The notes beneath the pieces are model-generated. The model had not been told where the DNA came from. It saw nothing but the letters and a program-made list of their open reading frames with translations, and ran no database searches. A stretch of DNA of 30,481 nucleotides from a virus. The stretch is taken from positions 1 to 30,481 of IMG/VR virus record IMGVR_UViG_3300013132_000174; one strand, given 5' to 3'. The position numbers and the translations under genes were made by a program. This document shows positions 1-30,481 of this stretch, piece after piece (positions within the stretch are counted from its first letter, which is position 1; every line of letters begins with the position of its first letter).

Positions 1-600
1 AGAATTTATTATGATTTATTACATCAAAATCAAATAACAATTTGTTCTGGACCCGCAGGAGTTGGTAAAAGTTACATTGCAATGAAAGCCGCAATTGATT
101 TATTAGCCGACCCAAACACTCCTTATGAAAAAATAATTATTGTAAGACCCGCGGTTGAAGCTGAAGAGAAATTAGGTTCATTACCAGGAAATGTTGAAGA
201 AAAATTAGACCCGTATATTTTTCCATCATACTATCTTTTAAATAAAATTATTGGAAAAGAAAATAGAGAAAAATTAAAAGATATTGAGGCTATTGAAGTA
301 TTTGCATTAGCGTACATGAGGGGTATGAACATAGATAATTCAATCTTAATTTTTGAGGAAGCTCAAAATTGTAGTCCTAAACAAATGAAACTTTTATTAA
401 CCAGAATAGGATTTAATAGTAAATTTTTCATTTCAGGAGACATTGAACAAACTGATAGATACAAAGATAAAACACATTCAGGTTTATGGGACGCTTTGGA
501 CAGGTTTAAAAACATAAATGATATTTCAACTTTTGAATTTAAAGATGTTGATGTTGTTAGAAATCCTTTAATTTCTAAAATTTTAAATAGATACGAATAA
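1..600 (+). CDS. phoH: PhoH-like ATPase, 5' end cut by the window
   Basis: The reading frame is open from base 1, so the N-terminus lies outside the window; an ATG at 82 is internal. The visible part starts with a Walker A loop (GPAGVGKS, visible residues 17-24). Further on come the PhoH Walker B region, here FEEAQN instead of the usual DEAQN, then QMK, a TRIG motif and a SGDIEQTD segment, all in the order of the PhoH family (single-domain P-loop ATPases linked to RNA metabolism and phosphate starvation). PhoH is a very common auxiliary gene in marine and T4-like phages; its exact role in infection is not settled. The stop overlaps the next start (TAATG), so the two are probably translationally coupled. 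Family call is firm; function in this phage is not. Confidence 0.9.
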   Translation, partial: RIYYDLLHQNQITICSGPAGVGKSYIAMKAAIDLLADPNTPYEKIIIVRPAVEAEEKLGSLPGNVEEKLDPYIFPSYYLLNKIIGKENREKLKDIEAIEVFALAYMRGMNIDNSILIFEEAQNCSPKQMKLLLTRIGFNSKFFISGDIEQTDRYKDKTHSGLWDALDRFKNINDISTFEFKDVDVVRNPLISKILNRYE

Positions 601-1190
601 TGAGAGTCGCAATAGATGTTGATGGTGTTTTAAGAGATACTTTTAGTAAAGTAGAACAAATTTATCAAAAATTTTTTATAGATGAATTGGAATTAGTTGA
701 TGAGGATTTTAAGTTTGAAATTACCAAACCTTTTGATACTCCAAACATACAAAATCATTTTAACTTTAAAAATGATGAAGAATATTATTCATTTATGTAT
801 GAAGAATTTGCTATGCAAATATTCGGTCATGCCCCATCAACAGAATTATCCACATTCCATGACCTAAATACCATTTATAGAAATTATAAAGATAGTGTTG
901 ATTTTGTGTTAATATCAAATCAAATTGGTAAAACAAAACCGGCAACATTATTTTTTATATCAAAGTTTGGATGTGAAATCGATAGAGTAATATTTTTTAA
1001 CAAACTTAATCAAAATAAAATTTGGGACGAGTTTGATGTTCTAATTACGGCAGACCCAGAACTTTTAGAACAAAATAATAATAAAACTTTAATTAAATAT
1101 GAAACCTCGTATAATTCAAATAGTAATTGTGAAAATACAATAACATCAATTAAAGAATTAGAAGTTAAATTAAAAGAGATATTAAAATAA
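600..1190 (+). CDS. HAD-like phosphatase / 5'-nucleotidase-type protein
   Basis: A protein of 196 residues opens with the HAD nucleophile motif DVDGVL (residues 6-11; Asp6 and Asp8 would be nucleophile and acid/base). A motif II-like FVLISNQ lies at 102-108, lysines follow at 111 and 113, and a motif IV-like DVLITADP at 146-153 carries late acidic residues. Order and spacing fit a small HAD hydrolase such as a 5'(3')-deoxyribonucleotidase or a polynucleotide-phosphatase-like enzyme, so dephosphorylation of nucleotides or nucleic-acid ends is plausible. It is coupled to phoH by a one-base overlap, and the next gene follows after one base. The substrate cannot be read from the sequence. Confidence 0.7.
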   Translation: MRVAIDVDGVLRDTFSKVEQIYQKFFIDELELVDEDFKFEITKPFDTPNIQNHFNFKNDEEYYSFMYEEFAMQIFGHAPSTELSTFHDLNTIYRNYKDSVDFVLISNQIGKTKPATLFFISKFGCEIDRVIFFNKLNQNKIWDEFDVLITADPELLEQNNNKTLIKYETSYNSNSNCENTITSIKELEVKLKEILK

Positions 1191-1191
1191 T

Positions 1192-1458
1192 ATGCAAACT
1201 ATCTTAGGTGAAAATTATTATATCGATTTGAAAAAAATTGATGAAATTGTAAACATTAAATCTTCAGGTGAGACTGAAGGAGACCAACACATAGCCATTG
1301 TAAAATATGAAATGGTTAAATTACTTACAGATGTGGTATTAACCGAATCTGATGACATCGATGAGAAAATGGGTTCAAAAGCCGGTTCAAACTTATCATT
1401 ACCATTTAAGTTAGCATGGAATACCCTTTTAATGCATAAAATAATAAATCATTTATAA
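1192..1458 (+). CDS. Small protein of unknown function (88 aa)
   Basis: The product is not recognised. It is a mixed alpha/beta, mildly acidic protein of 88 residues with no signal peptide, membrane span or cysteine. The middle is charged, and the end (residues about 71-88) looks like an amphipathic helix with Trp and Leu. It sits two bases after the HAD gene and six bases before the glycosyltransferase gene, within an unbroken plus-strand run, so it is very likely expressed. Reality of the gene is supported by packing and by the absence of any competing frame; function is open. Confidence 0.6.
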   Translation: MQTILGENYYIDLKKIDEIVNIKSSGETEGDQHIAIVKYEMVKLLTDVVLTESDDIDEKMGSKAGSNLSLPFKLAWNTLLMHKIINHL

Positions 1459-1464
1459 AAAATT

Positions 1465-2517
1465 ATGGAAAATCAAATTATTGAAAAAATAAAAAAATCT
1501 ATTCAAAACATAGAAGAAAAAGAAAACAAAATTTATTTCTTTGTTCAGGATACTAAAGGTAATGCAAAGGCATCTATTAGATATATCTATGAGATGGCTT
1601 GGACACTTAAAAAAGCCGATTATAACGTTATTATGTTATATGAAAAAAAGGAATATACCCCAATAACATCTTGGTTAACAGGTCCATATGATGAATTAAA
1701 ACATCAAGTTTTAGAAGGGACTAACTTGGAAGTTGCTCCTGAAGATATTTTAGTTATACCAGAAATTTTTGGTTTTATTATGGAACAAGTTAAAAACTTA
1801 CCATGTGGTAAAATTGTTTTGGCACAAGCTTATGACCATGTGTTAGAAACATTAGCACCTGGAGCTACTTGGTCTCAATATGGATTTTATAAATGTATTA
1901 CAACATCTGAGACACAAAAAGAACAGATTAGTAAATTCATGAGAAACATTTCTTTTGATATTATACAACCAACAATACACGAATCTTTTAAAAAACAAGA
2001 ATATCCTCCAAAACCAATTATTGGTGTTGTCTCAAGAGAACAAAGAGAGGGTTTGAACATTATCAAACAGTTTTACATCAAATACCCACAATATAGATTT
2101 TTTACATTTAAAGATTTAAGAGGTTTAAGTCAAGAAGACTTTTCTAAATCGTTACAAGATTGTTTTTTGTCAGTTTGGTTAGACTCAACGTCAGGATTTG
2201 GAACATTCCCAATTGAATCTATGAGTGTTGGAGTACCAGTTGTTGGTAGAATTCCAAATTTAACACCAGAATGGATGAATGAAAAAAATGGTGTATGGGT
2301 TGAAAACCCTAATCAAATTGTTGATGTAATTGCCGATATCGTACAAACTTGGTTAGAGGATAACGTATTACCTGAGTTATATTCTGAAGGTTTTGAAACC
2401 GCAAAAAAATATACAGACAAAGACAAATTTGAAGGTTTGACTATCAACACCTTTAGTGATTTTATAAATAAACGTAAAGAAGCTTTTGAAGCTCAAGTTA
2501 ATTCAGTTCAACAATAA
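1465..2517 (+). CDS. Glycosyltransferase, GT-B fold (GT1/GT4-like)
   Basis: A protein of 350 residues. The C-terminal half carries the donor-binding signature of GT4-type enzymes, SGFGTFPIESMSVGVPVVG at residues 243-261, with the E-x7-E type region that contacts the sugar nucleotide. Residues 22-60 form a Rossmann-like start (beta strand, then a helix-forming segment), which fits the N-terminal acceptor domain of a GT-B fold. It probably transfers a sugar from a nucleotide-sugar donor; the acceptor (modified DNA, virion protein or host surface) cannot be told. A GT-A type enzyme is encoded two bases downstream, so the two may act in sequence. No membrane segment is visible, so it should be cytoplasmic. 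Confidence 0.75.
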   Translation: MENQIIEKIKKSIQNIEEKENKIYFFVQDTKGNAKASIRYIYEMAWTLKKADYNVIMLYEKKEYTPITSWLTGPYDELKHQVLEGTNLEVAPEDILVIPEIFGFIMEQVKNLPCGKIVLAQAYDHVLETLAPGATWSQYGFYKCITTSETQKEQISKFMRNISFDIIQPTIHESFKKQEYPPKPIIGVVSREQREGLNIIKQFYIKYPQYRFFTFKDLRGLSQEDFSKSLQDCFLSVWLDSTSGFGTFPIESMSVGVPVVGRIPNLTPEWMNEKNGVWVENPNQIVDVIADIVQTWLEDNVLPELYSEGFETAKKYTDKDKFEGLTINTFSDFINKRKEAFEAQVNSVQQ

Positions 2518-2519
2518 TT

Positions 2520-3326
2520 ATGGAAAATATTTTTAACATTTCAGTTATATTACCTTTGAAATCTGCAGTAGTAAAAGATTTTGAAGATTTATTCGATAAA
2601 GCTATTAAATCAATAAAATTACAAAACATACAATGTAATGAATTGGTCATTGTTCATTCTAATGAAGAACAACTTGTAAATTATTTAAAATCTTTTGATT
2701 TTGAAAATCTAAACGTAAAATTAGTTGAGTTCACTGGTGAATCTAATTATCAAGACCAAATAAATTTTGGTGTAAGTAAATCTTCATCTGAATGGGTTTC
2801 TTTTTTTGAATTTGATGATGAGTACTCAAACATTTGGTTTGAAAACGTTAAAAAATATTCTGAAATCTATACCGATGTTGATGCATTTTTACCAATTGTT
2901 GTTGATGTTGATTCAAAAGGGGTTTTTGCTGGATTTACTAATGAAGCAACCTTTGCAGCAAATTTCACACAAGAAATGGGATTTCTAAATAATGAAACAT
3001 TATTGGACTATCAAAATTTCCAAACTGCAGGTATGGTATTGAAAAAATCTAAATTTGAAGAATTTGGTGGATTTAAACCATCAATGAAATTAACTTTTGT
3101 CTATGAATTTTTGTTACGTATGACATATAATTCTTTAAGAATTATGACAATTCCAAAATTAGGATACAAACATACAAGTATGAGAGAAGGTTCAATATTT
3201 TGGAATTACAAAAATGGTGATGATGTTATGAGTGAAAATGAGGTTAAGTTTTGGATTTCAACAGCTAAAAAAGAATATTTCTTTTCTGATGATAGAAACA
3301 TAAAGTATGAAGTACAAAATGCTTAA
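2520..3326 (+). CDS. Glycosyltransferase family 2-like (GT-A fold)
   Basis: A protein of 268 residues. It begins with the family 2 pattern: a first strand NISVILPLKS, a helix with regularly spaced Lys and Leu, then ELVIVHSN. The metal/sugar-binding acidic cluster is seen as WVSFFEFDDEYS near residues 91-102, where DDE stands for the usual DxD. The later segment TAGMVLKKSKFEEFGGFKPS resembles the acceptor-side GG-F motif of GT2 enzymes. It lies directly downstream of a GT-B enzyme and overlaps the sigma factor start by TAATG. The pair may build a short glycan on DNA, a tail fibre or a baseplate part; this is inference from location ahead of structural genes. Confidence 0.7.
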   Translation: MENIFNISVILPLKSAVVKDFEDLFDKAIKSIKLQNIQCNELVIVHSNEEQLVNYLKSFDFENLNVKLVEFTGESNYQDQINFGVSKSSSEWVSFFEFDDEYSNIWFENVKKYSEIYTDVDAFLPIVVDVDSKGVFAGFTNEATFAANFTQEMGFLNNETLLDYQNFQTAGMVLKKSKFEEFGGFKPSMKLTFVYEFLLRMTYNSLRIMTIPKLGYKHTSMREGSIFWNYKNGDDVMSENEVKFWISTAKKEYFFSDDRNIKYEVQNA

Positions 3327-4063
3327 TGTTTTCTTCAGAAACAATTTCTACTGAAGTAAAAAAACGAGGTAGAAAAGCAACAAACACAAATTATTTTGAT
3401 GTTGTCGAAGAGGAGGCTGTAAGGCAATACCTTTTAGCAACCACTTTTGAGGAAAAAAACGCGATTTATAATCAGTACCTACGAGGTCCTTTGGATAAGA
3501 TGATTTCATCAATCATTCGTAGGTACAAATTATATCGTAAAGATATGGACTTCAATGAAATCCATACAGATACTCACTCATTTTTGATGACTAAAGTCGA
3601 CAAATTTAAACCAGATAAGAATAAAAAAGCATATTCTTATTTTGGTACTATTTGTAAAAATTATCTAATGGGTCAAATAATAAAAGACCAAAAAGATACT
3701 AATAGAAAAATTTCTTACGAAGATATATCATCTAACTTGGAACAAAGACCTGATATGATATATTATTTAGAATATGAAAAAACTGAAGCTGATGATATTA
3801 TTCAAGGATTTATTACAGAATTAAAAAGATATGTCGATGAAGAACCACTAAGCGAAAACGAAAGAAAGTTAGGGATTGCGTTATTGGAGTTATTTGAAAA
3901 TTATAAAACAATATTTTTAGGTACAGATAACAATAAATTCAATAAAAATATTATCCTACTTTCAATTAGAGAAATGACTAATTTATCAACGAAAGAAATA
4001 CGTACATCAATGAAACGATTTAAAAAATTATATTATGTTGTATTACAAGGTATGTTAGAATAA
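3326..4063 (+). CDS. Late-transcription sigma factor, T4 gp55-like
   Basis: A protein of 245 residues, longer than T4 gp55 (about 185). The core has features of a reduced sigma-70 region 2: a basic stretch (IIRRYKLYRKDMDFNE, near 62-77), then a segment resembling the region 2 melting helix (KKAYSYFGTICKNYLMGQII, near 100-119) rich in aromatic and basic residues. A C-terminal helical domain (near 200-245) carries STKEIRTSMKRFKKLYY, which looks like a helix-turn-helix. In T4, gp55 directs RNA polymerase to late promoters with gp33 and the sliding clamp. Here it would be expected to drive the structural genes in this window. No separate gp33 gene is recognised nearby. The call is by motif resemblance. 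Confidence 0.7.
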   Translation: MFSSETISTEVKKRGRKATNTNYFDVVEEEAVRQYLLATTFEEKNAIYNQYLRGPLDKMISSIIRRYKLYRKDMDFNEIHTDTHSFLMTKVDKFKPDKNKKAYSYFGTICKNYLMGQIIKDQKDTNRKISYEDISSNLEQRPDMIYYLEYEKTEADDIIQGFITELKRYVDEEPLSENERKLGIALLELFENYKTIFLGTDNNKFNKNIILLSIREMTNLSTKEIRTSMKRFKKLYYVVLQGMLE

Positions 4064-4077
4064 AAACATCAAAATAA

Positions 4078-4085
4078 TATTTATA
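4078..4085 (+). promoter_or_regulatory. Candidate late promoter octamer TATTTATA
   Basis: TATTTATA lies three bases before the ATG at 4089 and is followed by G. The same octamer, or a one-base variant with the TATTTA core, precedes many other transcription-unit starts here. If it is a -10 element, the transcript would begin at or just inside the start codon. In AT-rich DNA chance matches are common, so this is tentative. Confidence 0.35.
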
Positions 4086-4088
4086 GTT

Positions 4089-4460
4089 ATGTCAAGACCA
4101 AAGAAAAAGGAAATAGGGTTAAATAAAGAGTCGATATTGTCGTTACTTCAAGAAATCTACAATGAACTTGTAGAACAGAGGTCTACGGCTATTAGAGTAC
4201 AGAATAAAATGTTAACAATGTTAAAAGACCCTGAAGACATGACAGTTATTGGTCCTGTGTTAGAAAAACAACAAAAAATAATAAATGATGTTGTTGAGAA
4301 AAAATTAACGTTAGCCAAATTACAATCTTCAATATGGGAAAAATCATCTCAATCAGATGAAAATCTCTCATTAGGTGATATAGATGATGATATGTTACAA
4401 TCACTAATTCAAAAAGATATTGAATCCATAGACTCTGATAAGCCATATAAACTTAAATAA
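4089..4460 (+). CDS. Small helical protein, possible small terminase subunit
   Basis: A 123-residue protein with a basic start (SRPKKKEIG), a long predicted helix pair over residues about 15-85 that contains a DPEDM turn near 56-60, and an acidic tail. This plan (central coiled-coil hairpin with a Pro turn, acidic tail) resembles T4 gp16-type small terminases, which recognise DNA and stimulate the large terminase. The similarity is in layout only; I see no diagnostic motif. Unlike T4, it does not sit next to the large terminase, which is about 15 kb away on the other strand. A structural or late-transcription accessory (gp33-like) role is an alternative. It is followed by the next gene after five bases. 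Confidence 0.4.
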   Translation: MSRPKKKEIGLNKESILSLLQEIYNELVEQRSTAIRVQNKMLTMLKDPEDMTVIGPVLEKQQKIINDVVEKKLTLAKLQSSIWEKSSQSDENLSLGDIDDDMLQSLIQKDIESIDSDKPYKLK

Positions 4461-4465
4461 ATTAT

Positions 4466-6424
4466 ATGCCGGCAGTAGATTTAGATAAACAATATAGTAG
4501 AGTTAATGAAAGAGTTCAATCACTAGAAACTTACAAACAAGTCCAAGACGGAACTGCCCAAATTGTATCTCAACAACAATCTTCGTTAGAACAAAATCAA
4601 GTTCAAACAGCATCTCCTTTAAATAATTTAAAGGAACAACAAAAACGTTATCAAAGACAAATTTCTTCACAACTTGATAAACTATTAGATTTAAATCAAT
4701 TATTACCTGATAATAGAGTTTCAGGTAAAACATCGAGCTCTACCGTTTCATTGGTTAAAAATGCATTCACAGAATCATTAAATAAAATTAAATCTAGATT
4801 ACCAGAACTAATTGTTGAAGAAATGATTAAACAATTAGGATGTTCTCAAGAACAATCGTATGAATCAGCAATAACAGGTGGTGGATTATTCATACCGGTC
4901 GAAAGTATTGATTTATTTGGTATGTTAAAAGAATCACCAACATCAACTATTGGTAAAATTTCATATGAGAAAAAAAATGTTGTAATAGATAAGTATCCGT
5001 TTTCTTTTAATAAAGAACTTTATAATAGAATACAAAATGAAGGGGTATCATACGACTCAGTCTATGGTCAAAATTATTTAGGATTATCAAATCAAAATTT
5101 ATTTGACATAGAATATGTAACACAAGATGGTTTAGGTAATCAAGGAAATTTTTTTAAAGTTAATTTAAAACCTAGAGCAAATACTGCGGTTATAAGTGAA
5201 TTTTTTACTGATTATTTTAAAACCATAGAAATAGTCGACACAAAAAATATTTTTTTACAAGTATTTCAATATATTTTAGGTTCAGTATCAATTGAAGTTG
5301 GTATGGGTGTCGGTCAATTAGAAGACCAAAAAAGATTCGAAAGAATTATGACTCGAATATTAGGGTTATGTTTTGATGATAGAGCTGAGATTGATGTTAG
5401 TGGAAATGCTAAAGTTGCTCCTTTAGATGGTGTTGATGATAGTTTTTTTGAATTAACTGATATTGATATTCGAGAAATTGAACGTGAAATATCAAACATT
5501 AAAATGGGTGTTGTTGAATTTCTAGAATGTACTACAGTAAAACTACCAATTGATAACTCAGCTTTATTAAATGTTTTAAATGGTCTATTAGAAATAAATG
5601 ATAACGATACTGCCGCATTATCCGCCCAACTTGAGTCAGCAACTGATAGTGTGTTAAAGAACAGGAATTGGCCTCAAATAGATAGTTTAAAATTAGCTAT
5701 AGATAAATCAATTATTCAAAAACTACCAATCGCTTTATATTCAGCGGTTTTGTCACCAAAAGTTTTATTACCATTCATGACAATGTTTAAAGCAATGGAA
5801 AGTATTGCTAATAATACTATATTATCAGCCGTTGACCAAGTATATGATTTGAAAACATTTATGCAGACATTTTCAAAATTTAATATTGAGGTTATGTCTA
5901 AAATAGGTGCTGAATTTGTTGCAATATTACGTAATATAATTGTTAGGGACATTAGAAAATTACTTCAAGCAATAACAAGAGATTTAAAAAAGAGTCAAGC
6001 AACTAAACAATACGCAATTATATCACAATTGATTGAAGCATCTATTTTAGTCACACAATTAGTTGATGATTATAGAAGGTGTAAAAGTGTGATTGATGAC
6101 ATTCTAAATATAATTGAATTTGCATTAAGAGGTACTAGAATAAACATACCTCCTTTCTTATTATCATTGTCCGCTTTAAGAACAGGGTTTAATTCCACAA
6201 GGGCAATGTTAGAAACAATTCAACAAATGCAAAAATACGGTATTCCAACAGGTCCAATGCCAGATGGAAGTCCAAATACATATATGATTGCAATAAAAGC
6301 ACAAATCGAAGGGATGGAATCCGAAAGAGATAAAAATTCTAGAGTAGCCGGTTTAACACCCCAACAAATTGTATTACCAATTGGTATTACCATACCGGTA
6401 CCATTTTCAGCAATACCATTATGA
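4466..6424 (+). CDS. Large probable virion/baseplate protein (652 aa), unknown family
   Basis: Not recognised. The first 80 residues are Gln-rich and helical (coiled-coil character). Residues about 170-260 look beta-rich, and residues about 380-560 form long helices with mixed hydrophobic and charged faces. The C-terminus is Pro-rich and hydrophobic (ending VPFSAIPL), as often seen in assembled virion parts. It is the largest gene in the left half and is coupled by an ATGA overlap to a small gene and then to the gp5-like hub gene, so a tail or baseplate role is the best inference. A tape-measure role is less likely, since it lacks the length and uniform helicity. No enzyme motif is visible. 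Confidence 0.55.
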   Translation: MPAVDLDKQYSRVNERVQSLETYKQVQDGTAQIVSQQQSSLEQNQVQTASPLNNLKEQQKRYQRQISSQLDKLLDLNQLLPDNRVSGKTSSSTVSLVKNAFTESLNKIKSRLPELIVEEMIKQLGCSQEQSYESAITGGGLFIPVESIDLFGMLKESPTSTIGKISYEKKNVVIDKYPFSFNKELYNRIQNEGVSYDSVYGQNYLGLSNQNLFDIEYVTQDGLGNQGNFFKVNLKPRANTAVISEFFTDYFKTIEIVDTKNIFLQVFQYILGSVSIEVGMGVGQLEDQKRFERIMTRILGLCFDDRAEIDVSGNAKVAPLDGVDDSFFELTDIDIREIEREISNIKMGVVEFLECTTVKLPIDNSALLNVLNGLLEINDNDTAALSAQLESATDSVLKNRNWPQIDSLKLAIDKSIIQKLPIALYSAVLSPKVLLPFMTMFKAMESIANNTILSAVDQVYDLKTFMQTFSKFNIEVMSKIGAEFVAILRNIIVRDIRKLLQAITRDLKKSQATKQYAIISQLIEASILVTQLVDDYRRCKSVIDDILNIIEFALRGTRINIPPFLLSLSALRTGFNSTRAMLETIQQMQKYGIPTGPMPDGSPNTYMIAIKAQIEGMESERDKNSRVAGLTPQQIVLPIGITIPVPFSAIPL

Positions 6425-6639
6425 TAAAGACTAACAAACTATCAATAGAAGAAGTTAATGAAATTATTTCTGATATTAAAAACAGAAGTAATAATGATTT
6501 AACTAATGTTATGGATTTTTTAACTGAAGATTTTGATGAAACTAAACAAATGGTTATAGACTTAACTATTCATTTAGATAATATAGAAAATCTATACAAT
6601 GTGATATTAAAAGAATATAAATCACGAAACAATGGATAA
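6421..6639 (+). CDS. Small acidic helical protein (72 aa)
   Basis: Unknown product of 72 residues, helical and acidic with heptad-like Ile/Leu spacing, suggesting a coiled coil. It starts inside the stop of the preceding structural gene (ATGA) and its last eight bases overlap the start of the hub gene, so it is coupled on both sides. Position suggests a small tail or baseplate assembly factor or chaperone, but nothing in the sequence proves this. Confidence 0.55.
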   Translation: MIKTNKLSIEEVNEIISDIKNRSNNDLTNVMDFLTEDFDETKQMVIDLTIHLDNIENLYNVILKEYKSRNNG

Positions 6640-8119
6640 ATCACAAAAGAAGATATTATTTCCTGCAAAAGTTGTTGATAACATGGACCCTATGATGTTG
6701 GGTCGTATTCGTGCTTATCCATTAGACCAAAATGATAGAGCCGTTTTAGAAGGTTACCAATATAATCCAGCAACAGATATGTGGGGACCCAAAGACCCAT
6801 TTGTTCAATCACCGCTAATACCTATGTATATCTCTCAAGTACCTGAGATTGGTGAAAGAGTAAATTTAATGTATCAAAACGGACTATACCCGTATCAAGA
6901 TGTTTACTATGTACAAGCTCCGTTCTCAAGCCCAATGAGTTTACAATATGAGAACATTCAAGCGGCTAACAAGTATACCTCTTTAGGTGATAGAGTAAAA
7001 TCATTATTATCCGTTAGAAATAAAGATGGTAGTTACAAAAATAATAAATCCTACGGTGTATTTCCTGAGCCAGGTGATAATGCTATCTTAGGTCGTGGTA
7101 CTTCAGATGTAATTGTTAAACCAAATGGTGTTTTAATACGTGCTGGTAAAACAAAAAGACTGGATACAAACAAACTACCTGTTGTTAATACAAACAGAGC
7201 CTTTATCGAACTTAATAGTTTTGACACTAAAACAATATCAGGTCCCAAACAAACTTATTTAAAAACTTTAACCGCAAATCAACAAGTTAAAAAATTAGTT
7301 GAATGGGATATTGAAAATTTAGAAAACAGTCAAAATGCTTTTACTGGTAGTATTCGTTTATATTCTTTAAAATCTGTAAATAAAACGTTCACAGATAACA
7401 TCAGCTATAGTTCAGATTTAGAGGATGTGAAATTTTTAGAATATTATGAAAATTTTATAGGTTTATCATACAATGATACAATCACTAAAATAAATAATTT
7501 CATTATAGGTGTTAATGATGGTCAAATACCAAATGGCCCAAGTATAACATCACAATTTCCATTTGTTTACAGGCCTGAAAAAAGTGTTAGAAATGTTTTA
7601 GATAGAATATCTACAGATGAAAATTCCTTAGAATTTTCAAACGCAACAAGGTTAAAAGATGGTGTCACATTAAATCCTGGATTAGGAAAAACATCTTATA
7701 AGTTTGCAATTGTTCGTTCAAAAGGTGAAGTTGGAAAACCTGTTAAGGTAGAACTCGAGGAAGTTTCCCCAAAAAATGTTGAAGAAACGTTTGGAACGGT
7801 TGGGTTCATGGGTGCCGACACTTTATATTTATTATCACATCTTTCAAATAAAAAAATTGATTTAGAAAATACCGTATACGGAATTTCACCATTAGATATA
7901 GAATCTAAAATCGCACCTTTTACATCATCAACAGTTAGAGGTGAAGAACTAATGGAATTACTTAATTTGATTGTACGATTTTTGGTTTCACATGTTCACC
8001 CATTACCAAGTACACCACCAGTTCCGGTTGGAAGTGATGGTACTCAAGCAAATCAAATACTTTTTGAGCTTCAAAATGCTGTAAATAAGATTCTTAATCC
8101 AAATATTCGAATCAATTGA
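6632..8119 (+). CDS. Baseplate hub/spike protein with gp5-like OB fold
   Basis: A 495-residue protein. Residues about 8-100 match the OB-fold domain of gp5/VgrG-type spike proteins: FPAKVVDNMDPMMLGRIRAY at the start, then PEIGERVNLMYQNG, the usual strand-loop pattern with a closing VYYVQAP. There is no lysozyme domain like that of T4 gp5. The C-terminal part has HVHPLPSTPPVPVGSDG (residues 454-470), which resembles the His- and Pro-rich stretch before a spike tip and might bind metal. The protein probably forms the centre of the baseplate and links the tube to the spike. Neighbours are other probable tail genes. Confidence 0.65.
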   Translation: MDKSQKKILFPAKVVDNMDPMMLGRIRAYPLDQNDRAVLEGYQYNPATDMWGPKDPFVQSPLIPMYISQVPEIGERVNLMYQNGLYPYQDVYYVQAPFSSPMSLQYENIQAANKYTSLGDRVKSLLSVRNKDGSYKNNKSYGVFPEPGDNAILGRGTSDVIVKPNGVLIRAGKTKRLDTNKLPVVNTNRAFIELNSFDTKTISGPKQTYLKTLTANQQVKKLVEWDIENLENSQNAFTGSIRLYSLKSVNKTFTDNISYSSDLEDVKFLEYYENFIGLSYNDTITKINNFIIGVNDGQIPNGPSITSQFPFVYRPEKSVRNVLDRISTDENSLEFSNATRLKDGVTLNPGLGKTSYKFAIVRSKGEVGKPVKVELEEVSPKNVEETFGTVGFMGADTLYLLSHLSNKKIDLENTVYGISPLDIESKIAPFTSSTVRGEELMELLNLIVRFLVSHVHPLPSTPPVPVGSDGTQANQILFELQNAVNKILNPNIRIN

Positions 8120-8127
8120 TATTTATA
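8120..8127 (+). promoter_or_regulatory. Candidate late promoter octamer TATTTATA
   Basis: TATTTATA lies 14 bases before the ATG at 8142 and overlaps the end of the preceding gene's trailer. Followed by TATAAAAG. It fits the set of octamers at unit starts in this window but could be chance in AT-rich DNA. Confidence 0.35.
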
Positions 8128-8141
8128 TATAAAAGTATTCA

Positions 8142-9623
8142 ATGTCAATCTTAAGGTCTTACTATAATAAGAATAATACGATTCAACACAATAGTCTTGT
8201 AAATACAGGACGAAACCCTGTTACACAACTATTTTTTGGTAGTGATTTGGCTACATTTGCCCCAAATGGTTTTACTAGATTTATATTTGATTTGGATTTA
8301 GATTTATTAAGGGAAAATATTGAAACTGGTGTTATTTCAACAGGGTGTACCACAGGAATGACACACACTCTTACAATGACAAATACGTCATCGTTTGATA
8401 TAGATTTACTAAATACAACCGCATCAGACGGTTCACGAAGAGCAACATCATTTGATTTAATTTTGTTTAGAATACCAACATATTCAGGAATGACAGGAAG
8501 TGGTCAAACATGGGATGAAGGTGTTGGTTTTGATTATATTTCAAACCAAGCAATTGCACAATTCTCGGAAAACGTACCATATAGTACTAGACCATCTAAC
8601 TGGTATCAACGAACAACTTTAACAGATTGGTCACAACCAGGAATTTACAATAATACAAACTCTTTAACGGGAATGACTGGATTAAATTATTCAGCACTAA
8701 CAATTGTTGATACTCAACATTTTGAACTCGGAAATGAAGATATTGATTTTGATATGACTAATGAAATAAATGGTATATTAAATGGAAGTATCACTGGTGT
8801 AACTGGATGGGGTGTGGCGTATGTTCCACAATTAGAAAATTATGAAGGTTTAACAGAAACATATTCTGTTGGGTTTTTTACAAGACATACTCAAACTTTT
8901 TATCAGCCATTTTTACAAACAACATATGATGATTTGATAGAAGATGATAGAAACACTTTTGTTACAAATAGAGAAAACAAACTTTATTTGTATATCTATT
9001 CTAATGGTAATTTTATGAATTTAGATGAAGACCCTACAGTAACAATATATGACCCTGATGGTGAAATTGTTACAGGAATGTCATCATTAAGTACTTGTTT
9101 ACGAACTAAGGGGGTTTATGAGGTTGTTGTTCCACCTATAAGTGGTTATAGTACTCCATGTCAATTTACTGATAAGTGGTCTAATTTAATAGTTAGTGGT
9201 AATACATTACAGGATGTTGAATTAGAATTTATTTTACAAAACCAAACCGCATTATATCAAATAGGAAGTCAATCTAAAGACCCAGTATTATATGGTTTTG
9301 ATTTTAGTGGTATTAAACAAAATGAAAAAATACTTAATACTGACATAAGAAAAGTAATGGTTACTATAAAACAAGCATATAGTAGTCAAATTGTCCTTAA
9401 TAATATTGAAGCCTTTTATCGTGTTTATGTTAAAGAAGGAACTACTGAAGTTCAAGTACAAGATTGGACTCCAATAAATAGAACACCAAATGAATATTAT
9501 TTTATGTTCGACACAAGAGATAAATTACCAAATCAATACTATGTTGATATCAGGGTGAATACAAGTGGAGAACGAGATACTTATCAAAAACAGTTAATGT
9601 TTCAAATCGTAAATAAAAAATGA
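8142..9623 (+). CDS. Beta-rich virion protein with DNRLRE-like N-terminal region
   Basis: A 493-residue, Thr/Ser/Asn/Tyr-rich protein with almost no long helix, typical of fibres or decoration proteins. Near residues 205-222 the sequence DIDFDMTNEINGILNGSI, followed by GWGVAYVPQ, resembles the DNRLRE-type fold (a jelly roll in which a helix-like D-x-T-xx-V-xx-W/I-x-NG segment precedes a G-a-A-L strand). Residues about 270-345 look like an Ig-like domain (TVTIYDPDGEIVTGM to GVYEVVVPP), and a second beta domain closes the protein. It probably sits on the virion surface and may touch host glycans. It ends with ATGA overlapping the next gene. Family names are inferred from pattern only. Confidence 0.55.
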   Translation: MSILRSYYNKNNTIQHNSLVNTGRNPVTQLFFGSDLATFAPNGFTRFIFDLDLDLLRENIETGVISTGCTTGMTHTLTMTNTSSFDIDLLNTTASDGSRRATSFDLILFRIPTYSGMTGSGQTWDEGVGFDYISNQAIAQFSENVPYSTRPSNWYQRTTLTDWSQPGIYNNTNSLTGMTGLNYSALTIVDTQHFELGNEDIDFDMTNEINGILNGSITGVTGWGVAYVPQLENYEGLTETYSVGFFTRHTQTFYQPFLQTTYDDLIEDDRNTFVTNRENKLYLYIYSNGNFMNLDEDPTVTIYDPDGEIVTGMSSLSTCLRTKGVYEVVVPPISGYSTPCQFTDKWSNLIVSGNTLQDVELEFILQNQTALYQIGSQSKDPVLYGFDFSGIKQNEKILNTDIRKVMVTIKQAYSSQIVLNNIEAFYRVYVKEGTTEVQVQDWTPINRTPNEYYFMFDTRDKLPNQYYVDIRVNTSGERDTYQKQLMFQIVNKK

Positions 9624-10084
9624 AAAAAATAGTAAAACTTAACGAAAGTCAACTTTCACAACTTGTAAATAAAATTTTACAAGAACAAGAAAATAACAGA
9701 TATATGTTTTTTTCTAATTTAGAACAAATACATCGTCAAACAGGTATGTTATTAGACATGGATAAAAATGTCTTAGAAAATATCTTAGAAAATGGTCATG
9801 ATTGGGCTCAAGACCATATTGCTGAAGCAAAAAATAATATGGACCAAGTTTTTGATTTTCTTATGAACGAAATAAATGGTGATGGAAATGATGATGATAT
9901 GAATACCATGAATGAAGGTAGAAAAAAAACTGGTACAAAACTTTGCGCTAGAGGAAAAGCTGCCGCTAAAGCCAAATATGATGTCTACCCATCGGCATAT
10001 GCTAATGGATATGCTGTTCAAGTATGTAAAGGTAAACAACCAGGACTTGACGGAAAAAAACGTTGTTCAGGTGTTTATTGTTAA
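9620..10084 (+). CDS. Small protein with N-terminal tag-like helix and basic C-terminal domain
   Basis: A 154-residue protein in three parts. Residues 1-24 form an amphipathic helix ending ILQEQ. Residues 25-100 are helical and acidic. Residues 106-154 hold a basic, Cys-containing domain with LCARGKAAAKAKYDVYPSAY and then QVCKGK. That last pattern is found in many phages of marine bacteria and resembles a DUF5872-type unit; its function is unknown. The first part looks like a T4 capsid-targeting sequence, ending in a possible gp21 site (L-Q-E then Q). A DNA-bound internal head protein is possible. The gene overlaps the preceding virion gene by ATGA. Confidence 0.6.
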   Translation: MKKIVKLNESQLSQLVNKILQEQENNRYMFFSNLEQIHRQTGMLLDMDKNVLENILENGHDWAQDHIAEAKNNMDQVFDFLMNEINGDGNDDDMNTMNEGRKKTGTKLCARGKAAAKAKYDVYPSAYANGYAVQVCKGKQPGLDGKKRCSGVYC

Positions 10085-10090
10085 AACTAT

Positions 10091-10120
10091 TTTGAGATTT
10101 CAAAAATTGTTGTATATTTG
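10091..10120 (+). promoter_or_regulatory. Bacteroidota-type promoter (TTTG-N18-TATATTTG)
   Basis: TTTG at 10091-10094, an 18-base spacer, and TATATTTG at 10113-10120 match the established Bacteroidota housekeeping promoter (-33 TTTG, -7 TAnnTTTG). The ATG of the next gene is at 10139, so the leader would be only about 10-15 bases. It would let unmodified host polymerase transcribe this gene. Confidence 0.7.
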
Positions 10121-10138
10121 TAGACAATTTAACAAAGT

Positions 10139-10546
10139 ATGAAATCTTACAAACACTCTTTCCGCAGGTTAGTTCAATCAATATACATTCATATTGTAAA
10201 AAAGTTAGATTATGAAAGAGGTTATCGTAGTCGTTATGAATTGGATTGTTTATTTATTTGTAAAAAATTGATAAATCATCCTGAAAGTGTACTTTTAATG
10301 ACACCTCTTTCAAACAAAAGATACATTAAAAACGATGAACATGGGATTTTTATAACCATTGAGGGTCAACACGTTAATGTTATCAATCATAAATATTCTT
10401 ACACCGTTTCTATAACAGAAAAAACTAAAACTGAAATAATAGATTTATTTAATCATATTATTGAAAAACAACGATTGATGATGGAGGAAGAAATTTCTTC
10501 CAATATCAAACACTCATTAAAAAATATACTTCATTCGTTAGATTGA
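10139..10546 (+). CDS. Small protein of unknown function (135 aa), likely early-expressed
   Basis: Not recognised. A 135-residue, basic protein. The N-terminal third is Arg/Lys/Tyr-rich (about residues 1-40), the centre is a beta-type segment (IFITIEGQHVNVINHKYSYT), and the C-terminal 40 residues form a charged helix. No membrane span or signal. It directly follows a good host-type promoter, unlike the structural genes before it, so it may be made early in infection and could act on a host target. Its last nine bases overlap the tail of a gene on the other strand. Confidence 0.6.
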   Translation: MKSYKHSFRRLVQSIYIHIVKKLDYERGYRSRYELDCLFICKKLINHPESVLLMTPLSNKRYIKNDEHGIFITIEGQHVNVINHKYSYTVSITEKTKTEIIDLFNHIIEKQRLMMEEEISSNIKHSLKNILHSLD

Positions 10547-11089
10547 CGGGCAGATACTTTCTGCCATATCAATCGCATCCTTCTCATCTATAAGTCCGAT
10601 TCGGTACAACACGCAGTAGTATCTTGGATTTTCGTTTAAATGGTCTTGAGCAATTTTTTTAGCCTCTTTTGGGTTGGTTGTGTGCTCCATTTCAACTTTT
10701 TGTCCAAGTTCTAGCATTTTACTTTTGCTAACTTGTTCATGGAGGATGGACTTAATTAAATGTCTCATTCCTTCGTTGGTTTTTTTTCTTGGTTTATATG
10801 ATGTCATAACGGGTTTTTGTCCTTTACCCGTTTGTGTATCTTTTTTTTCTGCGGCTCTTTTTTGTCTACAAGCAGCTTGTTTTTCGGCATCACTCATTTT
10901 ACCAGCAACACCAGCTGCTCTACATTTTGGATACGATTTAGAGTCGGCATCAGGTCTACCACATGGTGGGTGTTTACCATCTTTTTTGGTACAAATATTA
11001 ACCCAAGGACCTTTTGGTTGGGAACTTCCTTTTGGTTTTTTCTTTTTACCAAACCATACTGCTAAATCTTCAGTTATTTTATCATCCAT
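10538..11089 (-). CDS. Two-domain small phage protein (DUF6321-like + DUF5661-like) with an internal tag motif
   Basis: A 183-residue basic protein. Residues 1-103 are Lys/Pro/Cys-rich, with four cysteines (in NICTKKDGKHPPCGRP, YPKCRAAG and AACRQKRAAEKK). This style recurs in phages of marine bacteria. Residues 105-119 carry NEGMRHLIKSILHEQ, which matches the tag-like helix of the protein encoded at 9620-10084. Residues about 124-165 (GQKVEMEHTTNPKEAKKIAQ, then DHLNENPRYY) resemble the DUF5661 pattern E-x-EHT...A-x-x-IA-x-DHL-x-E-x-P-x-YY. The middle L-H-E could be a prohead-protease site separating the domains. Functions of both domains are unknown; family names are from memory and tentative. 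Confidence 0.6.
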   Translation of the reverse strand: MDDKITEDLAVWFGKKKKPKGSSQPKGPWVNICTKKDGKHPPCGRPDADSKSYPKCRAAGVAGKMSDAEKQAACRQKRAAEKKDTQTGKGQKPVMTSYKPRKKTNEGMRHLIKSILHEQVSKSKMLELGQKVEMEHTTNPKEAKKIAQDHLNENPRYYCVLYRIGLIDEKDAIDMAESICPSI

Positions 11090-11120
11090 CTTGTTTTTTG
11101 TGTAATTTTTACGATACTTT

Positions 11121-11128
11121 TATAAATA
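11121..11128 (-). promoter_or_regulatory. Octamer TATTTATA (minus) / TATAAATA (plus) between divergent genes
   Basis: The octamer lies between divergent genes starting at 11089 (minus) and 11138 (plus). Read on the minus strand it is TATTTATA, 31 bases before that start. Read on the plus strand it is TATAAATA, the T4 late -10 sequence, nine bases before ATG. Which strand is used cannot be decided by eye. Confidence 0.3.
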
Positions 11129-11137
11129 TATTAGACC

Positions 11138-11365
11138 ATGGAAAATACATCGCACAATACCGAAAATAAAGAAATTTTAGGAGTTTTATTTGATACTATT
11201 ACATATTTTTCTGAAGACCAATTAAATATTTTAATTGATGGTATGAATGAAGCTCAAGCTAAACACATAATAGAGTCTGCATTACATTCATGTCACAGTC
11301 GAGGTGTTTTTTCATTGTTAGAATCTGAATTAGTTTCGAAGGCCATTAGAACTATCAATAAATAA
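11138..11365 (+). CDS. Small protein of unknown function (75 aa)
   Basis: Not recognised. A helical, acidic protein of 75 residues with a Cys-His-x-Arg turn (CHSRGVFSLLESEL) in the last third. It is a lone plus-strand gene between two minus-strand genes and is followed directly by a strong hairpin terminator. The clean start, the terminator placed right after the stop, and the absence of another frame support a real gene. Confidence 0.55.
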   Translation: MENTSHNTENKEILGVLFDTITYFSEDQLNILIDGMNEAQAKHIIESALHSCHSRGVFSLLESELVSKAIRTINK

Positions 11366-11366
11366 A

Positions 11367-11388
11367 AAAGGGGACCTAAGTCCCCTTT
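11367..11388. terminator. Bidirectional intrinsic terminator
   Basis: A nine-base-pair stem (AAAGGGGAC / GTCCCCTTT) with loop CTAA. On the minus strand the stem is followed by a run of T. It lies two bases after a plus-strand stop and 21 bases after the capsid gene stop on the minus strand, so it serves both converging units. Confidence 0.85.
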
Positions 11389-11409
11389 ATATAACTATTT
11401 TAAGATAGA

Positions 11410-13260
11410 TTATCTTAATTCTCTCAAGTCGAAAGTTCTAACACCGTCAACTGTTACTCTACCATAGAAACGGTTGTTAACCATCTTCTTAGCGTATCTT
11501 GTCATGATACCCTTGATAGGAGTGAAGTTGAATGGGTTATACATAGTTGGAGTCAACTGTAGAGGTACGTATGGAGCGTAAATGTAACCTGTATCCAACA
11601 AGCTAGTACCTTTGTGTCCAATCAACACTTGGTTAGCTGGGAAGTAAGGGTCACGATACACTTGGTATCTACCTGACAATGTACCGATTCTTTCGATACC
11701 CATGTTGTATTGGTCTTGGTCAGGAGCCGCGTTTGAAACGTGGAAATACTCCAAGTCATCAAAGATAGCTGAAACTTCAGAAGAAACAACAATCCAGTTA
11801 GCACCACCTCTCAAAGTTGATTTGTGGATTTGAGCTGATAATTGGTTGATTGCTGTAATCAAAGTTTGGTTCCAGTCTTTTTGAGTGTATGGAGTAGTAC
11901 CGCTAGAAGATAATCTCTTCCAACCGTTGTAATCCCATCTTAGGTTCCAAGCTGCACCTTTTCTCAAGTCTCTCAAGATTTCTCTATCGATTTCAGCCGC
12001 CACTTGCTCAGACAATAAAGCTGTTAATTCAGCCTCAGCGTCAATGTTGTGGAATGCAGCTACGTCTTGAGCTAATTCAGGTGACCATTGTGCTCTAAGT
12101 TTTCTTTCTGTAACAGAAACAGTTACTGACTCAAGGTCGAAAGAAACTTCACCGATTTGGTCTTCGAATTCAAGCTCTTTGTAGATTCTGTAAACACCAA
12201 CAAATGCGTTGTTGTTAGCAGTTGAAGAAGAGAAAGTTGAACCTGTGTAACCATCAGGAGATGTTTGACCACAAGATACACATACTGGAGTTTGTAAGTC
12301 AACTTCCAAGTAGATTTTACCTTCAGCATCACAAGTATTGTAGTACTGACCACCTGAACCTGTTGTAGGCCAAGTTGTTGAAGCCATGCTACCGTACTGA
12401 ACAATACCTTTACCATATTTCTGAGTTACTACTCTGAATAAGTAAGGATTGCTAATGTTATCTGTTGTAGTTGTGTTTGAAGAAACACCAAAGATGTTTA
12501 ATCCTGAAAGGAATTCTTCAGTATCCATAGTATTACCGTTAGGTCCGATTAACTGACCAGCACCTGCTGATGAGAAACCTGATAATACGATAAATACTTT
12601 TCTATAATCAGTTGATGTGTAAGCTGAAGGAACTAAACCACCGTTAGAATCCCATGCAACTGTTACAGTTGTAGCTGTAGTTGCAGACCACTTACCTTTA
12701 GAGTAATCAAATAAACCTGGAGGGTTCAAACCAGCTTCATTACCTTCGTAGAATTGGTCATACAAATCCTTAGTGTAGTAAGGGTTGTAAGTACCGTTAG
12801 AATCAGCTGAAGTGTAACCAGCGTCAGGATTACCAGGATAGTTACCTGGAGAACCTACAGGAGCGTAGTGGTCACCAGATTGACCGAAGTATCCTAAGTC
12901 GTTTGGTGTAGTACCACCAGAGTAACCTTGAATTTTAGGTACGAAGTAGAACAATTTACCGATAGGTAAGTTCATTGCTTGTACAGATACGATGTCGTTA
13001 GCCAAAAGTTTAGAGAATACTCTTCTCACGATTGGGAATACAACTGTTTCAAAAGAACCTGAATCTGTTGTAGAAGAAGCTTCGTTAATTAAGTAAGAAG
13101 CTTGGTTTTCGTACAACTGAGCTACGTTTTCTTTCATGTGGCCTTTCAAACCTTCCAAAAAGCCTAGTTTATCCCATTTGTTGATTGTGTCTTCTTTGAT
13201 AACCTTCAAGTGCTTAAGACCAATGTTACCAACAAGACCGCTTTCTAATAATGCACCCAT
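11410..13260 (-). CDS. Major capsid protein, T4 gp23-like
   Basis: A 616-residue HK97-fold capsid protein of the T4 type. The best signature is SFETVVFPIVRRVFSKLLAN followed by DIVSVQAMNLPIGKLFYF (from residue about 69), matching the start of mature gp23. Just before it, residues 57-62 read YLINEA; cleavage after Glu60 (I-N-E then A) fits the gp21 rule and would remove a 60-residue propeptide. Residues about 110-340 hold a Gly/Thr/Tyr-rich insertion, which makes the protein longer than T4 gp23 (521). The C-terminal half is well conserved in style (ELTALLSEQVAAEIDREIL, and a VRTFDLREL end). Codon choice looks less AT-rich than in neighbours, as expected for the most abundant protein. Its leader is A-rich without G. 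Confidence 0.95.
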   Translation of the reverse strand: MGALLESGLVGNIGLKHLKVIKEDTINKWDKLGFLEGLKGHMKENVAQLYENQASYLINEASSTTDSGSFETVVFPIVRRVFSKLLANDIVSVQAMNLPIGKLFYFVPKIQGYSGGTTPNDLGYFGQSGDHYAPVGSPGNYPGNPDAGYTSADSNGTYNPYYTKDLYDQFYEGNEAGLNPPGLFDYSKGKWSATTATTVTVAWDSNGGLVPSAYTSTDYRKVFIVLSGFSSAGAGQLIGPNGNTMDTEEFLSGLNIFGVSSNTTTTDNISNPYLFRVVTQKYGKGIVQYGSMASTTWPTTGSGGQYYNTCDAEGKIYLEVDLQTPVCVSCGQTSPDGYTGSTFSSSTANNNAFVGVYRIYKELEFEDQIGEVSFDLESVTVSVTERKLRAQWSPELAQDVAAFHNIDAEAELTALLSEQVAAEIDREILRDLRKGAAWNLRWDYNGWKRLSSSGTTPYTQKDWNQTLITAINQLSAQIHKSTLRGGANWIVVSSEVSAIFDDLEYFHVSNAAPDQDQYNMGIERIGTLSGRYQVYRDPYFPANQVLIGHKGTSLLDTGYIYAPYVPLQLTPTMYNPFNFTPIKGIMTRYAKKMVNNRFYGRVTVDGVRTFDLRELR

Positions 13261-13294
13261 TGTTTTATTATTTTGTTTTTATTTTTATTTATTT
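13261..13294 (-). promoter_or_regulatory. G-free A-rich leader of the capsid gene
   Basis: On the sense strand the 34 bases between the scaffold stop and the capsid ATG contain only A and T plus two C, and no G. There is no Shine-Dalgarno sequence. In Bacteroidota, A-rich unstructured leaders are known to favour initiation, so this may act as a translation enhancer. Confidence 0.45.
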
Positions 13295-14884
13295 TTATTT
13301 GTTAATTTTTGACATAATATCCTTCATTCTTAAGAATTGAGGATTTTCATATGTCTTAGATTCAATCAAGTTTTGTGATGAACCTGATGCTGGAGATTTT
13401 TCAATCTTTTCCATTGATTCTGTCACAACACTCTGTGTTTTGTTATTTGACAATTCATTTTTCATAGACGTGTAAAGATTTTTAGATTCTTTTAATGTCT
13501 CAACGTCATCAAATCTTCTAAGAATGTTAATTTTTTCTTGTTTAGTTGTGGTATGTTCAGTAAACAATCTAGTAGCATATGCTAAGTTTGAATTAAATAC
13601 CGCAACTTCATTTAACTTTTCTCTGAAAATATTAAGTGCTTTTCTGTACTCCTCATTTTTTTGTCTAAGAGTTTGTACTTCTTCATGTAAAGCTTCATTT
13701 GGAATAACCTTCATTTTTGGAAGACCTTTTCTTTCAGCATAATTTCTTGTGCCATTGCTTAAAGTTCTTGCTGCTTCTTTATGTTCACCTTTTTTACGAG
13801 TTTCAAAATGAGCATCATCTCTTCTAGCCTTCATTGATTTTAAATCTTTGTCAGCCATTTTACCATGTTTCATTCCTTCTTTCTCATCTTCACGGTCGTC
13901 ATAACCTTGCTTCTTACCTTCAGTGTATTCGAATTTTTTTGGTTTTAAATTCATTCCAACTCCTTTAGCACTACCTTTTGGTTCGATAGTTGCTTCTTTA
14001 GTTTCCATTTTCTTACCTTCTTTAAATTCAAAATCAGGTTTTCCTGTTTTAACACCTTTACCTACAACAGGTTTGGTCATCATAGAACCTTCTTTAGTTT
14101 CCATTTTTTTAGCCTTATTAGTGAGAGAAGCTTTTGACAATTTACCAATTACTGGTTTAATAGTCATAGCACCTTCGTTAACATCGTCATCCTCGTCTTC
14201 ATCTTCTTCGTCCATCTCTATTTCATAAACGATTTCATCTTCATCAGATTCATCCATATCTTCTTCATACATTTCATCAGTTTCTTCTTCACCAAAGATT
14301 TTAGCCATCATAGCATCTAAGTTATTAGGGTCATCCATATCTTCAGTCATTTCTTCATCCATGTATTCTTCTTCCATAGATTCTTCCTCCATTTCACCTT
14401 CAGTCTGAATAATGTATTCAACATCTTCATCTTCGTCTTCTAAGTGAATGTTATCATCATCTTGTGTAACAATAATACCGTCTTCATCTCCCATTTTTTT
14501 GAAAACTTTTACGATATCGTCAATTGAAGCATTTCTTAAATCTGTTGGAGTTTCATCGTCTCCCATATCGAACATATCAATATCGATTTCTTCAGATTCA
14601 TCATCAGATTCATCATCCATATCTTCCATGTCATCCATATCTTCTTCATCAGAACCCATATCGACCATGTCCATAGATACTTCATCTTCAGTATCTTGTT
14701 CGTCCATGTTAATTTCTTTGGTTTCTTCTTCTTTAGTCTCATTTTTCAAAGACTCTTTTACTAATTCAGAGATTTCTTCCTTCATTGTAGAAGCAAGTAT
14801 TCCTTTTGCGTTTTCGGCTACTACTTGTTCCAAATTTTTCATTTGTAGTAGTGCTTCCTCAACTAATGACTTATTTTCTGCCAT
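13295..14884 (-). CDS. Acidic prohead scaffold/core protein, gp22 position
   Basis: A 529-residue protein located directly upstream of the capsid gene and downstream of the protease, where T4 encodes the gp22 scaffold. Residues about 50-235 are extremely Asp/Glu-rich with Met (repeated DMDD, DEED blocks). Residues about 235-370 are Lys/Glu/Gly-rich with a repeated METKE-type unit around MTIKPVIGK and MTKPVVGKG. The C-terminal third is helical (EVQTLRQKNEEYRKALNIFR, then VAVFNSNLAYATRLFTEH), typical of the part of T4-like scaffolds that binds capsid protein. The acidic centre is much longer than in T4 gp22 (269 residues). It should fill the prohead and be degraded by the protease. Confidence 0.8.
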   Translation of the reverse strand: MAENKSLVEEALLQMKNLEQVVAENAKGILASTMKEEISELVKESLKNETKEEETKEINMDEQDTEDEVSMDMVDMGSDEEDMDDMEDMDDESDDESEEIDIDMFDMGDDETPTDLRNASIDDIVKVFKKMGDEDGIIVTQDDDNIHLEDEDEDVEYIIQTEGEMEEESMEEEYMDEEMTEDMDDPNNLDAMMAKIFGEEETDEMYEEDMDESDEDEIVYEIEMDEEDEDEDDDVNEGAMTIKPVIGKLSKASLTNKAKKMETKEGSMMTKPVVGKGVKTGKPDFEFKEGKKMETKEATIEPKGSAKGVGMNLKPKKFEYTEGKKQGYDDREDEKEGMKHGKMADKDLKSMKARRDDAHFETRKKGEHKEAARTLSNGTRNYAERKGLPKMKVIPNEALHEEVQTLRQKNEEYRKALNIFREKLNEVAVFNSNLAYATRLFTEHTTTKQEKINILRRFDDVETLKESKNLYTSMKNELSNNKTQSVVTESMEKIEKSPASGSSQNLIESKTYENPQFLRMKDIMSKINK

Positions 14885-14908
14885 AAATTCTTATTGAATA
14901 ATTTACAC

Positions 14909-14916
14909 TATAAATA
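14909..14916 (-). promoter_or_regulatory. Candidate late promoter octamer TATTTATA
   Basis: On the minus strand TATTTATA (followed by GTG) lies 24 bases before the scaffold start and just after a terminator at 14970-14995. Terminator, octamer and gene start in this order support it as a promoter for scaffold and capsid genes. Confidence 0.45.
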
Positions 14917-14969
14917 TATCCAAAAGACAAAAAAATCATTTTAGAGTTATTATAAACCCTAAAAAAATA

Positions 14970-14995
14970 AAAAACCCCTCGTTTGAGGGGTTTTT
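14970..14995 (-). terminator. Intrinsic terminator after the DUF4494-like gene
   Basis: An 11-base-pair stem (AAAAACCCCTC / GAGGGGTTTTT on the plus strand) with loop GTTT, flanked by T runs on both strands. It begins one base past the minus-strand stop at 14997, so it ends the protease/DUF4494 transcript before the scaffold gene. Confidence 0.85.
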
Positions 14996-14996
14996 A

Positions 14997-15209
14997 TTAT
15001 TCTTCGATTACTTCATCAATTTTACTTTCGGACACGGATGTTATTCTCCAATCGTGTTGAAATCCGTGGTATCTTGCGGTTACTTTAGCTTCAACATCTG
15101 TTACTGAATAACCCCTAACCAATTTTTCTTCTCTGATTTTTTTTAATTTTCCTGTGTTTTCATCAGGTAGGTCATAAGTGACCTTTGCTACAAAATATTT
15201 TTCATCCAT
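14997..15209 (-). CDS. DUF4494-like small protein
   Basis: A 70-residue protein. It opens with KYFVAKVTYDLPDENTGKLK, continues with REEKLVRGYSVTDVEAKVTA and closes with a beta strand WRITSVS. This arrangement (strand, long turn, KK, a Y/L-V-x-A/G-x-S-x-T-x-A-E-A-like helix, then I-x-x-I) resembles DUF4494, a small family common in Bacteroidota and their phages with no known function. It lies between protease and scaffold, 13 bases after the protease stop, and is followed by a terminator. A head-assembly role is only suggested by position. Confidence 0.55.
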   Translation of the reverse strand: MDEKYFVAKVTYDLPDENTGKLKKIREEKLVRGYSVTDVEAKVTARYHGFQHDWRITSVSESKIDEVIEE

Positions 15210-15222
15210 GGTTTTAATTTTT

Positions 15223-15954
15223 TTATCTATCCAAATAATGATTTAATTTTTTCAATAAGTCAATAGAGCGGTTCATACTAGATGTTGTATTTTGTGAAAT
15301 TGGTGATAAACGGGCCATTTTTTCTTCTTCTAAGTTTTCTTCAAAATTACCTCTATCATCAATATTACTAAACAGATACGCTCCAGGTGTAGATGGTGAT
15401 GAAACTAAATCAAAACAAATTAGTTCAAAATCAGATTGTACTTCATTTTTTTCACCATTCTTTTTTAATGAACCAACACCACGAGATGAGATACCGAGAG
15501 TAACGCCTTGTCTTAATAAATTAGCCGCTTGGTCACCTTTAGTTGAAACTATACCTCTTTCATGAAAACCTGGTGATGTTAATAGTCTTAATTTACCCAT
15601 TAAAATGTGTCCATCCCACCAAATATCGTTAATAATGTGAGAAACCCTATCAAGGTCAATTAACGATGATTCAGGGTGGTTTAACTCAGATAGAGAAGTT
15701 CCTTTTTCAATCATTTTCTTATAATTGTCGGCTTCTCTTTTTAAGATTCCTTCAGGATATATTCTACCGTTTCTATTTGGTGTATTGTATTTTTGTAGAA
15801 CTGCGTAAAATTCAAAAGGCTTAGAATAATCTAAAAAATTTTTTTGTGATTCTTGGAGTACCTTTTTATTAAATTCATCGTGTGGAGACACGTGTCCGGC
15901 GTCCATTTCAATTAAGATTCCTTTACCAAGTTCATTAGCTCCTAATATTTTCAT
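15223..15954 (-). CDS. Prohead protease, T4 gp21-like (serine protease S80 type)
   Basis: A 243-residue protein with the layout of the herpes-assemblin/gp21 fold. The catalytic His is most likely His93 in SELNHPESSLIDLDRVSH, and the catalytic Ser is in GISSRGVGS (Ser156 or Ser157). The segment FELICFDLVSSPSTPGA (177-193) closes the domain and may supply the third residue (Asp182). FYAVLQKYNTPNRNGRIYP near 49-67 is also typical. It would cleave capsid, scaffold and internal proteins at L/I-x-E sites inside the prohead. The position between portal and scaffold genes matches T4. Length is close to T4 gp21 (212). Confidence 0.9.
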   Translation of the reverse strand: MKILGANELGKGILIEMDAGHVSPHDEFNKKVLQESQKNFLDYSKPFEFYAVLQKYNTPNRNGRIYPEGILKREADNYKKMIEKGTSLSELNHPESSLIDLDRVSHIINDIWWDGHILMGKLRLLTSPGFHERGIVSTKGDQAANLLRQGVTLGISSRGVGSLKKNGEKNEVQSDFELICFDLVSSPSTPGAYLFSNIDDRGNFEENLEEEKMARLSPISQNTTSSMNRSIDLLKKLNHYLDR

Positions 15955-15968
15955 ATTTGTTTTTTACT

Positions 15969-15976
15969 AATAAATA
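15969..15976 (-). promoter_or_regulatory. Candidate late promoter octamer TATTTATT
   Basis: On the minus strand TATTTATT followed by AG lies 14 bases before the protease start at 15954. A one-base variant of the octamer seen at other unit starts, at the same distance as at 8120 and 17426. Confidence 0.3.
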
Positions 15977-16423
15977 CTATGATAGACCTTCTTTTACTTT
16001 TTTACTGATTGTAAAATTAAAATACTTGTTTTTTTTGAAATTTTCGATATAAACCTCTTTAGCAACTTTTTTAAGTTTTTCTTTTAAAATAAAATCTTTA
16101 AAATCACATTCTTTTGTTAAAAAAAGAGTTATTTCTAAATTCATAAAACTTTTTTTTCCGTAAACAATCCCACTTGTTCTTAAATCTAAATCAACAATGT
16201 AATTTTCTTTAAAAAACTCTCTATCTAACACTTCATGTACCGTATGTTTAATACTTCGACTAAAATTAGCAACAATTCTATCCCAAGTTTCATATTCATC
16301 AATTGGTGAAACCCAACTTTGTAAGTTTAGATATACGGATTTTAAATTTTTTGAATCAACAGTCCCATAATTGACTTTAGAGTTATTAAAACCAATTATT
16401 TTGGCGGTTTTTCCTTTTTTCAT
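15977..16423 (-). CDS. Protein of unknown function (148 aa) in the head module
   Basis: Not recognised. A basic 148-residue protein with a Lys-rich start, a Trp-containing helix (SWVSPIDEYETWDRIVANFS), a beta pair (YIVDLDLRTSGIVYG, then FMNLEITLFLT) and a Lys/Phe-rich helical end. The strand-helix pattern hints at a small alpha/beta domain. It lies 22 bases upstream of the protease gene and is divergent from the bS21 gene. T4 has no obvious equivalent at this place. A head-assembly or DNA-linked role is guesswork. Confidence 0.55.
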   Translation of the reverse strand: MKKGKTAKIIGFNNSKVNYGTVDSKNLKSVYLNLQSWVSPIDEYETWDRIVANFSRSIKHTVHEVLDREFFKENYIVDLDLRTSGIVYGKKSFMNLEITLFLTKECDFKDFILKEKLKKVAKEVYIENFKKNKYFNFTISKKVKEGLS

Positions 16424-16521
16424 ACTTTTTCATATCTAAATAATTTATTTATATGATAGAAATATACCATTTTTTTACACAACAGTCAAATTTTTAATAT
16501 TTTCGTGTTATTTAATAGAAT
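16424..16521. promoter_or_regulatory. Divergent control region between a head gene and bS21
   Basis: On the minus strand TATAAATA lies at 16446-16453 and TATTTAGA at 16435-16442, both close to the start at 16423. On the plus strand TATTTTCG (16498-16505) is one base off the Bacteroidota -7 element but has no -33 partner, and TTATTTAATAG lies a few bases before the bS21 start. No clear choice of promoter is possible by eye. Confidence 0.35.
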
Positions 16522-16710
16522 ATGCTAAAAGTAGACGTTACTAAATCTCAAAATTTGGAAAAAGCCTTAAAAACTCTTAAAGGTAAGGTTATTAAAACCA
16601 AACAAAACGAAATATTACGTAATAGACTTCAATATACCAAGCCATCAGTAACAAAAAGAGCTCAAAAATTGAAAGCTAAGTACGTTCAATCGAGAAAACC
16701 AAACGATTAA
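16522..16710 (+). CDS. rpsU: Phage-encoded ribosomal protein bS21
   Basis: A 62-residue, very basic protein. It matches bS21 along its length: a first strand MLKVDVTKSQNLEKALKTLK (bacterial: K-V-x-E-N-x-x-x-x-A-L-K-x-F-K), then the central ILRNRLQYTKPSVTKR (bacterial: E-L-R-x-R-x-x-x-E-K-P-S-x-x-R-K), and a basic tail with AKYVQ. KPSVTKR followed by YVQ is the Bacteroidota style. bS21 is loosely held on the 30S platform next to the anti-Shine-Dalgarno region; in Flavobacteriia it helps hide that region. Phage bS21 could replace the host copy and shift initiation toward phage messages. It is the only plus-strand gene within the head block, and its stop shares the bases TTAA with the stop of the converging gene. 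Confidence 0.9.
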   Translation: MLKVDVTKSQNLEKALKTLKGKVIKTKQNEILRNRLQYTKPSVTKRAQKLKAKYVQSRKPND

Positions 16711-17411
16711 ACTAAATTATTGTATAAATTGTACAATCTTACGTAGTTAATCTTTGAATATATCTCGTTTTTAACAGTTTCGATTGTTTCTTGTAGTTTT
16801 TTAGATGTTACATCATCAAACGACTCGGTTATATTAGATAAAGCTTGGATAGTTTTATCTTTTAACTCACTAAATTCTTTAGATAATTCTGAGTCTTCAG
16901 TCATAAGGACTTTTGATAAATCTTTTTTAGAATTTTCATCTAAATTTTCAATAAAATTACCAATTGTTTTATTTGCAATATTTAAAACAGTTTCAATAGG
17001 TAAATTTACGCTATCAGATTTTGTTTCAATTTTACCTAATGACTCAATAAGTGTTTTTCTATTTGAAATTGATTCATGAATGTTATTTATTGACCCGTAA
17101 ACCAATGAATCTATTTCTTGATATTTGTTTTCTGATACAATATTTTGTACCCAATAGGATATTTTTTGAAGATTGGTTGTAGGAAGAACTTTTTCAATCT
17201 GTCTTACAGATTCGTTAATATATAAATTTGCAGTTTCTTTATCAAATCCTTGGGATTTTGACAATTCATGGTATAAATAAACCAATGAGCTCACTGATTT
17301 ATTTTCAAGAACCATTTTCTTGAAATTATTCATCTCAATTTTAACAGTTTCATTGACGTATGAGTCAACCATTAACTGTTCTATTTTACTAAGTAATTCT
17401 CCAAACTTCAT
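16707..17411 (-). CDS. Helical protein in the prohead-core position (234 aa)
   Basis: No family is recognised. A 234-residue, almost entirely helical, acidic protein with repeated S/E/K/I heptad-like spacing (several coiled-coil stretches) and no cysteine. It starts with MKFGELLSKIEQLMVD and has ITESF and LMTED segments. It is encoded between portal and protease, where T4 has the small prohead core proteins gp67 and gp68, so a core or scaffold-linked role is the best inference. It ends in the shared stop TTAA with the converging bS21 gene. Confidence 0.55.
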   Translation of the reverse strand: MKFGELLSKIEQLMVDSYVNETVKIEMNNFKKMVLENKSVSSLVYLYHELSKSQGFDKETANLYINESVRQIEKVLPTTNLQKISYWVQNIVSENKYQEIDSLVYGSINNIHESISNRKTLIESLGKIETKSDSVNLPIETVLNIANKTIGNFIENLDENSKKDLSKVLMTEDSELSKEFSELKDKTIQALSNITESFDDVTSKKLQETIETVKNEIYSKINYVRLYNLYNNLV

Positions 17412-17425
17412 TTTTATATTTTCTT

Positions 17426-17433
17426 AATAAATA
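17426..17433 (-). promoter_or_regulatory. Candidate late promoter octamer TATTTATT
   Basis: On the minus strand TATTTATT followed by AAG lies 14 bases before the start at 17411, between the portal stop and the core-protein start. Variant of the octamer at other unit starts. Confidence 0.3.
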
Positions 17434-17435
17434 TA

Positions 17436-19229
17436 TCAATCAATTAGTTTTCCTAGTTGTTCTTCAATAATACCCAACGAACGTTTACCCTTTTCCAAGT
17501 CTAATTCATCAACACCATATAAATTATCTCTTTCTAAAAGAATATTTATGTTCTTTTTTACTGACTCGGGTGTTATTTCAGATGTTGGTGGTACTACTGG
17601 TTCTGATGGTGGGATTTCCCCAAATCCACCAACTTCAGTTTCAGAAGTTTCAGTACTACCAGTTGCAGCGCCGTTATTACCATACAATTTATCTATATTA
17701 TCAAATAGACCTGTTTTAGTAATAATGTTTGGAGTGTTTTGAATTTCAGTTGAAACGGCTTTTTCAACTCTTTGTTGTTGTAAATCAAGTTTGATTTCTT
17801 CATCAGAAAAACCTAAAATATGTTTTTTAGCCCATGATTGTGAAACAGGTGCAATACCCTCAATTGGTGTTACCGCATCTTTATACAATAACATTTTTTC
17901 TTTCCAAACATCTATAGTAAGTAAATCTGCCTGTTTTGATGGATTGGTTAAACTTAGTTGGAATGAACTTAACTCATCTTCAAAACCTAAAAGGAACAAA
18001 TGAATGATTGCTATTTTATTAAGTTCTGCAATCATAGATTTTTGTATTCTGTTAATAGTTCTTGCAAATCTAATATCTTGTAATGATAAATTTTTACCAT
18101 CACCAACAACCTCTTCAAAACCTAAAAACGCTTTTGGTATTCTAAGAGCTGTTAATAATTTTTTCTGAATATATTCAATGTCAGCAATTTCAGAAAGGTT
18201 TTTAGCACCCTCTAATGTTTCAATTGGGTTTGGTGCTGATGGGTCACGAACAGGAATAAAAAAATCTTGGTCAACAGCCATTTGATTAAATCTCATGTCT
18301 ACATTACCTGATTGTGGGTCAACAACTTGGTCCTTTTTAAATTGTTGTGCAAATCTTTGTACATAAGGTTGGATATCTGCATCGTCCATATTACCAACAA
18401 ACACTTTAAATACACGTCTTTCAGGAGCTCTTGATGTTCTATAAACTAACATCGCATCTTCAGCTAATACCAATTGTTTCCAAATACGTCTAGCCTTCTC
18501 TAACATAGAAGTTCCATATGGTAATTTTCTGTCATCACCAAGAAGTCTAAAGTGAGCAATTTCCCAACTTTTAAACTCCAACTGTTTGTTTTTCCATGTA
18601 AATGTTAAACTTTTTACATCACTATTTTGAGCAATAGCACCACCCATACCTGATGTTGCTCTACCCCTCATTCCAACCTCAATTCTTTCGACTTCAATAT
18701 TTGGTAATTGTAAACAACCAACAACACCTTTTTCAGGGTCTAATTTTAAGAAAACAAAATTATCACCATATTTTGCAGTGTTTCTTGTCCACATTGGTAA
18801 GTTTGTATTGATATCCAATGCGTTATTAAATAAATCACCTAAAACCGCCTTGATACGTGTTGAGTCTGAATATATTTGTAACATGTATCCATCTTCATCA
18901 ACTGTTGTAGATTCTTCTGCGTATGTATCTAAAGCTGCGGATATTTCAGGAGTGTATTCCATAGATTCGTAATCGTAATACGAGGCCAATCTTGTTGGTT
19001 CATAATAAACCGCCTGACTATATAAATTATTTTCAATCTTAGCCCATTGTTGTGTAATGAAAAAAGTTTGTTGGGCTTGTAATTTTTGTTTAGCGTATTC
19101 TTGTGGGTCTGTAGTTCTAAGTAATTCTTTTTTATCAAATTGATAAGTTGGAATATCTTGTCCCATAAGGGAATTTGGTCCCATTTGTTGGGATAGTTTT
19201 TGCCAAATTGTCAAGTTTTTTTGTTCCAT
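17436..19229 (-). CDS. Portal protein, T4 gp20-like
   Basis: A 597-residue protein (T4 gp20 has 524). The N-terminal clip/wing region includes YYDYESMEYTPEISAALDTY and AEESTTVDEDG, a strong signature of T4-type portals (residues about 84-115). Later segments SWEIAHFRLLGDDRKLPYGT and EDAMLVYRTSRAPERRVFKV, followed by VGNM, are also typical, as is the stem region FLGFEEVVGDGKNLSLQDIR. It would form the 12-fold ring at the head vertex through which DNA is packed. The last 100 residues are Pro/Thr/Glu-rich and probably flexible. The terminase gene lies 36 bases upstream, as expected for a packaging unit. Confidence 0.93.
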   Translation of the reverse strand: MEQKNLTIWQKLSQQMGPNSLMGQDIPTYQFDKKELLRTTDPQEYAKQKLQAQQTFFITQQWAKIENNLYSQAVYYEPTRLASYYDYESMEYTPEISAALDTYAEESTTVDEDGYMLQIYSDSTRIKAVLGDLFNNALDINTNLPMWTRNTAKYGDNFVFLKLDPEKGVVGCLQLPNIEVERIEVGMRGRATSGMGGAIAQNSDVKSLTFTWKNKQLEFKSWEIAHFRLLGDDRKLPYGTSMLEKARRIWKQLVLAEDAMLVYRTSRAPERRVFKVFVGNMDDADIQPYVQRFAQQFKKDQVVDPQSGNVDMRFNQMAVDQDFFIPVRDPSAPNPIETLEGAKNLSEIADIEYIQKKLLTALRIPKAFLGFEEVVGDGKNLSLQDIRFARTINRIQKSMIAELNKIAIIHLFLLGFEDELSSFQLSLTNPSKQADLLTIDVWKEKMLLYKDAVTPIEGIAPVSQSWAKKHILGFSDEEIKLDLQQQRVEKAVSTEIQNTPNIITKTGLFDNIDKLYGNNGAATGSTETSETEVGGFGEIPPSEPVVPPTSEITPESVKKNINILLERDNLYGVDELDLEKGKRSLGIIEEQLGKLID

Positions 19230-19265
19230 AGTGTATGTAAAATATTACTCAATAAGTATTTTTAA

Positions 19266-21038
19266 TCAACGCTTAATACCGCCAAACAACCATAAATAGT
19301 CTTGATAATCCTTTTGAGATGGTTGATTTCTAAATGCGGGATTATTAAACATCATTGGATTTGGAATTTGTGGGTTAAAATGGGTCTCTTTTGGTCTTTC
19401 GTGGGAATGAACTTGCCAAGATTCTAACATAGTTTTTGCTTGCGATGTTGATTTGGTTAATTGACTAAAAGATGAATCTGAAACATATACCGCCATCGCT
19501 AATGACATAATTAAGTCATCGTGCATACCTTTCATATGGTCAGGTCTACCATTTACATAAACAAACGTGTTCATTTCATTTAATAAACGAGATGAATGTA
19601 TTTTTAGTCCATGTCTTAAACCTTCTTCAAACGCGGCAATAATTTGAACTCTTTTAGAGTTAAAATTTATACCAGGAATCTTATCTGCGGCTTTTGGGTC
19701 AAACTTCCATTTATTACCAAAATCAACACCATCAACATATAAATCTTTATAACCAAGTTCTTGCAACTTTCTTGAGGTTGCAACACCCATTCCTCCAGTA
19801 ATATCAATAACAATAAACGCATTATACATATTACCCCATTTATAACATATCTCAGCCAAAACATCTGGCGGTAATTTTCCAACGTATTCGGCAACCTGTT
19901 CCCTACCATCAAAATCATATATTTGGAATGTCGAAAAGTCTTCTGAATCACCCCTTGATACGTCAACACCCATAATATATTTGTGACCCATTTCAGGTTC
20001 TTTCCATATCCATAAACCACCACTCATCATTTTTGTAGATGGTTCCCTTACCATGTTATTTTTTAAATCTTCAAGAAGGTTTGAATCAAATACGTTATCA
20101 CCTGAACCTAAGAAATTACATTCCAATTCTTGTGATACTTTACGTCTATCGTATTTTAATTTTTTCACCATAGATTCAAACCAAGACGACGCTGGTTTAT
20201 AACCTTGTTCAAAATAAGATTTTAAATCGTCAAAATTTCTTTCATACGGTAAAATATGTGACATATCAACCACAACTTCACTATCGTTATATTCTTCTCT
20301 ATTTAAAAAATAATGGATTATGTCATTTGTTTTTACCAAATATAAATCTTTTGTATATCGTGGGTCACGATACCAAAACATTTCAGTGATTTTGAAATCG
20401 TTCATTCCACGATTGGCTTGTTCGTAGATTTCGTAATAAATCGGGTCATATCCATTTGGTGTTGATATAACAACAACTTTACCACCAGTTGATAGTGAGG
20501 CCATACAAGCCGCCCAGAAATCACCATCGGCTTCAATGTAAGCAGCCTCGTCAAATATCAACATGGTAGGGGTATATCCACGAAGTGCGTCCTTTGATGT
20601 TGCAACCGCCTTTACTTCACAACCGTTGTTTAACTTAAAGTGTCTAGCGGCATTTTTTTCTGGTGAAAATCCTATACCAGTCCAAGATGGCCACTGCTCG
20701 GTAAACCCACGAATCTTGTTAGCCATTTCAACAGCAGTATCCAATTTGTTGGCAATTACAAGAATTTTTTCAGGTTTGTTTTTTGATGCAAAAACTAATC
20801 TTTTACTAGCCCACGCCGCGGTTACGGTTGATACACCAGCCTGTCTATATTTTAACGCAATATTTTCGTTGTATTTTTCGTAGTCCTCAACCAAAGTTAC
20901 TTGGTCTGGAAATAACTCTAATGGAACGTATCTTAACTGAGTATTATCATAAGTCTGAAGATATGTTCTAAGAGCGTATGGTGTGTTTCTAACACATTTA
21001 GTATATTCTAAAAGTAATTGTTCTTTAGTAATCGCCAT
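19266..21038 (-). CDS. Large terminase (gp17-like packaging ATPase/nuclease)
   Basis: A 590-residue protein (T4 gp17 has 610). The ATPase domain has a deviant Walker A, KYRQAGVST (63-71), in which the usual GK lysine is replaced and a lysine stands at the front instead. Walker B is MLIFDEAA (159-166; Asp163, Glu164) and the coupling motif STPNG lies at 192-196. The RNase H-like nuclease domain shows the acidic residues in IMGVDVSRGDSEDFS (Asp359), VIDITGGMG (Asp412) and MHDDLIMSLA (Asp507/508). It cuts concatemeric DNA and pumps it through the portal encoded downstream. All catalytic acids are present, so it should be active. Confidence 0.95.
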   Translation of the reverse strand: MAITKEQLLLEYTKCVRNTPYALRTYLQTYDNTQLRYVPLELFPDQVTLVEDYEKYNENIALKYRQAGVSTVTAAWASKRLVFASKNKPEKILVIANKLDTAVEMANKIRGFTEQWPSWTGIGFSPEKNAARHFKLNNGCEVKAVATSKDALRGYTPTMLIFDEAAYIEADGDFWAACMASLSTGGKVVVISTPNGYDPIYYEIYEQANRGMNDFKITEMFWYRDPRYTKDLYLVKTNDIIHYFLNREEYNDSEVVVDMSHILPYERNFDDLKSYFEQGYKPASSWFESMVKKLKYDRRKVSQELECNFLGSGDNVFDSNLLEDLKNNMVREPSTKMMSGGLWIWKEPEMGHKYIMGVDVSRGDSEDFSTFQIYDFDGREQVAEYVGKLPPDVLAEICYKWGNMYNAFIVIDITGGMGVATSRKLQELGYKDLYVDGVDFGNKWKFDPKAADKIPGINFNSKRVQIIAAFEEGLRHGLKIHSSRLLNEMNTFVYVNGRPDHMKGMHDDLIMSLAMAVYVSDSSFSQLTKSTSQAKTMLESWQVHSHERPKETHFNPQIPNPMMFNNPAFRNQPSQKDYQDYLWLFGGIKR

Positions 21039-21049
21039 TTAATAGGTCT

Positions 21050-22336
21050 TTAGGCTCTATCAATACCTAAACTACCTAAGAAATCATCCAAGTCACTTAA
21101 ATCATCGTCATCAGGATTGATTGTATCATCATCTGAATCATCATAATCAGTATCACCATCTTCATCGTGTACTTCATTCAAATGTGCAACAATTTCTGAC
21201 ACCATTCTGTCTAAGATGGATGTTGCCTTAGCATCACCCCTTAAAATCATTTTTGCTAGTTTGAAAAATTCGTCAGCAGATAAAGCTGAAAATCTTGCAA
21301 ATAGGTAGCTTTGTATGAATTTTTTATCTTCATCAAATAATCTTTCAGGATATGCCTCTAAAAACTTTTCCCACAATACGGGTCCAAGTCTCAAATCCCA
21401 AATTTCATTTGCCAAAGTGTCTGTTGATGCCATCACCATTTCGGCTTGCTTAGGGTCGTCAGGTAAACCTTGAGTTCCCAATACTTCCATAGTACCTTTA
21501 ATTAGTTCATGTACTAATATTGGAAAAAACAAACCACGAGCTTTAACTGTTGGGGGGTCTGTCTCTATATCAACCTCTTCTTTACCTCCAACACCTTGTT
21601 GACTCATCATCATATCCATCATTTGGTCAGGTAATACCCAATACATCAAATCATTTACTGACATTACTAAACCATAAAGATTTAATAATCTTGGGTCAAT
21701 TCTATCTAATTCATCACGAACTAACTCAAACATATAATGTCCTTTCTTTGATGAACCTTGAATTAAAGCGTTAATGAAACGTCTTTTTGCTTTTTCAATA
21801 TCAAATCTTTCAAAAGCTGTTATGAAATCCTCAACATCTTCTTCTTGTTGAGGAAAATTTTGTTCAATTTCTTCTTCAGATGGTTCTTCACCTTCTTTTG
21901 AAAAACCGCTCATGTCTATCTCACCCATACCAACTAATTTTGCATCATATTGAAGTTGGTCAGGTCTTACACCCATTTCTTTTCTAACTAAATCAACCGA
22001 TAAATTTTCTAAATACTCTTTATGTTGTGATTGAATGGCAAATAACTCTCTAACAGCACCCATCATAGCCATTTGTAGTTGCATTAAAGCATTTTGACCA
22101 GAAATATTTTGTTGACCCGTATATCTTTTAACTTTTTCAACAACATCTTTGAATCGTTTTGATGCAATCAATTCTTCAAAAGTTCTTGGTACTTGACCAG
22201 ACTCAATTGGTGGAAACGCAGGGTTTTTAGACAAAGGAGTTTCTTCTCTAGATAACTTTTGTTCAATATCTGGTGACATTCTTTCAGGTCTGTCTCCATA
22301 ATCAATAGGTGCTTCGGATATACGTTTTTTAGCCAT
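21050..22336 (-). CDS. Acidic protein of unknown function (428 aa) upstream of terminase
   Basis: Not recognised. A 428-residue acidic protein. Residues 1-60 are Pro/Glu-rich and probably flexible. Residues about 60-130 hold a helix with Gln/Met-rich packing (LMQLQMAMMGAVRELFAIQS). Residues 145-175 are acidic. Residues 175-375 are a helical domain (EKAKRRFINALIQGSSKKGH, LFFPILVHELIKG). The tail (about 385-428) is an Asp-rich run ending LDDFLGSLGIDRA. The acidic tail ending in a short hydrophobic patch could be a docking peptide. It starts one base inside the stop of the preceding gene (TAATG) and ends 11 bases before terminase, so it is co-expressed with packaging genes. A virion or packaging-assembly role is inferred. 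Confidence 0.6.
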   Translation of the reverse strand: MAKKRISEAPIDYGDRPERMSPDIEQKLSREETPLSKNPAFPPIESGQVPRTFEELIASKRFKDVVEKVKRYTGQQNISGQNALMQLQMAMMGAVRELFAIQSQHKEYLENLSVDLVRKEMGVRPDQLQYDAKLVGMGEIDMSGFSKEGEEPSEEEIEQNFPQQEEDVEDFITAFERFDIEKAKRRFINALIQGSSKKGHYMFELVRDELDRIDPRLLNLYGLVMSVNDLMYWVLPDQMMDMMMSQQGVGGKEEVDIETDPPTVKARGLFFPILVHELIKGTMEVLGTQGLPDDPKQAEMVMASTDTLANEIWDLRLGPVLWEKFLEAYPERLFDEDKKFIQSYLFARFSALSADEFFKLAKMILRGDAKATSILDRMVSEIVAHLNEVHDEDGDTDYDDSDDDTINPDDDDLSDLDDFLGSLGIDRA

Positions 22337-23277
22337 TATTGGTCTTTAAAGTTAATTTTTAATTGGTCAAATTCCAAATAATCGGGTATTTTAACACTAC
22401 CTGATTTTGGTGCCATAGTAGTTGCTTTAGGTTTTGGTTGATGTTTAGGGTTCTTAAATGGGTCCGAAGTACCAGGTTTTTCTTTGGTTCCTGGTTTAAT
22501 TTTAGGAGGTGCCGTTTTAGTACCTTGTTCATTAACTTTAGCCTTTGGATTAGGTTTGTGTTTAGGATTTTTAAAGGGGTCCGAAGTATTTGGTTTTTCT
22601 TTAGTTCCTGGTTTAATCTTTGGTGGTGCTGTTTTAGTTTCGTTCTCCATTGTTTCCTCTTTTGACAAAGTATATGATTTTTTTGTTGGTTTGTCCAATG
22701 CGGGTTTATCAACAAATCCTATCATGGAATTTTTAAATGGTCTAACAATAATACCATTTTCAGTTAAAGTATTTAAAAATTCTTTTTTTGTCATTCTTGG
22801 TAAAACATGTTTTTCAACAATTTTTTGTAAAGATTTTTCTATAATACTTTCTTTAACTTTTTCAGGGAGTTTTTTGAAATCTTTAGTTTTACTTGCAAAT
22901 TCATCAGCTCTTTTACACCATTTTTTTTGTTCGGGTGTTTTACCGTCACCACATTTGGCAAAAAAATACTTTTGTTGTGCTTTAGATTCAAACTTTTCAG
23001 TCATTTCACCTTCATCCATACCATCTTGGTATAAACCAGGTGTTTGACCTGGGTCAACACCATAACCATCATTTGACGATGGTCCTTTTTGGATTGGGTC
23101 TTGTGTTGATTGACCTTGACCAAAATCCATAGGGTCTAATTCATCCTCAGTTACCTCAACATTAGATACACCTTTTGATTGTAACGCCTTAACCATCTCA
23201 GCGGCTTTATCTGTTCCACCAACAGCTTTTTGACTAATACGAGTAAGCTGTTCCATTATTTCTTTTTTAGTTTTCAT
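22336..23277 (-). CDS. Unknown protein with AQQ-type domain and two Lys/Pro repeats
   Basis: A 313-residue protein from the ATG at 23275-23277; a TTG at 23293-23295 is in frame but less likely. Residues 96-143 contain KFESKAQQKYFFAKCGDGKT and WCKRADEFASKTKDFKKLPE, a Cys-containing pattern I know from other Bacteroidota and marine phages, function unknown. Residues 214-246 and 253-285 are near-identical Lys/Pro repeats (TKTAPPKIKPGTKEKPnTSD type), probably an extended basic linker. Residues 145-175 are helical. Basic repeats suggest DNA or acidic-scaffold contact inside the head, but this is inference. The preceding gene's stop lies inside this start region; the next gene overlaps by TAATG. 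Confidence 0.6.
   Translation of the reverse strand: MKTKKEIMEQLTRISQKAVGGTDKAAEMVKALQSKGVSNVEVTEDELDPMDFGQGQSTQDPIQKGPSSNDGYGVDPGQTPGLYQDGMDEGEMTEKFESKAQQKYFFAKCGDGKTPEQKKWCKRADEFASKTKDFKKLPEKVKESIIEKSLQKIVEKHVLPRMTKKEFLNTLTENGIIVRPFKNSMIGFVDKPALDKPTKKSYTLSKEETMENETKTAPPKIKPGTKEKPNTSDPFKNPKHKPNPKAKVNEQGTKTAPPKIKPGTKEKPGTSDPFKNPKHQPKPKATTMAPKSGSVKIPDYLEFDQLKINFKDQ
22423..22638 (-). repeat. Two 33-residue Lys/Pro coding repeats, period 117 bp
   Basis: The two copies encode residues 214-246 and 253-285 of the preceding gene product. They differ at only a few residues (N/G, K/Q, N/K), while the DNA differs at several third positions, so the protein sequence seems to be kept by selection after duplication. 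Confidence 0.8.
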
Positions 23278-23665
23278 ATATAACTTCTTTGTCAAATTCC
23301 AAAATTAGGTCTCTTTCGTACAATTTGTCTTTTACTTTGTTTTCAAGGTCTCCGAAACGAAAAACGAGACGAGTCTCGTTTTCACATGTTTCATCTTTTT
23401 CCCAGGCTAACGCGATGACATCTTCCATCGCGTCTGTAATTCCCATAAAATCGGAATCTTGTATTAAGTTTAGTTGGATTTGAGTATTTTTCAAAGTACC
23501 AACTTTTTTTATGTATTTAAGTTCAGGTGGTTCAGGATAACCATGTGATGGTCTTGAATCCCAATTTTCTCCCCAAACATCAAGCAAATCACTAAAAATG
23601 AATTCATACATGTTGTCACCTCTATAGTTTGGTCCTAAACCATTAACATAGATTAGATAACTCAT
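23267..23665 (-). CDS. Conserved-looking protein of unknown function (132 aa)
   Basis: Not assigned to a family. A 132-residue acidic alpha/beta protein. It opens with SYLIYVNGLGPNYRGDNMYE, then has DLLDVWGENWDSRPSHGYPE with several Trp, Gly and Pro, and ends with an acidic helix plus strand (TRLVFRFGDLENKVKDKLYE). The compact, Trp/Gly-rich start looks like a folded enzyme-like or binding domain rather than a linker. The start overlaps the stop of the upstream acidic protein (ATGA), and its end overlaps the next gene, showing tight coupling in the minus-strand run. Confidence 0.6.
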   Translation of the reverse strand: MSYLIYVNGLGPNYRGDNMYEFIFSDLLDVWGENWDSRPSHGYPEPPELKYIKKVGTLKNTQIQLNLIQDSDFMGITDAMEDVIALAWEKDETCENETRLVFRFGDLENKVKDKLYERDLILEFDKEVIYEN

Positions 23666-25251
23666 AACACTTCACCTTTTGGACTTATCTTGATTTGTTC
23701 TCCATTATGTTCAAAAACTAAATTTTTCTTATTAGTTTTTCCAACAAATTTGAAGTTATTATTTTCTTTAATGATAAATTCAGACGCCAATTCTTGTTCA
23801 AAAGTTTCTGCCAATTTTCTAACAGAACTCAACACAGAATTTTTATTTTCAGTTATCTTGGTTTTTTTAGTTTTTGTTTCTTCTTCAGAAATAACAAAGT
23901 AAGATTCTAAAACTTTATCAACTGATGATTCTTTAAAAATAGCATCCATTATTTTAGAAACATGACTTTTGTCTTTTTCTTCTTCTGACATTTCGTTTCT
24001 TTGTTTTTTGATATTAGAATAAACACCTATTACTTTAGAATCTCTATCATCAAAACTATCACTATACATATCATCTTCACTTCTTCTTTTACGAAGTTTG
24101 AACGGTCCACCGAATTTTTCTTTATACATGTCCCAATGCCTTCTACCTGGTCTCAATTTAAAATCGAAAGGTCGTTCATCTCTATCGTCTATTGGAAACC
24201 AATTTTGATTTGGATATTTTGAAACAAACTCATCAAAATCATCATATTCTTCTTCATCATAATCAAAGTCGAAATCTTTCATTTGTCTATCATGTTTGTC
24301 ATAGAAGCCGTGGTCTCCAATCCCTAAGTACATATCCTCTTCACTCATTTCACCTTCCATAGGTTCATCTTCTGTTGAGAAATCGAACTCATCGTCCATT
24401 GAAAGTTCTTCATCACCTGATAGGTCAAAATCTTTACCACCTTCCATTCCATAATCAGAATCTTCTTCGAATTTTACCATAATATCTTCTTTATCTTCTT
24501 CATCAAGTTTGCTTAAATCCAATGCTGACAAAATTGAATTTATAACATACTTAACATCTTCAGATGTCATTCCAACAGCATCATTCATCATTCTGATTTT
24601 TTGGCCCAACTTACCTGTAAGTTTTTGAATCATTTTAAAATCAACTTCTTCAGCTTCTCCCGAATCGTCCATAGATACTTCAGAATCCATTTCTATATCA
24701 CCTTCAGGTGTATCTAAACTCATTTCATCACCAACACTTAAATCTGTTGGTGTTTCACTATCTTCACTACCCATAGATAAATCCATAGACTCGGGCTCTG
24801 ATTCAGGGGAAGGAGCTGGAGCTGGTGCTTCAGGAGCTGGTGATGGTGCAGGTGCCGGAGCAACCGCCTTAGGTGTTTTTAACGTAAATTTTTTTTGTTC
24901 TGACAAACCATACATTGAAATTTCTTCTGTGTTTTCTGTCAAACGATTTATTTCACCAGCCAAAAGATTTAATCTCTTAAGGGCTTGAGAATAAGATGAA
25001 AAATATTTTCTGTTTTTCATTGGGTCAATGTACTCCAATGATTCATCAATTCTTTTCTTTATGATGTAACCCAATTTTTCTTTTACGATTTCATATTGGT
25101 TACCATCTGCAAGAGTTCTTCCAAATTCTACTCTTGAAGTTTCGTTAATATTGGAAGGTGTTGTTTCTTTGTAACGAGCAATCTCAAGGATTCTTTTGAT
25201 TTTATCGTCTCCTTGTAATTTCTCACTTCCGATTGGTTTTAAGTCAGCCAT
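23662..25251 (-). CDS. Second large acidic protein (529 aa), possible prohead or virion part
   Basis: A 529-residue protein. Residues 1-125 are helical and mixed-charge (KPIGSEKLQGDDKIKRILEI). Residues about 130-155 are an Ala/Pro linker (APAPAPSPAPEAPAPAPSPE). Residues about 155-350 are Asp/Glu/Ser-rich with a helical break at 205-260 (FKMIQKLTGKLGQKIRMMND). A basic segment follows (FKLRPGRRHWDMYKEKFGGP), and the end is a small beta-type domain (FVGKTNKKNLVFEHNGEQIK). The plan recalls the scaffold encoded at 13295-14884, with which it shares length and acidic Met-spaced blocks, but I see no clear sequence identity. Scaffold-like or internal head protein is the best guess. No enzyme motif is visible. 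Confidence 0.6.
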   Translation of the reverse strand: MADLKPIGSEKLQGDDKIKRILEIARYKETTPSNINETSRVEFGRTLADGNQYEIVKEKLGYIIKKRIDESLEYIDPMKNRKYFSSYSQALKRLNLLAGEINRLTENTEEISMYGLSEQKKFTLKTPKAVAPAPAPSPAPEAPAPAPSPESEPESMDLSMGSEDSETPTDLSVGDEMSLDTPEGDIEMDSEVSMDDSGEAEEVDFKMIQKLTGKLGQKIRMMNDAVGMTSEDVKYVINSILSALDLSKLDEEDKEDIMVKFEEDSDYGMEGGKDFDLSGDEELSMDDEFDFSTEDEPMEGEMSEEDMYLGIGDHGFYDKHDRQMKDFDFDYDEEEYDDFDEFVSKYPNQNWFPIDDRDERPFDFKLRPGRRHWDMYKEKFGGPFKLRKRRSEDDMYSDSFDDRDSKVIGVYSNIKKQRNEMSEEEKDKSHVSKIMDAIFKESSVDKVLESYFVISEEETKTKKTKITENKNSVLSSVRKLAETFEQELASEFIIKENNNFKFVGKTNKKNLVFEHNGEQIKISPKGEVL

Positions 25252-25267
25252 TTTTTATTTATTAAAG

Positions 25268-25945
25268 TTATGAGTTTAGTCCGTTTGGTCCACCAAGTGC
25301 TACCGAATCAGCTTGAACGACAGCTCTACCTTGACCATTTGAATAAATCGCGTGTGGTAGACTTGATGTTGTGGTTGAACCACTACAATTTATACAATCT
25401 TCATAATTGATTGTCCCTGTATTAGTATTTGTTGTACCACCTGTTAAAGCGTATGGGCTTGGTGTTGGTGATGGCGTTATTGTTGGTGTAACTGTATTTG
25501 TTGGTGTTACAGTTTGAGTTGGTGTTGGTGTCACATTTGGTGTACCAGTATTTGTTGGTGTAGGTGTTGGTGTACCACTTCTTGTCGGAGTCACATTTGG
25601 TGTTCCTGTTTGAGTTGGTGTTGCCGAATTAGTTGGTGTATTAGTTTGTGTCGGTGTTACCGATGGGGTAATACTTGGTGTTGGTGTTACAGTTGCTGTT
25701 GGTGTTGGTGTTGGATTTGTTGAACACGCACTACAACTTCCAAATTGAGATGATACCGCAATAACACTATCTGTATATGGCTCTCTACTTGTACCTACAA
25801 TAAAATAACAACCATCAGTTGTTGCGGTTGTTGCAAAGTCTAAATAATAATAACCCCCGATTTGTACGTTATAAAAATTGTCTATACCACCAATTGTTGT
25901 GGAACTATCGGCACATGAGGTTAATTGATACGAGATTACAGCCAT
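25268..25945 (-). CDS. Pro/Thr-repeat protein, probable surface or fibre-linked
   Basis: A 225-residue protein. Residues 1-75 form a small Cys-containing beta domain ([20 protein letters not shown] to FGSCSACS; cysteines at 11, 46, 71 and 74). Residues 77-164 are almost only Pro, Thr, Ser, Asn and Gln in TPT/TPS/TQT units. The C-terminal 60 residues return to a mixed sequence with CINC. Such Pro/Thr stalks are common in virion surface proteins of phages infecting Bacteroidota and would form an extended, possibly glycosylated rod. There is no signal peptide, as expected for a virion protein. It sits within the head block ahead of a large acidic protein, so a head decoration or fibre role is inferred. 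Confidence 0.6.
25454..25717 (-). repeat. Low-complexity Pro/Thr coding repeat
   Basis: About 88 codons of Pro/Thr units with a loose 6-12 base period (GTTGGTGTT-type on the plus strand). The copies are degenerate. Repeats of this kind can gain or lose units by slippage, so the stalk length may vary between related phages. Confidence 0.8.
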
Positions 25946-25957
25946 GATTTTTTTCTA

Positions 25958-25965
25958 TATAAATA
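25958..25965 (-). promoter_or_regulatory. Candidate late promoter octamer TATTTATA
   Basis: On the minus strand TATTTATA followed by TAG lies 12 bases before the start at 25945. It belongs to the recurring set at unit starts; chance cannot be excluded. Confidence 0.35.
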
Positions 25966-25989
25966 TACGATTGATTACAAATTGTTAAA

Positions 25990-26742
25990 TTATTCTTGTT
26001 CTTGATTTTCCAAAGACAAATTCTTATCCATAAGTTTATTTTTAAAATCAAATAATTTGTCAATATAACCGTTTCGTCTTAAAACTTTAAATACCAAATT
26101 TTCATAAGAATATTCACCTTCCTTTTCTAAACCAGCGGTTCTATACTTCTTAATTTTTTCTTTAAATTGGTCAATAAGTTTCATTGCCTTATCATATTCT
26201 TCATCTTTTGCGTTTTCAATAACATTATCAATTTTTTCCATCATTGAATTGGCCTTTGATTTTAACATTTCTTTATCGATTCTAACTTCCTCTTTTTCAG
26301 GTTTATGAACCCAAGTTTCAAATAATACTGAATACACACCAGTTGAAAAATGTTGTTCATCAATGTCTTCGGCATACAATTCAACTTCATAACCTTTTAC
26401 TTTTATATTATGAGTTGTGTTAAATAATGTTTTTTTAAGATTAAATAATTCTTTATAGACTTCTTTATCCTCTAAATCAAATTGAGAAAAATCTACATAT
26501 AAGTGTAAATCAATATCGGAAAATTTGGACCAATTATAGTTGGCCAACGAACCTGTAAACCTAACATCATCTATGAATATATCCTCACCTAAAAATTCCA
26601 AAAATTCTCCAGCTATCATTAAAAGAGCTTTACGAATATTTGGTTTTAATGTTGGTGTATCACTTTCAACATCGTTCCATATTTCAGGATTCAATGTATC
26701 ATTACTAACAAATGACGAAAGTATATCAGAGTATTTATCCAT
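25990..26742 (-). CDS. Predicted nucleotidyltransferase (MNT/Pol-beta superfamily)
   Basis: A 250-residue protein. The nucleotidyltransferase signature is complete: RFTGSLANYN with Gly64-Ser65, then SDIDLHL with Asp76 and Asp78, and a third acid in KGYEVELYAED (Glu121), so it should bind Mg and a nucleoside triphosphate. The rest is helical (residues about 155-250). It could transfer a nucleotide to a protein, RNA or small molecule; the substrate cannot be read. Similar stand-alone enzymes are common in large phages of Bacteroidota. In bacteria MNT proteins often pair with HEPN partners, but no HEPN-like R-x4-6-H gene is seen next to it. The next gene in the run is the Pro/Thr-repeat protein. 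Confidence 0.75.
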   Translation of the reverse strand: MDKYSDILSSFVSNDTLNPEIWNDVESDTPTLKPNIRKALLMIAGEFLEFLGEDIFIDDVRFTGSLANYNWSKFSDIDLHLYVDFSQFDLEDKEVYKELFNLKKTLFNTTHNIKVKGYEVELYAEDIDEQHFSTGVYSVLFETWVHKPEKEEVRIDKEMLKSKANSMMEKIDNVIENAKDEEYDKAMKLIDQFKEKIKKYRTAGLEKEGEYSYENLVFKVLRRNGYIDKLFDFKNKLMDKNLSLENQEQE

Positions 26743-26746
26743 TCTC

Positions 26747-26754
26747 TATAAATA
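26747..26754 (-). promoter_or_regulatory. Candidate late promoter octamer TATTTATA
   Basis: On the minus strand TATTTATA followed by GAGA lies four bases before the nucleotidyltransferase start. If it is a -10 element the transcript would be leaderless or nearly so. Confidence 0.35.
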
Positions 26755-26770
26755 CTCGGTTAATACTAAA

Positions 26771-27013
26771 TTATAATTTTTTGTATTTGTAAGTCTTAGC
26801 AATTTTAGAATTAAAGTACTTTCCTTGAGATTCAGATAATCTAAATTCCGCATAAACTTCATGAGGAACTCCATCGTATTCATACCGACTTCCGTTTTTA
26901 AATTCTGCAATCATTTTATTATCGGCAGTATCATATTCAGTTCGAGATAAATTACTTGAGTTTATCTCGTTGTAAATTTTAGTTCCTTTAATTTCTTGTC
27001 TTCCCGTTCCCAT
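26771..27013 (-). CDS. KTSC-domain protein
   Basis: An 80-residue protein. Residues about 20-76 follow the KTSC domain: S-R-x-x-Y-D at the start, IAEFKNGSRYEYDGVPHEVY (strand, G-x-x-Y-x-Y, then VP and helix), then SESQGKYFNSKIAKTYKYKK. KTSC domains are small units found alone or attached to other domains in bacteria and phages; a nucleic-acid or lysyl-tRNA synthetase link gave the family its name, but the function is unproven. The KTSC start (ATG at 27011-27013) lies four bases after the previous gene's stop, so it is cotranscribed with it. Confidence 0.8.
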   Translation of the reverse strand: MGTGRQEIKGTKIYNEINSSNLSRTEYDTADNKMIAEFKNGSRYEYDGVPHEVYAEFRLSESQGKYFNSKIAKTYKYKKL

Positions 27014-27017
27014 AATA

Positions 27018-27332
27018 TTATTTGTTTAAAGGTGTTTCTAAATCAATCTTATAAAAAAACTCAGATAAGTAATTAGAAAATTCCGTTCTATTCTCATCAG
27101 TCAACATCCCATATCTATATAAGTTTTTGTTTAAATTTTCTATCATTTTAAGTAATAGGTCTCTTTGTAAGTACATACTATTATCCATGCCAACACCTTT
27201 TTCAAGTTGACTATCTTTAATCCCATTTTCTTGGAACATGTGTCTTAGTCTATAGTATTCACCAAGTAGTTCATCAAAATCTTTTTTTAAGACTGTATGT
27301 AAAAATTTTTTCCACGGAGATTCCATTATCAT
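27018..27332 (-). CDS. Small helical protein of unknown function (104 aa)
   Basis: Not recognised. A 104-residue helical protein with a Lys-rich start and a Tyr/Arg/Glu-rich body (LLGEYYRLRHMFQENGIKDS) and a closing amphipathic helix. Two starts are possible: ATG at 27330-27332 or the third codon at 27324-27326. The first lies inside a TATTTATG octamer that may be a promoter; if the octamer is used, the second start is more likely. It directly follows a terminator, so it begins its own unit, with the KTSC gene next. Confidence 0.55.
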   Translation of the reverse strand: MIMESPWKKFLHTVLKKDFDELLGEYYRLRHMFQENGIKDSQLEKGVGMDNSMYLQRDLLLKMIENLNKNLYRYGMLTDENRTEFSNYLSEFFYKIDLETPLNK

Positions 27333-27337
27333 AAATA
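27330..27337 (-). promoter_or_regulatory. Candidate late promoter octamer TATTTATG
   Basis: On the minus strand GTATATTTATG sits just past the terminator at 27342-27371 and overlaps the first possible start of the next gene. As at 14909-14970, the order is terminator, octamer, gene. Confidence 0.35.
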
Positions 27338-27341
27338 TACA

Positions 27342-27371
27342 AAAAACCCCCTTTTTTTAGAGGGGGTTTTT
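27342..27371 (-). terminator. Intrinsic terminator after the UVR-protein gene
   Basis: Stem AAAAACCCCCT / AGGGGGTTTTT (plus strand) with an eight-base T-rich loop. It begins one base past the minus-strand stop at 27373 and has a T run on the minus strand, so it ends the UVR-protein transcript. Confidence 0.8.
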
Positions 27372-27372
27372 A

Positions 27373-27855
27373 TTAGGGTTTCATTTTTCGTAGTTGGTCT
27401 CGTAATTCAATCGCTCTTTCAAACTCTTGTTTTTCAATACACTCTTTCAATTCATTTTCAATCGTTTTGATTTCTTCTTGGTCTTTTTCGTAATTTTTAA
27501 TTTTATCTCTTAGATAAATCGCCAAATGAAAATCTTCATTTTTAACCGCAACATCAAGTTGTTTTTTCAAAGACTCCAACGAACCTTTTTCAGGTGCGTT
27601 TCTTTGATAATTTCTTTTAGGTAAATCAAATGAAGATGTTGTTACAATATACGTAATTGAACCATCAGGTGATTTAAAAGTTTGTTTTTCCCAATCACCA
27701 TTCTCATCGTTTCCAATTTCAGTTTTAGTTTCCATGGATTCAAATTGTTTAAACAATGAATGTTCTCCAAACATTTCATTTAATTCATCCATCATTTCTT
27801 TTAGACTTCTTCTGTTACCTCTGTAAGGATTTCCACCAAAAAAATTTTCAAACAT
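27373..27855 (-). CDS. UVR-motif protein, possible Clp adaptor (McsA-like in part)
   Basis: A 160-residue protein. Residues 1-35 are a Gly/Asn/Met-rich start (MFENFFGGNPYRGN) with a helix. Residues 55-75 look like a beta pair. The C-terminal half carries two UVR motifs: LESLKKQLDVAVKNEDFHLA with IYLRDKI (94-119), and IENELKECIEKQEFERAIEL with RDQLR (133-156). UVR motifs occur in UvrB/UvrC, in ClpC and in the ClpC activator McsA, where they mediate protein contacts. McsA zinc Cys pairs are absent here. It is divergent from a ClpC-like gene that has its own UVR motif, so a partner or adaptor role is likely but not shown. An alternative is a UvrA/B-binding repair factor. Confidence 0.65.
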   Translation of the reverse strand: MFENFFGGNPYRGNRRSLKEMMDELNEMFGEHSLFKQFESMETKTEIGNDENGDWEKQTFKSPDGSITYIVTTSSFDLPKRNYQRNAPEKGSLESLKKQLDVAVKNEDFHLAIYLRDKIKNYEKDQEEIKTIENELKECIEKQEFERAIELRDQLRKMKP

Positions 27856-27893
27856 AATAGTATTATTTAATTTTTATTTTTTATCTTTGTAAT

Positions 27894-27901
27894 CGTAAAT
27901 A
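27894..27901 (-). promoter_or_regulatory. Weak octamer TATTTACG upstream of the UVR gene
   Basis: On the minus strand GTATATTTACG lies about 38 bases before the start at 27855. It has the TATTTA core, and TATATTTA also resembles a host -7 element with the last base changed, but no -33 TTTG is correctly spaced. A weak candidate only. Confidence 0.25.
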
Positions 27902-27928
27902 TACAAAAACGTGCCAAATAGTATATAC

Positions 27929-27973
27929 TGACATTTTGTCATATTTTACTAATTCATATATGACATATTGTCA
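27929..27973. promoter_or_regulatory. Paired palindromic operators TGACA-N3-TGTCA
   Basis: Two 13-base palindromes of the same design stand at 27929-27941 (TGACATTTTGTCA) and 27961-27973 (TGACATATTGTCA). Start-to-start spacing is 32 bases, close to three DNA turns, so both face the same side of the helix. The second ends two bases before the -33 element of the clp promoter. This is what a dimeric repressor or activator with cooperative binding would need. The regulator is not in this window. Confidence 0.7.
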
Positions 27974-27975
27974 AT

Positions 27976-28006
27976 ATTGTTTATTGGAAAGAAAATTGTA
28001 TATTTG
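27976..28006 (+). promoter_or_regulatory. Bacteroidota-type promoter of the ClpC-like gene
   Basis: ATTG at 27976-27979 and TATATTTG at 27999-28006, spacer 19 bases, fit the host pattern (TTTG, TAnnTTTG) with one mismatch in the -33 box. The ATG is at 28028, giving a leader of about 15 bases without a Shine-Dalgarno sequence. Confidence 0.65.
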
Positions 28007-28027
28007 TGGTGTAATAAAAAATAGAAT

Positions 28028-30022
28028 ATGATTGAATCTATGGATAACAACGAGGGTAAAGCCCAACCCAAGAAAAAAACAGGCGGGACACCGGTTTTGG
28101 ACAACTTTAGTAAAGATTTAAACAAGATGGCTGCCGAGGGTAAATTAGACCCAGTGATTGGTCGAGAGATGGAAATTCATCGAATTGCACAAATTCTATC
28201 TCGTAGAAAGAAAAATAACCCAATTATTATTGGTGAACCTGGTTGTGGTAAAACCGCAATTGTTGAGGGTTTAGCCATGAAAATTCACAATGGTGAATGT
28301 CCTCGTAATTTACGTGATAAACGTATTGTATTGTTGGATTTAACCTCAATTGTTGCCGGTACTAAGTATCGAGGTCAATTTGAAGAGCGTATGAAAGTAA
28401 TCATCGAAGAACTTTCTGAAAATCCTGATATTGTAATTTTTATTGATGAGATTCATACAATTGTTGGGGCAGGAAATGCATCAGGTTCTATGGACGCGTC
28501 AAACATCTTTAAACCAGCACTTGCTCGTGGTGAAATTCAATGTATTGGTGCAACCACATTGGACGAATACCGTACTAACTTTGAAAAAGATGGTGCTCTT
28601 GAGCGTCGTTTTCAAAAAGTGGTTGTTGATTCTCCAAGTAAAGAAGAAACCCTTAAAATTATTACTAACGTAAAAGACAAATATGAAGAGTACCACAAAG
28701 TAACTTACTCACCCGAAGTGTTAGATATGTGTGTTAATTTGGCTGACCGTTACATTACTGACCGTGAGTTTCCTGATAAAGCTTTTGATATTATGGATGA
28801 AGTGGGTGCTCGCTCACAGGTAGAGGTAAAAATTCCTGAATCAATTGAAATCCTAAAACAAAAAGCTGTTGAAATGAAACAGTTAAAAATGGATGTTGTT
28901 AAAAAACAGGATTATGAGCAGGCGGCTGAAATTAGAGATAAAGAAAAAAAGTTATTGGAACGTTTGGAACTTGAAAAGAAAAAATTTGAAGAGGAACAAT
29001 CTAAGAACCGTAAAGTAATTGACCCTGAATTAGTTTTGACTGTTGTGTCCTCAATGACCAAAATTCCTGTTAACAAATTGAGTGTTGATGATAAAATGTC
29101 ATTAGTTGGTTTGGAAAAAACTTTGATGGAGGACGTTATTGGTCAACAAGAGGCGGTGACTAAAATCTCAAAAGCAATCCGTAGAAATCGTCTTGGTATT
29201 AAAGACCCTAACAAACCAATTGGCTCGTTTATCTTTTTGGGTTCAACCGGTGTTGGTAAAACTCACTTAGCTAAACAATTAGCTAAACAAATTTTTGGTT
29301 CGTCAGATGCTTTGATTCGTGTTGATATGAGTGAATATCAAGAAAAACACACCATTTCTCGTTTAATTGGTTCGCCTCCAGGTTATGTTGGTTATGAAGA
29401 AGGTGGACAATTAACTGAACAGGTTAAAAACAAACCATATTCGGTAATCTTGTTTGATGAGGTTGAAAAGGCAAATAAGGAAATTTTTCACACACTTCTT
29501 CAAATGTTGGATGAAGGTCACCTTACTGATTCTTTAGGTCGTAAAATTAACTTCAAAAATTGTTTGATTATTATGACATCAAACATTGGTACTAAAAAAC
29601 TTCAAGACTTTGGAACAGGTATTGGTTTCTCAAGTAATTCATATTCAAATGAAGAGCAGAAAAAAGAAATCTTGAAAAAAGAAATGAAAAACTATTTTTC
29701 ACCTGAGTTTTTAAATCGTATTGATGAGACCATTGTTTTTAATTCTCTAAATGAAGAATCAATTAAAAAAATTGTTGAGATTGAGGTTAAGAAACTAATT
29801 TCTCGTTTGGGTGAGTTGAAATTAAACTTTAAGTATGATGATAAATTGATTACTCATATATCTAAAGTGGGTTTTGACGATACCTACGGAGCTCGTCCAA
29901 TCAAACGAGCTATTCAGGACCAAGTTGAAGACTTGGTATCAGAAGAAGTTTTAAACGGAAATGTTGTTGAGGGTAAACAATATTCCTTATCGGTAAAATC
30001 GGATAAGGTATTTATCAAATAA
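28028..30022 (+). CDS. ClpC-like AAA+ unfoldase lacking the N-terminal domain
   Basis: A 664-residue double AAA+ ATPase; bacterial ClpC has about 820-850. The protein begins at the ClpC linker ([20 protein letters not shown], 20-39), so the substrate/adaptor-binding N-domain is missing. D1 has Walker A GEPGCGKT (69-76), Walker B IFIDE (137-141) and arginine finger ERRF (192-195). A short middle domain holds a UVR motif ([16 protein letters not shown], 289-304). D2 has Walker A GSTGVGKT (405-412), Walker B LFDE (475-478) and a sensor 2 GARPIKR. The loop GTGIGFSS carries IGF (532-534), matching the ClpP-binding I/L/V-G-F loop, so it may dock onto host ClpP. Arg codons are mostly CGT, unlike many neighbours. 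It is divergent from the UVR-motif gene. Confidence 0.9.
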
Positions 30023-30052
30023 GTGAATAATATTCTTTATCGGTAATAAAAG

Positions 30053-30076
30053 TGGGGTCATTGACCCCATTTTTTA
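30053..30076 (+). terminator. Intrinsic terminator after the ClpC-like gene
   Basis: Seven-base-pair stem TGGGGTC / GACCCCA with loop ATT, followed by TTTTTTAT. It lies 30 bases after the stop of the ClpC-like gene. Confidence 0.85.
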
Positions 30077-30084
30077 TGCACAAA

Positions 30085-30108
30085 AAAAAGGGTCATTTGA
30101 CCCTTTTT
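30085..30108 (-). terminator. Intrinsic terminator after the peptidase-like gene
   Basis: Stem AAAAAGGGTCA / TGACCCTTTTT on the plus strand, T runs on both sides. It lies six bases past the minus-strand stop at 30115 and so ends the converging transcript; it may also back up the terminator at 30053. Confidence 0.8.
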
Positions 30109-30114
30109 GTTTTT

Positions 30115-30481
30115 TTAAATGAAAAATTGTCGTGAACGAAAATGATTTTCATCAAAATCAAAATGATATTTTTGATAACCAAGTTTATCAATCATTGCAT
30201 GTGCGGTATGAATTGAATTACTCAAATCTTCAACCACAACGTACTCAGATGGACGGTGGTAATCATAATATCCACAAGATATATTGATACATGAAAAATC
30301 AAATTTTATTTTTAATTGTGACACATCAGTATATGGGTGAACCATATATTCACGAGTTGGCATGTACATATCCAAAACTTCATCAACTTTTTGGAAAAAT
30401 TCACTGTTTCGGTCAAACAATTTAACACCAGAACACACTTCAGTAAACATGTAATTAGAAGGTGCATAAAGTTGAATTGAA
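30115..30481 (-). CDS. C-terminal part of a probable zinc metallopeptidase, cut by the window
   Basis: The frame is open to the right edge, so the N-terminus is missing; an ATG at 30448-30450 is probably internal. The visible 122 residues show a pattern known from the end of M20/M28/M42-type zinc peptidases: HPYTDVSQLKIKFDFSCINI, then SCGYYDYHRPSEYVVVEDLS, where the D of TD and the H of YH are typical metal or catalytic positions (T-D-s-x-x-f...c-v-n-x-s-x-G-Y-x-n-x-H-t-x-x-E). A peptidase of this kind could process peptides or an assembled protein. The family call is from this C-terminal signature only. Confidence 0.5.
   Translation of the reverse strand, partial: SIQLYAPSNYMFTEVCSGVKLFDRNSEFFQKVDEVLDMYMPTREYMVHPYTDVSQLKIKFDFSCINISCGYYDYHRPSEYVVVEDLSNSIHTAHAMIDKLGYQKYHFDFDENHFRSRQFFI

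Follow-up and report, generated by a model that had tools for sequence, protein, structure and literature searches.

An N-domain-less ClpC-type unfoldase and a divergently encoded double-UVR protein in phages: a candidate co-regulated protein quality-control module

The window (the whole stretch of viral DNA that was analysed, 30,481 bases and probably a fragment) contains T4-like terminase, portal, prohead protease and capsid genes. A gene for ribosomal protein bS21 (16522-16710, plus strand; PF01165, E = 2.8e-9) lies within the capsid/terminase block on the opposite strand, which is the arrangement of freshwater Bacteroidota bS21 phages (PMC9723584). The matches of the large terminase (to Flavobacterium phage immuto and to huge phages) point the same way, and the window is assigned to a large lake-water Bacteroidota phage. 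The moraphages, which have a Clp ATPase among their common genes (PMC12619734), may be relatives of these phages or overlap with them. Beside the structural genes, a minus-strand gene (25268-25945) encodes a protein with a long threonine-proline repeat, and similar repeats are found in the relatives L013 and L030.

The genes considered here comprise two divergent neighbors: a minus-strand gene for a 160-residue UVR protein (27373..27855) and, across a spacer of 172 bp, a plus-strand clp gene for an unfoldase of 664 residues (28028..30022). The coordinates, strands and lengths given for both in an earlier note, made from the sequence without database searches, were correct. The position divergently upstream of clp, here termed the partner slot, has a conserved flank that includes a gene for an 80-residue KTSC-domain protein (26771..27013, minus strand; PF13619, E = 4.5e-17), found in most relatives inspected, and a 104-residue open reading frame that adjoins the UVR gene (27018..27332, minus strand). 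Relatives were taken from IMG/VR, where the related contigs are fragments: the Clp query returned at least 597 relatives, and a tree was built from 81 sequences, namely the window and its best relatives among these. The clade that holds the window is referred to as clade A and its sister as clade B; additional loci were assigned to one or the other by their best BLAST hits.

The 664-residue protein matches the Pfam families AAA, AAA_lid_9, AAA_2 and ClpB_D2-small, with Clp_N absent from the 25 families listed for it, and its best PDB match is S. aureus ClpC. Phage residue 12 is aligned there to ClpC residue 152, so that the protein starts at the linker before D1, as had been proposed from the sequence; as engineered ΔN ClpC keeps the linker from residue 147 on (PMC12583610), the phage protein begins almost at the cut chosen by experimenters. 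A wrong start codon that conceals an N-domain was rejected because 82/82 homologues start no more than about 50 residues before the linker reference point, and the gap to the UVR gene is too short to hold a missed N-domain. Clp_N was likewise not found in 14 related records in which Clp itself was found.

The other parts that had been noticed earlier, both Walker sets, arginine-finger motifs, an M-domain UVR motif and an IGF loop, are all present. Walker A reads GEPGCGKT in D1 (residues 69-76, 28232..28255; kept in the 82 homologues) and GSTGVGKT in D2 (residues 405-412, 29240..29263; from the motif comparison of homologues), the UVR motif of the M-domain spans residues 283-314 (28874..28969; from the alignment to 6em8), and the IGF tripeptide of the ClpP-docking loop occupies residues 532-534 (29621..29629), all on the plus strand. 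The catalytic and pore motifs are intact across the 82 homologues, and both pore loops are seen in the window's Clp. The docking loop, GIGF in the window, is under constraint: [IVLM]GF is invariant in 82/82 homologues while the other loop residues and the loop lengths vary. Compared with the ClpC family, the protein thus has the two AAA+ modules (with Walker A/B, arginine fingers and pore loops), the short UVR M-domain and the hydrophobic-G-F loop for ClpP; it lacks the N-terminal adaptor-binding Clp_N domain, and it is therefore a ClpC-type variant rather than a canonical ClpC. Identity as a ClpB/Hsp104 disaggregase was rejected, as the M-domain is a short UVR one instead of the long two-wing one and the ClpP loop is present; the score of the phage protein with the ClpB equivalog model falls below the cut-off. 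In one relative (L138:1298-3836, minus strand) clp is in two pieces, with the break within the D1 Walker A: one reading frame ends GEPG-CVLGDTIIEIE..., and the next begins MKITIKDFFELV... and runs to ...GIISHN-CGKT. Judged from these sequences, this resembles a naturally split intein whose N-part is very short, and there is no Pfam intein match at E = 0.001.

The opposite-strand neighbor had been described as carrying two UVR motifs, which is borne out by two PF02151 matches (E = 3.4e-14). The first, at about residues 93-126 (27478..27579), corresponds to two stretches of the Pfam match, with F109, R116 and D117 conserved; the second, at residues 127-159 (27379..27477), is the best Pfam stretch, with F145, E146, R152 and D153 conserved. 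From AlphaFold2 models and the family alignments A1 and A2, the protein consists of an N-terminal helix, a predicted small beta region (of low confidence) and the two UVR motifs; the models of the protein alone have pLDDT values of 61-65 and a pTM of 0.3, and are weak outside the UVR helices. A fold search with this weak model gave no match at E = 0.001 or below. Homology of the N-terminal half to Hsp20, hinted at by a similar start and a 'DG' turn, found no support when profiles were compared with the slot Hsp20s (hhalign probability 2-4%), and there was no match to PF00011 (the Hsp20 alpha-crystallin family). A search of 50,697 annotated phage records gave no relative of the UVR protein, and a one-pattern scan for full-length bacterial homologues gave only generic UVR stretches among the matches listed.

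The association of the two genes is conserved. The UVR gene lies divergently upstream of clp, about 60-210 bp away, in 39 of the 81 tree sequences. When loci were instead retrieved from IMG/VR by the UVR protein alone (n = 80), Clp was the divergent neighbor in 75, comprising 73 within 400 bp and two in which Clp is split or overlaps through the choice of start; three of the remaining five end at a contig edge and the last two (L163 and L165) have a UVR-dnaK operon instead. The adjacency is not chance, and the conserved neighborhood that the earlier note had proposed to look for in phage genomes is thereby found. The distances between UVR proteins and between the corresponding Clps are also correlated (Mantel r = 0.66). 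In the two exceptions (L163:3986-6308 and L165:3986-6299) dnaK follows the UVR gene by 1 bp in a single operon, with no Clp within 4 kb. Of the proposal that the UVR protein is Clp's own partner, the gene association is observed, and contact as an adaptor is suggested by the sequence motifs discussed below.

Not every clp gene faces a UVR gene. Among the 81 tree loci, counted with no correction for shared ancestry, the slot holds UVR in 39, the small heat-shock protein Hsp20 in 18, DnaK in one and none of the three in 21. Hsp20 and the UVR protein never occur together, either in the tree loci or in 30 longer records. On the Clp tree the UVR label changes nine times, seven of them forced by supported branches, and the Hsp20 label seven times, six of them forced. 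The most economical reading is that the UVR protein and Hsp20 are alternative partners of one Clp, and the 21 loci with an empty slot, mostly in the sister clade, indicate that the partner is dispensable. HSP70 as a general member of the module was rejected (0/14 records).

The spacer of the window contains two exact copies of the palindrome TGACAnnnTGTCA, at 27929..27941 (TGACATTTTGTCA) and 27961..27973 (TGACATATTGTCA), which are 32 bp, or three helical turns, apart. Its core, GACAnnnTGTC, was found in 71 of 77 distinct UVR-type spacers, against 0.05 expected from Markov-resampled spacers. Where a spacer has two copies, they lie 21, 29-32 or 41-43 bp apart in 33 of 37 cases. These distances approximate two, three or four turns of the helix, as would suit proteins that sit on the same side of the DNA. 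The palindrome occurs at 15/18 Hsp20 loci and 1/21 empty-slot loci and, within clade B, at 15/16 slot-bearing loci in comparison with 1/20 empty ones; shared ancestry is left uncorrected in these operator counts apart from the comparison within clade B. It also stands 85 bp upstream of the UVR-dnaK operon in L163 and L165, again as TGACAnnnTGTCA. As the palindrome tracks a filled slot, it marks the partner gene and, via the partner gene, the divergent promoter. A genome-wide regulon that includes clpP was rejected, because none of 16 clpP genes has the palindrome upstream; matches inside clpP are coding coincidences, and a further match common to the relatives G031 and G032 is also in a coding region. 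We found no paper containing the operator string. A candidate Clp promoter element, TATATTTG (27999..28006, plus strand), was recognized by its position and by its match to TAnnTTTG, which we take to be the Bacteroidota -7 consensus. Separately, G032 encodes an RpoD-like sigma factor of 266 residues (L190:1916-2716, minus strand; judged by eye), a possible phage promoter-selectivity factor.

Distances between Clp and ClpP were collected for 50 records with both a Clp placement and a ClpP search, 33 of them in clade A. All 21 clade A contigs that extend 30 kb or more beyond Clp on its downstream side carry a ClpP on the same strand, and every clade A record in which ClpP is lacking stops within about 13 kb of Clp; across all 23 positives, ClpP lies 11.7-29.7 kb downstream. 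The relatives' ClpPs have visible Ser, His and Asp motifs. In the nearest relatives (L002, L102, L103 and L106), whose Clps are 89-90% identical to the window's, the distance is 22.6-22.7 kb, which would put the expected clpP past the right edge of the window; the window itself has no ClpP, its edge preceding that position. We consider a phage-encoded ClpCP in clade A to be probable. In contrast, none of eight clade B contigs, which are fragments, has a ClpP within 31-58 kb downstream of Clp. As clade B keeps the UVR protein and the docking loop with no ClpP within reach, the link between the UVR protein and a phage ClpP is not a strict one. The huge phages LR756502, LR745206 and LR756508 encode an N-domain-less ClpC and one to three ClpP genes per genome, showing that the combination is broader than the window's lineage; no UVR protein or Hsp20 was found within 4 kb of their Clps. 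In L187, L189 and L083, a tRNA-like gene is seen by eye within the 150 bp before clpP.

The residues Y296, E297, R303 and D304 of the phage Clp correspond to F436, E437, R443 and D444 of S. aureus ClpC. The aromatic residue, E and R are kept in 82/82 Clps and D in 81/82 (with one D-to-N change), and both UVR motifs of the partner have nearly the same aromatic-E...RD pattern as the M-domain; at the E position of its motif 1, the family mostly has E and the window has H. In S. aureus ClpC the N-domain stabilizes the resting state, in which rings meet through their M-domains, a contact that requires F436 at the tip of the M-domain; ΔN ClpC binds ClpP yet forms head-to-head rods without degradation, and disrupting the M-domain contact as well renders it active (PMC12583610). 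In plastids, the adaptor ClpF and other proteins with a UVR domain are enriched with ClpC (PMC8889267), and the adaptor ClpS can act on ClpC1 via the M-domain without the N-domain (PMC6274998).

Taken with the gene arrangement, these observations suggest how the module may work. The unfoldase has lost the domain that, in bacterial ClpC, maintains the resting state and brings in host adaptors, and escape from host adaptors would follow from the published ClpC biochemistry (PMC12583610). Its GIGF loop would dock on the ClpP of the same phage, which by comparison with relatives should lie about 23 kb downstream. Even without the N-domain, contacts through the M-domain UVR should keep the rings locked head-to-head, like those of ΔN ClpC, and the double-UVR protein would most likely bind that UVR motif and break the lock. 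It would thus be both adaptor and activator, bringing in substrates through its N-terminal part. In many relatives Hsp20 takes the place of the UVR protein while the operator stays the same, which points to substrates that are produced in infection and are misfolded or tend to aggregate. A dimeric regulator presumably binds the operator that is common to both divergent genes. We are highly confident of the anatomy of the gene pair. As a whole, a natural ΔN ClpCP-type protease with a co-regulated chaperone or adaptor partner gene seems to us somewhat better supported than not; that the UVR protein acts through the M-domain of Clp we hold to be an evenly balanced proposition.

Among the competing explanations, the one that survives best is a disaggregase or assembly chaperone without proteolysis, in which the unfoldase would take misfolded structural proteins apart while the UVR protein or Hsp20 serves as holdase, ClpP being an optional add-on of one clade. 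It would account for Hsp20 or DnaK in the slot, for the UVR-dnaK operon and for the position of Clp next to the structural gene region, and both the sister clade, with no ClpP within reach, and the Hsp20 slot suit a pure disaggregase as well. However, ClpB-type disaggregases have no ClpP-docking loop, whereas the loop is invariant here in both clades, and ClpP accompanies Clp in every testable clade A contig; we regard this explanation as unlikely. The earlier idea of action without ClpP accordingly loses ground in clade A, given its own ClpP and the invariant loop, and retains a possible place in the sister clade. Slightly less likely is that the UVR protein makes no contact with Clp and shares only the operator with it, as an independent stress-type chaperone or a partner of host UvrB/UvrC, DnaK or ClpC. 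UVR motifs do occur in UvrB/UvrC, the UVR gene stands with dnaK and no nearby clp in L163 and L165, and the operator goes with the slot gene, not with Clp; the Clp neighbor at 75 of 80 UVR loci, and the UVR motif of Clp's own M-domain with its matching contact residues, argue against it. We think it improbable that the UVR protein is an inhibitor, which clamps the M-domain so that Clp stays inactive until it is required or counteracts host ClpC as an anti-adaptor. Repression in ClpC does use the same M-domain surface (PMC12583610), the two UVR copies might allow a pair of M-domains to be clamped, and bacterial ClpC also has a UVR motif, but replacement by Hsp20 under the same operator suits a helper better and many loci have no partner at all. 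Finally, capture of host ClpP, whereby the phage unfoldase with the UVR protein as adaptor would turn host proteolysis to phage use, agrees with the invariant loop and the conserved UVR protein and could apply to the sister clade, where no phage ClpP is seen within reach, but the redirection of host ClpP proposed in the earlier note is not the best reading and is very doubtful overall, given that clade A has a ClpP of its own in 21/21 testable contigs.

The reading that we prefer, a ΔN ClpCP-type protease with a co-regulated partner, suggests that such phages run a private protein quality control during infection. A more far-reaching version, advanced tentatively and as less probable than the module itself, is that a separate UVR protein, competing for the M-domain lock, has taken over the control of ClpC from the lost N-domain, and that a small heat-shock protein with the same operator can stand in as partner; the two would then be interchangeable substrate-delivery modules of one stress-type regulon. 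The UVR/small heat-shock protein exchange ties substrate holding and adaptor function to one slot, and raises the testable question of which proteins phages degrade in infection.

Clp ATPase, Hsp20, DnaK and ClpP are already listed as gene content of large phages in PMC7824862, PMC9723584 and PMC12619734, including ClpP, ClpA and Hsp20 for jumbo phages (PMC7824862). What appears new, in that no description was found in the available text of these three papers, is the missing N-domain, the UVR partner, the exchange of partners and the operator; 'UvrB' does not occur in the main text of PMC9723584 or PMC12619734, and no literature was found on phage UVR-domain proteins with Clp in metagenomes. 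The bS21 phages and moraphages are the same or related aquatic Bacteroidota phages with Clp and chaperone genes (PMC9723584, PMC12619734). Clp ATPases, ClpP and Hsp20, until now a loose gene content, here belong to a well-delimited module under common regulation whose partner family is conserved.

Several known systems resemble parts of this module. McsA, the activator of the arginine kinase McsB that is encoded with ClpC in Bacillota, is also a small UVR protein next to clpC, and among NCBIfam families it matches the UVR region best, at E = 2e-9 though far short of the cut-off for the family. Unlike McsA, the phage protein lacks zinc-binding cysteine pairs (it has 0-2 Cys over its full length), has two UVR motifs and an unmatched N-terminal region, and is encoded divergently. 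We know of no relation between the phage UVR protein and ClpF-type proteins beyond the UVR motif. Plastid ClpF and other UVR-domain interactors are likewise UVR proteins associated with a ClpC unfoldase, but they have other domains and belong to eukaryotic plastids (PMC8889267). SPO1 Gp53 is a phage adaptor-like protein that acts on host ClpC, binding it mainly via the N-domain (PMC6873191), whereas here the phage supplies its own ClpC without that domain. Bacterial ClpC with ClpP, as in S. aureus and B. subtilis, has the same two AAA+ rings, short UVR M-domain, pore loops and ClpP-docking loop; in comparison, the phage version is a natural ΔN form, with no N-domain in 82/82 homologues. It is thus the natural counterpart of the engineered ΔN ClpC (PMC12583610), and lends itself to testing directly how unlocking of ClpC works in the absence of the N-domain.
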